DNA from: Psychroflexus gondwanensis ACAM 44
Lineage (GTDB): Bacteria > Bacteroidota > Bacteroidia > Flavobacteriales > Flavobacteriaceae
Length of the DNA: 64,000 nucleotides
Assembly (NCBI RefSeq): GCF_000355905.1
Contig: NZ_APLF01000009.1
Location: 62,001-126,000 of the forward strand
Direction: 5' to 3'
Position numbers and translations under genes: made by a program. Each line of letters opens with the position of its first letter. Position 1 is the stretch's first letter. A model generated the notes under the pieces. It worked only from the letters and a program-made list of their open reading frames with translations. It searched no databases and had not been told where the DNA came from. Below are positions 1-64,000 of this stretch, one piece after another.

Positions 1-121
1 TGTGTTTTCTTACAGCTTATCTGAAGTTGATAACGAATTAATAATTACTGAAGAACCAAAAACCAGAGAGGATGTAAAGGCTCTGTTTTCTGAATTGTGG
101 ACAAGAATTAAAGGCAACTAG
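1..121 (+). CDS. C-terminal end of an unrecognised protein (partial)
   Basis: An open frame read from base 2 ends at the TAG at 119-121 and gives the last 39 residues of a protein that begins outside the window. The tail is hydrophilic and ends in SELWTRIKGN. There is too little to name a family. The stop codon interlocks with the stop codon of the convergent gene: the bases CTAG at 118-121 hold both stops. Confidence 0.55.
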   Translation, partial: VFSYSLSEVDNELIITEEPKTREDVKALFSELWTRIKGN

Positions 122-831
122 TCTTTCAAAATGTCTATAATTACTACATTCTGCTCATCTACGATTCTGCGTTTTAAGCGGTAAGTATTGTTTTTGAAAT
201 TTTCAAATGCAGTTTCTTTTATCAAGGTGTCTTTTTGATGAATAAATAAATAAGTTTTATTGGGTAGAGTCTCCAGCATAGATAGATCTGGAAATTTAGG
301 TTCTGCTTTTACAAAAGGTAAATATCCGGGAAGTTTTTCATTTCTGATTCTTTGATTCATTGTCATATTTAGGGCAACAGATTCAATAAATTTTAGGTCG
401 GATGCTCTGTAATATCTCGAGTCTGCTTCAAGCCTGTTCCAGTAGGAGATGAGTGCATTGTATTGGTCGAGTATATTCTGGGTGACTTCATTCCCATCAT
501 ACATATTTATAGTATTGCGTTGTAAATTGATGAGTTGCACAGGAGTAGATCTAATTTGATATTTGATGTTTTCGATGGTATTCTCAGAAACCGTTTGATT
601 CACGATAAGTGTTAAACTAGGAAAAGAATTAGCATCCATTGACATCGAGCTAAGTACTTTTCTTACCTTTTTGTGGATCTTATTTAAAGAAATGGTATCT
701 CCTTCAATACTGACATTTTCATCATTAATAATTTCAATGGTAGCTATGTTTTCAATTTTATTGCTACTTTGCGCCTTTGTATTGAAATGTAAAAGGAGTA
801 ACAGAATAAAGGCGATTAGATGAGCTTTCAT
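118..831 (-). CDS. Secreted ExbD-like hypothetical protein
   Basis: 237 residues. Residues 1-20 form a signal peptide with a long Leu/Ile core, cleaved near TKAQ, so the protein should be in the periplasm or on the surface. Residues 25-105 read like the periplasmic fold of ExbD: a strand, a short Ser/Gly turn, a helix, a second strand with the text LTLIVNQTVS, a helix, and VQLINLQ. The usual ExbD membrane helix is replaced by a cleavable signal, so energy transduction is not implied. The C-terminal half (110-237) is charged and unfamiliar. A TAnnTTTG box lies just upstream on the same strand (847-854). The gene is convergent with and touches the gene to its left. The ExbD likeness is my reading of the pattern; the function is unknown. 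Confidence 0.8.
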   Translation of the reverse strand: MKAHLIAFILLLLLHFNTKAQSSNKIENIATIEIINDENVSIEGDTISLNKIHKKVRKVLSSMSMDANSFPSLTLIVNQTVSENTIENIKYQIRSTPVQLINLQRNTINMYDGNEVTQNILDQYNALISYWNRLEADSRYYRASDLKFIESVALNMTMNQRIRNEKLPGYLPFVKAEPKFPDLSMLETLPNKTYLFIHQKDTLIKETAFENFKNNTYRLKRRIVDEQNVVIIDILKD

Positions 832-846
832 AACTTATATTTAATT

Positions 847-854
847 CAAAAATA
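847..854 (-). promoter_or_regulatory. -7 box for the ExbD-like gene
   Basis: On the minus strand the bases read TATTTTTG, a full match to the Bacteroidota -7 consensus TAnnTTTG, 15 bases before the start codon. No clear TTG -33 element was found at the expected distance. Confidence 0.5.
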
Positions 855-972
855 ACTAAATATACCTGAACTTAGTTTTGTTTTGAGTCACAAATAAGTA
901 CGATTGTGAATGTTAATAAAAAATTGATTTTACTTTTTCCTTAAAAAATTACGATGGTACATCTCAATAAAC

Positions 973-980
973 TAAATTTG
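973..980 (+). promoter_or_regulatory. -7 box for the small PID-CTERM-like gene
   Basis: TAAATTTG matches TAnnTTTG fully. Transcription would start near 985-988, which is inside the longer reading frame that opens at 954. This favours the ATG at 1011 as the real start. Confidence 0.5.
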
Positions 981-1010
981 TCGACTAATAGAACTCAATT
1001 GAGTCCTTTT

Positions 1011-1217
1011 ATGAAAATAAAAAAACTTATCTTTCTTGTCTTAGCTTTCATTTTTTCCGCGGGCTGTGCATTGGCTCAAGGTGGCCCACCTCCCCCTCCA
1101 GATCCCGTAGATGATATTACCTTACCAATAGATGAACAACTATGGGTCGGGATTATTTTAGCAATACTCTTAGGAGTCTACTTTATCTACTCTCGAAGAA
1201 CTTCTTCCCAAAAATAA
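1011..1217 (+). CDS. Small PID-CTERM-like exported membrane protein
   Basis: 68 residues. Residues 1-23 are a signal peptide ending in LAQ, followed by GGPPPPPDP, the tripeptide PID at 39-41, a membrane helix at about 43-60 and the basic tail SRRTSSQK. This order (signal, proline-rich linker, PID, helix, short basic end) fits the PID-CTERM sorting domain that I recall from Flavobacteria, thought to be handled by an exosortase-like enzyme (XrtF). The start at 1011 was preferred over the upstream ATG at 954 because it begins a clean signal peptide and follows a -7 box. The last 48 bases overlap the convergent mannosyltransferase gene. Related small proteins lie at 24069 and 29011. The role is unknown. 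Confidence 0.7.
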   Translation: MKIKKLIFLVLAFIFSAGCALAQGGPPPPPDPVDDITLPIDEQLWVGIILAILLGVYFIYSRRTSSQK

Positions 1218-2564
1218 TTTCTTTTTTAAGAGTACTTCAAAGACTATAATGCTAGCTAGAATTCCATATTCTAAGGCTATTAGCCATGAGTTTTCCTCAA
1301 AATTTGCATTCGCATAAGCCGCATAGCTTAAAAACACCAGCCAACTCCAAACCACCATATAGTTAAACTTAGTGAATACACCCAAAAATAGAGGAAGCAT
1401 TAGATACCACGGATGTACTGTTGTTGAAAACAGATAATAGAGAGTACTGGCCCAAAGCATGTGTTGAAGTAAGGTTCTAAAACTTATCTTTTTATACCTC
1501 AAACTCAAGTAAACAATATAACCTAAACTCACTATAGAGCCTACTTTTCCAAAAAGCCCTATCATATTATAATCCTTCCATTGATAACCAATCCACCTAA
1601 GGACATAGTAAATACTTGCATTAAATTCAAAAGAAGAAAAATAGAGCGATAAAGTTGCGAGATTCTTGGAGAGTAATTCAGAATCCCAAAGCCAACTATA
1701 AGCTATAACTAGGCTAATAAGGCTTACTATACAAAAGCTAAAAAATCTACGAAGTTGTTGCGTATTAAAAACCGTTCCTTTTTTATTGAAAAAAGAAAAT
1801 AATAAAGGTAAGAACATAAGCGGCATCAACTTAGCCGCAACTGCCCCAGCTAATCCAATGGCCGATAAATGTAGTTGACTCCTGTACAGATACAACAAAC
1901 TCAAAGCCAAAAATGCAAGCATAACCACCTCAAAATGTAAACTGAAGGTCGATTCCAAAATCACCAAGGGGTTTAAAATAAAATACAGAATGCGAACTTT
2001 AGGGAATTTAAGCTGCTCTAATATTTTAAGTCCAACATATAAAATCCCTAACTCCGCAACTAGGTTGATGAGTCTCAGTATTATAATATTCAATAGTAGG
2101 TTATTGCCTCCAATAGCATAACTCAAACTATAAAATAACTGCGCTACAGGGGGATAGGTTGAATAATTATTGGCACTCAGTTCACCCATCTTATCATAAA
2201 GTAGGACATTGAAACTTTCAGAATTGAATTCTGTAGTAGTCATCAGTTCAACGGGGAGATGTAAATAAGGATTATAGCCTTTTACCGTTAGCATACCGTC
2301 CCAAATAAATCTATAAAAATCCTGAGACAGTTCAGGTACAGCAAAAAGGAAGATGAGTTTTAGACCAAAGCTTAGAGCGATTAAATAGTTTAATTTGATC
2401 CCGCTTTGCATCAAGTAGTAGGAGGCTGAAAAAGCTGTTGTATAAAGAGTGAACAACAACCAAAAGCTGGTTCTGTCGAGTTCATAGCCTATCCAATAGT
2501 AGAGGAGACAAAGTACTGCCACGCAAAGGGACCTTAGGAAAATATGCACAGCTTTTGAGTCCAT
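1170..2564 (-). CDS. GT-C type polytopic mannosyltransferase-like protein
   Basis: 464 residues with about ten or more hydrophobic helices spread along the whole length and few soluble loops. The loop DFYRFIWDGMLTVKGYNPY near residues 80-98 and the later VHPWYLMLPLF are typical of polyprenol-phosphate-mannose-dependent GT-C enzymes (GT87 / MptB / PIG-M like), which act on the outer face of the inner membrane with a lipid-linked sugar. It is the third gene of a coupled operon: its ATG overlaps the TGA of the upstream GT2 gene by one base (TGATG at 2562-2566). The upstream DPM1-like gene could provide the lipid-linked donor. Its 3' end overlaps the small protein gene on the other strand by 48 bases. 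The family is likely; the exact sugar is inferred. Confidence 0.75.
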   Translation of the reverse strand: MDSKAVHIFLRSLCVAVLCLLYYWIGYELDRTSFWLLFTLYTTAFSASYYLMQSGIKLNYLIALSFGLKLIFLFAVPELSQDFYRFIWDGMLTVKGYNPYLHLPVELMTTTEFNSESFNVLLYDKMGELSANNYSTYPPVAQLFYSLSYAIGGNNLLLNIIILRLINLVAELGILYVGLKILEQLKFPKVRILYFILNPLVILESTFSLHFEVVMLAFLALSLLYLYRSQLHLSAIGLAGAVAAKLMPLMFLPLLFSFFNKKGTVFNTQQLRRFFSFCIVSLISLVIAYSWLWDSELLSKNLATLSLYFSSFEFNASIYYVLRWIGYQWKDYNMIGLFGKVGSIVSLGYIVYLSLRYKKISFRTLLQHMLWASTLYYLFSTTVHPWYLMLPLFLGVFTKFNYMVVWSWLVFLSYAAYANANFEENSWLIALEYGILASIIVFEVLLKKKLFLGRSSSRVDKVDS

Positions 2565-4030
2565 CAGTGATTGGGAAATAAGGTTTTAAAGGAAATAAAA
2601 CCAAAACCAAAGGTGAGCATCAAGTGGAAAATGACCAAACCAAAATCTTGAGTTAGATAGGCGCTGTATAAACCGTATATGAAATAACAAAAAAGCAAAA
2701 GCTCTACACCGTTGAGGATCGAAAGTTTTTTGTTAATGTAGGTTTTATCTTTCCAGGTATCGGTATTGGAGGAAATATCGAATTTTGGAGTGCGAATAAA
2801 AGCTGATTTTTTATTAAAATGACCTTCTAAAATCGCTAAGCTATTATGGACGGAAAGACCCATAGCAATAGAGAAAAAAGTGATAAACAAACCGATAAAC
2901 TTAAAAAAAGAAACCAATCCACCTTTATGGATCTCTTTGTAGCTGGTCCAATACCCGTACATAAAAATAAAGGTACTAGATCCCATAGCCGCCAAAATAT
3001 AAAATATAATATCCCAAGATTCTTGTTGAAATTTAATATAAAGGATAGGAATGCTCAAAATAGCTACAGTGAGAATCAATAAGAACATACTGGAATTGAG
3101 CAAATGAAAAAAGCTGTGTAATTTAGAAAGGGGTTTTAGATCCTTGCTACACCAAATTTCACTAAAATTTTTCTTGAAGTTTTCTGCAGCTCCTTTATTC
3201 CATCGAAACTGTTGAGACCTTGCGGCGCTTAGAACCACGGGGAGTTCTGCTGGAGTCACTACATCTTTAAGATAGGTAAAGGTCCAGCCCCTCAGCTGGG
3301 CTCTATAGCTTAAATCTAGATCTTCTGTAAGCGTATCTCCCTGCCAATTCCCTGCATCCAAAATGCAAGATTTTCTCCAGATTCCTGCAGTTCCATTAAA
3401 GTTGATAAAGTGACCTCCGTATTTTCTACCTACTTGTTCAACGAGAAAATGAAAATCTAAAGCAAAGGCTTGTATTTTGGTCAATAGGCTGTAATCTCTA
3501 TTCACATGTCCCCAACGGGTTTGGACTACACCAATATGAGGAGTGTTGAAATGAGGAATAGTTTGCTTTAGCCAGTTGGGCTGAGGTAAAAAGTCCGCAT
3601 CAAAAACTGCAATAAATTCTCCTTCAGCTTCGTCAAGACCTTCGCGTAGAGCTCCAGCCTTAAAATCTATCCTATTGGTTCTGTGGATGTATTTAGCATT
3701 TATTCCTCTTTGAATTAAGTCTTCAGTTAGTTTTTTGGTATAGGCTTTAGATTCATCTGTAGAATCGTCAAGAACCTGAATTTCGAGCTGGGAGGAAGGA
3801 TACTCTAGTTTAGAAATATTATCTAATAAGCGCTTAACCACATATTTTTCATTATAAAGCGGGAGTTGGATCGTCACTTTTGGCCACTCTTGGGGTTCAA
3901 TAGGGTTTTTTGAAACTTGCTGTTTGGCCTTCTTATAATTCAGAACAAGTTGAAGCTGAGCTAAACTGTAGAGTAAGATAACTAATAAAGCAATGCTGTA
4001 AATACCAATTATAATATAGTCAAGTATCAT
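2564..4030 (-). CDS. Family 2 glycosyltransferase, cellulose-synthase-like, membrane bound
   Basis: 488 residues. One N-terminal helix (about 5-27), then a GT2 catalytic domain at about 50-285, then three to four C-terminal helices. The full processive-type GT2 set is visible: DDSTDES, FDADF, TEDLDLSYR and QQFRW (D, DxD, TED, QxxRW). This resembles CslA/glucomannan-type synthases, which use a nucleotide sugar at the cytoplasmic face and may pass a chain across the membrane. It is the middle gene of a three-gene operon. Its ATG overlaps the stop of the upstream gene in the four bases 4027-4030, so translation is probably coupled. The donor is not certain; GDP-mannose is possible because manC lies at 47.4 kb. 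Confidence 0.85.
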   Translation of the reverse strand: MILDYIIIGIYSIALLVILLYSLAQLQLVLNYKKAKQQVSKNPIEPQEWPKVTIQLPLYNEKYVVKRLLDNISKLEYPSSQLEIQVLDDSTDESKAYTKKLTEDLIQRGINAKYIHRTNRIDFKAGALREGLDEAEGEFIAVFDADFLPQPNWLKQTIPHFNTPHIGVVQTRWGHVNRDYSLLTKIQAFALDFHFLVEQVGRKYGGHFINFNGTAGIWRKSCILDAGNWQGDTLTEDLDLSYRAQLRGWTFTYLKDVVTPAELPVVLSAARSQQFRWNKGAAENFKKNFSEIWCSKDLKPLSKLHSFFHLLNSSMFLLILTVAILSIPILYIKFQQESWDIIFYILAAMGSSTFIFMYGYWTSYKEIHKGGLVSFFKFIGLFITFFSIAMGLSVHNSLAILEGHFNKKSAFIRTPKFDISSNTDTWKDKTYINKKLSILNGVELLLFCYFIYGLYSAYLTQDFGLVIFHLMLTFGFGFISFKTLFPNH

Positions 4031-4716
4031 TTAAATGTGTATTTGAAAATCCAACCTAGAATCTTTACGCCAGCCATAACCGCTCCTTTTACAGTTCCGG
4101 AGACTTTAGATTGTCCAATTCGGTTTCTATAACGAACTTCAACTTCAGTGTAAGATAAAGATTGTTTTAGAGCTTTCAGCTGCATTTCTACAGTCCACCC
4201 GTAGGTTTTATCTTCCATCTTCAAATTTAACAGCTTTTCATATTTTATAGCCCGGAAAGGGCCTAGATCTGTAAATTTCGATTTAAAGAAAACTCGCATC
4301 AGTGATGTAGCTAGCCAATTACCAAATACTTGTGGAAAGGTCATTGAGCCAGGCTCTCGTTTGGATTTGACTCTAGCTCCTATCACAAAATCAATATGAT
4401 CATTGATGATTGGCGCGAGGATTTTATCTATTTCCTCGGGGTAGTCACTATAATCCCCATCTAAAAAGACAACTATATCGGTTTGCTGATCCAGAGTTTT
4501 TAAATAAGACACGCCTTTCAAACAGGCATTCCCGTAGCCAGATTTGGATTCTGAAAGAACGGTTGCGCCTGCATTTGCAGCAACTTTGTTGGTGTGATCT
4601 GTAGAATTATTGTCTACGACTATAATCTCTGTAATGTGAGTCGGGATATCACCAATGACTTTAGAAATGGACTTTTCCTCGTTAAACGCTGGTATAATAA
4701 CTCGTATCATCTTCAT
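4027..4716 (-). CDS. Family 2 glycosyltransferase, DPM1 / polyprenol-phosphate sugar synthase-like
   Basis: 229 residues, soluble, a single GT2 domain. Motifs are IPAFNEE near the N-terminus, VDNNSTD at about 34-40, the metal-binding FLDGDYSDYP near 84-93, and GWTVEMQLKAL near 173-183. The size and order fit enzymes that move a sugar from a nucleotide donor to polyprenyl phosphate on the cytoplasmic side. It is the first gene of the operon 4716-1170, and the product would be the natural donor for the GT-C protein encoded last. A second Met lies two codons downstream (4710); either could be the start. The upstream region is shared with the divergent sigma factor gene. A weak -7-like box (TATTTTCG on the minus strand) precedes it. 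Confidence 0.85.
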   Translation of the reverse strand: MKMIRVIIPAFNEEKSISKVIGDIPTHITEIIVVDNNSTDHTNKVAANAGATVLSESKSGYGNACLKGVSYLKTLDQQTDIVVFLDGDYSDYPEEIDKILAPIINDHIDFVIGARVKSKREPGSMTFPQVFGNWLATSLMRVFFKSKFTDLGPFRAIKYEKLLNLKMEDKTYGWTVEMQLKALKQSLSYTEVEVRYRNRIGQSKVSGTVKGAVMAGVKILGWIFKYTFK

Positions 4717-4868
4717 AAGCCGCGAAAATACGCTTTTAGAGATATAGTCGTGCGAAACTGCAATTCATTTCAATTAATATAATAAACCTTAAGAGACTTA
4801 TTTGCGTAAATAGATGTAGTTGAGATTAGAGTGTTTTTTTGTAATGGTTGTTTTTTTGTTGATAGATT

Positions 4869-4906
4869 GGAAATTGTGGTTAGTTTTCCACAATTTCCTT
4901 TTTTTT
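4869..4906 (+). terminator. Orphan intrinsic terminator (plus strand)
   Basis: An 11-bp perfect stem (GGAAATTGTGG at 4869-4879 with CCACAATTTCC at 4888-4898) and an 8-base loop, followed directly by T8. There is no plus-strand gene upstream of it; the neighbouring gene to the left runs the other way. It also lies before the promoter of the sigma gene. It may end a short untranslated RNA. Confidence 0.7.
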
Positions 4907-4915
4907 AAAGAAGAT

Positions 4916-4945
4916 TTGCCAAATGATTTTAATTAAGTAGTTTTA
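4916..4945 (+). promoter_or_regulatory. Promoter of the ECF sigma / anti-sigma operon
   Basis: TTG at 4916-4918, 19 bases, then TAGTTTTA at 4938-4945, a 7 of 8 match to TAnnTTTG. The predicted start of transcription (about 4950) is a few bases before the ATG at 4959. Confidence 0.5.
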
Positions 4946-4958
4946 GAAAAAATTATAA

Positions 4959-5486
4959 ATGCAACCAGACGAGCTCATTTTACAGTTGAAGAAACAAAAT
5001 GAAGTTGCTTTCTCCCAAATTTACGATATGTATTCTGAAAATATTTTTGGAATCATAAATAACATAGTTAAAGATGTAGAAATTGCAGAAGAAGTTCTTC
5101 AAGATGTCTTCATTAAAGTTTGGAATAAATCTGACTCTTATTCCGCTGATAAAGGGCGTTTTTTTACTTGGCTATTGAATATATCCAGAAATGCAGCGAT
5201 AGATAAAGTCAGGTCGAAAGCTTATAAAAACAAACTTAAAAATTCTGATTTCGATGACTTCTCCTTTTTCATAAAAGATGATATGGATTTAGATAGTCAG
5301 AGTGATGGTTATGGCCTGAGAAAATTTGTAGATAAACTTAAGCCAATGTGTGTAAAATTAATCGATTTGCTATTTTTTAAAGGGTATACGCAAAAGGAAG
5401 TTTCAGAGACATTAGACATCCCCTTAGGAACAGTGAAGTCGAGAAATAGAAGTTGCTTAAACTCACTAAGAGAAACATTAGGATAA
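4959..5486 (+). CDS. ECF-family RNA polymerase sigma factor
   Basis: 175 residues. Sigma region 2 lies at about 10-90 (AFSQIYDMYSENIFG, then EEVLQDVFIKVW and FFTWLLNISRNAAIDKVR, which carry the core-binding and -10 recognition helices). Sigma region 4 is at about 125-172 (FKGYTQKEVSETLDIPLGT with the helix-turn-helix GTVKSRNRSCLNSLRE). There is no region 1 or 3, as usual for ECF sigma factors. The next gene starts two bases after the stop and encodes a membrane protein of the RskA anti-sigma family, so the pair is a SigK/RskA-like sensing unit in which membrane events release the sigma factor. The promoter fits the housekeeping consensus. The regulon is unknown. Confidence 0.93.
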   Translation: MQPDELILQLKKQNEVAFSQIYDMYSENIFGIINNIVKDVEIAEEVLQDVFIKVWNKSDSYSADKGRFFTWLLNISRNAAIDKVRSKAYKNKLKNSDFDDFSFFIKDDMDLDSQSDGYGLRKFVDKLKPMCVKLIDLLFFKGYTQKEVSETLDIPLGTVKSRNRSCLNSLRETLG

Positions 5487-5487
5487 T

Positions 5488-6279
5488 ATGAATACCAAAG
5501 ACTATATAGAATCTGGATTGCTTGAGCTTTATGTATATGGGGTACTTTCGCCCAAAGAGCAAGCTAAAGTTGCTCAAGATGTAGCAAAAGATCCCGAACT
5601 TCAAGCAGAAGTAGAATCGATTGAAACCATTTTACTGGAGCTTTCAAAAGCGACATCTCCAGGTGTAAAACCTTCCCTCAAAGAATCAGTAGTAACAAAA
5701 TTAAGATCGAAATCCTTTCAACATAAACCCAAGGTAAAAATCATGACTTCCAATTACTCCTACTTTGGATGGGCAGCAGCTATTCTTCTATTGGGAGGAA
5801 TCTTATGGTTATTGAAATTGAATCAAGATCTTCAAAATGACATAGAAGTTGTGAATTCTCAATTAGAAACGAAAGAGGTTCAAATTACTAAAGCTTCACA
5901 AAAAGCAGAGACTTTGGAAGAACTGCTTTTACAAATGGGAGATCCTAGTACGCGTAAACTGACTCTACCAGGAAATAAATTAAATGCTCCAAATAGTTCT
6001 GTAATAGCCTTTTATACCGATGAAAAAGAAGAGTTGATTTTGGATATTAGTAGGTTGCCAGAGGCGCCAGAAGGTATGGTTTATCAAGTTTGGTCGCTCA
6101 AATTTGAGCCTCTCACACCGAAAAGCATAGGACTTTTAGCCGAGGCAAATTCTACAGAAAATAGAGTGTTTAGATTCAAAAATGTTCCAGAATCTGAAGG
6201 ATTTGGAATTACTTTAGAACCTGCAGGAGGAAGTGAGCAGCCTAATTTAAAACAACTTTACGCTTTAGGAACTATCTAA
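5488..6279 (+). CDS. Anti-sigma factor, RskA family
   Basis: 263 residues. The cytoplasmic N-terminus (1-50, LLELYVYGVLSPKEQAKVAQ) fits the anti-sigma fold without the zinc motif. A single membrane helix lies at about 92-109, followed by a coiled coil at about 112-150 with heptad Leu/Val, and a periplasmic RskA domain at about 165-263 (PEAPEGMVYQVWSLKFEPLTP and TLEPAGGSEQP). It starts two bases after the sigma gene and must be its regulator: it would hold the sigma factor at the membrane until the outer domain is altered. The C-terminal domain ends with the characteristic GG(S)xxP motif. The signal sensed cannot be told from the sequence. Confidence 0.9.
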   Translation: MNTKDYIESGLLELYVYGVLSPKEQAKVAQDVAKDPELQAEVESIETILLELSKATSPGVKPSLKESVVTKLRSKSFQHKPKVKIMTSNYSYFGWAAAILLLGGILWLLKLNQDLQNDIEVVNSQLETKEVQITKASQKAETLEELLLQMGDPSTRKLTLPGNKLNAPNSSVIAFYTDEKEELILDISRLPEAPEGMVYQVWSLKFEPLTPKSIGLLAEANSTENRVFRFKNVPESEGFGITLEPAGGSEQPNLKQLYALGTI

Positions 6280-6285
6280 AGGAAT

Positions 6286-6762
6286 TCAATTTAGTCTCCA
6301 GATTTCAAAATTAAGCGCAGTAGCAAAAGCGATCCAAAGTATATAAGGAATAAGAAGATATGCTGCTGTTTTATTAACAATCTTAAACCATTTGAAAGTG
6401 AGTAAGACTAGTATAAGGAGAGCTACAATGATAAGTAAGCCTATAAGTGGTGACTGGTAACCAAAGAAAACAATAGACCAAGAGGCGTTTAAAATCAATT
6501 GAATACCAAAGTGATAAAGTGCTGTTTTCACCCATACATGGTAAAAACCTTTGCTCCAAACAATACCAGCAGCGACTCCCATTAAAATATATAAAGTTGT
6601 CCAGACAGGAGCAAATAGCCAGCTGGGAGGATTGAAACTAGGCTTATTCAAAGTGGAAAACCAAGTATCTACGCTAGTTTGAGTAGCAATGGATCCTAAA
6701 AATCCTATGCCTAAGCAAATTATTATAGCAATAAAAATTTTGATAACTGTAGAGGATTTCAT
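6286..6762 (-). CDS. tspO: TspO/MBR family tryptophan-rich sensory protein
   Basis: 158 residues with five membrane helices. The family signature is clear: SIATQTSVDTWFSTLNKPSFNPPSW, then LFAPVWTTLYILMGVAAGIVW, and a Trp-rich last third (LNASWSIVFFGYQSP, PYILWIAFATALNFEIWRLN). TspO proteins bind porphyrins, cholesterol or related ligands in the membrane. The gene stands alone on the minus strand between the anti-sigma gene (convergent, six bases apart) and the divergent diphosphomevalonate decarboxylase gene. No clear TAnnTTTG box was seen upstream; a shortened variant with one base less spacing is present. The length is normal for the family. Confidence 0.93.
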   Translation of the reverse strand: MKSSTVIKIFIAIIICLGIGFLGSIATQTSVDTWFSTLNKPSFNPPSWLFAPVWTTLYILMGVAAGIVWSKGFYHVWVKTALYHFGIQLILNASWSIVFFGYQSPLIGLLIIVALLILVLLTFKWFKIVNKTAAYLLIPYILWIAFATALNFEIWRLN

Positions 6763-6836
6763 AAGTTAAATTCTATACAGCAAAGTATTAATATTTTTCC
6801 ATATCTACAACAGTAAGCTTAACGAGAGCCTTTTCT

Positions 6837-6844
6837 TATATTTG
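6837..6844 (+). promoter_or_regulatory. -7 box of the diphosphomevalonate decarboxylase gene
   Basis: TATATTTG, a full match. It overlaps the TTG at 6842 that would open a longer frame, so transcripts start after that codon. This decides the start in favour of the ATG at 6860. Confidence 0.55.
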
Positions 6845-6859
6845 TATAAAATTTCAAGA

Positions 6860-7927
6860 ATGCAAAATCAAGATTTTATATATAAGGCTACTCATATTCT
6901 TCCAGAACTAGGGAAGTACTTTTCTGAAGCCCCTAGCAACATCGCTTTGGTAAAATACTGGGGGAAATATGGAGAACAATTACCTAAAAACACCTCTATA
7001 AGTTACACCTTAGAGGAGTGTAAGACCAAAACTGAGGTCGTGCTTAAAAAGAAGATAAAGGCTGGTGTTCAATTTCATTTTGAAGTGTTTTTTGAAGGAA
7101 AGCGAAAAGCATCCTTCGAGCCTAAAATTGAGACCTTTCTAAAAAGAATTGAAACCTATGTTCCTTTCTTAAAATCTTTCGAATTTGAAATCCATACCGA
7201 AAACACCTTTCCTCACAGTAGCGGAATAGCTTCCTCAGCTAGTGGAATGGCAGCCCTCGCTAAATGTATTATGAAAATAGAGACCTCTGTATCTCCTGAA
7301 ATTTCAAACGTATACCTAGAGCATAAAACGTCTTTTTTGGCAAGATTAGGGTCGGGAAGTGCCTGTAGAAGTACGGGCGGAAAGCTCGTAGTCTGGGGGC
7401 AACATCCAGAGATCGATGGCAGTTCCAGCTTTTATGGTATAGATTACCCTTACGATGTCCATTCAAATTTTAGATCATTTAAAGATTCTATTTTACTTAT
7501 TGATGAAGGGCAAAAGCAGGTGAGTAGTAGTCTTGGTCATAATCTTATGCATAACCATCCCTTTGCAGAGCAGCGTTTCAAACAAGCAGATGATAATATA
7601 ACTAAGCTCAAATCTATCTTAACATCTGGGGATTATGAAGCATTTTTTGCTTTGGTAGAGTCAGAAGCCTTGTCTTTACACGCCATGATGATGACAAGCT
7701 CTCCCTATTTTATTCTTATGCAGCCCAACACTTTACAGGTGATTGAGAAGATTTGGGAATTCAGAAAAAAGGAAAACGTTCACTTGGGTTTTACTTTAGA
7801 TGCAGGCGCCAATGTTCATCTGTTATATCCAGAATCTTCAGCAGCTATGGTGAGGCCTTTTATCGATTCTCAGTTGCTTCCTTTTTGCCACACTAACAAA
7901 GTGATTCACGACCAAATTCAATTTTAA
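6860..7927 (+). CDS. mvaD: Diphosphomevalonate decarboxylase
   Basis: 355 residues from the ATG at 6860. GHMP-superfamily enzyme that makes isopentenyl diphosphate from mevalonate diphosphate with ATP. The conserved text EAPSNIALVKYWGK is at residues 23-36, the ATP-binding SSGIASSASGMAALA at about 118-132, and GSGSACRSTGG follows near 165-175; all three are hallmarks of the decarboxylase rather than the kinases. The C-terminal LDAGANVHLLYP is also typical. A longer frame with a TTG start six codons upstream was rejected because the -7 box overlaps it. Mevalonate kinase and a UbiA-family gene follow, so this is an isoprenoid block. The remaining pathway genes are not in the window. Confidence 0.95.
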   Translation: MQNQDFIYKATHILPELGKYFSEAPSNIALVKYWGKYGEQLPKNTSISYTLEECKTKTEVVLKKKIKAGVQFHFEVFFEGKRKASFEPKIETFLKRIETYVPFLKSFEFEIHTENTFPHSSGIASSASGMAALAKCIMKIETSVSPEISNVYLEHKTSFLARLGSGSACRSTGGKLVVWGQHPEIDGSSSFYGIDYPYDVHSNFRSFKDSILLIDEGQKQVSSSLGHNLMHNHPFAEQRFKQADDNITKLKSILTSGDYEAFFALVESEALSLHAMMMTSSPYFILMQPNTLQVIEKIWEFRKKENVHLGFTLDAGANVHLLYPESSAAMVRPFIDSQLLPFCHTNKVIHDQIQF

Positions 7928-7968
7928 CCTTACCTAAAGGTTTTAGACCTAAATTGAATTAAAAGCAT

Positions 7969-7976
7969 TATTTTTG
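7969..7976 (+). promoter_or_regulatory. -7 box upstream of the mevalonate kinase gene
   Basis: TATTTTTG, a full match, giving a leader of about 100 bases. A second, 7 of 8 box (AATATTTG, 8046-8053) lies nearer the ATG at 8089. Either or both may be used. Confidence 0.4.
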
Positions 7977-8088
7977 CAGGGCAAGTAGTTTAAAGGGCAA
8001 TGATATTTTTTTAATAAAAGGACCTATTATTCCTTAATTTTCAGTAATATTTGCACTATAGAATAGACGTATTCTAAAATTAACCACT

Positions 8089-9027
8089 ATGAAAGGACCT
8101 TTATTTTATTCTAAGATATTGTTATTCGGCGAATACGGTATCATCAAAGACTCCAAAGGCTTATCCATCCCTTACAATTTTTACAACGGCGCCCTCAAAG
8201 TTGATGAACAACCCGATGCAAAAGCTGTCAAATCCAACATTGAATTAAAACGATTTTCTTCTTATTTGGAAGAATTTCAGGGTGAAATTGATAATCCTGT
8301 TCGTTTTGATATTACTGAACTCAATGCAGATCTTGAAAAAGGAATGTATTTCGACAGTAGCATTCCTCAAGGCTATGGTGTAGGAAGTAGCGGAGCCCTG
8401 GTAGCTGCTATTTACGATAAGTACGCTTTCGATAAGATTACTGTTTTAGAAAATCTGACTAAAGAAAAATTACTAAAACTGAAAACCATTTTTTCCAAAA
8501 TGGAATCTTTTTTCCACGGAAAATCTTCAGGTTTGGATCCCCTTAATAGTTATTTAAGCCTACCCATTTTAATCAACTCCAAAGATAATATAGAACCTGC
8601 AGGTCTTCCATCTCAAGCTCAAAATGGGAATGGAGCTGTATTCCTTTTGGATAGTGGAATTGTTGGTGAAACAGCACCAATGGTTCACATCTTTATGGAA
8701 AACATGAAGCAGGAAGGTTTTAGAAATATCATTAAAGATAAGTTCGTAAAACACACCGATGCTTGTGTAGAAAACTTCTTAGAAGGCGATTTCAAATCTC
8801 TTTTTGGAAACATCAAGCATTTATCCAATGTCGTTTTAGATAATTTCAAACCTATGATTCCAAAACAGTTCCACGAACTTTGGAGAAATGGTATAGAAAC
8901 CAACGACTACTACCTAAAACTTTGTGGTTCTGGAGGAGGCGGTTACATCTTAGGCTTTACTGAAGATTTTGAAAAAGCTAAAAAAGCTTTAGAAGGACAC
9001 AAGCTAGAAGTCGTTTACACTTTTTAA
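8089..9027 (+). CDS. GHMP kinase, mevalonate kinase-like
   Basis: 312 residues. The N-terminus KILLFGEYGIIKDSKGLSIP has the substrate-binding pattern of mevalonate kinase. The ATP loop PQGYGVGSSGALVAA is at about 94-108, FHGKSSGLDPLNSYL is at about 144-158, and CGSGGGGYILGF near 281 is the third GHMP motif. This fits mevalonate 5-kinase, and the position between mvaD and a prenyltransferase gene supports it; phosphomevalonate kinase is the less likely alternative. The UbiA gene starts 10 bases after the stop, so the two are probably co-transcribed. The divergent form of the enzyme in Flavobacteria makes the exact substrate an inference. Confidence 0.85.
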   Translation: MKGPLFYSKILLFGEYGIIKDSKGLSIPYNFYNGALKVDEQPDAKAVKSNIELKRFSSYLEEFQGEIDNPVRFDITELNADLEKGMYFDSSIPQGYGVGSSGALVAAIYDKYAFDKITVLENLTKEKLLKLKTIFSKMESFFHGKSSGLDPLNSYLSLPILINSKDNIEPAGLPSQAQNGNGAVFLLDSGIVGETAPMVHIFMENMKQEGFRNIIKDKFVKHTDACVENFLEGDFKSLFGNIKHLSNVVLDNFKPMIPKQFHELWRNGIETNDYYLKLCGSGGGGYILGFTEDFEKAKKALEGHKLEVVYTF

Positions 9028-9037
9028 AACCGTATAG

Positions 9038-9940
9038 ATGTCTTGGGAGAATAAACGTATTTGGCTCAAATTCTTGAGCTTGTTCTCGGTTATTCGTGGA
9101 TATAACATTCTCATTATTGTTATTGCTCAGTATTTGGCATCCATTTTTATTATGGCTTACCATTTGCCACTAAGGCAAGTGGCTTTGGACCTCAATTTAT
9201 TCCTTATTGTTGTGTCTACAGCGCTCGCAATTGCGTCCGGTTATCTTATCAACAACTTCTACGATTCCGAAAAAGACCTTATTAATCGGCCTAGTAAAAC
9301 GCTGCTCGATAATTATGTGAGCCAAAAAACCAAACTTGCGGTTTATTTTATTCTCAACTTTTTGAGTGTCATTATTGCGAGTTATATCAGTTTTAAAGCG
9401 GTACTCTTCTTTTCATCTTACATTTTTTTGCTGTGGTTGTATTCTCATAAACTCAAGCGTTATCCTTTCTTAGGGACACTCACGGCAGGCCTTGCGGCAA
9501 TACTTCCGTTTTTCATCATTTTCGTGTACTATAGAAATTTTGAGGAAGTGATTATAGTTCACGCTGTCTTCTTGTTTTTTATTATTCTTATTCGAGAATT
9601 AGTTAAAGATTTGGAAAACCTCAAGGGAGACTTTACCCTAGATTATTCTACCATTCCTGTAAAATATAGCGTGGAATTTACCAAAAAGCTAATTTCTGTT
9701 TTGGTGATCTCTACAATTGTTCCAGCCCTTATTCTTATTTTGTATTTTGACTCGGGGTATATGGACTATTACTTCCTGCTCTGTGTTGTTTTACTCCTTA
9801 TTTTCTTGTGGCAACTATGGAGGTCCAAGCAAAAGCCACATTACTTAATCCTACACAACCTTTTGAAATTTGTTATTGTCCTCGGTGTGTTTAGTATTAT
9901 GCTAATTGATATCGAAACCTTGATAAAACGCTTCTTTTAA
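9038..9940 (+). CDS. UbiA-family prenyltransferase
   Basis: 300 residues with about eight or nine membrane helices. The first Asp-rich motif is NNFYDSEKDLINRPSK at about 72-87 (NDxxDxxxD type with the following RPxK), and the second is DLENLKGDFTLDYSTIPV near 190-207. Such enzymes join a polyprenyl diphosphate to an aromatic ring or to glycerol phosphate in the membrane. In flavobacterial annotation this gene next to mevalonate kinase is often called geranylgeranylglycerol-phosphate geranylgeranyltransferase-like, but the acceptor cannot be read from the sequence. It is probably in one transcript with the kinase gene. The start codon is ATG, 10 bases after the kinase stop. Confidence 0.85.
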   Translation: MSWENKRIWLKFLSLFSVIRGYNILIIVIAQYLASIFIMAYHLPLRQVALDLNLFLIVVSTALAIASGYLINNFYDSEKDLINRPSKTLLDNYVSQKTKLAVYFILNFLSVIIASYISFKAVLFFSSYIFLLWLYSHKLKRYPFLGTLTAGLAAILPFFIIFVYYRNFEEVIIVHAVFLFFIILIRELVKDLENLKGDFTLDYSTIPVKYSVEFTKKLISVLVISTIVPALILILYFDSGYMDYYFLLCVVLLLIFLWQLWRSKQKPHYLILHNLLKFVIVLGVFSIMLIDIETLIKRFF

Positions 9941-10194
9941 ATACTTTCTTCTGAATTTACTCCTCGTAGTCTCATGCCTTAAGACATCTAGCCTAAAGAA
10001 TTGAGATAATAGCTATGCAATCGTCTGGGATTTAGAAAATGTTTCAAGTTTAGCGTTGCGATTAATACAAACGTGAGGCCTGAAGCTTTATCGACAGCAG
10101 ACGTAAAAATTAAGTTTGTAGAAAGCGATAAGCTTGGTGTCGCCAATGCAATATATGAGCAGAGGCAAATTCAGTATAAAAATTTAATTTGGGA

Positions 10195-10875
10195 TTACTC
10201 TTCTGGGAGATATTCTAGCCTAAGGATATCGATATCCTCGATGAGTTGTTCTATTTCTTCGGGATTGGTGCCGTCATAAAAACCACGGATGCGTTTCTCT
10301 TTGTCCACTAGCACAAAATTTTCGGTATGGACAAGGTCATATTTGCCTCCATCACCCTCGGTTTTGGAAGCCAGATATTCTTTCCTAGCTAAGTTGTAAA
10401 TCTGTTTCTTATCCCCAGTCACCAGATTCCATTTACTGTCGATCGCCCCTTTTTCTAGAGCATATTTTTTAAGCTGCGCAACGTCATCCATTTCTGGTGT
10501 AACCGAATGGGAAAGCAATAAAATATCGTCGTCATCTTCAAATTCTTTTTGCAAAGTTTGCATGCTTTTAGCCATGTCTATGCAGATGTTCTGGCAGGTG
10601 GTAAAAAAGAAATCGGCCACATAAATTTTATCCTTATAGTCCTTTTGGGTAATGGTATCTCCATTTTGGTTCACTAGCTTAAAGTCCTTTACCTTGTGGT
10701 ATTTGCGAATGTACTGGACCGTGGTATCCACAAGATCTGCAGTGACCATGCTAGGCTGGTATACTGGAAGTTTTGGAGTGGGATTAAGTTGATCATAAAT
10801 TAAGGTGATGATGATTCCAGAAAGCACTAGCATCACTATGGCGAAAAACTTGTATTTGGCAAAAAACTTTAGCAT
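10195..10875 (-). CDS. SCO1/SenC family copper chaperone-like protein
   Basis: 226 residues. One N-terminal membrane helix (about 10-27) anchors a thioredoxin-like domain outside the cytoplasm. The copper ligands expected for SCO proteins are all present: Cys94 and Cys98 in FTTCQNIC and His183 in LVHTENFVLV. The family helps to load copper into cytochrome oxidase or protects thiols. The gene stands alone; a complete promoter lies 17-45 bases upstream. To the right, the divergent rseP gene shares the intergenic region. Confidence 0.92.
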   Translation of the reverse strand: MLKFFAKYKFFAIVMLVLSGIIITLIYDQLNPTPKLPVYQPSMVTADLVDTTVQYIRKYHKVKDFKLVNQNGDTITQKDYKDKIYVADFFFTTCQNICIDMAKSMQTLQKEFEDDDDILLLSHSVTPEMDDVAQLKKYALEKGAIDSKWNLVTGDKKQIYNLARKEYLASKTEGDGGKYDLVHTENFVLVDKEKRIRGFYDGTNPEEIEQLIEDIDILRLEYLPEE

Positions 10876-10891
10876 GACGATATAATTACCA

Positions 10892-10920
10892 CAAAATTAC
10901 GTGTAAAAACAGGACTACAA
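10892..10920 (-). promoter_or_regulatory. Promoter of the SCO1-like gene
   Basis: On the minus strand: TTG (complement of 10918-10920), 18 bases, then TAATTTTG (complement of 10892-10899). Both elements match the Bacteroidota consensus at the right spacing. Confidence 0.65.
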
Positions 10921-10995
10921 AGTGCTATAGGTTACAATTAAATGTTAAGTATACAGGGAAGCGATTCAAAAATTTTTTATGCCCCAATAAAAGAT

Positions 10996-11003
10996 TACTT
11001 TTG
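10996..11003 (+). promoter_or_regulatory. -7 box of the rseP gene
   Basis: TACTTTTG, a full match to TAnnTTTG, 22 bases before the ATG at 11026. No convincing -33 TTG is seen. Confidence 0.5.
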
Positions 11004-11025
11004 CGACTGAAAAAATTACAAATTA

Positions 11026-12390
11026 ATGGATCCATTTTTTATAAAAGCAATACAACTCTTATTGAGTTTATCTATACTTATTGTCCTTCACGAACTCGGT
11101 CATTTTATACCGGCCAAGTTGTTTAAAACTCGGGTAGAGAAATTCTACCTTTTTTTTGATGTTAAATTTTCGCTCTTCAAAAAGAAAATAGGGGATACCG
11201 TGTATGGAATTGGTTGGTTACCTCTTGGAGGATACGTCAAGATTTCTGGGATGATCGACGAGAGCATGGATAAAGAACAAATGGCTAAACCGCCAGAGCC
11301 GTGGGAGTTTAGAAGCAAGCCGACATGGCAACGCCTTATTATTATGCTAGGTGGTGTAACGGTGAACATCGTCCTTGGCTTTCTTATTTATATGATGGTT
11401 CTATTTGTTTGGGGCGAAGATTACCTAGACCCAAAAGTATTTGAAAATGGTCTGGAAAGTGCCGAGTTGATGAAAGACTATGGCTTTTTGGATGGCGATA
11501 AAATATTGAATGTTGACGGGAAACCTCTGCAGAGTCAAATCGATATTAATAGACAGCTTTTGTTGCGGGATGTGAATGAAATTGAGGTGCAACGTGCCAA
11601 TGGAGCCATAGAAAGCCTCTCCATGCCAGAAGACATAGGCCAGCAATTATTCCAATCTGGAAGTTTCCAGCCTTTTTCTCCGGTTAGAAAACCCGTAATA
11701 GACAGTGTAATTCCCAATTCGCCAGCAGAAAGAGCAGGGTTGACCCAAGGGATATTGATAACAGCTGTAAATGGCGAAAAAGTAACTTACTGGCATGAGT
11801 TTAGAAAAAAAGTGAAAGCTACCGAAGGCCAAGCCTTCAATCTTAGTTTTACTTCAGCCCCTAGTGAAAACCAAGCTCTTAATAAAGAACTTAATGCTGA
11901 AGGTTTAGGTACCGTAAATATCACCACCAACGAAGAAGGCGATATTGGCGTGTATACTTCTGCCTTTAGTCAAGACGATATTCTGACTAAGACGTATAGT
12001 TTTGGTGAGAGTATACCGGCTGGATTTGACTTTGCCTACTGGACGCTCAACGATTATGTGTCGCAGTTTAAATATGTATTTACCAAAAAAGGCGCCACGC
12101 AAGTGGGTGGTTTTGGAGCTATTGGAAGTCTGTTTCCCGACACATGGGATTGGCAGTCTTTTTGGACGACAACTGCTTTTATTTCTATTATTTTAGCCTT
12201 TATGAATATCCTGCCCATCCCAGCACTGGATGGAGGACACGTGGTCTTCCTGCTTTATGAAATGGTGTCTGGGCGTAAGCCAAACGAAAAAGTGATGGAA
12301 TATGCGCAGGTCGTTGGTTTTTTCATCCTAATTGCCTTAGTGCTTTTTGCAAATGGGAATGATGTCTACCGCTGGATTACGGGAGACTAA
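11026..12390 (+). CDS. rseP: Site-2 zinc protease RseP (M50 family)
   Basis: 454 residues. The zinc motif HELGH is at residues 22-26 inside the first membrane helix, and the third ligand region NILPIPALDGGHVV lies near residue 400; together these are diagnostic of intramembrane metalloprotease M50B. Between them are PDZ-like segments; the second (about 215-270, VIPNSPAERAGL) is clear. RseP cuts anti-sigma factors or remnant signal peptides within the membrane. The RskA-type anti-sigma factor encoded at 5488 is a plausible but unproven substrate. The gene is followed by tRNA-Asn with its own promoter, so it ends its own transcription unit. Confidence 0.95.
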   Translation: MDPFFIKAIQLLLSLSILIVLHELGHFIPAKLFKTRVEKFYLFFDVKFSLFKKKIGDTVYGIGWLPLGGYVKISGMIDESMDKEQMAKPPEPWEFRSKPTWQRLIIMLGGVTVNIVLGFLIYMMVLFVWGEDYLDPKVFENGLESAELMKDYGFLDGDKILNVDGKPLQSQIDINRQLLLRDVNEIEVQRANGAIESLSMPEDIGQQLFQSGSFQPFSPVRKPVIDSVIPNSPAERAGLTQGILITAVNGEKVTYWHEFRKKVKATEGQAFNLSFTSAPSENQALNKELNAEGLGTVNITTNEEGDIGVYTSAFSQDDILTKTYSFGESIPAGFDFAYWTLNDYVSQFKYVFTKKGATQVGGFGAIGSLFPDTWDWQSFWTTTAFISIILAFMNILPIPALDGGHVVFLLYEMVSGRKPNEKVMEYAQVVGFFILIALVLFANGNDVYRWITGD

Positions 12391-12418
12391 AAAACTAATT
12401 TTTTTCCAGAAAAATATT

Positions 12419-12447
12419 TTGCAAAACTAAATATTGGTTTATATTTG
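12419..12447 (+). promoter_or_regulatory. Promoter of tRNA-Asn
   Basis: TTG at 12419-12421, 18 bases, then TATATTTG at 12440-12447: a full match to the Bacteroidota promoter in sequence and spacing, 38 bases before the tRNA. Confidence 0.7.
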
Positions 12448-12485
12448 CAATCGCAAAAGATTAGAGTTCATTACATACGATAAAT

Positions 12486-12559
12486 TCCTCCTTAGCTCAG
12501 TTGGTTAGAGCATCTGACTGTTAATCAGAGGGTCCAAAGTTCGAGTCTTTGAGGAGGAG
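12486..12559 (+). tRNA. tRNA-Asn (anticodon GTT)
   Basis: A 74-base cloverleaf. The acceptor arms TCCTCCT (12486-12492) and AGGAGGA (12552-12558) pair fully, the anticodon arm TCTGA/TCAGA holds the loop CTGTTAA with anticodon GTT, and the T arm CAAAG/CTTTG holds TTCGAGT. The discriminator base is G; the CCA end is not encoded. It has its own promoter and terminator. Confidence 0.97.
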
Positions 12560-12565
12560 CAAGTA

Positions 12566-12595
12566 AGCCTGATATGAAAATATCGGGCTTTTTTG
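12566..12595 (+). terminator. Terminator of tRNA-Asn
   Basis: AGCCTGATAT (12566-12575), a GAAA loop and ATATCGGGCT (12580-12589) form a 10-bp stem with one G-U pair, followed by a T run. Confidence 0.85.
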
Positions 12596-12599
12596 TTTT

Positions 12600-13167
12600 T
12601 AAATTTTTCCTTCCTTAAGTATTGAACTTACTGGTGTTCTACGAGATTTAAGTCAAAGTCAACTTTTTCCTAATAAAAATTAGGGTACCTATTTTAGAAG
12701 GAATTTCGTAAGCCTAGATTTTTTCTGCCTACCTGCGGTTGAGCAGGCAGGTTGATTCTCCCGACACCTCGGGATTCATCAATGGAAAAAATGAATGAAA
12801 GCATTAATTTTTTCTGCAGCTTAATTAAGGAGTGAAACTTTAAGCTTAAATACACCACTTACACAGATTCCTCGTCGAAGCAAAAAGGCTTCTCTGTCGG
12901 AATGACACTTATGAATTGGTGGCTGAGTGGCCCGCTTTTTTTTAGCGGGGTGTATCGAAGCCACGTTGAGAAAGATCTTTCGTCACTGCATTCCCTCAAG
13001 ATGACAAAGGCAGGTTGAATGTAACAAGTTTCTTGATAGTTAGAAAACGGCCTACTAAATTCAAACGTGAAAATTGAAGCAAAAGCCTCGTAAAATATTA
13101 GACTGTTTGAGGCTGTTTTTACCAGCCGAGTTTCTAAAATTTAGACATCAAGCGTAAATTTTAGACT
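12600..13167. repeat. Non-coding stretch rich in short inverted repeats
   Basis: No credible gene is seen. It holds several small hairpins: 12728-12751 (CCTACCTGC with GCAGGCAGG, one mismatch), 12760-12773 (CCCGA with TCGGG), 12931-12949 (CCCGCT with AGCGGG) and 13084-13114 (AGCCTC with GAGGCT, followed by a T-rich tail). The strings at 12869-12905 and 12951-13005, including GTATCGAAG, look like the short dispersed palindromic repeats common between flavobacterial genes. The stretch runs right up to the break point of the Fic gene. Confidence 0.5.
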
Positions 13168-13857
13168 GAATTTCGAATATCGCAAAACTAGATCGGTGGT
13201 GCTTCTATTAATGATGCTACGTTCATTCCTCCAATACATACTTCCATTGGAGAAATCATGTCCGACCTCGAGCAATTTGCTAATAACGAGTTGAATCATC
13301 TACCAGATTTACTTAAAATTGGCATCATTCATTATCAATTTGAAACCATTCATCCCTTTTTAGACGGAAATGGAAGAGTAGGAAGACTGTTAATTACGCT
13401 TTACCTGGTCAATAAAGGTATTCTTAAACAACCCATACTTTACCTTTCTGATTTCTTTGAGCGAAACAGACTGTTATACTATGATAATTTGATGCGCGTG
13501 AGATCCAACAATGACCTCAATCAATGGCTTAAGTTTTTCCTTACAGGCGTCATTGAAACAGCTAAAAAAGGAGTAACTACTTTTGATGGTATTATGCAGC
13601 TACAAAAAACATTGGAGCTTAAAATCAAAGGTTTAGGAAACCGAAGTGGTGATGCGAAAAAAGTTATTGATTACTTGTATACACAGCCTGTTATAGGGGT
13701 AAGTCGAGTGGAAAAAATTATTCAAAAATCCAACGTCACAGCCTATAAGCTGCTTAATACTTTAGAAGAAATAAAGGTCTTAAAAGAAGTTTCAGGTGCA
13801 CAACGAAACAAATTGTATGTATTCAATGAATACATTAATCTTTTTAAAATTGATTAA
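13168..13857 (+). pseudogene. Fic-family protein remnant, 5'-truncated with an in-frame stop
   Basis: The frame contains the Fic core HPFLDGNGRVGR (His at codon 32 counted from the ATG at 13258) and a C-terminal winged-helix-like part with EKIIQKSNVTAYKLLNTLEE. Intact Fic AMPylases of this type are about 370 residues; only about 230 codons remain. Homology continues upstream of the ATG: codons from 13168 read EFRISQN, then TAG at 13189-13191, then IGGASINDATFIPP. Family members usually have SQNWIGG, so the TAG replaces a Trp codon. Further upstream the frame is full of stops. The catalytic motif is intact, so a 199-residue product from 13258 is conceivable, but the inhibitory and N-terminal parts are lost. 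A decayed gene is the simplest reading. Confidence 0.8.
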
Positions 13858-14083
13858 ATGAATACCATACGCAAATCAGAACGCAGCACTCAAAACTGTA
13901 TCGTCCAGCTTTTTCAAAAATGAATATGATAAAATATATGTTTGGGTTCTTGGGATGGAATAATTGACTGATAACCCAAAAAGAGGTTTATACATCCAAG
14001 TTTATAAGTTCAAAAGCCTAGATAAATAGTGTCAAATTAATCAAAAAAAGTGTTGTTTTTCACTTCAGTTCTTTGTTAAGGGC

Positions 14084-14617
14084 TTATTCTATTATACTAT
14101 TACAACTAGAGCAATTAGACTCTCCAATTAACTTGCCATTTTTATCAAACTCATATTTACAACATTCGTTGAATTTTTTCTTTAAAATAGCTTTTGCCCT
14201 TTTGATTCTTGCTTTTACGTTTTCAAGACTTATTCCTAATTCTTTTGCACTATCTTTTTGTTTTTGTCCTTTTATATAACTCAGTTCAATGACTTGTCTG
14301 TAGATATCGGGCAAATCATTTATGAATTTATCGAAGCAGCATATATGTTGATATTCTTGTAGAGAATTTTCTTTATTTATATCCAACTTCTCTACATAAA
14401 TAGATTCTTCATTAAAGTAATTAACTATTTCATTACGAGCAATTTGAAAAATCCAAGCTCTCGCTTTTTTTTCTTTTTCGAGGGTGAATAAATTTTTATG
14501 AATTTTCAAGAATGTATTTTGGAAAATATCGTTTGTAATGTCTTTATTTTTAACCTTTTTAAGGATAAAAAAATATAGTTCATCATTGAAATTGTTCCAT
14601 ATCGTTTGAGTTTCCAT
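14084..14617 (-). CDS. SigZ-like ECF sigma factor with Cys-rich tail
   Basis: 177 residues. Sigma region 2 is at about 10-75 (DIFQNTFLKIHKN, ARAWIFQIARNEIVNYF) and region 4 is at about 100-150 (LPDIYRQVIELSYIKGQKQKDSAKELGISLENVKARIKRAK). After the helix-turn-helix comes an extra tail with CC at 152-153 and CSSC at 169-172; together with CC at 93-94 this gives six cysteines, suggesting metal or redox sensing by the factor itself. SigZ-like factors of Bacteroidota often carry such tails. No anti-sigma gene is adjacent. Upstream on the same strand, 48 bases away, lies the Cys-rich peptide gene, so the two probably form one unit. The intergenic region has no TAnnTTTG box on this strand. Confidence 0.88.
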   Translation of the reverse strand: METQTIWNNFNDELYFFILKKVKNKDITNDIFQNTFLKIHKNLFTLEKEKKARAWIFQIARNEIVNYFNEESIYVEKLDINKENSLQEYQHICCFDKFINDLPDIYRQVIELSYIKGQKQKDSAKELGISLENVKARIKRAKAILKKKFNECCKYEFDKNGKLIGESNCSSCNSIIE

Positions 14618-14665
14618 ATTTTAAAAATAAATAAAGATTAGTTTATACACTAACCTTTATTAGAT

Positions 14666-14779
14666 TTAGCAACACTTGCATTTATTGCATTCGCATTTAG
14701 AACAAGGACAATTGCTTTCCAAACAATTCCCACAATTACATTTGGTACAATCACAATTAGTGCATTTACAATTATTCAT
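14666..14779 (-). CDS. 37-residue metallothionein-like Cys-rich peptide
   Basis: An ATG-to-TAA frame of 37 codons. It has 14 cysteines in a regular lattice: C4, C6, C9, C11, C14, C16, C19, then C24, C26, C29, C31, C34, C36 and C37. The repeat is C-x-C-x-x with a period of five, broken once by LESN. The residues between are mostly Lys, Asn, Thr, Asp and Glu, with no hydrophobic core or signal peptide. This is what a small cytoplasmic metal-binding peptide would look like. The periodic pattern is far from chance and keeps the frame open. It lies directly upstream of the SigZ-like sigma gene on the same strand. I do not recognise a named family. Metal binding is inferred from composition only. 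Confidence 0.75.
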   Translation of the reverse strand: MNNCKCTNCDCTKCNCGNCLESNCPCSKCECNKCKCC

Positions 14780-15028
14780 GATATTAAGATTTTAAAGTTC
14801 ATCAAGTAGACTCATAAACATCATAAAGGATACATCTTATTTCGTTTTTTTTTATGCCTTTCAACCGTTTGGCAAAGAAACCTGCCCCAAAGGCTATGTT
14901 TACTTAGCCTTGTTGGCCTCTAAACTTTTTTTAATATAAAAAATAGTTATGCAACTTATAATATGTATAAATTATAATATATGATAAATTGATTGCATCT
15001 TTACTTTATAAATAAAAACAATTAACAG
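14780..15028. other. Intergenic region between the Cys-rich peptide and icd
   Basis: This 249-base divergent region carries a hairpin (AAGGCTA at 14890-14896 with TAGCCTT at 14905-14911) and very AT-rich DNA at 14930-15010. Neither strand shows a full TAnnTTTG box close to a start codon. Both flanking genes should have promoters here. Confidence 0.4.
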
Positions 15029-16465
15029 ATGCGAAAAATCACAGTAGCAAAAGGAGACGGAATCGGTCCAGAAATTATGGACGCCACACTAGAAATTTTA
15101 TTAGCCGCAGGTGCTAAAATTGAAATTGAAGAAATTGAAGTTGGAGAAAAAGTCTATTTAGCTGGCAATACAGCAGGTATTGCTTCTGAATCTTGGGAGA
15201 CAATAAGACGAAACAAAATCTTTTTAAAAGCACCTATTACAACTCCACAAGGAGGCGGTTATAAAAGTTTGAACGTGACCACTCGGAAATTCCTTGGATT
15301 GTACTCAAACGTGAGACCTTGCATGAGTTTGCACCCTTTCGTAAAAACGAAGCACCCTGTTATGGATCTTGTCATAATAAGGGAAAACGAAGAGGATTTG
15401 TATGCTGGAATAGAACATCAGCAGACCGATGAGGTTGTGCAATGTTTGAAACTAATAAGCAGGCCTGGTTGCGAAAAAATTGTGAGATATGCATTTGAAT
15501 ATGCTAAACAACAAAACCGCAAAAAAGTAACCTGCTTTACCAAAGACAATATCATGAAGCAGACAGACGGTTTGTTTCATCAGGTATTTGATGAGATTGC
15601 TAAGGAGTATCCCGACATTGAAAACGAGCATTGGATTATAGACATTGGAGCAGCAAAAATGGCAGATACACCAGAGGCTTTTGATGTGATCGTTATGCCA
15701 AATTTATACGGCGATGTTCTTAGCGATGTGGCCGCCCAGATAACTGGATCGGTAGGTTTGGCTGGGTCTGCTAATATTGGCGAAGAATGCTCCATGTTTG
15801 AGGCTATACATGGTTCGGCTCCTAGAAGAGCAGGACAAAATTTGGCCAATCCTTCTGGCTTGTTGCAAGGCGCCATAATGATGCTAAATCACATTGGGGA
15901 AACAGAAGCGGCAGAAAAAATTCAGAATGCATGGTTAAAAACGCTTGAAGATGGCATTCATACCTATGATATTTTTGAGGAAGGGTCCAGTAAGCAAAAA
16001 GTGGGAACTAAAGAGTTTGCACAAGCAGTAATCGAAAATTTGGGTCAGAAGCCTTCGATTTTAAAGCCTGTTTCGTACGCTAATAATTCGGCCCTAAATC
16101 TTCCAAAATACAAAAAAAGACCTGCGGCCAAAAAAGAGCTAGTAGGTGTTGATATTTTTGTTCATTGGAATGGCGTAGATCCAGATGAAATTGCTGAAAA
16201 CTTAAAAAAAATTGGCAAAAACGGAATCGAGCTTACTATGATCACAAATAGAGGGATAAAAGTGTGGCCTGATGGATTTAGTGAAACCTTTTGTACAGAT
16301 CATTGGAGGTGCCGATTTAAGCGTACTGATGGTTCGGGAATCACTAAAGAAAATATCAATGAACTTTTAAAGTATGCAATTGACGAGAACATTGATACTA
16401 TTAAAACTGAAAACCTATATGAGTTTGACGGCGTTCGAGGCTATTCAATGGGGCAAGGGCAATAA
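15029..16465 (+). CDS. icd: NADP-type isocitrate dehydrogenase with C-terminal extension
   Basis: 478 residues. The beta-decarboxylating dehydrogenase fold is clear: GDGIGPEIM at the N-terminus, the isocitrate loop VTTRKFLGLYSNVRP near 90, IRENEEDLYAGIEH near 117-130, and the metal-site region VIVMPNLYGDVLSDVAAQITGSVGLAGSANIG near 220-250, then EAIHGSAPRRAGQN. Residues beyond about 335 form an extra domain of some 140 residues (VDIFVHWNGVDPDEIAE... ), as in the Thermus thermophilus-type enzyme of about 490 residues. It turns isocitrate into 2-oxoglutarate in the TCA cycle. A small acidic gene follows after 20 bases, and the pair ends at a strong terminator at 16835. Confidence 0.94.
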   Translation: MRKITVAKGDGIGPEIMDATLEILLAAGAKIEIEEIEVGEKVYLAGNTAGIASESWETIRRNKIFLKAPITTPQGGGYKSLNVTTRKFLGLYSNVRPCMSLHPFVKTKHPVMDLVIIRENEEDLYAGIEHQQTDEVVQCLKLISRPGCEKIVRYAFEYAKQQNRKKVTCFTKDNIMKQTDGLFHQVFDEIAKEYPDIENEHWIIDIGAAKMADTPEAFDVIVMPNLYGDVLSDVAAQITGSVGLAGSANIGEECSMFEAIHGSAPRRAGQNLANPSGLLQGAIMMLNHIGETEAAEKIQNAWLKTLEDGIHTYDIFEEGSSKQKVGTKEFAQAVIENLGQKPSILKPVSYANNSALNLPKYKKRPAAKKELVGVDIFVHWNGVDPDEIAENLKKIGKNGIELTMITNRGIKVWPDGFSETFCTDHWRCRFKRTDGSGITKENINELLKYAIDENIDTIKTENLYEFDGVRGYSMGQGQ

Positions 16466-16485
16466 TAAATTAAAAGTTTAAAAAA

Positions 16486-16773
16486 ATGGAAACACATCAC
16501 ATTAGATTGATTGATAACTCCTACGACCTTGAAATTGCTCAGCAGCTTTTGGATAAATTTATTTCTCAAAAGATTGCTTTCATAGAAGATCGAATCAATG
16601 AAACAGATCCCAATGACGATGATGAACTCAATCAATTGAAGTTGAGAATAAGCGACTTGAATTCTGAATCCAGATCTCTTGACTTATTAATTGAAGAGCA
16701 CGATGGAGAACATGTTGAGATGGAAATAGGCTGCACGATTGTAATGTCTATTAAGAAAATCGAAACCACATAG
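16486..16773 (+). CDS. Small acidic coiled-coil hypothetical protein
   Basis: 95 residues, no signal peptide or membrane helix, rich in Asp/Glu. Residues 10-75 are predicted by eye to be helical, with Leu/Ile at coiled-coil spacing (AQQLLDKFISQKIAFIEDRI, ELNQLKLRISDLNSESRSLDLL). The last 20 residues (EMEIGCTIVMSIKKIETT) look like a beta-hairpin. It begins 20 bases after the icd stop and ends before a strong terminator, so it is probably co-transcribed with icd. I do not recognise the family. A role linked to the dehydrogenase is only suggested by position. Confidence 0.7.
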   Translation: METHHIRLIDNSYDLEIAQQLLDKFISQKIAFIEDRINETDPNDDDELNQLKLRISDLNSESRSLDLLIEEHDGEHVEMEIGCTIVMSIKKIETT

Positions 16774-16834
16774 ATAATCCAGTGTCTAGTCCTAAATAAC
16801 CTTTACAGGTTTTAGGTCAAATAATTTAATAAGT

Positions 16835-16873
16835 ATACCATAGGGAAAGCGCTTTCTCTATGGTATTTTTTTT
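16835..16873 (+). terminator. Terminator of the icd unit
   Basis: ATACCATAG (16835-16843) pairs with CTATGGTAT (16858-16866), and the inner bases extend the stem almost to the tip; a run of eight or more T follows. A very strong intrinsic terminator. Confidence 0.9.
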
Positions 16874-17100
16874 TATGTTTTTATGGTCGAAAATATCAGT
16901 GTGTTTTTTTTAAAATATGTCACGTCTTGAACTCGGTGGACTAAAAGATCAAGCAATTAAGAGGAGTAGCATGGAAGGGCCAAAACCAATACTCTCAAGG
17001 AATACTTCGGGAAAGGAGGTGATGATTTTTAACTTATCATAACTTTATCATCCGAGATAATACTAGATTTACATTTTATATTTTAGACTAAATTTTTACT

Positions 17101-18216
17101 ATGAATTGTCTTTTAACTGGAGGAACCGGGATTGTTGGTAGTCACATCGTATTTGAGTGGATACATAAAGCACTTGTTGAGGAATCAGTAAATCATCTTT
17201 TTGTCGTCATTAGAGACGGAGAAAAATCAGCTCAACACCGATTGATTGATATTTTACAAAGCCCTACGCGTCCCAGTTTTTTAAACCACTTTACTTTAGA
17301 GGCTTGTCTGGAAAAAATAACGGTTCTTTCTCATGATCTATCTACTATCACCAAAGGTTATTTAGAGCAGCATGTTTTTGATGCCGTGATACATTGCGCT
17401 GGTTCTACTAGTTTATTGCACACCAGTGAATCTAAAAATAAAGTACATGCGCAAAATTATTTGGTAACCAAGCAACTTATAGAGCAGTTGCCAGAGCGCG
17501 TAACTCGATTTCTTTATATAAGTACAGCCTATTCTTTTGGTATCCAAGATAAAAAAGTAAAAGATACCATAGAACAGTATGAGGTTACTGATTTTAGAAA
17601 CCCTTATGAGAAATCTAAATATGAAAGTGAACGTTTTGTAAAAGAAACCTGTAGGGAAAAACATATAGCATTTCAGATTTTAAGGCCAAGTATAATTTGT
17701 GGCCGTTTAATTGATGCGCCATTTTTTGAAACCCCAAAATTTGACGTCTTCTATTCTTGGGCTATTTTTTTAGATAAATACGCCAAGAAGTCTACCGAGA
17801 ATTTTAGAATTTGGATCGATAAAAAGAGTGGTTTAAATATCGTTCCTGTAGATTTTGTCTCTAAAGCTGTGTTATATGCTTATTTCAATCCCGATATAAA
17901 GGAGCTCAACATCGTAAATCCAAAGCAAATACTCCATAAAGATTATGTAGGTGACGTTTTGGAGTCTTTTGATATCAATACTTACGAGTATATAGAGGAA
18001 ATGCCTAAAAACCTCACTATTTTTGAACAGTTGTACTATAAAAGTATTGGCGGCCTTTTTGAAAAATATGTGTCTGTCCCAGATTTACAGTTTCAGCCAG
18101 ATCAAATATTAAAACTGATTGATCAGTTACAGTTGGATATTACCTTAGGAGTCCACGAGAACTTTATGAACTTGATTAATTTTTCAGTTGAAAAAAAATT
18201 TCGAAAGAGTTATTAA
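17101..18216 (+). CDS. Atypical/extended SDR, NAD-binding 4 (thioester reductase-like) family
   Basis: 371 residues. The Rossmann loop TGGTGIVG is at 6-13, and the catalytic pair is Tyr169 and Lys173 in YEKSKYESE, preceded by STAYSFG as the Ser element. The layout with PTRPSF, AVIHCAGSTSLLH and LRPSIICG fits the NAD-binding-4 / male-sterility group, in which relatives reduce fatty acyl or carrier-bound thioesters. No carrier or adenylation domain is present, so it acts on a free or separately bound substrate. The C-terminal 130 residues are less conserved and look helical. The gene stands alone. A 7 of 8 -7 box (TATATTTT) is at 17077-17084. The substrate is unknown. Confidence 0.8.
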   Translation: MNCLLTGGTGIVGSHIVFEWIHKALVEESVNHLFVVIRDGEKSAQHRLIDILQSPTRPSFLNHFTLEACLEKITVLSHDLSTITKGYLEQHVFDAVIHCAGSTSLLHTSESKNKVHAQNYLVTKQLIEQLPERVTRFLYISTAYSFGIQDKKVKDTIEQYEVTDFRNPYEKSKYESERFVKETCREKHIAFQILRPSIICGRLIDAPFFETPKFDVFYSWAIFLDKYAKKSTENFRIWIDKKSGLNIVPVDFVSKAVLYAYFNPDIKELNIVNPKQILHKDYVGDVLESFDINTYEYIEEMPKNLTIFEQLYYKSIGGLFEKYVSVPDLQFQPDQILKLIDQLQLDITLGVHENFMNLINFSVEKKFRKSY

Positions 18217-18730
18217 TGAAGAACTTCTTATATTTTGAATCATCTCCTTATATAAATGGAGACACTAAGTAAATCCTTTTACATTGAACAGCCAGCTCTA
18301 TTTTTTCACTTTTCGATTCTAAAAACAAGCTAACCTCAAGGTTTATTAGCTTTGCAAGCTAAAAGACTTCGAGCTGCCTTTCTATCGATTCATTAGGCTC
18401 GCTTCTTATATACGAGCTAAGTACCGTTCTTTATTCGAGGTTCTATAATATACTCAACAATTTGTTTGTAAGATATTTTGGATTGAAAAAAATCTTGTTT
18501 TCAACATCTATTTTCAGACCAACTGAAATTACTCACCCCAGAAAAAAAACACAAAATGCAATTAATTTATGCACTGAGTTAAGATTAAATCTATCTTTAG
18601 ATTGAAAAAGCACCAAATTTGAAACAACTATTAAGCTAGTAGGAGGGTAAACAAGCAATCGGAAATCAATTATAACCGAAAGCTATACTTCAGGACTAGA
18701 CTTTATAAAAGAGAAATTTAAATAAAACTT
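18217..18730. other. 514-base gap without a recognisable gene
   Basis: All frames are interrupted by frequent stops. There is a small hairpin of the TTAGCTTTGCAAGCTAA kind at about 18348-18364. I see no tRNA, no clear promoter except the region just before 18731, and no transposase motif. It may be the remains of a lost gene. Confidence 0.35.
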
Positions 18731-19261
18731 ATGGATTGGATTTATAGTACAAAAGACCCGCTCTTGCAGACCTTAGTTGGATGTCTCATAATTTTTGTTG
18801 TGGTCATCATATTGACCAGAATCGTAGGTCTTAGAGCCTTTGCGAAATTTACAGCTTACGATTTTGCTTTTACCGTGGCTATTGGTAGTATTATTTCTTC
18901 AACACTTACATCCTCTACTTCGTTGGCTCACGGGTCTACAGCTATAGCTGGACTTCTTCTTATAATGTTCCTCTTTTCTTATTTGCAGAGAAAATCCAAA
19001 AGCTTAAGTAATGCCATTTCCAATGCACCTTTGCTTCTTATGGATGGTCCTACGATTTTGTACGAGAATTTAAAATTTGCACGTATACAAGAGGAGCAGG
19101 TTATCGCTAAACTTAGAGAAGCAAATGTCCTTAATTATGACCAAGTCTTTGCTGTTATTCTTGAATCTACAGGAGATATCTCTGTTTTACATTCTGCGAA
19201 TGCGGATAAGAATGAGCGATTCGACAAAAAATTACTTTCAGGGGTTAGAACAAAGCCATAA
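18731..19261 (+). CDS. DUF421 (YetF-like) membrane protein
   Basis: 176 residues. Three N-terminal membrane helices (about 12-32, 42-62 and 66-86) carry the family text ILTRIVGLRAFAKFTAYDFAFTVAIGSIISS. A cytoplasmic alpha/beta domain follows (PLLLMDGPTILYENLKFARIQEEQVIAKLREANVLNYDQVFAVILESTGDISVL, cut here into its natural strands). This matches the DUF421/YetF family of Bacillus, whose role is not settled. The gene stands alone and has no close partner. The length is slightly short but complete. Confidence 0.88.
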   Translation: MDWIYSTKDPLLQTLVGCLIIFVVVIILTRIVGLRAFAKFTAYDFAFTVAIGSIISSTLTSSTSLAHGSTAIAGLLLIMFLFSYLQRKSKSLSNAISNAPLLLMDGPTILYENLKFARIQEEQVIAKLREANVLNYDQVFAVILESTGDISVLHSANADKNERFDKKLLSGVRTKP

Positions 19262-19449
19262 GTTATAGGAGTCAATGTTGAACCAGTGGATTGTGGATAA
19301 ACTGAATAGCAATACTAAGCTTTAACTTCATCTTTTTCTTTAGCTATATAAAACTGAAAATGCACATGCTTAAATTTAAATTTGTAGGATACATAGTTCG
19401 TGCTGTTGCTATTTATATTAATTCCCTACATTTATAAAAAATCCGAATC

Positions 19450-20727
19450 ATGAAACCTGTTTTATCATTTCTTATATTTTTATTGACACTAACCTCCTTA
19501 TCAGCTCAAGACCAGTATATCTATTGTGGAAACTTAATAGACGTAAAGTCTGGTGAAGTCTTAACCTCTAAAACAATTATCGTTAAGAAGGATATGATCC
19601 ATTCTGTAGAAGATGGGTTTATTAAAGTGCCTTCTAAAGCCAAATTGATTGACCTTAGAACCTCTACGGTACTTCCTGGTTTATTCGATATGCACGTCCA
19701 TTTAGAATCTGAAACGTCTAAAGATAATTACATTAAACCTTTTACACTGAATGAAGCGGATGTTGCTTTTGAAGCTCAAGCGCACGCAAAAACCACTCTG
19801 ATGGCTGGATTTACATCGGTGAGAGATCTCGGCGGAAGTGGTGTAAACACGAGTTTGAGAAATGCGATCAATAAAGGCTTGGTAGTTGGGCCTACCGTGT
19901 ATTCATCGGGAAGAGCTATCGCAACCACTGGAGGTCATGCCGATCCTACAAATGGCTACAAAGCTGACCTAATGGGAAATCCTGGTCCAGCAGAAGGAGT
20001 GATTAATGGTGTTGAAGAAGCAAGGCAAGCTGTTCGCCAACGCTATAAAAATGGAGCAGACGTGATTAAAATTACTGCAACGGGGGGTGTTTTAAGCGTT
20101 GCCAAAAGCGGACAAAATCCTCAGTTTTTTGAAGATGAAATCAGAGCCATTGTTGAGACGGCCAATGATTATGGAATGATCACTGCTGCCCATGCGCATG
20201 GAGATGAAGGGATGCAAAGAGCTATACGAGCTGGAATCAAAACCATAGAACATGGAACTTTAATGTCTGAAGAAACCATGGAACTTATGAAAGAATACGA
20301 TACCTACTACGTGCCTACTATCACCGCTGGAAAAAGTGTGGCTGAGCTCGCGGAAATTGAAGGCTATTATCCAGCTCTTGTTGTTCCTAAGGCTAAAGCG
20401 ATTGGTCCAAAAATTCAAAGTACGTTTGAAAAAGCCTACAAAAAAGGAGTAAATATCGCTTTTGGGACAGATGCTGGAGTGTTTAAGCATGGGAACAATG
20501 CTAAGGAGTTTGGCTATATGGTAGAAGTTGGTATGCCAGCTATGGAAGCCATCCAGTCGGCGACGATTATTCCTGCACAGTTATTAAAGGTTGATGCCTC
20601 TTACGGCTCTATCGATAAAGGTAAAATGGCTGATATTATTGCAGTAAAAGCTAATCCATTAGAGGATATTTCTACGATGACAGATGTTATATTTGTGATG
20701 AAACATGGAAAAGTGGTTAAACCATAA
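19450..20727 (+). CDS. Secreted amidohydrolase (prolidase-like, M38 superfamily)
   Basis: 425 residues with a signal peptide (1-19, cleaved after SAQ). The amidohydrolase metal motif is DMHVHLE with His82 and His84. Further ligands are the Lys in GADVIKITATGG, His in AAHAHGDEGM, His in IEHGTLM and Asp in FGTDAGVFKHG. This set fits the branch of TIM-barrel amidohydrolases related to Xaa-Pro dipeptidase and imidazolonepropionase. It would hydrolyse a peptide or amide in the periplasm with two metal ions. It stands alone; a 7 of 8 -7 box (TACATTTA) lies shortly before the ATG. The true substrate cannot be read. Confidence 0.9.
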   Translation: MKPVLSFLIFLLTLTSLSAQDQYIYCGNLIDVKSGEVLTSKTIIVKKDMIHSVEDGFIKVPSKAKLIDLRTSTVLPGLFDMHVHLESETSKDNYIKPFTLNEADVAFEAQAHAKTTLMAGFTSVRDLGGSGVNTSLRNAINKGLVVGPTVYSSGRAIATTGGHADPTNGYKADLMGNPGPAEGVINGVEEARQAVRQRYKNGADVIKITATGGVLSVAKSGQNPQFFEDEIRAIVETANDYGMITAAHAHGDEGMQRAIRAGIKTIEHGTLMSEETMELMKEYDTYYVPTITAGKSVAELAEIEGYYPALVVPKAKAIGPKIQSTFEKAYKKGVNIAFGTDAGVFKHGNNAKEFGYMVEVGMPAMEAIQSATIIPAQLLKVDASYGSIDKGKMADIIAVKANPLEDISTMTDVIFVMKHGKVVKP

Positions 20728-20911
20728 TCGTTTTAGTTTTATAATGCTTACTTTTTAATTTCTTCTTGAAGGTTTGAATCTCCTAGACTTGCCTTGAGGA
20801 TCTTAATTACCTGGTACTTTTTTTTTGTTTACCATAAAAAGTTGAATGTTACTAAAATTAACTATTATTTAATTTCGAACTAATTCTACAAGAATTTAAG
20901 ATTTTGACCTC

Positions 20912-20919
20912 TATTTTTG
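20912..20919 (+). promoter_or_regulatory. -7 box of LamG protein gene 1
   Basis: TATTTTTG, a full match, 16 bases before the ATG. The region upstream (about 20850-20895) is repeated before the second LamG gene (about 24360-24418), so the promoter is part of the duplication. Confidence 0.5.
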
Positions 20920-20935
20920 TTCAAAATCAATCGTT

Positions 20936-23900
20936 ATGAACAAAATTACTTATGTTTTATTTTTAACTCTTACTTTTTTTTACAGCCAGACCTACGCCCA
21001 AGGTTCAGGTAATGCATTAAGTTTGAATGGTTCAAATACTGATATTACTATAGCCCATAATAGTAATTTAGTAGATGAGAACACACTTAGTTATGAACTT
21101 TGGTTTAATCCATCAAGTTTTGGAGGTTATAAACAAATGATTGGGAAATCTGTTCATGGCGGTGGTACATCAAGAGCTCAAATGGGTATTTGGCTTGGTG
21201 GTTCACAATTAAATGCAAGAGTTGTAAGAACTGGTGGTGGTAGACTCAATTTGACAGGCTCTGGAGTTCAATTAAATAGATGGAATCATGTTGCTGCTGT
21301 CTATGGTGATGGCTTTTTTAAATTATACCTAAATGGTCAGGAAATTGCTTCAAGCGTCTCCACAGCATCATTAGTAACAAACACGGATCCTTTAAAAATA
21401 GGGTGTGATTTTGGAAGATGTGGTGGTGATGGCTTGAATTACACTTTTGATGGGGTTATTGATGAAGTAAGGGTTTGGAAAAAAGCTTTATCTGAAACTG
21501 AAGTCAGAGAAAACATGTGTAAAAAATTAGTCGGAAACGAAGTAGATTTAGGTGGATATTGGAGACTGGATGAAGGTTCGGGCTCGATAGTAGTTGATGC
21601 GACATCAAATTCTGCTGATGGAACTTTTAGCACTTCACCTCCATCTTGGTTGGTGTCTGGAGCTCCCATAGGTGACTCTAGTGATTTTTTCTATAATACT
21701 CCTATCAGTAGTAGTGATTCATTTATCCATTCTTCAACAGCTGGAGATACTTTTACTGTGAGTAATGTAACGGATTCTCCTGATGGGATTCATATTTACA
21801 GTGTGGATTCTTCTCCAAATACCGATAATGGCATCATCCCTTTAGGAATTAATGCTCATTATTATGGAGTTTTTGTTGCTAATAGTACTTCAGCAGAATA
21901 TACTGTTGAATATGATTATTCTGATAATCCTTCATTTCTGAATTTAGTATCTGTAATTGATGAAAGCGATCTTGTATTAAATAAAAGAGAAAAAAATGAT
22001 GAGATAGCTTGGCTAAATACAAACGGTAGCCAAAATATTAGTAATAAAACAATATCTACCTTAGATATATCTAGGCAAGAATATTATTTAGGTTATTCGA
22101 AATATATATTTAATGTTAATGGTGATTGGGAGACAGTGGGTAATTGGTCAAATAATGATTTACCTCCTGTAAATGCAGATGTGCTAATAGCTGCGAACGC
22201 TGATATTCTATCAAATCAAAATATTACTAATATTGATGTTAATTCTGGTGTAACAATTAATGTTACAACTGGGATAAATTTAAATATCCAAGGCGACCTT
22301 GAAAACAACGGTTCTATCACCGGCGACGGCGAAGTGGTTTTAAACGGCACTTCCGCCCAGGCTATTTCTGGTGGTGGTTCTTTTGAAAACTTGCGTCTCA
22401 ATAACACCACTACAGTGGACTTTAATGATGCTTCCGATTTATTTGGGGTACTTTATGTAGACCAGGGCACTTTAAACACGAATGGCAATCTTTCTTTGCG
22501 ATGTAATTTTGGAACACCTCCAAAAACCGCACAGATAGGTCCCGTAGGTGGTGCCATAGTAGGGGATGTCACTGTAGAACAGTGCTATCCCGCTCGACGC
22601 GCTTTTAGATTTTTGTCTTCATCTGTAACGACTTCAACTTCTATAAAAGAAAATTGGCAAGAAGGGGCATCTAGCTATACCGATAATCCAAATCCTGGAT
22701 ATGGAACGCATATCACAGGAGTGTCACCAGGTTCTGCAAATGCTATTGAAGGCCAAGATGGCAATAATGGGTTTGATTATAGCCCATCGGGGAATGCATC
22801 GATGTTTACCTTTGATAATGCAACACCAAGCTGGGATAGAGTAACAAATACGAATGGTGTTTTAACCGCTGGAGAAGCTTATCGCTTATTTTTAAGGGGC
22901 GATAGAAGTATCGACATTACACTTAATGAGTCACCTCCAACGGCTACTCGTTTATCAGCAACTGGAGTTTTGGCTATAGGAGCACAAACTGAAACAAACT
23001 TATCGAATACGGCAAATGCCTTTAACTTCATCGGTAATCCTTATCAGGCTCAAGTGAATGTAAATTCACTTGTAACGGGTTCTACAAATATATCTTCTGC
23101 AGAATATTACGTCTGGGATCCCACTCTTGGTGGTTCACCTACTCCGGGTTTGTCAGGAGGCAGAGGCGCTTATGTCACTGTAAATCTTCCATCAGGTACC
23201 AATTCTTTTAGTCCTTCAGGGACGAACAAAGGCTCTAATGCCAATCAGTTTTTACAACCTATGCAAGCCGCCTTTGTAAGGACAAATACAGATGCTCCAG
23301 CATCAGTGACCTTCCAAGAAGCTATGAAAGCGGTTAATGAGATCCAAACGGATGTTAAATCTAATAGTGTTCAAGAGTATATTAATATTCAACTGTTCAA
23401 CGCAGAAGCCTTTTCACAAGGCAGCACACCATCGGATGGATTGAGAATTAACTTTGATAAATCCTTTAGTATCTTAACGGAAGACGATTCACCAAAACTT
23501 GGTAATCTGGATGAAAACTTAGCTAGAGTAGAAGGCAATGCTTTCTCAGCGATTGAGCGTAGACCACTTCCAGAGGCTACAGAAGAACTGCTTTTGTTTA
23601 TCAATCAATATAGACGGGAGAGTTATGTGATGAAGTTTGATGTGACCGATAACTTAAATATAGAAGTGTTTATTAAAGACAGCTATTTAGAGACTCTCAC
23701 TGAAATCACATCTTCAGAAAACACCTATAGTTTTGCAATAGAGTCTTCTATTCCAGAATCAGTGGCATCAGATCGCTTTAGCTTGGTGTTTGAACCGGTG
23801 AGTTTATCGACTGGAAATGAAGACTTAGTAAACCTAAGTTTATACCCTAACCCAACCAAGGGAAACTTTAGCATAAGTGGAATAGACTCGGGTCAAGATA

Positions 23901-24064
23901 CAGAAGTAAAAATTTACAACCTGATAGGTCAACAAGTGTACACTGCAAAATCAAGTGGCCAATCTACACTAGAGATTACAGATTTCAATGGAACCACAGG
24001 GGTTTACCTTGTGAAGTTGAACACCAATCAAGGGGAAAAAACCTTCAAACTCATAAAAGACTAA
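20936..24064 (+). CDS. LamG-type secreted surface protein with T9SS type A sorting domain
   Basis: 1042 residues. Signal peptide 1-22 (YAQ). A concanavalin-like LamG/LamG-like jellyroll domain is at about 25-230 (YELWFNPSSFGGYKQMIGKS, RWNHVAAVYGDG, IDEVRVWKKALSETEV). After a linker come beta-rich repeats at about 395-520 (INVTTGINLNIQGDLENNG, the outline of a beta-solenoid), a module with FNFIGNPYQAQV, and at about 965-1042 the Por-type sorting domain LSLYPNPTKGNFSI ... GVYLVKL ... KTFKLIKD. It should cross the outer membrane by T9SS and be cut by a PorU-like sortase; porU and porV are 12-17 kb away. Its last 580 residues are nearly the same as those of the next large protein. A small exported protein follows after four bases. 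Confidence 0.9.
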   Translation: MNKITYVLFLTLTFFYSQTYAQGSGNALSLNGSNTDITIAHNSNLVDENTLSYELWFNPSSFGGYKQMIGKSVHGGGTSRAQMGIWLGGSQLNARVVRTGGGRLNLTGSGVQLNRWNHVAAVYGDGFFKLYLNGQEIASSVSTASLVTNTDPLKIGCDFGRCGGDGLNYTFDGVIDEVRVWKKALSETEVRENMCKKLVGNEVDLGGYWRLDEGSGSIVVDATSNSADGTFSTSPPSWLVSGAPIGDSSDFFYNTPISSSDSFIHSSTAGDTFTVSNVTDSPDGIHIYSVDSSPNTDNGIIPLGINAHYYGVFVANSTSAEYTVEYDYSDNPSFLNLVSVIDESDLVLNKREKNDEIAWLNTNGSQNISNKTISTLDISRQEYYLGYSKYIFNVNGDWETVGNWSNNDLPPVNADVLIAANADILSNQNITNIDVNSGVTINVTTGINLNIQGDLENNGSITGDGEVVLNGTSAQAISGGGSFENLRLNNTTTVDFNDASDLFGVLYVDQGTLNTNGNLSLRCNFGTPPKTAQIGPVGGAIVGDVTVEQCYPARRAFRFLSSSVTTSTSIKENWQEGASSYTDNPNPGYGTHITGVSPGSANAIEGQDGNNGFDYSPSGNASMFTFDNATPSWDRVTNTNGVLTAGEAYRLFLRGDRSIDITLNESPPTATRLSATGVLAIGAQTETNLSNTANAFNFIGNPYQAQVNVNSLVTGSTNISSAEYYVWDPTLGGSPTPGLSGGRGAYVTVNLPSGTNSFSPSGTNKGSNANQFLQPMQAAFVRTNTDAPASVTFQEAMKAVNEIQTDVKSNSVQEYINIQLFNAEAFSQGSTPSDGLRINFDKSFSILTEDDSPKLGNLDENLARVEGNAFSAIERRPLPEATEELLLFINQYRRESYVMKFDVTDNLNIEVFIKDSYLETLTEITSSENTYSFAIESSIPESVASDRFSLVFEPVSLSTGNEDLVNLSLYPNPTKGNFSISGIDSGQDTEVKIYNLIGQQVYTAKSSGQSTLEITDFNGTTGVYLVKLNTNQGEKTFKLIKD

Positions 24065-24068
24065 GATC

Positions 24069-24275
24069 ATGAAAATAAACAAATCACAGTATATAGCTCT
24101 AGTATTGGTTTTAGCCTTTATCCTGATTTCAGCAACCAGTTATGCCCAGTTAGGAGATGTTGGCTTTCCAGATGATGTAGATGATGAACCGGTTGCACCC
24201 ATAAGTGGTCTTATCGCTTTAGGTCTAGCAGTAGGAGGTTATTTAGGGATAAGACAGGCGAGAAAACAAGACTAG
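24069..24275 (+). CDS. Small exported membrane protein, PID-CTERM-like (copy 1)
   Basis: 68 residues: signal peptide 1-27 (ends SYAQ), an acidic linker GDVGFPDDVDDEPVA, PIS at 44-46, a Gly-rich membrane helix at about 47-61 and the basic tail IRQARKQD. The order matches the PID-CTERM sorting type, with PIS in place of PID. It starts four bases after the stop of the T9SS cargo gene and shares its terminator, so it is made with the large surface protein. Copy 2 at 29011 differs at a few residues. A part in anchoring or export of its partner is a guess from position. Confidence 0.75.
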   Translation: MKINKSQYIALVLVLAFILISATSYAQLGDVGFPDDVDDEPVAPISGLIALGLAVGGYLGIRQARKQD

Positions 24276-24297
24276 CGAAAATCAGTAATAATACTAC

Positions 24298-24341
24298 AAA
24301 AGAGAAAAACCATCTGAGCAATCAGATGGTTTTTCTCTTTT
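24298..24341 (+). terminator. Terminator of LamG cassette 1
   Basis: A perfect 20-bp stem: 24298-24317 (ends CCATCTGA) with 24322-24341, and a GCAA tetraloop. The arms end in A4/T4, so it can act on both strands. Confidence 0.9.
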
Positions 24342-24433
24342 ACTTAAAAAGTCTGGGTTAAAACTATTAACTATTATTTAATAGAATCGTTAAATTTCGA
24401 ACTAATTCTACAAGAAATTGAGAACAGGAAATC

Positions 24434-24441
24434 TATTTTTG
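24434..24441 (+). promoter_or_regulatory. -7 box of LamG protein gene 2
   Basis: TATTTTTG, a full match, 17 bases before the ATG at 24459 and in the same place as in the first cassette. Confidence 0.5.
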
Positions 24442-24458
24442 CTTAAAACCAATCTTAA

Positions 24459-27400
24459 ATGAATAAAATTACTTCCGTTTTTATATGCTTATTTATTTCA
24501 TTCTCACAATTCATTTTTGCACAAAATGGACCTGGTGGTGTGGGTGACGATGCTTCCAATAGATTTTGGTTCATTGCAGAGCAACTTAACCAAAGTGATG
24601 GCTCAGCAGTTCCTTTATGGTCAAATCTTGGTGGGAATGCTAACGACGCTACTTCGTTTAACAACGATCCAACCTATGTCACAAACTCATTGAATGGCTA
24701 TGCTGCCATACAATTTGGTATTGGGGCAAATGCTGGATTAACAATTCCTGATAATACAGACTTGAATAATGGAGGGCCTTGGTCGGAGCGCTCGTTTTCA
24801 ATAGTTGTTGAAACTGGAGCTGATGTGGCGACAAGACAAATGATTTACGAAGAAGGCGGAAGTGGAAGAGGGTTTAATATGTATATATTTAATGGAAACT
24901 TATACTACGGAGCGTGGAATACAAATAACGATGGTACAGCCTCACCATGGGGGTTTACTTCTTCCCAAACTCCAATAAACGCAAACACAAGTTACGTTAT
25001 TTCTTTTATCTACAATGGAAATGATACGTCTACAGGCTCAGTTGAATGTTATTTGAATGGAACTCTTGTAGGAACTATCCCTAATATTGGATTTTTATAT
25101 GGTCATGATCAAGCTGGCATTGGGAATTTAGAACAAAGCTCTCGTGTTGAAACTGGAGTGGTAAATTCTAATTTGCCTTTTGATGGTTTTGTATCAGAAT
25201 TTGTTATGTATAACTTCAATTTAAATACAAGTCAGCGTATTTCGTTAGAAAACTACCTTTCTTCTAAGTATGATATTGGTATTTTTCCAGATGATATTTA
25301 TGATCAAGATACAGCCTTAAATGGTGAGTATGATTTTAATTTGGTGAGTGTCAACAGGCAGAGTTCAATAGACGAACATTTAATAACTAATCAAGGTACG
25401 GGTTTAATCTCTTTAAACACATCTGCTCCACTCACTGATGGCGATTATTTCAGTTTAGGAAGTGATCTTAAAGATCAAACCTTTCTAGGACCTATAGTAT
25501 GTAATCCTAGTAATCTAGATATATCAAGGTTGCAAACGACTTGGCGAGTAGATAAAGTAGGAAGTGTTACACCTAATATTAATTTTGATCTCTCACCAGC
25601 CAATATAAATGTTACTGACGTAAGCGAAATAACAATTTTAATAGACGATAATCCTAGCTTTTCAACACCGATTTCTCTAAATGCTTCAACACTAAGTCCT
25701 ACGACTGCAACTTTTTCTGGATTAACTATAAATGATGGGGATTATGTAACGTTTGAAGTATCTGTAAACCTTAGTATTTTAAATACAAGAGCTGGTCTTA
25801 ATCTACCCCAAGAATTAAGATTTGCTTTTGAAGCTAATACTATTGATCAAGCTGATGGAACTGATGTTGCTACTTGGATCAATGAAGGTGAAAACCTAAA
25901 TGATGCCAGCACACAAACGAATTCGCCAAGTCTTTTAATGGATGTTAGTAATGGACAAGATTTTGTTCAGTTTTCTAGTGCCAATAATGAGAGCCTAGAG
26001 ATTCCTGATAATTCAGATATTAATCAAGGTGGCGAACCTTATATAGAACGTACCTATTCTCTAGTTTTTCAAACCGGGACAAATGTTAATCCCAGACAAG
26101 TTATTTACGAAGAAGGAGGTACTACTCGAGGTGTAGTCATTTATATCTTAAACGGAGAGCTATATTTTGGAGCTTATAATGAATCTAATGATGGAGCAGG
26201 CTCCCCTTGGACATTTAGGTCAGTCATAACAAATGTTAATCCAAACACGACCTATGTTATGACCAATGTATTTAACGGTAACGATTCATCTACAGGGGTA
26301 ATACAAACTTACCTTAATGGAAGTTTGGTGGGAACGACAACAGGAGTGGGATATCTCTATGATCATGGTGCAAACATCAGTATTGGACAAAACGGTGATG
26401 GAAATATATATGAAGGCGGAGGTGTTACAACTGCAAGCTATTTTAATGGACTATTAGGTGAATTTTTAATTTACGATAATGCTTTAGACACTAATCAAAT
26501 AGATATTCTCAACAATTTCTTATTAGCAAAATATGGAGTCACTCCAACAGGTAATGATATATACACATACGACACTAACGGTGGAGGAGATTTTGACTTT
26601 AATCTATTAGGGGTAAGACAAACTTCAGCATCTAGACTAGATGAAACAACATACTCAACTGGTATTATTAAATTTAAAAATCCAAGTGTTATGGCGGTTG
26701 GTGATGCATTGATTGCTGCCAGTGATACAGAAGAGCAGACTACATTGAATACCTCTACTGTAGATTGTTCCAACACCTTAGCGGATGATTTTAGATTAAC
26801 TACAACATGGAGAATAAATGTCTCTGGAACCCCTGGAACTATAGATATTGAATTAGATTTTGATAAAATTGATATTGAAGTAAATTCAGCTTTAGAATTG
26901 GATTTACTTATTGATGATAATCCAAACTTCACAAGTCCAACTAGGATAAGTGCTTCTGAATTTTGCTCGACTGCTCTTTATCAAAATGTAAACTTCACTA
27001 ATGGAGAATATTTTACATTTGAGCGAACTGGAATTCAACCTGTCTTATGGGATGGGTCAAATTATAGTAATGGCTCAGGACCTTTAAACGAACCTACAGT
27101 TACAGACCAGTATAAGAAATTAGTGATCGACGGAGCTGGAGCTATTTTAAGTGAAGATGCTGCTTGTACATGCCTTAGTGTTACAGCGCCAAGCAATTTA
27201 AATACCAGTGGCTTTAATCTTAATATCACTGGCGATGTAAACAATGCAGGTATTTTAAGTGGCGATGGCGAAGTGGTCTTAACTGGAACTTCGGCACAGA
27301 GTATTTCTGGCGGCGGCTCTTTTGAGAATCTAAGATTAGACAACCCAACAAGTGTAGATTTTACAGACTCAGCAGATTTGTTTGGAGTAGTCTACGTAGA

Positions 27401-29009
27401 TCAAGGCACCTTAAACACGAATGGCAATCTTTCTTTACGATGTAATTTTGGAACATCAGGAAAAACGGCTCAAGTGGGTCCTGTTGGAGGAACAATTGTG
27501 GGGGATGTTACTGTAGAACAGTGCTATCCCGCTCGACGGGCTTTTAGATTCTTATCTTCCTCAGTAACCACAGCAACGTCTATACGAGAAAATTGGCAAG
27601 AAAACCCAGCTGGATATAAGGATAATCCAAGACCTGGATATGGAACGCATATCACAGGAGTGTCACCAGGTTCTGCAAATGCTAGTGAAGGCCAAGATGG
27701 CAATAATGGGTTTGATTATAGCCCATCGGGGAATGCATCGATGTTTACCTTTGATAATGCAACACCAAGCTGGGATAGAGTAACAAATACGAATGGTGTT
27801 TTAACAGCTGGAGAAGCTTATCGCTTATTTTTAAGGGGCGATAGAAGTATCGACATCACACTTAATGGGGCACCTCCAACAGCTACTCGTTTATCAGCAA
27901 CTGGAGTTTTGGCTATAGGAGGTCAACCAGTAACCAATCTATCAGGCGATGCAGGTGCTTTTAACTTTATAGGTAACCCTTACCAAGCCCAAGTGGATAT
28001 AAATGTTTTTTTAACTAATTCAACAAACCTTTCAGAAACTGAGTATTATGTATGGGATCCTACCCTTGGTGGGCCTGCAAGTCCAGGATCTTCTGGAGGA
28101 CGTGGTGCTTATGTAACAATTGACCCTTCAGATGGGAGCAATTCTTTCGATATAAATTTGCCAGGTTTAGATACATCTACAGCAAACCAATACTTACAAC
28201 CAATGCAGGCAGCATTTGTAAGAACTGGCTCAGAAGGTACAACACCAGTGGTTTCATTCCAAGAAGATATGAAAGCAGTTGGAGAGATCCAGACGGAAGT
28301 TAAATCCTTATCACAACAAGAGTACATCAATATTCAATTGTTTAATGCAGAGGCCTTTTCACAAGGTAGCACTCCATCAGATGGACTGAGAATTAACTTT
28401 GATAAATCCTTTAGCATCTTAACGGAAGACGATTCACCAAAACTTGGTAATCTAGATGAAAACTTAGCTAGAGTAGAAGGCAATGCTTTCTCAGCGATTG
28501 AGCGTAGACCACTTCCAGAGGCTACAGAAGAACTGCCTTTGTTTATCAATCAATATAGACGAGAGAGTTATGTGATGAAGTTTGATGTGACCGATAACTT
28601 AAATACAGAAGTGTTTATTAAAGACAAGTATTTAGATCAAGTAACAGAAATCACATCTTCAGACAACACCTATAGTTTTGTAATAGATTCTTCTATTCCA
28701 GAATCGGAAGCTTCAGATCGTTTTAGCTTGGTGTTTGAACCGGTGAGCTTATCGATAGGAGATGAAAACTTAGTAAACCTAAGTTTGTATCCTAACCCAA
28801 CCAAGGGCAACTTTAGCATAAGTGGAATAGACTCAGGTCAAGATACAGAAGTAAAAATTTACAATATAATAGGTCAACAAGTATACACTGCAAAATCAAG
28901 TGGCCAATTTACACTAGAGATTACAGATTTCAATGCTTCATCAGGGGTTTACCTTGTGAAATTGAAGACTAACCAAGGGGAAAAAACCTTCAAACTCATA
29001 AAAGACTAA
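24459..29009 (+). CDS. Large LamG-type surface protein, duplicated N-terminal modules, T9SS sorting domain
   Basis: 1516 residues. Signal peptide 1-21 (FAQ). Two related modules follow, at about 35-430 and 453-850. Each has a LamG-like fold (RFWFIAEQLNQSDGSAVPLW against LRFAFEANTIDQADGTDVATW; both continue with RQMIYEEGG / RQVIYEEGG), a DIY(D/T) segment and a beta domain ending in DGD/NGEY(V/F)TFE. From about 933 to the end it repeats the second half of the 1042-residue protein, including the FNFIGNPYQAQV module and the C-terminal LSLYPNPTKGNFSI sorting domain. It is thus a mosaic: new N-terminal modules on a shared export and stalk part. T9SS cargo, probably cell-surface or released. The ligand is unknown; LamG domains often bind sugars. 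Confidence 0.9.
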   Translation: MNKITSVFICLFISFSQFIFAQNGPGGVGDDASNRFWFIAEQLNQSDGSAVPLWSNLGGNANDATSFNNDPTYVTNSLNGYAAIQFGIGANAGLTIPDNTDLNNGGPWSERSFSIVVETGADVATRQMIYEEGGSGRGFNMYIFNGNLYYGAWNTNNDGTASPWGFTSSQTPINANTSYVISFIYNGNDTSTGSVECYLNGTLVGTIPNIGFLYGHDQAGIGNLEQSSRVETGVVNSNLPFDGFVSEFVMYNFNLNTSQRISLENYLSSKYDIGIFPDDIYDQDTALNGEYDFNLVSVNRQSSIDEHLITNQGTGLISLNTSAPLTDGDYFSLGSDLKDQTFLGPIVCNPSNLDISRLQTTWRVDKVGSVTPNINFDLSPANINVTDVSEITILIDDNPSFSTPISLNASTLSPTTATFSGLTINDGDYVTFEVSVNLSILNTRAGLNLPQELRFAFEANTIDQADGTDVATWINEGENLNDASTQTNSPSLLMDVSNGQDFVQFSSANNESLEIPDNSDINQGGEPYIERTYSLVFQTGTNVNPRQVIYEEGGTTRGVVIYILNGELYFGAYNESNDGAGSPWTFRSVITNVNPNTTYVMTNVFNGNDSSTGVIQTYLNGSLVGTTTGVGYLYDHGANISIGQNGDGNIYEGGGVTTASYFNGLLGEFLIYDNALDTNQIDILNNFLLAKYGVTPTGNDIYTYDTNGGGDFDFNLLGVRQTSASRLDETTYSTGIIKFKNPSVMAVGDALIAASDTEEQTTLNTSTVDCSNTLADDFRLTTTWRINVSGTPGTIDIELDFDKIDIEVNSALELDLLIDDNPNFTSPTRISASEFCSTALYQNVNFTNGEYFTFERTGIQPVLWDGSNYSNGSGPLNEPTVTDQYKKLVIDGAGAILSEDAACTCLSVTAPSNLNTSGFNLNITGDVNNAGILSGDGEVVLTGTSAQSISGGGSFENLRLDNPTSVDFTDSADLFGVVYVDQGTLNTNGNLSLRCNFGTSGKTAQVGPVGGTIVGDVTVEQCYPARRAFRFLSSSVTTATSIRENWQENPAGYKDNPRPGYGTHITGVSPGSANASEGQDGNNGFDYSPSGNASMFTFDNATPSWDRVTNTNGVLTAGEAYRLFLRGDRSIDITLNGAPPTATRLSATGVLAIGGQPVTNLSGDAGAFNFIGNPYQAQVDINVFLTNSTNLSETEYYVWDPTLGGPASPGSSGGRGAYVTIDPSDGSNSFDINLPGLDTSTANQYLQPMQAAFVRTGSEGTTPVVSFQEDMKAVGEIQTEVKSLSQQEYINIQLFNAEAFSQGSTPSDGLRINFDKSFSILTEDDSPKLGNLDENLARVEGNAFSAIERRPLPEATEELPLFINQYRRESYVMKFDVTDNLNTEVFIKDKYLDQVTEITSSDNTYSFVIDSSIPESEASDRFSLVFEPVSLSIGDENLVNLSLYPNPTKGNFSISGIDSGQDTEVKIYNIIGQQVYTAKSSGQFTLEITDFNASSGVYLVKLKTNQGEKTFKLIKD

Positions 29010-29010
29010 G

Positions 29011-29220
29011 ATGATAAAAATAAACAAATCACAGTATCTAGCCTTGGTATTGGTTATAGCCTTTATCCTGATTTCAGCAACCAGTTATGCCCAGTTAGGA
29101 GATGTTGGCTTTCCAGATGATGTAGATGACGAACCGGTTGCCTCCATAAGTGGTCTTATCGCTTTAGGTCTAGCAGTAGGAGGTTACTTAGGGATAAGAC
29201 AGACGAGAAAACAAGACTAG
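29011..29220 (+). CDS. Small exported membrane protein, PID-CTERM-like (copy 2)
   Basis: 69 residues; the ATG is one base after the stop of the 1516-residue gene. It differs from copy 1 by an extra Ile after Met1 and a few substitutions (for example SIS for PIS in VASISGL and T for A in RQTRKQD). So the proline of the PIS/PID position is lost here, which may weaken sorting. Signal peptide, acidic linker and Gly-rich helix are otherwise the same. It is part of the duplicated cassette and shares its terminator. Confidence 0.75.
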   Translation: MIKINKSQYLALVLVIAFILISATSYAQLGDVGFPDDVDDEPVASISGLIALGLAVGGYLGIRQTRKQD

Positions 29221-29248
29221 TCAATAGGCTAAAACACTATAAAAGAGA

Positions 29249-29277
29249 AAAACCATCTGAGCAATCAGATGGTTTTT
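29249..29277 (+). terminator. Terminator of LamG cassette 2
   Basis: AAAACCATCTGA (29249-29260), loop GCAA, then TCAGATGGTTTT and more T. It is a shorter version of the terminator at 24298. Confidence 0.9.
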
Positions 29278-29281
29278 TGGA

Positions 29282-29452
29282 TTAATTATCTCTATTCTTT
29301 TTTCGGTCCCTCAGTATTTTAGCGTACATCACCACAATGTAAATCATGATAAGAACAATACCTAGATAAACCCAATTCTCTTGAATGAATTCTGAAAATT
29401 CAAAAGCTCTGTAGGATTCATTATTATGGGGTTTGGGAAGTTCACTTTGCAT
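29282..29452 (-). CDS. 56-residue single-helix membrane protein
   Basis: An ATG-to-TAA frame of 56 codons. The first 28 residues are polar (ELPKPHNNESYRAFEFSEF), followed by a membrane helix at about 29-46 (VYLGIVLIMIYIVVMYA) and a basic tail KILRDRKKNRDN. This gives N-out, C-in topology by the positive-inside rule. It starts 21 bases after the stop of the MoxR-like ATPase gene on the same strand and is probably the last gene of that operon. I do not recognise a family. The even frame use, strong basic tail and tight spacing support it as a real gene. Confidence 0.65.
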   Translation of the reverse strand: MQSELPKPHNNESYRAFEFSEFIQENWVYLGIVLIMIYIVVMYAKILRDRKKNRDN

Positions 29453-29473
29453 AAATATGACTTTTATTCAAAG

Positions 29474-30937
29474 TTATAAACCTTTTATAAAACTACCGAA
29501 AGAATCACCGAAATTTAATTGAGTGTCGACTTGGTTTCTGTCTAGTTTTTTATGAACAGATAAGCCCCAAAGGATAAATTCCAACCAAAAGTACTTTTCA
29601 GCCTTATCATAATTGGAGACATATTCATTTAGCATTTCTTCTAAAGGTTTGATTTTATTGAGAGCTGATTCATATTCTGCATTAGAGTCATCTTCAAAAA
29701 ACTGAACATCGTCATTCTTCATAAACCAATTCAAAACTTTATCATACGATTGGTCCTCATCTTGTTTCTCTAGTTTTTTGATTTCAGGAAAATATTTAGG
29801 ATATAGATTTAAAATTGCAGCTTCTATAAGCTGTTGAGCAACAAATTCAGCGCCTTCTTCTTCTCCTTCGTAAACCAATTCTACCTTACCAGTGATAGCA
29901 GGTATAATACCATTAAAATCACTTAATCTGAGGCAGGTTTTACTATCTCCGTTTACAAGAGCTCTCCGTTCTGCAGTACTCATTAAGTTTTCGAAAGCAG
30001 TAATACTTAGTCTTGCACTTACACCACTTTTAGAATCTACATAATGACTTTGTCTTGCTTCAATAGAAATTTGTTCTAGTAAGGTTCTTGCTAAATCCGG
30101 AACAATAATATTTTCTTTTTTGAAGTCAGAAAGTTGGGCTTCCTGCTTGGTGATTTGCTTAGCAATCTCAATATCTTTGGGATAGTGTGTCAAAATTTGA
30201 GAGCCTATCCTATCTTTTAGAGGAGTAACAATACTTCCTCGGTTGGTGTAATCTTCTGGATTTGCGGTAAAGACAAATTGAAGATCCAATGCTAATCTTA
30301 AGTTGAAACCTCTTATTTGAACATCTCCTTCTTGAAGAATATTGAATAGAGCGACTTGAATTCTAGCTTGTAAATCTGGTAGCTCGTTGATGACGAAAAT
30401 ACAACGATTGGCTCTAGGGATCATTCCATAATGAATTACCCTTTGGTCGGCATAGCTCAACTTTAAGTTGGCCGCTTTTATAGGATCGATGTCTCCAATC
30501 AAGTCCGCAACAGTCACATCTGGAGTAGCTAGTTTTTCAGCAAAACGCTCACTCCTGTGCAACCAAGAAATAGGCGTATCATCTCCTTTTTCTTCAATAA
30601 GTTCTTTGGCATATAAGGAAATAGGGTGGAAGGGATCATCGTTGATTTCAGACCCTTCAACTACTGGGATGTATTCATCCAGTAGATTTAAGAGTTGTCT
30701 AGCTATCCTTGTTTTGGCTTGGCCTCTTAAGCCCAGTAAATTGATATTATGCTTGGACAAAATAGCCTGTTCTAGCTGTGGAATCACGGTGTGTTCATAA
30801 CCAAAAATCCCTTCAAATGAAGATTTATCCTTTTTTAGGTTATGAATGAGATTATCTCTCAACTCATCTTTTATAGATTTGGATATATAAGAATTGGATT
30901 TTAAATCTCCAAGTGTCTTTAGTGCAGTCAATTGCAT
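29474..30937 (-). CDS. MoxR / magnesium-chelatase-I-like AAA+ ATPase
   Basis: 487 residues from the ATG at 30937. Walker A is GLRGQAKTR at about 69-77 (Gly-Gln-Ala-Lys-Thr, a chelatase-type variant), and Walker B is CIFVINELPDL; VFTANPEDYTNRGSIVTPLKDRIGS holds sensor 1 and the arginine region. This is the ATPase half of a MoxR/VWA pair, which act as chaperones that insert metals or mature protein complexes. The frame extends 13 codons further upstream, but that part would overlap the previous gene; the ATG at 30937 lies one base after its stop. The partner gene directly upstream has a VWA domain. Confidence 0.88.
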   Translation of the reverse strand: MQLTALKTLGDLKSNSYISKSIKDELRDNLIHNLKKDKSSFEGIFGYEHTVIPQLEQAILSKHNINLLGLRGQAKTRIARQLLNLLDEYIPVVEGSEINDDPFHPISLYAKELIEEKGDDTPISWLHRSERFAEKLATPDVTVADLIGDIDPIKAANLKLSYADQRVIHYGMIPRANRCIFVINELPDLQARIQVALFNILQEGDVQIRGFNLRLALDLQFVFTANPEDYTNRGSIVTPLKDRIGSQILTHYPKDIEIAKQITKQEAQLSDFKKENIIVPDLARTLLEQISIEARQSHYVDSKSGVSARLSITAFENLMSTAERRALVNGDSKTCLRLSDFNGIIPAITGKVELVYEGEEEGAEFVAQQLIEAAILNLYPKYFPEIKKLEKQDEDQSYDKVLNWFMKNDDVQFFEDDSNAEYESALNKIKPLEEMLNEYVSNYDKAEKYFWLEFILWGLSVHKKLDRNQVDTQLNFGDSFGSFIKGL

Positions 30938-30938
30938 A

Positions 30939-32048
30939 TTATATTTTTTTTCGTTTATTATTTTCGTAATCTTCAAAAATCATCTCTCCTAAGCCTTTGA
31001 GTCCAGAGAAGTATGCCCTACCTTGGTTGGACTTGGTAAATTCCCTTACAAATTTTTGCAAATAGGGATCAGAAGCAATCATAAAGGTGGTAATAGGTAT
31101 CCTCAATTTTCTGGCTTGTGCAGCCATGTTGTAGCATTTTTTAGTGATGGTATCATCTAGGCCCGCACTATTTTTATAGTAGCTCCCATCCGAAAGTTTT
31201 AAGCAACTTGGTTTACCATCGGTGATCATAAAGATTTGCTTATTTGCATTTCTCTTTCTACTTAAAATTTTCATGGCTAGTTGAAGTCCTGCCACAGTAT
31301 TAGTATGATAAGGACCCACTTGTAAATAAGGTAAGTCTCCAATTTTTACAGGCCATGCATCATTTCCAAAGACGATGATATCTAAGGTATCTTTAGCATA
31401 TTTTGTAGTAATCATTTCTGCCAAAGCCATTGCCACTTTCTTGGCCGGTGTTATTCTATCTTCACCGTACAAGATCATACTATGACTAATGTCTATCATG
31501 AGTACTGTGCTCATCTGTGTTTGGTGATGTGTATCGTTAACCACCAAATCATTTTCAGACATCTTAAACTCATCGATGCCGTGATTAACTTGAGCATTTT
31601 TGAAGCTTTCGGTCATGGAGACTTGATCAAAACCATCTCCAAACTGAAATTCTCTCAAATCGCCTGTTTTTTCGTCGCCAAGTCCAGTATGTTTGGTTTT
31701 GTGCTTACCCGAACCGCTTCTTCTGAGTTTTCCGAAAATTTGTTCTAAAGCATGCTTTCTTATAGCTTGCTCAGTTTTATTGGTGATTTTCACTCCAGAA
31801 TTACCATCTGGTTTAATTTCTTCACGGATATACCCCTTTTTCTTTAAGTCTTCTATGAAATCATCAATCGTATACTCTTCAGTGGTGATCTCGTATGCCT
31901 TGTCCAATTCTTTGAGCCAATCAATAGCTTCATCGAAATCGCCAGAGGTATGAGTGATCAATTCCATAAAGATGTCCAGCAGTTTATCAAACAAACTGGT
32001 GTTTTCTTCATGAGGTTTAAAAATGATACCTTTTCTATAATTTGCCAT
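30939..32048 (-). CDS. von Willebrand factor type A domain protein, partner of the MoxR-like ATPase
   Basis: 369 residues, cytoplasmic. Residues 1-175 are helical and charged. The VWA domain is at about 180-365, with a complete MIDAS: DISHS at 186-190, a Thr in the PYHTNTVAGLQLA region, and Asp in FMITDGKPS. This resembles the ChlD/BchD/CoxE side of MoxR/VWA systems, where the VWA protein brings the target to the ATPase. It is co-transcribed with the ATPase gene (one base apart). The target of the pair is not known. Confidence 0.88.
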   Translation of the reverse strand: MANYRKGIIFKPHEENTSLFDKLLDIFMELITHTSGDFDEAIDWLKELDKAYEITTEEYTIDDFIEDLKKKGYIREEIKPDGNSGVKITNKTEQAIRKHALEQIFGKLRRSGSGKHKTKHTGLGDEKTGDLREFQFGDGFDQVSMTESFKNAQVNHGIDEFKMSENDLVVNDTHHQTQMSTVLMIDISHSMILYGEDRITPAKKVAMALAEMITTKYAKDTLDIIVFGNDAWPVKIGDLPYLQVGPYHTNTVAGLQLAMKILSRKRNANKQIFMITDGKPSCLKLSDGSYYKNSAGLDDTITKKCYNMAAQARKLRIPITTFMIASDPYLQKFVREFTKSNQGRAYFSGLKGLGEMIFEDYENNKRKKI

Positions 32049-32126
32049 AGCCTAAAAGTACTTGAATTATAAAGAGCTAGAGAGTAAGATTGTGTTAAAC
32101 TGTTTTTAAAACTAAACTAGATTTTT

Positions 32127-33473
32127 CTACGTTTTATCGAGGTACTTGTTTCGGAATTTGATCACTAGAGCTAAGCTTCTAATGAGCATCCATACAAAAA
32201 AGGCAATCCAAATCGCGTAGAGCTTGAGTCCCAGATAATCCAAAACTAACAGAGTTGGCCAAAATCCGAGGAATGTCGCAACGAGTAGAACGTTTCTGAG
32301 GTATTTTGCCTCTCCTAGACCTTTAAAAATCCCATCAAACATAAATGCAATAGCATTCACGGGCTGCATGATAAGAACTATCCAAAATACGGAAGAAAAC
32401 AGAAGTAATACTTGCTCATCTTTATTAAAGATAAGTCCAATTTCATCGTAAAAAAGAGCACAAGAGCCAGCTAGAATCAAAGCAATAATTATAGCGTATT
32501 TGCTTATGTCTTTACTAAGGTTCCAGAGCTTGGTATAAGCTTTTGCGCCAAGTAGTTTGCCCCCAATTGCATTTCCCGCATTGGCATAGCCATCGATAAA
32601 AAAGGAAAAGAATAGCCAAATATTCATGAGTATGCTTTGTGCAGCTATGTAATTTTTTCCGTAGTCTGTAGCGTATGAATTGGCTAAGTAGATAGCGATA
32701 TTTAAAGCTAAGGTCCTTAAAAACAAATTGGCAGCCATGGAAATTAGAGGCTTCAAATTGGGATTGATCTTCAAACTTGGCTTAAGATGAAAAGGCGTTT
32801 TTTTGTAGAAAAAATATAAAGCCATGACCAGCATTACTCCTTGGGCAATTACACTTGCAATCGCTGCTCCTTCCAAGTGTAAAGCAGGGATAAAACCTTC
32901 TATTCCGTAAACGAGTAAAAAATCCAGACCTATGTTTACAGCCCCTCCAACCAAGCTACATTTCATGGCCCAAAGTGTATTTTGGAGACCTCTAAAGACA
33001 CCGAAAATCGCAAAGGTTACTAAGGTAAGAGGAAAGCCTAAGGCGCGTATTTTGTAGTAGCTTTTGGTGTAGTCTAAAATTAATCCTTCAGCATTATACG
33101 CACTAAAGATAAGTTCAGCAAAAAAGGCAGTCACAAAATAAATAATAAGACTCAGGAGAAAATTGAGTAAAATAGTTTGAGGTACTAAGGTTTTTACAGC
33201 ATGTAATCGGTTAGATCCCAAGTGCTGTGAAACTATTGCTGATATAGCAGTTTTAGTTTGTGCTAAAATCCAAATAATAGCAGATAAGAAAGAGCCTACA
33301 ATTCCAGCAGCAGCCAAAGCCTCCACAGCGTTTTCTTCTACATTACCAATAATGGCGATATCGCTGAGAGAGATGAGGGGTTCTGCAATACCCGCTACAA
33401 TGGCAGGAAGGGCAATGGTATTAATTTCCCTGAAAGAGACTTTTGGTGTTTTTATGCTTTTTTTAGAAGGCAT
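32127..33473 (-). CDS. MATE family efflux transporter (DinF-like)
   Basis: 448 residues with 12 membrane helices in two related halves. Family text: REINTIALPAIVAGIAEPLISLSDIAIIG at the start, then ALAAAGIVGSFLSAIIWILA and GFPLTLVTFAIFGVFRGLQNT. MATE proteins export cations, drugs or lipid-linked compounds with Na+ or H+. The start overlaps the murF 3' end by 11 bases, so the two are probably translated together; a link to envelope growth is possible but not shown. The VWA gene follows after 78 bases. Confidence 0.92.
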   Translation of the reverse strand: MPSKKSIKTPKVSFREINTIALPAIVAGIAEPLISLSDIAIIGNVEENAVEALAAAGIVGSFLSAIIWILAQTKTAISAIVSQHLGSNRLHAVKTLVPQTILLNFLLSLIIYFVTAFFAELIFSAYNAEGLILDYTKSYYKIRALGFPLTLVTFAIFGVFRGLQNTLWAMKCSLVGGAVNIGLDFLLVYGIEGFIPALHLEGAAIASVIAQGVMLVMALYFFYKKTPFHLKPSLKINPNLKPLISMAANLFLRTLALNIAIYLANSYATDYGKNYIAAQSILMNIWLFFSFFIDGYANAGNAIGGKLLGAKAYTKLWNLSKDISKYAIIIALILAGSCALFYDEIGLIFNKDEQVLLLFSSVFWIVLIMQPVNAIAFMFDGIFKGLGEAKYLRNVLLVATFLGFWPTLLVLDYLGLKLYAIWIAFFVWMLIRSLALVIKFRNKYLDKT

Positions 33474-34746
33474 CCATTAGGGTTTCCAATTGCATCCCTC
33501 TGGATCCTTTTATCAAAATAAATGAAGATTTCTTAGGTTTGTTTTTCGATATAAAGTCAGTAAGGTCCGTTGTGGTTTTGAATGAAGATATATTTTCAAA
33601 GCCTTTTGATGCTTCAGAAAAATGCTCACCGCAGACAAGAATAGAATCAAAGTTTAAAGCCTCGCAGATTTTTAAGATTTGACGATGTTCCTCAAGAGTA
33701 GTTTCACCAATTTCAAACATATCCCCTAAAATAACAGTGTGAGAGGTTGCGCTCATTTTTTTGAAGCTATCAAGTGCAGCCTTCATGCTGGTTGGGTTTG
33801 CATTGTAAGCATCTAACAGAATCTTTAAGTCATTTTTTTCGATAACTTGGGAACGCATTTTTTCAGGCTCGAAATTTTCAATAGCTTCCTTAATTTCATC
33901 CTTTCCAACTCCAAAATAGCGTCCTATACCTATGGCAGCTGCAATGTTTTTAAAATTATACTCGCCTATTAATTTGCTTTTAATTTGAAGATGAGAATAT
34001 TCTAATTCAACAAAAGGGTTGGCCTCCACAAAAGTGACTCTACAGTCTGATAGCGCTTTTTGGCCAATGCTATAATTTTTGTAATTGACAGCTTTTTTAA
34101 CTTGAATGTCGTCGTCTCTGTTGAAAAAAATCAAACCATCATGTTGAATTAAATAGTTGTAAAGTTCAGATTTTCCTTTTATGACTCCTTCTATTCCCCC
34201 AAAACCTTCCAGGTGAGCTTTTCCAAAATTGGTGATATAGCCGTAGTTCGGTTCTGCTATTTTACACAGGGATTCTATTTCTTTTTGATGATTGGCGCCC
34301 ATCTCAACGATGCCTAAATCCAATTCAGCAGTAAACGAAAGCAGAGTTAGAGGAACGCCAATGTGATTGTTCAAATTACCTTTAGTTGCTCTGACTTTAA
34401 ATTTTTTAGAGAGCACTTCTAAAACTAGCTTTTTGGTCGTGGTTTTTCCATTACTTCCTGTGATCGCGACAATGGGTAGCTTGAGCTGTTTCCTGTGAAA
34501 ATTCGCGAGATGTTGTAAGGCAGTAAGAACATTTTCAACCAGGATTTTACGGTCTCCTTGTTGATCTGGATCATCTATCACCGCAAAGGAAGCTCCTTTT
34601 TCCAAAGCTTCGTCAGCATAAAGATTAGCATCGAAATTATCGCCTTTTAAAGCAAAGAAAAGACAATTGGACTCTATTTTACGAGTGTCTGTAGAAACAC
34701 CGCTGCTTTCAGCAAATTTTGAATATAAGTCTCTAATTGTTGTCAT
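33463..34746 (-). CDS. murF: UDP-N-acetylmuramoyl-tripeptide--D-alanyl-D-alanine ligase
   Basis: 427 residues. The three-domain Mur ligase plan is present: N-terminal UDP-binding domain at 1-85, central ATPase with ITGSNGKTTTKK at 95-106 and the later NHIGVPLTLL and MGANHQKEI, and a C-terminal domain with DAYNANPTSMKAAL and ILGDMFEIGE. It adds D-Ala-D-Ala to the UDP-muramoyl tripeptide in the cytoplasm, the last soluble step of peptidoglycan precursor synthesis. In Flavobacteria murF often lies next to gldJ, as here. A terminator separates it from gldJ upstream, and the overlapping MATE gene follows. Confidence 0.96.
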   Translation of the reverse strand: MTTIRDLYSKFAESSGVSTDTRKIESNCLFFALKGDNFDANLYADEALEKGASFAVIDDPDQQGDRKILVENVLTALQHLANFHRKQLKLPIVAITGSNGKTTTKKLVLEVLSKKFKVRATKGNLNNHIGVPLTLLSFTAELDLGIVEMGANHQKEIESLCKIAEPNYGYITNFGKAHLEGFGGIEGVIKGKSELYNYLIQHDGLIFFNRDDDIQVKKAVNYKNYSIGQKALSDCRVTFVEANPFVELEYSHLQIKSKLIGEYNFKNIAAAIGIGRYFGVGKDEIKEAIENFEPEKMRSQVIEKNDLKILLDAYNANPTSMKAALDSFKKMSATSHTVILGDMFEIGETTLEEHRQILKICEALNFDSILVCGEHFSEASKGFENISSFKTTTDLTDFISKNKPKKSSFILIKGSRGMQLETLMDAF

Positions 34747-34757
34747 AATGAGAAATA

Positions 34758-34788
34758 AAAAAAGCCCTAATACAATATTAGAGCTTTT
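34758..34788 (-). terminator. Terminator of gldJ
   Basis: Read on the minus strand: AAAGCTCTAATA, a short loop, TATTAGGGCTTT and a T run (plus-strand 34761-34787). It lies between the gldJ stop and the murF start. Confidence 0.8.
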
Positions 34789-34809
34789 AAGTTGAAAAAT
34801 AAATATATT

Positions 34810-36453
34810 TTAATTTCTTGTTCTTCGTCCTTTGTTAGATTTAGATCCGACTTTAGACATAGCATTTCTAAATCCAATGTCGTCTGTAGCCATATCTTGT
34901 GGGAAATATCTTCTTTGTGCTGGGTCTAACCAATACTCTCTGTCTTTCCAAGACCCTCCTTTATATACTCTTACGTGGTCATCGATAAGTGTCGTTCTTT
35001 TTGTAGAATCATCATAACGTCTGTCGATTTTACCGTCTTTAAGCGTCACTTCATTATCAGGAGAATTGTACATTTCTTCATCTTTTTTAGTATCTCCCTG
35101 TTCGCCATAATATCTTGAAGATGATTTATCACCATCTCTGAAATTAATATTATCACTTTTCGAAAATTGCGTTCTTAAATAGGTTTCTTGGTCACCAATA
35201 CTAGTTTGAGCAATTTCTCCAGGAATATTTCTAGCCATAATTCTACCATTGCTTAAGGTGTCATAGATCACTTCATCTGCAGTTAAAACCTTCACTTTGC
35301 CATCCTCAGTAATAGCGTTTTTGGTATACACATTTCCTCTAAAATAATTGAAATCGTTATACTCGTTATCAACTCTAGGTCTGTATACATCCGCAACCCA
35401 TTCAGAAACGTTACCAGCCATGTCATAAAGGCCGTAATCATTAGGCTCATAAGATCTTACTTCAGCAGTAATATCTGCTCCGTCATCACTCCAGCCTGCA
35501 ATTCCACCATAATCACCTTGGCCTTGCTTAAAGTTAGCACGTTGATCACCGATGGTTTTTCTATCTCCCGATCTGGTATATTGTCCATCCCAAGGATATT
35601 TTTTTCTACCCCTGTAGGAATTATAGTCTCTTAAAGAACTCTGCCCTAACGCAGCATATTCCCATTCTGCTTCTGTAGGTAATCTATAAGCGGGAAGAAG
35701 TTCTCCATCCTTTCGTTGAACGTAAACATTGGTACTATCTGGATTATTTCTCAGCTTTCTGTCCGTTTCTCTTCCTCCTCTGGTAATAGAATCACTACCT
35801 CCGTATACTTTGCTTGGTGCGTTAAGATATGTTTCTGTACTAAAAACATTATCGGCACTACTATTTTTATAGGCATCTCTCGATGTGTATCCTTTATCTG
35901 ATAAACGTTTTTCGTTAACACGGTCTGTTCTCCATTGACTAAATTCAGTTGCTTGAATCCAATTTACCCCAACAACGGGATAGGTATGAAAAGCTGGATG
36001 TCTTAAGTAATTGTTGACCATATTCTCGTTGAATCCTAAAGGATTTCTCCAGACCAAAGTATCCGGTAATGCACCTGCATAAATGTTTTTGTAGCGTTCT
36101 TCCGATGGAGGAAAAACTTGCTTTAACCAATCCAAATATTCAAGGTACATCACATTTGTAACTTCAGTCTCGTCGATGTAAAAAGATTGAACGTGTTGTT
36201 GAGTGGGAGTGTTATTCCAATCATGCATAACATCATCTTGGACTCTACCCATTGTGAAAGTTCCTCCTTCTACAAATAAAAGACCAGGTCCGGCCTCTTG
36301 TTCTTCATAGTCGGTTTTGAAACTCACACCTCCATCTCTACCACTTAGATCCCAGCCTGTGGCCCTAGAGCTGCTGTTATCTCTAGAATTATTGCAGCTT
36401 GTTGCAAGGATGGCAAATGAGGCAAGCATGCAAGATTTAAAGAAGTTTTTCAT
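34810..36453 (-). CDS. gldJ: Gliding motility lipoprotein GldJ
   Basis: 547 residues from the ATG at 36453 (a Met two codons upstream is possible). The lipoprotein signal ends LATSC with the Cys at residue 20. The rest is one formylglycine-generating-enzyme (sulfatase-modifying factor) fold: FVEGGTFTMGRVQDD, DETEVTNVMYLEYLDWL, YPVVGVNWIQATEFSQWR, RLPTEAEWEYAA, YDMAGNVSEWVADVYRP and RVYKGGSWKDREYW. The two catalytic Cys of true FGE are not apparent, as in GldJ/GldK. GldJ is an outer-membrane lipoprotein of the type IX secretion and gliding machine, needed for GldK stability. The neighbours porU and porV on the other strand give the classic order. Recognition is firm. Confidence 0.95.
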   Translation of the reverse strand: MKNFFKSCMLASFAILATSCNNSRDNSSSRATGWDLSGRDGGVSFKTDYEEQEAGPGLLFVEGGTFTMGRVQDDVMHDWNNTPTQQHVQSFYIDETEVTNVMYLEYLDWLKQVFPPSEERYKNIYAGALPDTLVWRNPLGFNENMVNNYLRHPAFHTYPVVGVNWIQATEFSQWRTDRVNEKRLSDKGYTSRDAYKNSSADNVFSTETYLNAPSKVYGGSDSITRGGRETDRKLRNNPDSTNVYVQRKDGELLPAYRLPTEAEWEYAALGQSSLRDYNSYRGRKKYPWDGQYTRSGDRKTIGDQRANFKQGQGDYGGIAGWSDDGADITAEVRSYEPNDYGLYDMAGNVSEWVADVYRPRVDNEYNDFNYFRGNVYTKNAITEDGKVKVLTADEVIYDTLSNGRIMARNIPGEIAQTSIGDQETYLRTQFSKSDNINFRDGDKSSSRYYGEQGDTKKDEEMYNSPDNEVTLKDGKIDRRYDDSTKRTTLIDDHVRVYKGGSWKDREYWLDPAQRRYFPQDMATDDIGFRNAMSKVGSKSNKGRRTRN

Positions 36454-36625
36454 AATCATAATTTCGATTTTAATCCAAATTTTGTTCGCAATATAATGAT
36501 TAACGCGTTATTAACAAGTATATTTTTTAGCGTATCAATTATTTTTTAAATCTAGCTTCAATTTTTATTTTAATATACTATCATTGTAGACAATCCGTTA
36601 TAGCTTACACTAAAAGATTCTAAAA

Positions 36626-39600
36626 ATGAAATTCTTTATTACGCTTTCATTCCTTTTTATCTACCTTATTGCTGTTTCGCAAGTTGACAAAGTTAACATA
36701 AATTGGCGTAATGACAACAAAGTTGCTAAATCTTCTGAAGGAAATATAAATTTATCTCAGTTAGATGCCAATTACTTTGAGTATGACGATGGCAGGCAAA
36801 GCTTGAATTACACTCATTTTTTTAATTTAAATTCTACAAATTATAGACTTTCCAATGTTCAGTCCGTTGTGGTTTCTGAACAGATTTCAAACCAAATACA
36901 GACTATTCCTGATGAATTATCTTATGAATTCAAATTAGCTCAAGGTCCTGACTTTACAAAGTTGGCTTTAATCTTAAACCCCTTTTATTCTGAAAACAAT
37001 TCTATTTATAGAATTGTTTCTTTTGAGGTTGTCCCTACTGCTACTTCCCAATCTTCCACAACAAATAATAGAAATGCTAATCTTTCAAGAAATACTTCTG
37101 CTGTTTCCAATTCAATATTTAATACTGGGAGTGTTTTTAAGTTTTATGTCGAAAACACAGGTGCTCACCGTTTGGATTTTTCATTCCTTAGAAGTTTGGG
37201 GATTACTGAAAGTAATATTCCCTCTAGTAATCTCAAAATTTTTGGGCATGGTGGAGGAATGCTCCCCTTAGTAAATCAAGACAATCTTTATTTTGATCCT
37301 CCAGAGTTATCTATTCAAGTATTTGACGGTGGAGATGGGGTTTTTAATTCTGGGGATTATATTTTATTTTATGCAACCCATACTGAAGGCTGGAGTGAAG
37401 AAAATGAAACTAACTTAAATCTTTATGCCGATAGATCGTATTATTATTTGACAGTGAATTCCTCTGGGGGTAAACGCATGTCAACTTTAAATCAGCCTGT
37501 GGCTGCAGCTACGACTACAATTACAGAATTTGATGATTATCAATTTTATGAAGTCGATGAGACCAGCTTATCATTAGTAGGGCGTAAATGGTTTGGGGAT
37601 AGATTTGATGTGGAAACTGAACGAACTTATGAGTTTGCGTTTCCTGATCTTGTTCAATCGGAACCTATCCAATTAAATATTAGCCTAGGAGCTATTTCCC
37701 CTCTAAGATCATCTTTTACTATTTCGGTGAATGGACAGTCCACAAGTAATCCTATTAATCTATCGGCGACTAGAGCTAATAACCCATCAAGCGGTGCTGA
37801 GTTTTCAACCCAAGTTAATTCAAGCACCGATGAAGTCACGATACAACTTACTTACAACAAAAACGGAAATCCTGGAGCTAGAGGGTTTCTGGACTATATT
37901 TCTTTAGAAGCTAGAAGAGATCTTATCGCTAGTGAAGCTCAGTTTAAATTTAAAAATACCGATGTAAGTACTTTGCCTGGTGTTGGGGAGTACCTTATCC
38001 AAAACTCATCAGAGATAGACCAAGTTTGGGAGATCACAGATCCTATAAATCCCAGATTTATATCTAATCCTAATGAAGCTAATGTTTTTTCTTTCAAAAG
38101 TCCACTAGGATCAGCGAAAGAATTCCAGGCGGTGACTTCCACTTATTTTTCACCAAGTATAGAATTTGGTAATGTGCAAGTTCCACGTCAAAACTTGAAG
38201 GGGAGTATTCTCACCAATGCCCAAGGTCAGTTTCAAGACATCGATTACTTAATAGTGACACGTTCAGATTTTATGTCAGCTGCCAATCGGTTGGCCCAAT
38301 ACAGAAGGGATAATGATGGGTTAGTAGTTAAAACTGTTACTGTTGAAGACATCTACGAAGAATTTAATTCTGGTAAACAAGACATAGGAGCTATTCGGAA
38401 TTTTGTAAAATATATCTATGACAATGCCTCTTCACCGGCAAATAGGATTAAATTTTTAGGCTTGATTGGAGATGCTTCTGTAGATTATAAAAATAGGTTG
38501 CAAGGAAACACTAGCATAGTTCCTACTTATCAAAGCTTGGGAAGCTTTTCTACAACAGTTTCTTCATTTATGTCAGATGATTTTTTTGTGATGATGGATT
38601 CAAATGAAGGTCAAATGGGGTTTGGAGAAGTCATGGATCTAGCCGTTGGTAGAATATTAGCAGACACTCCTCAACGCGCCAATGCGATGGTCGATAAAAT
38701 AATTTCTTCAGAACAAAAGGAATCTTATGCGCAATGGCGTAATAATTTTGTACTTATTTCTGATGATGCAGACGATGTTAATGATTATAGTCTACAAGTA
38801 GATTTAGATAATCTTGGTGATGAAATTTCGGCAAACAAACCCACGGTTAACGTCAAAAAAATTCATTCGGATGCTTTCCAGCAAGTTACTAGCGCTGGAG
38901 GAGATCGATATCCAGATGTCAACCGGTCTATAACAGATGCCATAGAAGTGGGCGCTGCTGTGGTTAATTATTTTGGACACGGCGGGGAAGATGGCTTGGC
39001 TCAAGAGCGAATCGTTACACAAACCAATACTCAAGACTGGAGAAATCCAGATCGTTTCAATTGTTTTGTGACGATAACTTGTGAATTCACCAAATTCGAT
39101 AACCCACTTCGTATGACTGGAGGAGAACTTACCTTTTGGAATGAAGATGGAGGAGCTGTTTCACTAGTAACAACTACTAGGGCTATAAGTGTTTTTGCAG
39201 GAGTACAGTTTAATAATGTTTTTGCTCCCTTTTTATTTGACTTTGTTGATAATAATGAAACCATAGCTCAATCTGTGGCTAGGGCAAAACAAAACATTTC
39301 TGGAAACGGTAAGCGAATTGTCTTTTTTGTAGGGGATCCAGCGATGAGGCTCCCTCTTCCTAAGCCAAGAGTCCAATTATCCAGTATAAATGATATTCCG
39401 ATAGGCCAATTTACAGATACCTTACAAGCTTTAGGTAAATATAAGTTTAAAGGTCAAATCCTAAACACCAATAATCAACGACTTCAAGACTATAATGGAG
39501 ATCTGTCAGCTATTGTATTCGATAAGCGAATCGATAGACAAACCTTAGGAAACGACGGAGCTAGACGAAATGGAGAACTTGCAATTATGGACTTTACCAC

Positions 39601-40462
39601 TTTAGGAGAGAACCTTTTTAGAGGCCAAGCTAGTGTGGTTAATGGTGAGTTTGAATTTGAATTTGTGTTGCCAAAAGATACGCGTTTACCCGTAGACCAA
39701 GGAAGGGTAAGCTTATATTCTTCAAGAGAAAATCAACTTGAGGAGTATAGTGGTTTTAATACCGATATTTTGATAGGGGGTTTGAATGAAGATGCGCCAG
39801 AAGACAACGAGGGCCCACTTATAAATCTTTACATGAATGACGAAAACTTTGTAAATGGAGGGATAACCGATAATCAGCCATTTATTTTTGCGCTTTTGGA
39901 GGATGAAAACGGGATAAATACTGCGGGAGGGATTGGTCATGATATTATAGCGATCTTGGACGGAGACGAGTCAAATCCTATCATATTAAATGAATATTAT
40001 GAAGCTGAACAGGATGATTTTACCAACGGAAAGGTTTACTACAGACTCAGAGATTTGGAAGATGGTGAGCATACCTTGAGTTTTAAAGCTTGGGATGTGT
40101 ACAATAATTCTCAAACTCAAGATATCCAATTTGTAGTTGCCGGAGAAGATGAGCTTAAAATAACTCGGGTTTTAAACTATCCCAATCCTTTTATAGATTA
40201 CACCGAGTTTTGGTTTAACCACAACCGTCCTTTTGAGCCTTTGGAGGTAATGGTCCAAGTCTTTACCGTTACTGGGAAGTTGGTCTGGACACAAAATCAA
40301 ATTGCTAATACCAACGGATTTCTTTTTAGAGACTTAAGCTGGAATGGGCGAGACGATTTTGGCGATAAAATAGGAAAAGGGGTTTACGTTTATAAATTAA
40401 CAGTCAAATCTACATTAACTCAACAAAAAGTCGAAAAATATGAAAAACTTGTCATTCTTTAA
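36626..40462 (+). CDS. porU: Type IX secretion system sortase PorU
   Basis: 1278 residues. Signal peptide 1-18. A gingipain-like C25 peptidase domain sits in the middle (about 560-910), with the catalytic pair at His785 (NYFGHGGEDG) and Cys819 (VTITCEFTKFDNP). The C-terminus has the beta sandwich LNYPNPFIDYTEFWFNH and GKGVYVYKLTVKS. PorU cuts the C-terminal sorting domain of T9SS cargo at the cell surface and attaches the protein to lipopolysaccharide. The large LamG proteins at 20.9-29.0 kb are likely substrates. It is divergent from gldJ; a 7 of 8 -7 box (TATCATTG, 36579-36586) is upstream. A promoter for porV lies in its last codons. Confidence 0.95.
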   Translation: MKFFITLSFLFIYLIAVSQVDKVNINWRNDNKVAKSSEGNINLSQLDANYFEYDDGRQSLNYTHFFNLNSTNYRLSNVQSVVVSEQISNQIQTIPDELSYEFKLAQGPDFTKLALILNPFYSENNSIYRIVSFEVVPTATSQSSTTNNRNANLSRNTSAVSNSIFNTGSVFKFYVENTGAHRLDFSFLRSLGITESNIPSSNLKIFGHGGGMLPLVNQDNLYFDPPELSIQVFDGGDGVFNSGDYILFYATHTEGWSEENETNLNLYADRSYYYLTVNSSGGKRMSTLNQPVAAATTTITEFDDYQFYEVDETSLSLVGRKWFGDRFDVETERTYEFAFPDLVQSEPIQLNISLGAISPLRSSFTISVNGQSTSNPINLSATRANNPSSGAEFSTQVNSSTDEVTIQLTYNKNGNPGARGFLDYISLEARRDLIASEAQFKFKNTDVSTLPGVGEYLIQNSSEIDQVWEITDPINPRFISNPNEANVFSFKSPLGSAKEFQAVTSTYFSPSIEFGNVQVPRQNLKGSILTNAQGQFQDIDYLIVTRSDFMSAANRLAQYRRDNDGLVVKTVTVEDIYEEFNSGKQDIGAIRNFVKYIYDNASSPANRIKFLGLIGDASVDYKNRLQGNTSIVPTYQSLGSFSTTVSSFMSDDFFVMMDSNEGQMGFGEVMDLAVGRILADTPQRANAMVDKIISSEQKESYAQWRNNFVLISDDADDVNDYSLQVDLDNLGDEISANKPTVNVKKIHSDAFQQVTSAGGDRYPDVNRSITDAIEVGAAVVNYFGHGGEDGLAQERIVTQTNTQDWRNPDRFNCFVTITCEFTKFDNPLRMTGGELTFWNEDGGAVSLVTTTRAISVFAGVQFNNVFAPFLFDFVDNNETIAQSVARAKQNISGNGKRIVFFVGDPAMRLPLPKPRVQLSSINDIPIGQFTDTLQALGKYKFKGQILNTNNQRLQDYNGDLSAIVFDKRIDRQTLGNDGARRNGELAIMDFTTLGENLFRGQASVVNGEFEFEFVLPKDTRLPVDQGRVSLYSSRENQLEEYSGFNTDILIGGLNEDAPEDNEGPLINLYMNDENFVNGGITDNQPFIFALLEDENGINTAGGIGHDIIAILDGDESNPIILNEYYEAEQDDFTNGKVYYRLRDLEDGEHTLSFKAWDVYNNSQTQDIQFVVAGEDELKITRVLNYPNPFIDYTEFWFNHNRPFEPLEVMVQVFTVTGKLVWTQNQIANTNGFLFRDLSWNGRDDFGDKIGKGVYVYKLTVKSTLTQQKVEKYEKLVIL

Positions 40463-40476
40463 ATTATATATATTTG
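40449..40476 (+). promoter_or_regulatory. Internal promoter of porV
   Basis: TTG at 40449-40451, 17 bases, TATATTTG at 40469-40476. The -33 element lies in the last codons of porU. Transcripts would start near 40482, which selects the ATG at 40494. Confidence 0.65.
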
Positions 40477-40493
40477 TCAATTCAAAACTTCAT

Positions 40494-41663
40494 ATGAAAT
40501 CAATACCATTATTTTTAATCACCGTTTTATATTTTAGCAACAGTTTACAGGCTCAAGACGATCGTAGAGTTATCACCACAGGCGTTCCATTTTTACTTAT
40601 TGCTGCAGATGCCAGATCCTCTGGTATGGGAGATCAAGGGGTGGCGACTAGAGTCGATGGCTTTTCTCAGCAATGGAATCCTGCAAAATTTGCCTTCTCA
40701 GAAACAAAAACCGGGATAGGTTTGTCCTATACACCTTACTTAAGAGAGCTTGTAAGCGATATCAATTTAGCTAACTTATCCTATTTCACAAGAATTAATG
40801 AACGGAGCGCAGTAGCCGCTAGCATAAGATATTTTGGTTTAGGAGGAGTAGAGTTTAGAGATACTCCAGAGCAAGTCGCAAGAGAGGTAGAGCCTAATGA
40901 GTTTGCTGTTGACCTAAGTTACTCTTTACGATTAAGTGAACAATTTTCTATGGCGGTAACAGGCCGTTTTATCAACTCCAATTTAAGATTTCCTACAGGA
41001 ATCGCAGATGCTTCTGCAGCGAGTAGTTTTGGAGCAGACGTCTCTATGTTTTATAGAAGTGAGGAGAAGTTTTATAAAGATTTTAATGGTCGCTGGAGAG
41101 CTGGTTTATCTATAAGTAATATCGGGCCCAAAATAAAGTATGATGATGCTGGAGATGAAAACTTTCTGCCAACTAACTTTAAAGCGGGTGCTGGGTTTGA
41201 CTTTATTTTGGATGCTTCCAATACTATTGGTATACATTTGGAGATCAATAAATTGTTAGTCCCTACTCCTCCAAGAATTGTAAGGGATGAACAAGGTCAA
41301 GTTTCACCAGAGAGCCAACAAGCTCTTCTAGATTATAGACGGGAAAACGAGTTTGGGGCTATATTTTCTTCGTGGGGAGATGCTCCTGATGGGATTTCAG
41401 AAGAACTTCGAGAAATCACTTGGGCTCTAGGTGCAGAGTATTGGTTTGAAGATAGTTTTGCGTTAAGATTGGGTTATTTTAATGAATCTCGAGACAAAGG
41501 CTTTAGAAAATTTGTAACTATGGGGGCAGGTTTTAAATATTCAACCATCAATATAGACGCCTCTTATTTGTTTTCGACTTCTACGGTCCAAAATCCATTG
41601 GAAGGAACCTTGAGGTTTGGTCTTACATTTAATATCGGAGACGGAACTTATATAGAATATTAG
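40494..41663 (+). CDS. porV: Type IX secretion system outer membrane channel protein PorV
   Basis: 389 residues. Signal peptide 1-19 (LQAQ). The rest is a FadL-type outer membrane beta barrel: VITTGVPFLLIAADARSSGMGDQGVATRVD is the typical start of PorV/LptO, followed by alternating strands to FNIGDGTYIEY. PorV takes folded cargo from the translocon SprA and brings it to the PorU sortase. The frame is open 18 codons further up, but those codons lie before the predicted transcription start and would spoil the signal peptide, so the ATG at 40494 was chosen. It is followed by an intrinsic terminator. Confidence 0.93.
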   Translation: MKSIPLFLITVLYFSNSLQAQDDRRVITTGVPFLLIAADARSSGMGDQGVATRVDGFSQQWNPAKFAFSETKTGIGLSYTPYLRELVSDINLANLSYFTRINERSAVAASIRYFGLGGVEFRDTPEQVAREVEPNEFAVDLSYSLRLSEQFSMAVTGRFINSNLRFPTGIADASAASSFGADVSMFYRSEEKFYKDFNGRWRAGLSISNIGPKIKYDDAGDENFLPTNFKAGAGFDFILDASNTIGIHLEINKLLVPTPPRIVRDEQGQVSPESQQALLDYRRENEFGAIFSSWGDAPDGISEELREITWALGAEYWFEDSFALRLGYFNESRDKGFRKFVTMGAGFKYSTINIDASYLFSTSTVQNPLEGTLRFGLTFNIGDGTYIEY

Positions 41664-41690
41664 TTATAATTAAGGATAAAAAAAAGCTTT

Positions 41691-41719
41691 AAAAGTATCA
41701 ATTGAATTGATGCTTTTTT
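41691..41719 (+). terminator. Terminator of porU-porV
   Basis: AAAAGTATCAATT (41691-41703) pairs with AATTGATGCTTTT with one G-U pair, and more T follow. Confidence 0.75.
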
Positions 41720-41741
41720 TGTCTAAATGATATAAAAAATT

Positions 41742-42224
41742 ATGGTAGAAAAAGAACTGAAAACAACTATTCAAATCTTTGAGGGTATAGAGGAGCTCCC
41801 ATTGTCTATTCAAAACCTCATGAAAAGTGCTTTTGAAGCTAGAGATACTGCGTATGCTCCTTATTCAAAATTTAAGGTTGGCGCTGCATTGATTTTGGAT
41901 ACTGGAGAAGTGGTGACAGGTAGTAACCAAGAAAATGCATCATTTCCTTCTGGGCTATGTGCAGAGCGAACAGCCATTTATGCAGCTGGAGCAAATTATC
42001 CCAAGTCTATTATTAAAGCCATTGCCATTTCAGCAACTTCAGAAAAGCATGACGTTTTAGAACCTATAGCTCCCTGTGGAGCTTGTCGACAGGCTATTGC
42101 CGAATACGAGCAAAAGCAAGATCAACCTATAGAAATATATTTTACTGGAACGGCTGGTAAAGTTATAAAAGTAGATGCTCTACTAGACATTTTGCCTCTA
42201 GCGTTTAATAATAAGTTTCTTTAA
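41742..42224 (+). CDS. cdd: Cytidine deaminase
   Basis: 160 residues. The zinc site is complete: Cys73-Ala-Glu75 (CAERTAIY) and PCGACR with Cys112 and Cys115. APYSKFKVGAALILDTGEVVTGSNQENASFPSGL, in two parts, is the usual substrate-binding segment. It deaminates cytidine and deoxycytidine to uridine forms in pyrimidine salvage. The position between porV and pdhA is the one found in other Flavobacteria. It has its own unit after the porV terminator. No odd feature is seen. Confidence 0.95.
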   Translation: MVEKELKTTIQIFEGIEELPLSIQNLMKSAFEARDTAYAPYSKFKVGAALILDTGEVVTGSNQENASFPSGLCAERTAIYAAGANYPKSIIKAIAISATSEKHDVLEPIAPCGACRQAIAEYEQKQDQPIEIYFTGTAGKVIKVDALLDILPLAFNNKFL

Positions 42225-42267
42225 AGTTAATAGTCCTCAAAGAATTTTCAATTCTTACATAAAGTAT

Positions 42268-42275
42268 TACTTTTG
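42268..42275 (+). promoter_or_regulatory. -7 box of the pdhA-pdhC operon
   Basis: TACTTTTG, a full match to TAnnTTTG, 45 bases before the pdhA ATG. No TTG at the usual distance. Confidence 0.5.
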
Positions 42276-42320
42276 TAACTCGATTTTCGATAAATAAGAG
42301 GAAATAAAATTAGGCTGTAA

Positions 42321-43319
42321 ATGAAAAAAATAACAAAGAAGACGTATTTGAAATGGTATGAAGACATGCTATTTTGGAGGAAATTTGAAGATAAGTTAGC
42401 TCAAGTCTATATTCAGCAAAAAGTAAGAGGTTTCTTACATTTATATAATGGACAAGAAGCTATCCTGGCTGGCGCTCTTCATGTAATGGATTTGGAGAAA
42501 GATAAAATGATTACGGCGTATAGAAACCACGTTCAACCTATTGGTATGGGTGTAGACCCAAAACGGGTTATGGCAGAATTGTTCGGAAAAAAAACTGGAA
42601 CCTCTCAAGGTTTGGGTGGATCGATGCACATTTTTTCTAAAGAACATCGTTTTTACGGGGGTCATGGTATTGTTGGAGGACAAATTCCTTTGGGAGCAGG
42701 TCTAGCATTTGCAGATAAATATTTCAATACTAACGCAGTGACTTTGTGTTTTTTAGGAGATGGTGCTGCCAGACAGGGTTCTCTTCATGAGACTCTTAAT
42801 ATGGCTGCCAACTGGAACCTGCCAGTAGTATTTTGTGTTGAAAACAACGGTTATGCGATGGGAACTTCAGTAAAAAGAACCTCTAGCCACGAAGACATTT
42901 GGAGATTAGGTTTAGGTCACGAAATACCCTGTGGGCCTGTAGATGGTATGAATCCTACTAAGGTAGCTGAAGCTCTTGATGAAGCGATTACTAGAGCAAG
43001 AGCAGGAAAAGGACCTACTTTTCTCGATTTAAAAACGTATCGTTATAGAGGTCACTCTATGAGTGATGCTCAAAAATATAGAACAAAAGACGAGGTAGAG
43101 GAGTATCAAAAAATTGATCCTATTTCCCAAGTGAAGAAAACGCTTTTAGATAAAAAATATGCCAGCGAAGATGATATTAAGACCATTGACAAGCGCGTAA
43201 AAGACAAAGTCAAAGAATGTGAAAAATTTGCCGACGAATCAGATTACCCAGACAAAAACGTCATGTACGATGTTGTTTACGAACAAGAAGACTATCCTTT
43301 CATTTCTCATAAATTATAA
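42321..43319 (+). CDS. pdhA: Pyruvate dehydrogenase E1 component, alpha subunit
   Basis: 332 residues. The thiamine diphosphate motif runs from GDGAARQGSLHE at about 147 to FCVENNGYAMG near 173-183. The phosphorylation-loop region YRGHSMSDAQKYRTKDEV is also recognisable, and the start MLFWRKFEDKLAQVY fits. It decarboxylates pyruvate and passes the acetyl group to the lipoyl arms of E2. The E2 gene starts five bases later; the beta subunit gene is not here and must be elsewhere, as is common in Flavobacteria. Confidence 0.95.
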   Translation: MKKITKKTYLKWYEDMLFWRKFEDKLAQVYIQQKVRGFLHLYNGQEAILAGALHVMDLEKDKMITAYRNHVQPIGMGVDPKRVMAELFGKKTGTSQGLGGSMHIFSKEHRFYGGHGIVGGQIPLGAGLAFADKYFNTNAVTLCFLGDGAARQGSLHETLNMAANWNLPVVFCVENNGYAMGTSVKRTSSHEDIWRLGLGHEIPCGPVDGMNPTKVAEALDEAITRARAGKGPTFLDLKTYRYRGHSMSDAQKYRTKDEVEEYQKIDPISQVKKTLLDKKYASEDDIKTIDKRVKDKVKECEKFADESDYPDKNVMYDVVYEQEDYPFISHKL

Positions 43320-43324
43320 TCTAG

Positions 43325-45064
43325 ATGGCTGAAGTAATAAATATGCCAAGACTTAGTGACACCATGGAAGAAGGTGTTGTTGCTAAATGGCTAAAACAAA
43401 AAGGAGATAAGGTAGAGGAAGGCGATATTTTAGCTGAAATCGAAACTGATAAAGCAACGATGGAGTTTGAATCTTTTCACGATGGTGTGCTTTTGCATAT
43501 TGGAATTGAAGAGGGTGAAGGAGCTCCTGTTGATACACTTTTAGCCATTATTGGTGAAGAAGGAGAAGATATAAGCGATCTTATTAAAAACTCTGGCGAA
43601 GAAAATTCTTCTGATAAAAAAACGGAGGAGTCTGAAGCAGAGGAGTCCAAGAAAGAAAAATCTTCAGAATCCACTTCAAAAGAAGAGGAAAGTGAAGACA
43701 CCGGTGATGACGATGACGATGCCGAAGTTCCCGACGGAGTAGAGGTAGTTACTATGCCAAGGCTAAGTGACACTATGGAAGAAGGAACAGTCGCCACTTG
43801 GCTAAAGTCAGTAGGGGATGATGTAGAAGAAGGTGAAATTTTAGCTGAAATTGAAACCGATAAAGCTACGATGGAGTTCGAATCTTTCTATTCTGGAAAA
43901 CTTCTTTACATAGGTATAGATGAAGGTGAATCTGCACCAGTTGATGATGTTCTTGCGGTTATAGGACCAGAAGGAACAGACGTTGATAAAGTTTTAAAAT
44001 CTCTTAAAAAGGAAGGAAAAAGTTCAAAATCAAAACCTGATTCTAAATCAGATAAAGAAAGTAAATCATCTTCCGAGAAGACCAAAGATGCTCCTGAAGC
44101 ACCTACATCACAGGAAGAAGACGGTGATGAAATTGCAGATAATACAGACGAACAAGGAAGAATATTAGCCTCTCCTTTGGCCAAAAAAATTGCTGAAGAT
44201 AAAGGCATCGACCTTAGAAAGGTAAGTGGATCTGGTGATCATGGAAGAATAGTTAAGAAGGATGTTGAAGACTTCAAGCCTTCGGAGCAGCCGGCCGAAA
44301 CTAAAACTGAAAAAGTTTCCAAAGAAGAACCAAAAGAAGAACCTTCTGCACCAGTAGCTGAAGTGTATACTCCTGCTGGGGAAGAGTCATTTGAAGATGT
44401 GAAAAACTCTCAAATGAGGAAAACGATTGCTAAACGATTGTTAGAATCTAAAAATTCTGCTCCTCATTATTACCTCAATATTGAGGTGGATATGGAAAAT
44501 GCGATGGCTTCCAGAATCCATATTAATGAAATGCCAGACGTTAAAGTTTCCTTCAATGATCTTGTGATTAAAGCGTCTGCGATGGCCTTGAGAAAGCACC
44601 CTCAAGTCAATTCATCATGGGATGGTGAGGTAACCAAAATAGCAAAACATATTCACATTGGTGTAGCTGTAGCGGTTGACGAAGGTTTGCTTGTTCCTGT
44701 ATTGGAATTTGCAGATCAACAGAGTTTAACTCAAATTGGCTCCAATGTGAAAAACCTCGCTGGTAAAGCAAAAAATAAAAAATTACAGCCTAACGAAATG
44801 GAGGGCAGTACATTTACGGTATCCAACTTAGGTATGTTTGGAATTACTGAATTTACAAGCATTATTAACCAACCCAATTCTGCCATTTTATCCGTAGGTA
44901 CTATTGTAGAGAAGCCAGTGGTTAAGAAAGGTGAAATTGTGGTAGGACACACCATGATTTTAACTTTAGCTTGTGATCACAGGACTGTAGATGGAGCTTC
45001 GGGAGCAAAATTTTTACAAACTCTTAAAACGTATTTGGAAAATCCAGTGACTATGCTCGCTTAG
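43325..45064 (+). CDS. pdhC: Pyruvate dehydrogenase E2, dihydrolipoamide acetyltransferase
   Basis: 579 residues. There are two lipoyl domains, each with ETDKATMEFES; the lipoyl lysines are Lys43 and Lys180. They are joined by acidic, Ser-rich flexible linkers (about 90-135 and 215-270). A peripheral-subunit binding domain follows at about 278-315 (ASPLAKKIAEDKGIDLRKV, GRIVKKDV). The catalytic domain covers about 345-579 with His552 and Asp556 in DHRTVDGASG. It moves acetyl groups from the lipoyl arm to CoA at the core of the complex. It is in one operon with pdhA, and a terminator follows. Confidence 0.95.
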   Translation: MAEVINMPRLSDTMEEGVVAKWLKQKGDKVEEGDILAEIETDKATMEFESFHDGVLLHIGIEEGEGAPVDTLLAIIGEEGEDISDLIKNSGEENSSDKKTEESEAEESKKEKSSESTSKEEESEDTGDDDDDAEVPDGVEVVTMPRLSDTMEEGTVATWLKSVGDDVEEGEILAEIETDKATMEFESFYSGKLLYIGIDEGESAPVDDVLAVIGPEGTDVDKVLKSLKKEGKSSKSKPDSKSDKESKSSSEKTKDAPEAPTSQEEDGDEIADNTDEQGRILASPLAKKIAEDKGIDLRKVSGSGDHGRIVKKDVEDFKPSEQPAETKTEKVSKEEPKEEPSAPVAEVYTPAGEESFEDVKNSQMRKTIAKRLLESKNSAPHYYLNIEVDMENAMASRIHINEMPDVKVSFNDLVIKASAMALRKHPQVNSSWDGEVTKIAKHIHIGVAVAVDEGLLVPVLEFADQQSLTQIGSNVKNLAGKAKNKKLQPNEMEGSTFTVSNLGMFGITEFTSIINQPNSAILSVGTIVEKPVVKKGEIVVGHTMILTLACDHRTVDGASGAKFLQTLKTYLENPVTMLA

Positions 45065-45086
45065 ATTTAAAATAATTAAAATTTTC

Positions 45087-45134
45087 ACTGCCTTTTTAGA
45101 CGGATATTGCTGTCTTTAAAGGCAGTTTTTTTTA
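45087..45134 (+). terminator. Terminator of pdhA-pdhC
   Basis: ACTGCCTTTTTAGAC pairs with GTCTTTAAAGGCAGT (left arm from 45087, right arm to 45126), followed by T8. Confidence 0.8.
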
Positions 45135-45144
45135 TATTCACCTT

Positions 45145-46116
45145 ATGAAAAAAATACTACTATTACTTTGCGTGGTTTCCCTTTTAGCCACTTCTTGTAA
45201 GACTTCAGGGCAAGAAGGAAAAAAGGAAGTTTCAAAAGAAATAGATACTGTACAATTTAAGTATTCAGCATCAACAGCTTTAGATTATTTATCTTCAGAT
45301 GAATTGAAAGGCCGAGATACAGGTTCCGAAGAGATTGATGAAGCTGCTTCTTATATCGAAAAAGCCTTCAAAAGTTTTGGCGTTCAACCTTATTTTGAAA
45401 CGTATCGTGACTCTTTCAAGTTAAAAGAAGTGGACGGTTTCAATGTAGTTGGAGTTTTGAAATCTTCAAAAACCAACGCCAATTTAAAGCCTCTTGTGAT
45501 AGGTGCTCATTACGATCACATTGGTATTATTGAGCCGGTAGAGACAGATAGTATTGCTAACGGTGCAAATGATAACGCATCTGGTACAGTAGCTGTCCTA
45601 GAGCTGGCGAAATTTTTAGCGAATCAAGACTTGGAAAGAGACGTCATTTTTGCTCTTTTCTCTGCTGAAGAAAAAGGTTTGGTAGGCTCTAGACATTTAG
45701 CTGAAAAAATGAAATCTCAAGAGGTCGAGCCTTATGTTGTTTTTAATATCGAAATGCTTGGCGTTCAGATGAAAGACAAGGACTATAGAGCCTATGTTAC
45801 TGGATATGAGACTTCAAATTTAGCTGAGGTCTTTAATAGTTATTATGAAGGCGAAGACCAATTTTTAGGATTCTTACCTCAAGCTGCTCAATATGGTCTT
45901 TTCAAACGAAGCGATAATTATCCGTTTTTTGAAGTTTTTAATGTGCCTGCTCAAACCATTTGCACATTCGACTTTACCAATTATGAGTATTACCATCATG
46001 TGAACGATGAATTTGAAGAACTCGATGTGGATGCTTACCTAAAGCTTTTAGAGGATCTCAAGCCTGGAATGCTTCAATTGATAAATTCTGAAGAAAACAC
46101 CGTAAAATTAAATTAA
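45145..46116 (+). CDS. M28 family zinc peptidase, lipoprotein
   Basis: 323 residues. The lipoprotein signal ends in LATSC with Cys18, so it sits in an envelope membrane. The M28 aminopeptidase metal site is visible: His and Asp in GAHYDHIG and GANDNASGT, the catalytic Glu pair in SAEEKGLVGSRH, and the last ligand in the EYYHHVNDEFEEL stretch. It would remove N-terminal residues from peptides in the periplasm. The next gene starts in the stop codon (TAATG at 46114-46118), which suggests translation coupling with an SDR of unknown relation. Confidence 0.9.
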   Translation: MKKILLLLCVVSLLATSCKTSGQEGKKEVSKEIDTVQFKYSASTALDYLSSDELKGRDTGSEEIDEAASYIEKAFKSFGVQPYFETYRDSFKLKEVDGFNVVGVLKSSKTNANLKPLVIGAHYDHIGIIEPVETDSIANGANDNASGTVAVLELAKFLANQDLERDVIFALFSAEEKGLVGSRHLAEKMKSQEVEPYVVFNIEMLGVQMKDKDYRAYVTGYETSNLAEVFNSYYEGEDQFLGFLPQAAQYGLFKRSDNYPFFEVFNVPAQTICTFDFTNYEYYHHVNDEFEELDVDAYLKLLEDLKPGMLQLINSEENTVKLN

Positions 46117-46799
46117 TGTCAAAAACAATTGTCATCACAGGCACCAGTAGAGGAATAGGGTTTGAGCTAGTTAAGCTTTTTGCTTCAGAAGGAAATACCG
46201 TGTTTGCTTTATCCAGAAATGAAAAGCCGGTTAAACAACTTGGTTTAGAAAACGTTCATGCTTTATCCTGTGATTTGAGTGAATCTTTGATTGTAGAAGC
46301 TGCTGTAAATGAAATTCAATCTCACACTCAAACTTTAGATATTCTTATTAATAATGCAGGTCAGTTTTTAAAACAAGAATTTAAAGACACAGTCATGCAA
46401 GACGTCAAGAAAGTATATGATACCAATGTGTTTTCAGTTTTTGATTTGACTCACCGCCTGTTACCTCTCATGAATTCTAAAACCCATGTGGTCACTATTA
46501 GTAGTATGGGTGGAGTACAGGGGAGTATGAAATTCCCAGGCTTAGCAGCATACAGCTCTAGCAAAGCAGCAGTAATAACCCTAACGGAGCTATTGGCAGA
46601 AGAATATAAAGAAAATGGGCCGTCTTTCAACGTCTTAGCTTTAGGTGCAGTGCAGACGGAAATGCTCGAAGAAGCTTTTCCTGGCTTGCAAGCCCCCAAT
46701 TCTGCCTTAGAAATGGCTAACTATATCAAGGACTTTTCTGAAAAAGGCCAGCAGTTTTACAATGGGAAATTACTGCAAGTTTCTAGTTCAACACCCTAA
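46116..46799 (+). CDS. Short-chain dehydrogenase/reductase
   Basis: 227 residues, classical SDR. Cofactor motif TGTSRGIGFE at 8-17, NNAG near 80, catalytic Ser in ISSMGG near 128, and Tyr/Lys in YSSSKAAV near 147-151. The short length leaves little substrate loop. The ATG overlaps the TAA of the peptidase gene by one base, and the SprT-like gene follows seven bases downstream, so 45145-48494 may be one operon. Substrate unknown. Confidence 0.9.
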   Translation: MSKTIVITGTSRGIGFELVKLFASEGNTVFALSRNEKPVKQLGLENVHALSCDLSESLIVEAAVNEIQSHTQTLDILINNAGQFLKQEFKDTVMQDVKKVYDTNVFSVFDLTHRLLPLMNSKTHVVTISSMGGVQGSMKFPGLAAYSSSKAAVITLTELLAEEYKENGPSFNVLALGAVQTEMLEEAFPGLQAPNSALEMANYIKDFSEKGQQFYNGKLLQVSSSTP

Positions 46800-46805
46800 T
46801 TTTGA

Positions 46806-47402
46806 ATGAAAGACACCCTCCAGAAATATTTGCCAGAGCGTTCAGTTGACCCCATTTTAGGTATGATTAAAGCCTATAATATTCAACTGAAAATAGTTAG
46901 TCAACGGCAAACTAAACATGGGGACTATAGATTAAAACCCGATGGATTTCATCAGATAACCGTGAATGCGAATCTCAATAAATATAGATTTTTAATTACC
47001 ACGGTTCACGAAGTCGCTCACCTACTCGCTTTTAAGTCTTATGGATTTTCGATTAAACCTCATGGACCAGAGTGGAAAAACACGTTTCAAAAATTGATGT
47101 TGCCATTTATTCATCCTCAAATTTTTCCCAACGATATCCTGCCAGAATTAGCGAGACATTTCAAAAAACCAACGGCCAGTAGCGATACAGATGCAAGGCT
47201 TTCCTTAAGCCTTAAGCGCTATGATAAATCCAATGATAAAAACTTTATATTTGAAATACCTGTAGGTAGCATTTTCAAAATTCACAATGGTAGGATGTTT
47301 AAAAAAGGGAGAAGGATTCAAAAGCGATACGAATGCCAAGAAGTGAATACGGGTAAAGTTTATGTGTTTCAACCTAATGCTGAGGTAGACCTTTTAAAAT
47401 AG
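46806..47402 (+). CDS. SprT-like zinc metalloprotease domain protein
   Basis: 198 residues. The zinc motif is HEVAH (His68, Glu69, His72) in TTVHEVAHLLAF. HGPEWKNTFQKLM after it supplies the third His, as in SprT/Spartan-like proteins. The C-terminal part (about 140-198) has basic strands with GRRIQKRYECQEVNTGKVY where the family often has a zinc ribbon; here only one Cys remains, so the ribbon is lost. Possible roles include protein repair at DNA, but this is not shown for the bacterial form. The gene sits nine bases before manC. Confidence 0.85.
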   Translation: MKDTLQKYLPERSVDPILGMIKAYNIQLKIVSQRQTKHGDYRLKPDGFHQITVNANLNKYRFLITTVHEVAHLLAFKSYGFSIKPHGPEWKNTFQKLMLPFIHPQIFPNDILPELARHFKKPTASSDTDARLSLSLKRYDKSNDKNFIFEIPVGSIFKIHNGRMFKKGRRIQKRYECQEVNTGKVYVFQPNAEVDLLK

Positions 47403-47411
47403 TATAATTTT

Positions 47412-48494
47412 ATGGATGAAAAAGATAAATATGCCGTGATTATGGCAGGTGGAGTAGGCTCACGCTTTTGGCCAGTGAGTAGAACGGCTTATCCCAAGCA
47501 GTTTCAAGACATGCTAGGGACAGGAAAATCACTACTCCAACAAACCTTCTTAAGACTAAATAAGATTGTACCTCAAGATCATATTTTTATTCTTACCAAC
47601 ACCGACTACGTAGGTTTAGTTACCGAACAGCTTCCTGAGGTTTCAGGGCAACAAATAATTGCTGAGCCAGCGATGAGGAATACAGCTCCTTGTATTCTTC
47701 TGTCTGCGCTTAAAATTAATAAGGAAAACCCTAAGGCTATTATGATCGTTGCTCCCAGCGATCACTGGATAGAGGATGAGGAGGCTTTTGCTGAAGACGT
47801 AAACAAAGCTTTTGAAGCCTGTTTTCATAAAGATCTCTTGGTGACTTTGGGGATTACGCCTACATTTCCTAATACAGGCTATGGATATATTAAATATGAT
47901 AAGGATAGCGAAGACCACATAAAGTCTGTAGAAAAGTTTACTGAAAAACCTGATTATGCCTCAGCACAGTCTTTTTTGAAAGAAGGAAATTATTTGTGGA
48001 ATGCAGGTATTTTCATCTGGAAGACTTCTTTTATTATCGAGCAGTTTCAAAACCACCTTCCCGATATGTTTAATTTATTTAAACAGGCTTGGTCAACATT
48101 AAACACTACCGACGAAGAAGCCTTTTTAAAAGGCAATTATCCTAATTCTGAAAGTATTTCTATCGATTATGGTATTCTAGAAAAGGCAAAACGTGTTGGC
48201 GTCATCGAAGCTAGTTTCGATTGGAGTGATTTAGGGACTTGGGGCTCTCTACACGATCAATTGGATAAAGATGCCCATGATAATGTAAGTATTAACGCTA
48301 GATCTGAATTCATAGATTCGTCTAATAATATTCTGAGAACCACAAAAGGTAAAATTGCCATTATAAAAGGCTTAAATGACCATATAGTTTTAGAGAACGA
48401 AGACATCCTTGTCATACTTCCTAAAAAGGATGAACAAGACATTAAAACAATCCGTAACTTAGTGATGGGCAAGTTTGGAGAAAACCTTGGTTAA
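47412..48494 (+). CDS. manC: Mannose-1-phosphate guanylyltransferase
   Basis: 360 residues. The nucleotidyltransferase signature is IMAGGVGSRFWPVSRTAYPKQF at about 10-31 (given in part), then APSDHWIEDEEAF, FTEKPDYASA, NAGIFIWK and SIDYGILEKA. It makes GDP-mannose from mannose-1-phosphate and GTP. The isomerase domain found in two-domain ManC proteins is absent. GDP-mannose would feed the glycosyltransferases at 1.2-4.7 kb. Gene spacing suggests an operon with the SprT-like gene before it and the DUF389 gene after it (three bases). Confidence 0.93.
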   Translation: MDEKDKYAVIMAGGVGSRFWPVSRTAYPKQFQDMLGTGKSLLQQTFLRLNKIVPQDHIFILTNTDYVGLVTEQLPEVSGQQIIAEPAMRNTAPCILLSALKINKENPKAIMIVAPSDHWIEDEEAFAEDVNKAFEACFHKDLLVTLGITPTFPNTGYGYIKYDKDSEDHIKSVEKFTEKPDYASAQSFLKEGNYLWNAGIFIWKTSFIIEQFQNHLPDMFNLFKQAWSTLNTTDEEAFLKGNYPNSESISIDYGILEKAKRVGVIEASFDWSDLGTWGSLHDQLDKDAHDNVSINARSEFIDSSNNILRTTKGKIAIIKGLNDHIVLENEDILVILPKKDEQDIKTIRNLVMGKFGENLG

Positions 48495-48497
48495 CTT

Positions 48498-49949
48498 ATG
48501 GAAGACAACAACGACAAAACCTCAGAAAACACCGAGAATGATTCAAATGCTGAGTCATCAGAAAAGGTAAAAAGCAGTTTAAAAGAGTCCTATGGCAGCA
48601 TAAAGCATTTTCTTTACGAGCTTTTGGATATATCACATGATACCGATAGGGAAGCTACTATGGAGGCTATCCTTAAAGACATTCCCTTCAAAGGCCACAC
48701 GGCATGGATTTTAATATTCTCTATTATTGTCGCCTCAATAGGTTTGAACGTTAGTAGTACTGCTGTCGTTATTGGAGCGATGCTTATCTCTCCTCTTATG
48801 GGGCCTATAGTTGGGCTAGGTTTTTCTGTTGCTATTAATGATGTGGATACCTTAAGAAGGTCACTCATTAATCTTGGTGTGATGGTAGGTTTAAGTTTAC
48901 TAACCGCCTTTCTATATTTCCAGTTATCTCCTTTAACACAGTTAACACCAGAGCTAGAAGCTAGAACATACCCTACAATTCTGGACGTCTTAGTCGCTAT
49001 TTTTGGTGGGTTAGCTTTAATCATAGCTAAGGCAAAAAGAGGAACTATCATTACCGTTATTTCTGGTGTGGCTATTGCTACCGCTTTGATGCCCCCTCTT
49101 TGTACGGCAGGTTATGGCTTGGCCGTTTGGGACTTAAGTATTTTTGGTGGAGCCATGTATTTGTTTACCATCAATACTATTTTTATAGCTTTAACTACGT
49201 TTGTAGTGTCAAAATTTTTAAGATTCCCTTTAGTGAAATATGCCAATTCACTAAGGAGGAAAAGAATCGCTCAGATTGCCTCTTCAATTGCTATTATTGT
49301 TATGATTCCCAGTATATATTTGTTTTATAATTTATTGAAGGAATCCTATTTTACCAATGATGCCAACACTTTTGTCAAAGAAGAACTAGGAAATTACAAA
49401 CAGTCTTTTCTTCAAAAAAATTCAACAGTGATTTCTTATAATTCTGGAATTTTCCCAACTATAGAGGCTTCTTTTTTGGGAAAAGAAATTCCAAGTGAAG
49501 TTATCACATTGTGGAAAGACAAGCTAAAAAACTATCCTCATTTAGAAGATACTGAGCTTAAAGTCCTTCAAAACGAAAACTCCGAAAATTTTGATCAGCT
49601 TAAATATATGGTTGAATTAAAAAAACGAGATTCTTTAGAATTGGCTATGTCTAAAGCCGAAATAGAAGATTTACGTTACGAGTTAAGAACAATGCAGAAA
49701 AGCAATAGAATTGTAAAATTCGATAGATTAGCGCAAGAGATTCAATTGAATTACGATAATGTAGTAGAGGTGAGTTATGCTGATGTCATCAAGTCGAACT
49801 TCGAAAATATGGATACGATCCCAACATTTAGTATCAAATGGAATGCTAAAATAGATTTGGAAGAGAAGAAAATGAAACTCAATAAATTGAAAGAGTGGTT
49901 GTCTTATAAATTGAGCTTGGAAAATATTTCAGTACAATCAATCAACTAA
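48498..49949 (+). CDS. DUF389 membrane protein (TIGR00341-like)
   Basis: 483 residues. An acidic N-terminal tail (1-35) is followed by six to seven membrane helices at about 70-285 with the family text SSTAVVIGAMLISPLMGPIVGLG and GVAIATALMPPLCTAGYGLA. The C-terminal 190 residues are extracytoplasmic or cytoplasmic, with a coiled coil at about 375-410. DUF389 proteins have no settled role. The stop interlocks with that of the convergent mlaF gene: CTAA at 49946-49949 serves both. Confidence 0.9.
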   Translation: MEDNNDKTSENTENDSNAESSEKVKSSLKESYGSIKHFLYELLDISHDTDREATMEAILKDIPFKGHTAWILIFSIIVASIGLNVSSTAVVIGAMLISPLMGPIVGLGFSVAINDVDTLRRSLINLGVMVGLSLLTAFLYFQLSPLTQLTPELEARTYPTILDVLVAIFGGLALIIAKAKRGTIITVISGVAIATALMPPLCTAGYGLAVWDLSIFGGAMYLFTINTIFIALTTFVVSKFLRFPLVKYANSLRRKRIAQIASSIAIIVMIPSIYLFYNLLKESYFTNDANTFVKEELGNYKQSFLQKNSTVISYNSGIFPTIEASFLGKEIPSEVITLWKDKLKNYPHLEDTELKVLQNENSENFDQLKYMVELKKRDSLELAMSKAEIEDLRYELRTMQKSNRIVKFDRLAQEIQLNYDNVVEVSYADVIKSNFENMDTIPTFSIKWNAKIDLEEKKMKLNKLKEWLSYKLSLENISVQSIN

Positions 49950-50710
49950 AGTCCTTCTCTTTGCGTAACTCTTACTTTTTGGAATAAGTTTGAGGCATAA
50001 ACAAAGTCAGTTAATTTCTGATTATCAGTCTTGTAAATATTGTCTTTATTGCCTTCCCATGCTTTTAGGCCGTTTTCCAAATAGAGGATGTTTTCACCTA
50101 TCTCGAATACCGAATTCATATCGTGTGTATTTATCACTGTTGTGATATCGTTTTCATGAGTAATTTCTTGAATAAGATTATCGATGACAGAAGCTGTTCT
50201 TGGGTCAAGACCTGAGTTGGGTTCATCACAAAATAAAAAATTGGGTTTGTTGACAATAGCCCTTGCTATGGAAACTCGTTTTTGCATTCCTCCACTAATC
50301 TCTGAAGGAAATTTATCGTTGGTATCTACCAGATTCACCCTATCCAAGACTTCTTCAACCCTATTTTTCATTTCGCCTTTGGTCATCTTTGTGAACATTT
50401 TTAATGGGAAAACCACATTTTCTTCAACAGTCATAGAATCAAATAAGGCTCCGCCTTGAAACACCATCCCCATCTGTTTGCTCAACTCTCTTTTTTCATT
50501 TTTAGAAAAGTTCTGATAAGCTTTGCCATTATATAGAATGGTTCCTTCGTCTGGAGTAAATAAGCCAAGTAAGCACTTTAAGAAAACAGTCTTTCCTGAG
50601 CCAGATTGGCCTATGATGAGGTTGGTCTTCCCTTTTTCAAATGTAGTATTGACGCCTCTTAAAACTTCTAAATCCTCAAAAGACTTATGTAAATCTTCGA
50701 CTTTTATCAT
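49946..50710 (-). CDS. mlaF: ABC transporter ATP-binding protein, MlaF type
   Basis: 254 residues. Walker A GQSGSGKT at 34-41, the signature ISGGMQKRVSIARAI near 138-152, Walker B FLFCDEPNSGLDP near 160-172 and the switch His in VINTHDMNSVF. The Q loop FQGGALFDSMTVEENV fits the MlaF/Ttg2A branch, which drives phospholipid transport between the membranes. The permease gene mlaE precedes it by one base. The periplasmic MlaD partner is not in the window. Confidence 0.93.
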   Translation of the reverse strand: MIKVEDLHKSFEDLEVLRGVNTTFEKGKTNLIIGQSGSGKTVFLKCLLGLFTPDEGTILYNGKAYQNFSKNEKRELSKQMGMVFQGGALFDSMTVEENVVFPLKMFTKMTKGEMKNRVEEVLDRVNLVDTNDKFPSEISGGMQKRVSIARAIVNKPNFLFCDEPNSGLDPRTASVIDNLIQEITHENDITTVINTHDMNSVFEIGENILYLENGLKAWEGNKDNIYKTDNQKLTDFVYASNLFQKVRVTQREGL

Positions 50711-50711
50711 A

Positions 50712-51455
50712 TCAACTTAATAATAATTGGGTGATGAAATAATTCATAAAAATAATAATCACACTCGTCCATACAAAAGAGGTGGTTGCAGCGTGGCCTA
50801 CTTCGAGTGATCCTCCTTTCATATAGTATCCATGAAAAGCAGGAACTGTGGCTAAAATAATCGCAAAAATAAATGACTTTAAAAAGGCATAGAAGACTTG
50901 AAAAGGTATGAAGTCTTCTTGAAGCCCTGCTAAAAATTGTTCTGAACTTAAAAATCCACCATAAACACTCGCTGTGTAAGCTCCTATGATTCCAACAAAC
51001 ATAGAGATCGCAATGACAAATGGAAACATGCACATGGCAATAATTTTGGGAAAGACAAGGTAATTTAAAGAGTTTATCCCCATCACTTCTAAAGCATCTA
51101 TTTGTTCTGAAACTCGCATAGTACCAATACTAGAGGTGATATAAGATCCTACTTTACCAGCCATAATAATAGCGACAAACGTAGGAGCAAATTCTAAGAT
51201 AATAGACTGTCTCGCTGCAAATCCAATTAATGACTTGGGGACAAAGGGATTAGAAAAGTTTAAAGCTGTTTGAATAGCAATAACTGCTCCTATAAAGAAT
51301 GAAATAAAGACTACTATCCCTAAAGAACTAATGATAAGATCATCCAACTCTTGTAGAATGAGCCTCTTCAATTCTGAAGTTTTAGTCATCCTTCTAAAGG
51401 TTTCGTAAATCATTATGAAGTATTGACCTATACTTTTGATGTAATTTGATAGCAT
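50712..51455 (-). CDS. mlaE: ABC transporter permease, MlaE type
   Basis: 247 residues from the ATG at 51455, with five to six membrane helices. Family text is IVVFISFFIGAVIAIQTALN, the coupling-helix region EFAPTFVAIIMAGKVGS and EQIDALEVMGINSLNYLVFP. It forms the membrane part of the lipid transporter with MlaF. The frame is open 16 codons further upstream (to 51503), but those codons overlap the predicted promoter, and relatives begin near MLSNYIKSIGQYF, so the shorter start was chosen. Confidence 0.9.
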   Translation of the reverse strand: MLSNYIKSIGQYFIMIYETFRRMTKTSELKRLILQELDDLIISSLGIVVFISFFIGAVIAIQTALNFSNPFVPKSLIGFAARQSIILEFAPTFVAIIMAGKVGSYITSSIGTMRVSEQIDALEVMGINSLNYLVFPKIIAMCMFPFVIAISMFVGIIGAYTASVYGGFLSSEQFLAGLQEDFIPFQVFYAFLKSFIFAIILATVPAFHGYYMKGGSLEVGHAATTSFVWTSVIIIFMNYFITQLLLS

Positions 51456-51483
51456 TCGCTCTAAGCCTTTTTGAAATTTTTGA

Positions 51484-51513
51484 TAAAAATAGAATAAAAA
51501 CATGAGGATTCAA
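51484..51513 (-). promoter_or_regulatory. Promoter of mlaE-mlaF
   Basis: On the minus strand: TTG (complement of 51511-51513), 19 bases, TATTTTTA (complement of 51484-51491; 7 of 8). This places the transcription start between the two candidate ATGs and supports the start at 51455. Confidence 0.5.
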
Positions 51514-51551
51514 TTTAACTAAAGCATAAACTTAAAACCTCTTCAACTTCC

Positions 51552-51559
51552 TATATTTG
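51552..51559 (+). promoter_or_regulatory. -7 box of the PafA-like gene
   Basis: TATATTTG, a full match, 17 bases before the ATG at 51577. Confidence 0.5.
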
Positions 51560-51576
51560 TACGAAAAATTAATATC

Positions 51577-53199
51577 ATGAAAATTGGATTTAGCCTTCTA
51601 TTAGTTCTAATGACCCACTTAAGTCTTTTTGCACAACAAAACACTAAACTGGTTATTGGTGTAGTCGTTGACCAAATGCGCTACGACTACCTAACTAAAT
51701 TTGAAAATCACTATTCTGAAGATGGTTTTAAGCGCCTGCAGAGAGAAGGTTTTGAAATGAAAAACTTTCATTTCGATTATGTGCCTACCTATACAGGACC
51801 TGGTCATGCCTCAATATATACAGGAACAAGTCCTATGAATCACGGTATTATCGCAAATAACTGGTACGATAAATTTGAGAAAACCAGCGTGTATTGTGCC
51901 TCAGATCCTTCAGTGAACGCCGTTGGAATCGAGTCAGATAACAGAGCTGGGAAAATGTCTCCCCAACGCATGTTAACCACTAGTTTTGCGGATCAAAACC
52001 GATTACATACTCAATTTAAAGGGAAGACAATTGGAGTTTCTTTAAAGGATAGAGGTGCAATTCTACCTGCCGGTCATACTGCCAATGCAGCTTATTGGTT
52101 TGCAGGATATGATCGTGGTGACTTTATTACAAGTGACTACTACATGAAAGATTTGCCACAATGGGTGAAGGATTTCAATAGCTCTGGTACAACAAAAAGT
52201 TACCTTAAAGAATGGAATACACTTAAGGATATTTCTACTTATACTGAAAGTGGTGCAGATAAAAACAAGTATGAAAACGGTTTTAAAGGAAAAGAAGAAG
52301 CTACATTTCCATACGACCTTAAGAAATTAGCTAAAGACAATGGTGACTATGGCGTTATAAGACCAACACCCTTTGGAAACGATCTGCTTCTAGATTTTGC
52401 AAAAGAAGCTATTAAAAATGAAAAGCTAGGTCAAGATGAATTTACAGACGTTTTCACTTTAAGTTTTTCTAGCCCAGATTATACCGGACATAATTTTGGA
52501 GTGAATTCCAAGGAAATCCAAGATCTATATATCCGGTTGGACTTAAGTATTGCTGAGTTGCTTAAGTTTTTGGACAAAGAAGTAGGGGAAGGAAATTACA
52601 CCTTATTTTTAACGGCAGATCATGGGGCTGTTCATGTTCCCCAATTTCTAAAAGATAATAAAATCCCTGCTGGATATTTCGAAACAGGGGAGATGCAAAG
52701 CGCCTTAGAAGCTCATTTGAGTGAGAACCTGGGGCTTGTTGATATTGTAGAGGAAATACAGAACCAACAAATTTTCTTAGAGGACTCTAAGTTTGAAACT
52801 TATGCTGATTTTGTATCTGCTCAAAATGAAATCAAGCACTTCTTGCTACAATACCAAAATATCGATAAAGTCTACACTAGGGAAATGCTCGAGCATAGTG
52901 GCTTTAGTGGCAATCCCGCCGAACTTATTTTGAGAGGATTTCACCAGAAGCGAAGTGGAGATGTGGTTTATGTTCTTCAGAACTCGTATATATCATACTC
53001 AAGAAAAGGGTCGACACATGGTAGTGGAAATAATTACGATACCCAAGCACCACTGTTGATGTTTGGAAATGGTATCCAACAAGGTAAAACCTATAATAGG
53101 TATCACATTCCAGATATCGCTCCTACCATTTCAGCTTTATTAGGAATTGCACTTCCTAATGGTGCCACTGGAAAGGTTATTTCTGAGGTATTAAAATAA
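51577..53199 (+). CDS. Secreted alkaline phosphatase, PafA-like
   Basis: 540 residues. Signal peptide 1-20 (FAQ). The alkaline phosphatase superfamily site is plain: first metal Asp32 in VVDQMRYDYL, the nucleophile Thr in VPTYTGPGHASIYTG (Thr71 or Thr73), SPDYTGHNFG with Asp and His ligands, TADHGAVHVP, and STHGSGNNYDTQAPLL at the end. The Thr nucleophile and Flavobacterium setting fit PafA, the calcium- or zinc-dependent phosphate-insensitive monoesterase; a phosphodiesterase is the alternative. It releases phosphate in the periplasm. Its last nine bases overlap the convergent glycosyltransferase gene. Confidence 0.92.
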   Translation: MKIGFSLLLVLMTHLSLFAQQNTKLVIGVVVDQMRYDYLTKFENHYSEDGFKRLQREGFEMKNFHFDYVPTYTGPGHASIYTGTSPMNHGIIANNWYDKFEKTSVYCASDPSVNAVGIESDNRAGKMSPQRMLTTSFADQNRLHTQFKGKTIGVSLKDRGAILPAGHTANAAYWFAGYDRGDFITSDYYMKDLPQWVKDFNSSGTTKSYLKEWNTLKDISTYTESGADKNKYENGFKGKEEATFPYDLKKLAKDNGDYGVIRPTPFGNDLLLDFAKEAIKNEKLGQDEFTDVFTLSFSSPDYTGHNFGVNSKEIQDLYIRLDLSIAELLKFLDKEVGEGNYTLFLTADHGAVHVPQFLKDNKIPAGYFETGEMQSALEAHLSENLGLVDIVEEIQNQQIFLEDSKFETYADFVSAQNEIKHFLLQYQNIDKVYTREMLEHSGFSGNPAELILRGFHQKRSGDVVYVLQNSYISYSRKGSTHGSGNNYDTQAPLLMFGNGIQQGKTYNRYHIPDIAPTISALLGIALPNGATGKVISEVLK

Positions 53200-54039
53200 G
53201 CGCTGCTTAATTTTACGCCATCTATATTTTCTAATAAAGTCTCCTTCTTTTTCATTGATTAAGAAGGAGTTTTTTCTGGAGTTCGATTTTAAATAAGCCA
53301 GCATTGCTTTATAGAAAAAATCCAGCTCATTTTTATTCAGGGCCATTTTAAAACAGGTTAAAAAGGCTAAGGCGAAACTATATCGCATTCTGAACAGTGA
53401 GATTCCAAAAACTATTGGTAGACATTTAGAGTAATGCAGCCCAGTAGGCTTAAGATGTTTTACAACAAGTGTTTTATCGGTTTCTACCTCCCATCTATAA
53501 TATCTTGCCTTCATCTCATCAATCGTATCCCAGCCCATAGCAGAAGTCAAGCCTCCAATATCTCTAAAGCAATTCTGGCGATAAGATTTTAAGGCTCCTC
53601 GAATATGATCTGGATTGGTTAATTTTTCAATCTGCCAGACTCCATTATTTTCGATACTACAAAAGCCTGCAAACATGCCGAGTTTTGAGTTCGCTTCAAA
53701 AGCTTTACGTAAGGTTTCTAGATAATGATTTGGAAAAATAAGATCTGCATCAAACTTACAAAGGATATCATAGGAGCTAGTTAAACTAGATAGACCAAAG
53801 TTAAATGCCTCTACAATTTTACTCCCAGGTTCATGGCTAAAGCTTTTTCCTCTCGAGGCATAGGTTAGATTCTCATAGGTAGAACACAAGCTACTTAAAA
53901 TATCGGGTGTTTTATCTGTAGACCCATCATCGACCACCAAAATATGTTTTGCCGAATAGCTTTGATTTACCAGTGAGGTCAAGCACTTTTCAATATGGGC
54001 TTCTTCGTTATAGGCAGGAATAATAATGACGATGTTCAC
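53191..54039 (-). CDS. Family 2 glycosyltransferase
   Basis: 282 residues, soluble. GT-A motifs: IPAYNEEAHI, VDDGSTDKT, and the metal motif FDADLIFPNHYLE. MGWDTIDEMKARYY replaces the usual acceptor region, followed by YRWEVETDKTLVVKHL. A hydrophobic stretch near 210-230 may touch the membrane. It is the last gene of a unit with a methyltransferase (three bases upstream) and a KAS III enzyme. This set suggests sugar and methyl decoration of an acyl product, but the substrate is unknown. It overlaps the 3' end of the phosphatase gene by nine bases. Confidence 0.88.
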   Translation of the reverse strand: MNIVIIIPAYNEEAHIEKCLTSLVNQSYSAKHILVVDDGSTDKTPDILSSLCSTYENLTYASRGKSFSHEPGSKIVEAFNFGLSSLTSSYDILCKFDADLIFPNHYLETLRKAFEANSKLGMFAGFCSIENNGVWQIEKLTNPDHIRGALKSYRQNCFRDIGGLTSAMGWDTIDEMKARYYRWEVETDKTLVVKHLKPTGLHYSKCLPIVFGISLFRMRYSFALAFLTCFKMALNKNELDFFYKAMLAYLKSNSRKNSFLINEKEGDFIRKYRWRKIKQRLF

Positions 54040-54042
54040 GGC

Positions 54043-54567
54043 TTAAGATTTTCTTTGGCAATATACCAAGTAATATCTAGGAGTAATTAGCCTAAGTAAA
54101 GGTCTAAAGCCAATTTTGCGGACTGGATGGGTAAAGGTTTTAGAGTCTATGATTTCCCAGCCTGCTTTATCTAACAGCCAATCGAATTGCCAAGTTTCAA
54201 ATTCGTGATAATGCCTATCCCAAGGATCAGTTTTACTTTGATAGGCTTTCGAAAACCAAAGTTTGAGTGGAACACTAGCAAATAGGTGCTCACTTTGTAT
54301 GCTTTTTAGAACTTCTAATGGAGATAAAAGGTGTTCAAAAATTTCAAAAGCAGTCGTTATTTTTGCTGAAGAAGATAAAAGTTGACTTTGATCTACATCC
54401 AAATCTTGACCTTTAGTATTTTCAATAGAAAAGCCTTCAGCAGACATTAACTTCGAAAATGGATTTTCAACTCCTAGGTCAAGAACTTTACAAGAAGGTG
54501 GAGCATGAGTCTTTAAAAACTCCATGGTCATGTTGAAACGCTTTTCTGGGTAATGCTTTTCGTACAT
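54043..54567 (-). CDS. Small SAM-dependent methyltransferase-like protein
   Basis: 174 residues. A short Rossmann-type methyltransferase: CKVLDLGVENPFSKLM is motif I, KITTAFEIFEHLLSPLEVL is the motif with the acidic and His residues, and EHLFASVPLKLWF follows; HYHEFETWQFDWLLDKAGWE is near the end. Motif I lacks the usual Gly-x-Gly, so SAM binding is altered or weak. It lies between a glycosyltransferase gene and a KAS III gene with gaps of three and seven bases. The substrate is unknown. Confidence 0.8.
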   Translation of the reverse strand: MYEKHYPEKRFNMTMEFLKTHAPPSCKVLDLGVENPFSKLMSAEGFSIENTKGQDLDVDQSQLLSSSAKITTAFEIFEHLLSPLEVLKSIQSEHLFASVPLKLWFSKAYQSKTDPWDRHYHEFETWQFDWLLDKAGWEIIDSKTFTHPVRKIGFRPLLRLITPRYYLVYCQRKS

Positions 54568-54574
54568 GGGAAGT

Positions 54575-55636
54575 CTAAATTTCGTAGACTATAGCATTGA
54601 TGTTCATCCCTGCACCAACACTGGCAAACATAATGGTATCTCCTGGTTTTAAACTTTCGTGTTCAAAATCTCCTTTTAAAAACATGTCGTATAAAGTAGG
54701 TATAGTAGCCACGCTACTATTTCCAAGCTTATTGATACTCATCGGCATGATGTCTGAAGGCGTTTCTTTGTCAAACAGCTTATAGAATCTCTGGACAATA
54801 GCCTCGTCCATCTTTTCATTAGCCTGGTGGATAAATATTTTTTTCAAATCAGTAATAGATTTGCCACTTTCTTCTAAACACGCCTTCATCGCTTCAGGAA
54901 CTTTAGATAATGCAAAATTATAGATTTTTCGACCGTACATTTTTATGTAGGCTCGATCATCTGCGCGTTTAGGGGAAAAGGATTTATCAAAGTAAATATA
55001 ATTGGCCTCTGTCCTAGCGTAGGTGGCTGTTTTGTGTGCTAAAATACCACCAGATGAATCTGTATTCTCAAAAATGGTAGCACCAGCACCATCAGAGTAA
55101 ATCATACTATCTCTATCATTGGGATCCACTACTCTCGAAAGGGTTTCTGCCCCAATAATCAAGCAACGCTTAGCCATCCCTGCTTTCATAAAGGCGAAGG
55201 AATGAATACAGCCTTCTATCCAACCTGGGCAACCAAAGAGTAAATCGTAGGCCACACAGCTTGGATTTTCAATTTGTAACTTTTCTTTGACCCGGGAAGC
55301 AAGGCTTGGGACGGTATCCGCCTGTTGCTTATCGTGACCTACATCTCCAAAATTATGGGCAACGATAATATAATCTAGAGTTTCTGGATCAATACCTGAA
55401 TCTTTTATAGCTTTTTCTGCGGCAAATGTTGCTATGTCTGATGTGTTTAGTTCGCTACCAACATATCGTCGTTCCTCAATACCAGTAATAGCTTTAAACT
55501 TTTTGATAATGACTTCAGGGTGAGCATCAAAAGCAGTTTCATCTTGATTGAAGAATTCACTTTTCAAAAAGTCTTGATTCTTTTTGATTATATCTGGGAT
55601 ATAGCTTCCAACACCAACAATTTTAATATTATTCAT
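54575..55636 (-). CDS. 3-oxoacyl-ACP synthase III family protein (FabH-like)
   Basis: 353 residues, thiolase fold. The catalytic triad is complete: Cys136 in LLFGCPGW, His270 in IFIHQANEKM and Asn306 in INKLGNSSVA. The N-terminus IVGVGSYIPDIIKKN and TGIEERRY fit KAS III. It would join an acyl-CoA to malonyl-ACP to start fatty-acid or polyketide chains. It is about 25 residues longer than the housekeeping FabH, and it leads an operon with a methyltransferase and a glycosyltransferase, so it is probably a specialised starter enzyme rather than the main FabH. Confidence 0.9.
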   Translation of the reverse strand: MNNIKIVGVGSYIPDIIKKNQDFLKSEFFNQDETAFDAHPEVIIKKFKAITGIEERRYVGSELNTSDIATFAAEKAIKDSGIDPETLDYIIVAHNFGDVGHDKQQADTVPSLASRVKEKLQIENPSCVAYDLLFGCPGWIEGCIHSFAFMKAGMAKRCLIIGAETLSRVVDPNDRDSMIYSDGAGATIFENTDSSGGILAHKTATYARTEANYIYFDKSFSPKRADDRAYIKMYGRKIYNFALSKVPEAMKACLEESGKSITDLKKIFIHQANEKMDEAIVQRFYKLFDKETPSDIMPMSINKLGNSSVATIPTLYDMFLKGDFEHESLKPGDTIMFASVGAGMNINAIVYEI

Positions 55637-55744
55637 ACGTGAACAAGTTTTATGGCAAGTTACTGTTAATGTAACTTAATTGTAAATTTTTCGGCAAACT
55701 TAATCTATTTAAAAGTCTTTCAAAAGTCTATTCTGAATTTGATT

Positions 55745-56473
55745 TTAGACAATTTCAAATTTTAATTCCAATTTTTTGTTTAAAAAGTTCTCTTTATACT
55801 CATCTAGAATTTCTGATCGGTTCTTATATAGTCTGAAGTAAATGAAGTAGAAGGCAATACATGAAACCATCGTAAAAAATGCTAAAATAGCCATAGATAA
55901 ACTTTGGGTTTCACTAAGCCTACCGATATGAGGAGCCAATACTAAAGGCATGTAAGTAAATGGAAATAGAATTGAATTATTAGACACTAGAAGTTGATCT
56001 AAATAGTAGTAGTGGTCTCTTTTCTTTAATTCTTTACTATTCTTATGAAGTTTTCGAAAATAGAAGATCAACCCCAGGATAATTAATACAATGAAACCAC
56101 CAGCAAGCACAAAGGGCATAGAGTCGAGTGACATTATCGCGTAATAGATAATCAAAAAAAATGCGGTTGCTAAAAACCAAAATTTAGGTTTTGAGACTTC
56201 ATCTTTAACTACTTTTAAAATCACTTTTTTGTAAAAGTAGGTATTGATTTTCTTCATATAATCTTCAGAAACATCTGAGAATCCAATTACTCCATACTTC
56301 TCAAATGCATTTTGAAGGGCTTCTTCAAAAGAAAGTGTTTTATCTTCTTTCATTTGCTGTAAAATGTCGTCCTCCAAATCTTTAGCAATAAGTAATCTGA
56401 CATCATAAAAATCAACGTAGTGATCTTTAGTAAACTCGAGGAGTCTTAATTTTTCAGTCTGGGATAAGGTCAT
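55745..56473 (-). CDS. Hypothetical membrane protein with HAAS-like N-terminal domain
   Basis: 242 residues. The N-terminal 85 residues are helical and soluble, with FEEALQNAFEKYGVIGFSDVSEDY resembling the small domain that precedes membrane parts in HAAS/DUF1700-type proteins. Four to five membrane helices follow (about 96-116, 118-140, 170-190, 200-222). The end is charged. It stands alone between fabH-like and gcvP genes and has its own -7 box (56493-56500). Not recognised further. Confidence 0.75.
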   Translation of the reverse strand: MTLSQTEKLRLLEFTKDHYVDFYDVRLLIAKDLEDDILQQMKEDKTLSFEEALQNAFEKYGVIGFSDVSEDYMKKINTYFYKKVILKVVKDEVSKPKFWFLATAFFLIIYYAIMSLDSMPFVLAGGFIVLIILGLIFYFRKLHKNSKELKKRDHYYYLDQLLVSNNSILFPFTYMPLVLAPHIGRLSETQSLSMAILAFFTMVSCIAFYFIYFRLYKNRSEILDEYKENFLNKKLELKFEIV

Positions 56474-56492
56474 CGTTTTGGTTTAAACATAT

Positions 56493-56500
56493 CAAATATA
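56493..56500 (-). promoter_or_regulatory. -7 box of the HAAS-like membrane protein gene
   Basis: Minus-strand TATATTTG, a full match, 19 bases before the ATG and directly after the gcvP terminator. Confidence 0.5.
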
Positions 56501-56502
56501 AA

Positions 56503-56539
56503 AAAACCTCCTTAAGGAAAGTTGGCTTAAGGAGGTTTT
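56503..56539 (-). terminator. Terminator of gcvP
   Basis: AAAACCTCCTTAAG (56503-56516) and CTTAAGGAGGTTTT (56526-56539) form a perfect 14-bp stem; on the minus strand a T run follows. Confidence 0.9.
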
Positions 56540-56562
56540 GAATGATATTTCAGTGATAAATT

Positions 56563-59406
56563 TTAGATATAAGCCTCTATTGGAGCACAGGTACAGGTGA
56601 GGTTCCTATCACCATATGCTTCATCTACTCGTCGAGTCGTTGGCCAAAATTTGTTTTCTGAAACAAAAGGTAATGGGAAAGCAGCAGTTTGTCGACTGTA
56701 GTCGAAGTCCCAATGTTCTGCGGTGAGCATCTCCATCGTATGGGGTGCATTTTTCAACATATTATTAGGATTGTCAATCGTACAAGTTTCTACTTCTTTT
56801 TTAATAGAAATCATAGCCTCACAAAATCTATCTAATTCTGCTTTACTTTCACTTTCTGTAGGTTCTATCATCATAGTTCCCGCTACTGGAAACGAAACTG
56901 TAGGAGAGTGGAATCCGTAATCGATAAGGCGTTTGGCGATATCTTTTACTTCAATACCATAGTCTTTAAAATCTCTACAATCAATAATCATCTCGTGTGC
57001 AGCTCTTCCTCTTTCTCCAGAATACAAGGTTTTATAATGCCCTTTTAATCTAGCTTGAATATAGTTAGCATTCAGAATAGCATATTCTGTGGATTCTCTA
57101 AGCCCTTGTTCTCCCAACATTCTGATGTAGGCGTAAGAAATTAAGCATACAAATGCAGATCCAAAAGGAGTTGCAGAAATGGAAGATATAGCCTGAGTCC
57201 CGCCAGTTTCGATTAAAGGATTATTAGGTAAAAAAGGAGCAAGTTGTTTTGCAACACAGATAGGACCAACTCCGGGGCCACCTCCTCCATGAGGAATTGC
57301 AAAGGTTTTGTGTAAATTTAAGTGACACACATCTGCGCCAATTCTTCCTGGACTGGTTAAGCCTACTTGGGCGTTCATATTGGCACCGTCCATATAGACT
57401 TGTCCGCCATGTTCGTGAATAAGCGAAGTAATTTTTCTGATATCCGATTCAAAAACGCCGTGTGTAGAAGGATAAGTTACCATTAAGGCTGCTAGGTTGT
57501 CGCTATGTTCTTCAACTTTAGACGTTAAATCTTCAATATCGATATTACCTTTATCGGTTGCGTTTACTACCACGACCTTCATTCCAGCCATAACTGCACT
57601 TGCAGGATTGGTGCCGTGAGCAGAAGAAGGCACTAAACAGATATTTCTGTGAGAATCTCCTCTAGATTTATGATAAGCGCGAATCACCATTAAACCAGCA
57701 TATTCTCCTTGGGCTCCAGAATTGGGCTGAAGTGAGGTCGCTGAAAATCCGGTAATTTCCGTTAAATAATCTTCAAGACTTTTAAGAATTTCTTGATAGC
57801 CCATAGCTTGCTCTTTAGGAACAAATGGATGAATATTACCCCATTGTGGGTTGGATAAAGGAAGCATTTGCGATGCTGCATTCAGTTTCATGGTACACGA
57901 CCCCAATGGAATCATGGAATGGTTTAAAGCTAGATCCTTTCTTTCTAACCTTTTGATGTAACGCATCAACTCTGTTTCAGAATGATAGACGTTGAAGACA
58001 TCATGGGTCAAAAATTGCGTCCGTCTACTCAATTCACTAGAAGGAATAATACCTTCTTTTAAGTCTTGAAGTTTTAAAACTTCTTTCTCATTCGCTTCTC
58101 CGAAAATATCAAGAATATCGTTGAGGTCCCCAAAAGAGGTGGTTTCATTCAAAGAAATAGAAACACTCTCCGAATCTGGGTAATAAAAATTGATCTCTTT
58201 TTTTTCAGCCAAACCTTTAATCTTATCCGCATCAGCTTTTATAAGAATAGTATCGAAGTAAAGTTTATTCACTTGGTAGTATCCCAATTTTTCAATAGCG
58301 TCTGATAGGCTTACTGTTTTTCTATGAATTTGACTTGCAATGTGTTTAAGACCTTCTGGTCCGTGGTATACAGCATACATGCCAGCCATAATGGCAAGTA
58401 AAACTTGAGCTGTACAAATATTGGAAGTGGCCTTATCTCTTTTGATGTGTTGCTCTCTGGTTTGTAGAGCCATTCTTAAAGAGGTGTCTCCATTAAGATC
58501 TTTGGTAACTCCTATAATCCTTCCTGGGATGCTTCGTTTATAATCTTCTTTAGTTGCAAAGTAAGCAGCGTGTGGTCCTCCATATCCAAGCGGAATTCCA
58601 AAGCGTTGTGTGGTTCCAACAACAACGTCAACTCCCCAATTTCCAGGAGCTTCTAGTAAAACAAGGCTCAGTAAATCAGCAGCGACTGCTACTTTTATAT
58701 CATTTTCTTTTGCTTTTTTGGTAAAGTTTTCAAAATCATTAATTTCTCCACATTTACCAGAATATTGAACTAGCGCACCAAAAAAACTAGAATCAAAATC
58801 AAATTCATCATATTTTCCAACGACCAATTCGATAGCTAGAGGTTCAGATCTAGTTTGCAATAAAGCTAAGGTTTGAGGCAATACATTATCACCAACAAAG
58901 AACTTAACAACCTTATTTTTTTTCTGCCCTCTTGTTCGTACCGAATACAATAAATTCATGGCTTCAGCAGCAGACGTAGCCTCGTCGAGCAAAGACGCAT
59001 TGGCCAATTCCATGCCGGTTAAATCAGCCACCATGGTTTGAAAGTTGAGTAAGGCTTCAAGTCTACCTTGAGCAATCTCAGCTTGATAAGGGGTGTAAGC
59101 GGTATACCATCCCGGATTTTCAAAAACATTTCTTTGGATTACTGCAGGAAAAATAGCTTCATGGTAACCGAGACCTATATAAGATCTAAAAGTTTTGTTT
59201 TTTTGAGCTATAGAATTAATGTGCTTAGAATATTCATATTCAGTCAGCGGTGCGGGTAAGTCTAATTTCTGTTCCAACTTTATATCGTTTGGAATAGTTT
59301 CGTAGATTAATTGTCCTGTTGACTCAGCTCCAACGGCTTTAAGCATTTCTTTTATGCTCTTTCCACGAGGACCAATATGTCTTGATGCAAATGATTCTGT
59401 ATTCAT
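56563..59406 (-). CDS. gcvP: Glycine dehydrogenase (P protein, single chain)
   Basis: 947 residues from the ATG at 59406. Both halves of the P protein are fused, as in most bacteria. The pyridoxal phosphate lysine is in HLNLHKTFAIPHGGGGPGVG. Other marks are FASRHIGP at the start, NASLLDEATSAAEAM, and PNSGAQGEYAGL and SSAHGTNPASA in the second half. It decarboxylates glycine and loads the aminomethyl group on the H protein. The open frame extends 13 codons upstream, but a -7 box lies inside that part, so the shorter start is preferred. It is a single-gene unit with a strong terminator. Confidence 0.95.
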   Translation of the reverse strand: MNTESFASRHIGPRGKSIKEMLKAVGAESTGQLIYETIPNDIKLEQKLDLPAPLTEYEYSKHINSIAQKNKTFRSYIGLGYHEAIFPAVIQRNVFENPGWYTAYTPYQAEIAQGRLEALLNFQTMVADLTGMELANASLLDEATSAAEAMNLLYSVRTRGQKKNKVVKFFVGDNVLPQTLALLQTRSEPLAIELVVGKYDEFDFDSSFFGALVQYSGKCGEINDFENFTKKAKENDIKVAVAADLLSLVLLEAPGNWGVDVVVGTTQRFGIPLGYGGPHAAYFATKEDYKRSIPGRIIGVTKDLNGDTSLRMALQTREQHIKRDKATSNICTAQVLLAIMAGMYAVYHGPEGLKHIASQIHRKTVSLSDAIEKLGYYQVNKLYFDTILIKADADKIKGLAEKKEINFYYPDSESVSISLNETTSFGDLNDILDIFGEANEKEVLKLQDLKEGIIPSSELSRRTQFLTHDVFNVYHSETELMRYIKRLERKDLALNHSMIPLGSCTMKLNAASQMLPLSNPQWGNIHPFVPKEQAMGYQEILKSLEDYLTEITGFSATSLQPNSGAQGEYAGLMVIRAYHKSRGDSHRNICLVPSSAHGTNPASAVMAGMKVVVVNATDKGNIDIEDLTSKVEEHSDNLAALMVTYPSTHGVFESDIRKITSLIHEHGGQVYMDGANMNAQVGLTSPGRIGADVCHLNLHKTFAIPHGGGGPGVGPICVAKQLAPFLPNNPLIETGGTQAISSISATPFGSAFVCLISYAYIRMLGEQGLRESTEYAILNANYIQARLKGHYKTLYSGERGRAAHEMIIDCRDFKDYGIEVKDIAKRLIDYGFHSPTVSFPVAGTMMIEPTESESKAELDRFCEAMISIKKEVETCTIDNPNNMLKNAPHTMEMLTAEHWDFDYSRQTAAFPLPFVSENKFWPTTRRVDEAYGDRNLTCTCAPIEAYI

Positions 59407-59431
59407 TGAAGATTCTTTAAAAATTTGCTCA

Positions 59432-59439
59432 CAAAAATA
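59432..59439 (-). promoter_or_regulatory. -7 box of gcvP
   Basis: Minus-strand TATTTTTG, a full match, 25 bases before the ATG at 59406. It lies within the longer reading frame and so argues against the upstream start at 59445. Confidence 0.5.
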
Positions 59440-59517
59440 CATCATTTTAAATGAAACGATTGTTAAAGATGGATAGACTATCGTTAAGTTTTAAAGAAAA
59501 TTATCTTGAATAAACTC

Positions 59518-59525
59518 TACTTTTG
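59518..59525 (+). promoter_or_regulatory. -7 box directly before the UbiA-like gene
   Basis: TACTTTTG, a full match, ending only five bases before the ATG at 59531. The transcript would start at or within a few bases of the start codon. Confidence 0.5.
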
Positions 59526-59530
59526 TAAGC

Positions 59531-60346
59531 ATGAATTTTTTGCAACAAGCCTTTAGGTTTTATATCAATTCAAGTCTTCATGTAGCGCTTGCTGTTGTCT
59601 CATTTACAATGGTGACTTTTCTGAATTTCAACTTGAAGGCAGGCAGCAATATATTGGTGTTCGTTTTTTTCTCGACAGTAGTAGCTTACAATTTTGTGAA
59701 ATACTTTTCTCTACTAAAAGTGCAGCGAGAAACGATTACTACTGAAATGAAGGGTATAGTTATGTTATCCCTTGTATCTCTCATTCCGCTAGTAATGACT
59801 TTAAATGCAATGACGCTTGAAACCTTCCTTTTTATTGTCTGCTTGGGGATCTTAACTCTACTATATGTATTGCCACTTTTGCCAAAGACAAAAAACCTTA
59901 GAGATGTGAGTGGTTTAAAGATATTTGTTATCGCCTTAGTGTGGACTGGGACAACAGTGGGTCTGCCTTTTTTTGAAACCGATCAAGGTAATACTCTCTT
60001 AGATACGGAGACTATATATTATGCCTCAAGTAGATTTTTCCTAATTATAGCGCTTACCATCCCTTTTGAAATTAGGGATACAAAGCTTGATAGCCCTTAT
60101 CTAAAAACACTCCCACAGTGGGTAGGAATTACAAACACTAAAGTGATAGGAGTATTATTGAGTTTGTTGTCTTTGGTTATTTTAGTTCTGAGTGGGGAGG
60201 ATTTAGCCAGTCCTTATATACTTCTTTACCTACTGGTAATAGGGTTCATTGTGTTCTCAAATCAAGACAATACCATTTACTATTCTGCCTTTTGGGTGGA
60301 GAGTCTTCCTTTACTTTGGTTTTTGGCGATTTTTATTTTCGGCTAA
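59531..60346 (+). CDS. UbiA-like polytopic membrane protein
   Basis: 271 residues with about eight membrane helices, laid out like UbiA prenyltransferases. The first Asp-rich motif is not kept (the place reads YNFVKYFSLLKVQ), and only IPFEIRDTKLDSPYLKTLP recalls the second. It is therefore either a divergent member or one without transferase activity. The ATG was chosen because the next Met (codon 27) would cut the first helix. The -7 box is so close that the mRNA may be leaderless. It lies just before the rRNA promoters and reads toward them. Confidence 0.75.
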   Translation: MNFLQQAFRFYINSSLHVALAVVSFTMVTFLNFNLKAGSNILVFVFFSTVVAYNFVKYFSLLKVQRETITTEMKGIVMLSLVSLIPLVMTLNAMTLETFLFIVCLGILTLLYVLPLLPKTKNLRDVSGLKIFVIALVWTGTTVGLPFFETDQGNTLLDTETIYYASSRFFLIIALTIPFEIRDTKLDSPYLKTLPQWVGITNTKVIGVLLSLLSLVILVLSGEDLASPYILLYLLVIGFIVFSNQDNTIYYSAFWVESLPLLWFLAIFIFG

Positions 60347-60411
60347 TGCCACTTATTCTCAGCCCTTTACTCTTTTTATAATTTTTTCTTTAAAGAAACT
60401 GCTTCATTTAT

Positions 60412-60443
60412 TTGGTTAGAAGGGAAAAAAGGTTGTAGTTTTG
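60412..60443 (+). promoter_or_regulatory. rRNA promoter P1
   Basis: TTG at 60412-60414, 21 bases, TAGTTTTG at 60436-60443. First of three tandem promoters with the same -7 octamer. Confidence 0.65.
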
Positions 60444-60515
60444 CACCCCGCTAATTGAGGTATTGAGAGGGTCACACAGGGAGAGAGGAAGAGTTGTTAA
60501 ATTGAGTTGTAGTGC

Positions 60516-60546
60516 TTGTGAGATTGGGATATAAGTTTTAGTTTTG
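60516..60546 (+). promoter_or_regulatory. rRNA promoter P2
   Basis: TTG at 60516-60518, 20 bases, TAGTTTTG at 60539-60546, 103 bases after the P1 box. Confidence 0.65.
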
Positions 60547-60609
60547 TTCCCCTTTATTTTGGTTATGGACGTTCATTAAAATAAGATTTAATTTTTTTCG
60601 TAAAACCAC

Positions 60610-60639
60610 TTGTTAGATTAAAAATAAGTATTAGTTTTG
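60610..60639 (+). promoter_or_regulatory. rRNA promoter P3
   Basis: TTG at 60610-60612, 19 bases, TAGTTTTG at 60632-60639, 93 bases after the P2 box and about 210 bases before 16S. Confidence 0.7.
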
Positions 60640-60703
60640 CATCCGCTTAGAGAAGCACACGAGTTTAAGGCCTTTGATACGGTTTAAACGACAAGAATTA
60701 AAA

Positions 60704-60721
60704 GTTCATTGACATATTGAA
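60704..60721 (+). repeat. 18-base leader element, copy before 16S
   Basis: GTTCATTGACATATTGAA; the same 18 bases occur at 62890-62907, before 23S. The two places suggest a role in rRNA processing or antitermination. Confidence 0.7.
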
Positions 60722-60850
60722 TTGACAGCACAAATAAGAGATTATTTGTAGAATTAGAAACATTAAGATTATACTTTAAGATTAGAGTTGATTCCTGAGA
60801 ATAAGATGTAAGAGTCGAATTTGAGAAAAGCGTTAAGATATATAAGATTT

Positions 60851-62376
<1,526 letters not shown>

Positions 62377-62496
62377 TTAGAGTATTGCATCTGATAAGAT
62401 GTAATAGACGTTTTTTTAAAGGGAATCAAAAGACTTTAGTAGTAAAGTGGGTTTTGATGTTTCTAGTTGTCAATTTAATAATATTATAAGGTCTAC

Positions 62497-62570
62497 AGTC
62501 TCATAGCTCAGCTGGTTAGAGCGCTACACTGATAATGTAGAGGTCGGCAGTTCGAGTCTGCCTGAGACTA
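62497..62570 (+). tRNA. tRNA-Ile (anticodon GAT)
   Basis: 74 bases in the 16S-23S spacer. Acceptor AGTCTCA/TGAGACT, anticodon stem CTACA/TGTAG with loop CTGATAA and anticodon GAT, T arm GGCAG/CTGCC with TTCGAGT. CCA is not encoded. No tRNA-Ala follows, although the spacer of most relatives has Ile then Ala. Confidence 0.97.
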
Positions 62571-62734
62571 CTTAAGTCGAAGGAAGACGAGAAGTTTATC
62601 CTGAGTAGCTCTTTTATTAAAGAGCGTATCGAAGGGAGTCTGCCTGAGACTACTTAAGTCGAAGGAAGACGAGAAGTTTATCCTGAGTAGCTCTTTTATT
62701 AAAGAGCGTATCGAAGGAAGCTTGCCTGAGACTA
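62555..62734 (+). repeat. 82-bp tandem repeat copying the tRNA-Ile 3' end
   Basis: Unit 1 at 62555-62636 and unit 2 at 62637-62718 are nearly identical; a third begins at 62719 and breaks off at about 62734. Each unit begins with the T-arm and acceptor 3' half of tRNA-Ile (AGTCTGCCTGAGACTA) and then has a palindromic stretch with GCTCTTTTATTAAAGAGC and GTATCGAAGG. In the third copy two bases are swapped (AGCTTG for AGTCTG). Confidence 0.9.
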
Positions 62735-63001
62735 TTTTTTAGTCGTATTGGTAAATTGCAAAAACAGGAATTAGCTATGAAGACAACAGACATTACCTTA
62801 TAATATAAAACAAGTAATATCTAATTGGTTTTAGATATTATAACGATTTCTAAGGACTTACTTTAAGGGTAAGTGTTTTAGAGGTAAACGTTCATTGACA
62901 TATTGAAGATATATAAGAATACGAGAGTAAGAGAATTTTTACTTCTTTTAATTAAGGAGTAGGAGTACTTTAGAGTAAAATAAATAAATAATTATCGAAT
63001 A
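62735..63001 (+). other. Rest of the rRNA spacer
   Basis: No tRNA is found here. The copy of the 18-base leader element is at 62890-62907. The AT-rich remainder should contain the processing stem of 23S. Confidence 0.5.
62890..62907 (+). repeat. 18-base leader element, copy before 23S
   Basis: Identical to 60704-60721. It lies about 95 bases before the 23S 5' end; the other copy lies about 130 bases before the 16S 5' end. Confidence 0.7.

Positions 63002-64000
<999 letters not shown>

Follow-up and report, generated by a model that had tools for sequence, protein, structure and literature searches.

A cysteine-packed peptide gene, its SigZ-like ECF sigma factor and their predicted promoter in Psychroflexus gondwanensis and other bacteria

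The closest described counterparts of the locus analysed here are found among bacterial metallothioneins and ECF sigma factors. SmtA and its relatives contain His and adopt a GATA-type zinc-finger fold, as described in the available part of PMC10612145. The sigma factors CorE and CorE2 possess a Cys-rich C-terminal extension and a Cys motif in the linker between regions 2 and 4 (available parts of PMC8999054 and PMC3107203), and the 21 CRD sigma factors given in the accessible sections of the CorE paper come from Proteobacteria, Acidobacteria, Verrucomicrobia and Nitrospira, with none from Bacteroidetes. Cys-rich tails have also been suggested for ECF287 and ECF288 (PMC8999054, available part). 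In OrbS, a C-terminal Cys of the sigma factor senses metal and Fe(II) is inhibitory, with metallothionein unmentioned in the available part of the paper (PMC9023288). SigZ is unmentioned in the available part of a study of Bacillus and mercury (PMC12563154), and our literature search, which covered mostly papers available without subscription, found none that links a SigZ or ECF sigma factor to a metallothionein in Bacteroidota.

We analysed a 64,000-nucleotide stretch of the P. gondwanensis ACAM 44 genome (the window), in which a first-pass annotation had drawn attention to a short minus-strand frame dense in cysteine, next to a sigma factor gene.

The cysteine-rich peptide and its operon

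The frame lies on the minus strand at 14666–14779 and translates to MNNCKCTNCDCTKCNCGNCLESNCPCSKCECNKCKCC, followed by a TAA stop. The first-pass description of 37 residues with 14 Cys was reproduced exactly at every position (4, 6, 9, 11, 14, 16, 19, 24, 26, 29, 31, 34, 36 and 37). The peptide contains neither His nor aromatic residues, and a different reading frame across the same interval lacks a comparable Cys pattern. In eight simulated 64-kb sequences from a first-order Markov model of the window, used as the chance baseline, 37-codon frames reached a maximum of 5–7 Cys, against the 14 of the real peptide. The general metallothionein traits of very small size, many Cys in CxC and CxxC motifs and absence of aromatics are thus all present.

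Database searches placed the peptide in no existing family. Pfam and NCBIfam returned no family at E ≤ 1, six relatives searched against the same collections at E ≤ 10 gave a single uninformative match (M20_dimer, E 0.21), and PDB sequences searched with the peptide profile at E ≤ 10 gave none. The SmtA/BmtA profile PF02069 matched none of 60 relatives, the window genome included, and was positive on its Synechococcus control, which bears out the earlier view of a small, new Cys-lattice family distinct from SmtA/BmtA. AlphaFold2 modelled the peptide, in an apo prediction, at low confidence (mean pLDDT 68) and without a fold; this would be expected of an apo-metallothionein, yet is not proof of one.

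Relatives of the peptide were found in 11 of 149 close genomes, in genomes of the wider family (see below) and at 49 named loci in genome_contigs, the last by a scan with two short peptide patterns. Removal of 12 duplicates from the 80 loci collected left 68 distinct loci, which we refer to as family I. The first-pass annotation had considered that stops or frameshifts might interrupt the lattice in related genomes; instead it is intact in 64 of the 68 loci, with all 14 Cys in register, and the remaining four (L030, L031, L072, L076) retain the lattice, either from a displaced start or minus a residue. Cys codons alternate between TGT and TGC among the loci with Cys always retained, and pN/pS is approximately 0.27 (195 of 2016 pairs, those of moderate divergence). 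From these alignments, the Cys lattice is under purifying selection.

Psychroflexus tropicus, P. halocasei, P. lacisalsi and P. sediminis all have peptide loci in genome_contigs. Carriers belong to Flavobacteriaceae, Weeksellaceae, Crocinitomicaceae, Cyclobacteriaceae, Roseivirgaceae, Haliscomenobacteraceae and Balneolaceae, family names drawn from a tree that holds 38 of the 49 genome_contigs loci. Horizontal transfer of the peptide–sigma pair between orders is likely, because Roseivirga spongicola (the L033/L034 pair) has a peptide identical to that of P. tropicus and a closely related sigma factor. The two species group with support of 99/94, in a tree where only 7 of 36 inner branches are well supported. 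A mobile or phage origin was considered and discarded: plasmids searched with the peptide and with the sigma factor gave no match, and viral contigs contained no confirmed relative. Salegentibacter sp. 24 has two separate peptide–sigma operons on different contigs (L042, L061). At L020/L071 and L023 the peptide has neither a sigma gene nor a promoter next to it and shows no clear hairpin; at L023 the frame extends 10 residues beyond the Cys lattice. An uncultured Mesonia (L079) has an intact peptide followed by a sigma gene apparently in two pieces, possibly through decay or assembly error.

A co-directional SigZ-like ECF sigma gene lies downstream of the peptide gene in 66 of the 68 loci, usually after a gap of about 50 nt (range 18–263). 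Within the neighbourhoods compared (about 1.5 kb on each side for L001–L031 and up to 5 kb for most others, clusters unannotated), no other gene family occurs in more than six loci, and such clusters come mainly from related species, for example Arenibacter. A linked anti-sigma gene was sought among these neighbours, and sigma and peptide were the only genes to recur across lineages. We also scanned 397 family genomes with a sigma model, scoring eight candidates per genome, and obtained 24 matches of at least 212 bits, the next score being 160.7. The peptide is present in 25 of these genomes, the high-scoring sigma in 24 and both in 23 (Fisher 6e-34), leaving two genomes with the peptide alone (G307, G443) and one with the sigma alone (G310); at L143, a family I sigma has no peptide before it. 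Elsewhere in the window, 13258–13857 encodes a Fic/DOC protein that covers only profile positions 47–93 of Fic and may be a shortened gene.

Upstream of the peptide we identified a predicted ECF-type promoter at 14806–14834 on the minus strand, with a -35 element TGTATC (14829–14834) and a -10 element GTCTAC (14806–14811) that ends 26 nt before the ATG. We take its spacing and the GTCT of its second half to fit ECF promoters; sites resembling sigma-70 promoters were less numerous than in shuffled sequences. The loose form GTATCYTT-N13-15-RTCTHC is found in 63 of the 68 loci, always 28 bp long and in 55 of the 63 placed 53–54 nt before the ATG, and the strict form TGTATCYTTT-N12-14-GTCTMC in 47 of 68; L013, L020, L023, L024 and L076 have no loose form. 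Across 16 whole genomes, GTATCYTTT-N12-15-GTCTMC gave 15 sites, of which 13 lie at the operon, compared with one in a reversed control. In the window genome, TGTATCYTTTTN12GTCTMC with up to one mismatch recovers the operon site alone (itself one mismatch), and at two mismatches the five sites equal the five of the control, which is background. A larger family I regulon was rejected: of six extra sites with zero or one mismatch that we examined, five (L122, L123, L112, L105, L095) lie in genes or are misplaced, and none stands before an exporter gene. The sixth, an exact family I promoter, occurs 179 nt before a 195-residue lipoprotein-like gene at L102 (genome G079), with a two-mismatch counterpart in another genome of that genus (G357:C22:54379).

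The pairing of promoter and sigma factor is supported by this distribution. The first-pass annotation had proposed that the peptide is controlled with or by the adjacent sigma factor. Co-direction in 66 of 68 loci, an ECF-type promoter tied to the pair and co-occurrence in 23 genomes agree with that proposal: they support control together with the sigma factor, and control by it is probable.

Between the two genes, a hairpin at 14633–14658 on the minus strand has a 10-bp stem (AAAGGTTAGT / ACTAATCTTT), a 6-nt loop and a T-rich tail at 14623–14632. Over the 68 family I loci its median z is -4.09, and 58 of them have a stem of at least 8 pairs, compared with 17 and 14 in two controls; it is weak or absent in 10. 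In 30 family I rows picked for a visible hairpin, a choice that favours pairing and double changes less so, 97% of cells are paired and both partners have changed in 8 of the 10 pairs; double changes fill 40 cells against 8.7 in shuffles, a count reached by 0 of 500 shuffles. Sliding the two strands against each other abolishes pairing. Rfam gave no match in 14000–15100, so that a known RNA element was rejected as its identity, and a simple terminator scan left the A+T-rich hairpin unflagged. We infer that it may be terminator-like (a partial terminator), a stabilising end or a processing element, a layout by which the peptide would be made in excess of the sigma factor.

That the reading frame arose by chance or is untranslated has a negligible probability. 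The frame is short, and its restriction to 25 of the 397 family genomes would suit such an origin, but the promoter, the covarying hairpin and the Cys conservation set against the simulations rule it out for practical purposes. By all these comparisons, the cysteine-packed peptide has a genuine gene that is widely conserved among bacteria, marine ones included.

The sigma factor and a proposed metal circuit

The downstream gene (14084–14617, minus strand) encodes a 177-residue ECF sigma factor with regions 2 and 4 (PF04542, PF08281) and a Cys-containing C-terminal tail. The first-pass label of a sigZ-like gene holds as far as likeness goes, TIGR02959 (SigZ) scoring 145.1 bits, but membership of SigZ proper does not, as the curated cut-off of 168.65 is not reached. 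In a fold search with the sigma model, ECF sigma factors rank first.

Two groups of Cys stand out. Cys93-Cys94 (14336–14341, minus strand) lie in the linker between regions 2 and 4, and the tail C152-C153-x15-C169-x2-C172 (14102–14164, minus strand) is a proposed metal sensor. In an alignment of 48 family I sigma factors, C93, C152, C153 and C169 are invariant, C94 is nearly so and C172 is kept in at least 90%; when sigma factors of a second family described below are included, the C94 column alone of the linker pair is invariant. The tail type is CC-x15-20-CxxC, with x15 in the window sigma and x19-20 in the second family. Residues 152–177 have a weak match to PF15629 (E 0.059). AlphaFold2 models regions 2 and 4 as helical and the tail, with low confidence, as a beta hairpin and short helix; pLDDT in the final blocks is 64, 55 and 41. 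We compared tail and peptide in 87 sigma factors, namely the sister group L150–L235 and L143 and excluding other family I loci, with a pattern (CC..G.L.G..C..C) written after the tails had been inspected: tail and peptide occur together in 50, the tail alone in one (L143) and neither in 36. The C-terminal Cys tail thus tracks the presence of the peptide (50/1 versus 0/36) in this table, and metal sensing through the tail would be its putative function.

We propose that the locus encodes a metal-sensing sigma factor that is free of an anti-sigma and dedicated to its own metallothionein, the peptide trapping soft metals and the sigma acting as a self-inducing switch, and we assign this reading a probability of roughly 0.78. 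In the cytoplasm, the peptide would trap soft metal ions in the manner of a metallothionein. Trace amounts of sigma factor would sense metal via the Cys of linker and tail. Metal-loaded sigma would take RNA polymerase to the TGTATCYTTTT/GTCTAC promoter before the peptide gene, and transcription would yield abundant peptide mRNA and less sigma mRNA beyond the intercistronic hairpin. Freshly made peptide would then chelate the metal, allowing the sigma factor to relax.

The invariant linker and tail Cys could be redox active, and metallothioneins release zinc upon oxidation. The peptide might then store thiols or zinc against redox stress, with the sigma tail as a disulfide switch. We consider this quite improbable, as genes for resistance to metals and metalloids are found repeatedly near members of the sigma family (neighbour clusters unannotated), and continue with the metal-sensing reading below.

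Sister peptides and the wider sigma group

The next SigZ group also has a Cys-rich peptide upstream, mostly of 33–34 residues with 11 Cys, in 50 of 86 loci (L150–L235, with the seven lowest-scoring matches and one contig-edge match left out). In this family II the peptide–sigma gap is 40–249 nt. Its promoter, TGCATCTTTTT-N-GTCTW, is found in 47 of the 50 loci by one pattern and in all 50 by a looser one, and the two promoter types are exclusive: no strict family I match occurs in family II and no TGCATC type in family I. An intercistronic hairpin is also present, with z < -2 in 48 of 50 loci against 6 and 4 of 50 in controls, one of which may overlap long gaps; the stem counts (44 of 50 against 26 and 36) discriminate poorly, the stretches being longer.

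Scanning the 50 genomes with TGCATCTTTT-N12-13-GTCTW gave 45 sites, 40 at the operon, against two in a reversed control. Among the five off-operon sites, two are antisense in genes, one stands before a DUF3703 gene and two precede CDF cation exporter genes (2 of 50 genomes), beginning 51 nt before the ATG of L290 560–1477 and 45 nt before that of L334 590–1483, both on the minus strand. The exporters are closest to ZitB, and one of the two genes adjoins a CzcB/NccB-type adaptor. At L187:231-612, the DUF3703 gene behind a family II type promoter lies just upstream of the peptide–sigma operon, which hints that DUF3703 has a metal-related role.

These CDF sites are the best clue to the metal and, coming from the sister family and 2 of 50 genomes, point weakly to Zn/Cd. 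The divalent soft metals Zn and Cd are the most likely inducers, with As(III), Hg or Cu(I) possible. The window's own family offers no comparable clue: As/Hg genes are near few loci, and no family I site was found before an exporter.

We extended the survey to 395 genomes of the phylum, 43 of which have a sigma factor at E ≤ 1e-30. The 43 loci (L244–L286, from 44 matches) include 18 with a metallothionein-like peptide: seven of family I, four of family II and seven of other types. The other types lie downstream of the sigma gene at L256, L258, L260 and L262 and upstream at L279 (spotted by eye), L280 and L283. Two flagged frames, at L272 (5 Cys in 37 residues) and L285 (56 residues, CC pairs), were not counted as metallothionein-like. 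Peptide types therefore vary in length (26–48 residues), Cys content (8–14) and position, and promoter and sigma stay recognisable.

In the loci with reversed gene order (L256, L258 and L260, of one genus, and L262), sigma and peptide genes each have a TGC[AG]TC...CGTCTT promoter, the peptide-side copies being read by eye and a stricter exact pattern finding five of the eight copies. That each gene has a promoter copy of its own, in both of these lineages, is the best indication that the sigma factor recognises this promoter and has the peptide as its target. Extra sites of the stricter pattern (G576:C24, G695:C134) are antisense in genes. At L276 and L277 (G524 and G652), a second copy of the promoter, roughly 0.7 kb beyond the start of the sigma gene, stands before a putative secreted protein of 315–333 residues, not a Cys peptide.

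The same observations bear on another possibility, in which the peptide would mainly be a partner that regulates the sigma factor, as a soluble anti-sigma or reset factor released by metal, rather than a detoxifying metallothionein. Peptide and sigma are paired nearly one-to-one, no other anti-sigma candidate recurs across lineages and the promoter is nearly exclusive to the operon, all of which such a partner would share. However, an anti-sigma would not need 14 lattice Cys, the peptide changes in type and position while promoter and sigma remain recognisable, the hairpin layout suggests that peptide exceeds sigma, and two loci retain the peptide without the sigma. We regard this alternative as improbable, and favour a metallothionein that the sigma factor induces.

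SigZ sigma factors without a metallothionein-like peptide adjoin genes for arsenite methyltransferase (ArsM), ArsI/CadI, ACR3 or ArsR-MerTP. By phmmer, such As/Hg genes occur at 14 of the 43 phylum loci and, apart from ACR3 at L253 and L254, at none of the 18 with a peptide; these two combine a family I peptide with ACR3 and are counted among the peptide loci. NCBIfam confirmed the As/Hg genes at L257, L263, L264, L265, L266, L267, L268 and L273. Because these genes adjoin related, peptide-less sigma factors, the neighbourhoods suggest that the wider SigZ-type group serves thiophilic metal(loid) resistance. They would also fit a system specific for arsenite or mercury rather than Zn/Cd, as would the presence of ACR3 close to three family I loci and of MerTP close to a fourth. 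However, these four are the only such cases among the 68 family I loci (21 of which span less than 6 kb), and of the three extra sister-promoter sites that are well placed, two stand before ZitB-like CDF exporters. We consider specificity for arsenite or mercury unlikely, with Zn/Cd the preferred inducers.

The lattices found under this promoter type (37 residues with 14 Cys, 33 with 11, 26–27 with 8, and others) allow a tentative extension, which we hold at somewhat short of even odds: a Bacteroidota-wide class of anti-sigma-free, metal-sensing sigma factors with their own peptides, in which unlike lattices are swapped under TGYRTCYTTT...GTCT and the peptide strips metal from the sigma tail, closing a two-gene homeostatic circuit. 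If correct, Bacteroidota would have metallothioneins of their own where the SmtA-type profile matched none of the 60 relatives scanned, and the SigZ-like group, to which to our knowledge no function has been assigned so far, would acquire a role. Sensor, transcription factor and chelator would form a minimal metal circuit of two genes, with no membrane protein or anti-sigma. As the system is small and partly spread horizontally, it could be tested in laboratory strains and used as a metal sensor or sink. A conserved promoter can, in addition, reveal very short genes.

Comparison with known systems

Comparison with SmtA/BmtA metallothioneins (PF02069; SmtA, PmtA, NmtA) indicates a shared small size, Cys richness, CxC and CxxC motifs and presumed role as a cytoplasmic trap. 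The window peptide differs in that it lacks His, packs 14 Cys into 37 residues and does not match PF02069, and in its probable control by an ECF sigma factor, whereas ArsR/SmtB regulators control the known type. Its low-confidence apo model has no fold.

The sigma factor shares with CorE and CorE2 (ECF238, formerly ECF44) the lack of a linked anti-sigma, a Cys-rich C-terminal extension and Cys in the linker. Its linker has CC where CorE has CxC, its tail is CC-x15-CxxC, a spacing not aligned to the CorE domain, and it is paired with a metallothionein-like peptide, whereas CorE targets such as cuoB differ. The layout resembles CorE-type control, itself a precedent for a Cys sensor carried within the sigma factor, but the differing linker motif does not support counting the window sigma as a CorE member.

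SigZ (TIGR02959) is the best named family for the window sigma, and a CC-containing tail region is common to both; the window sigma falls below the curated cut-off, and other SigZ relatives in the phylum adjoin As/Hg genes or other peptides. OrbS of Burkholderia shares the use of a C-terminal Cys as an on-board metal sensor, but is an iron-starvation sigma factor inhibited by Fe(II). The elements newly described here are the near-invariant promoter, the covarying hairpin, the second peptide family and the separate promoter copies of the reversed loci.
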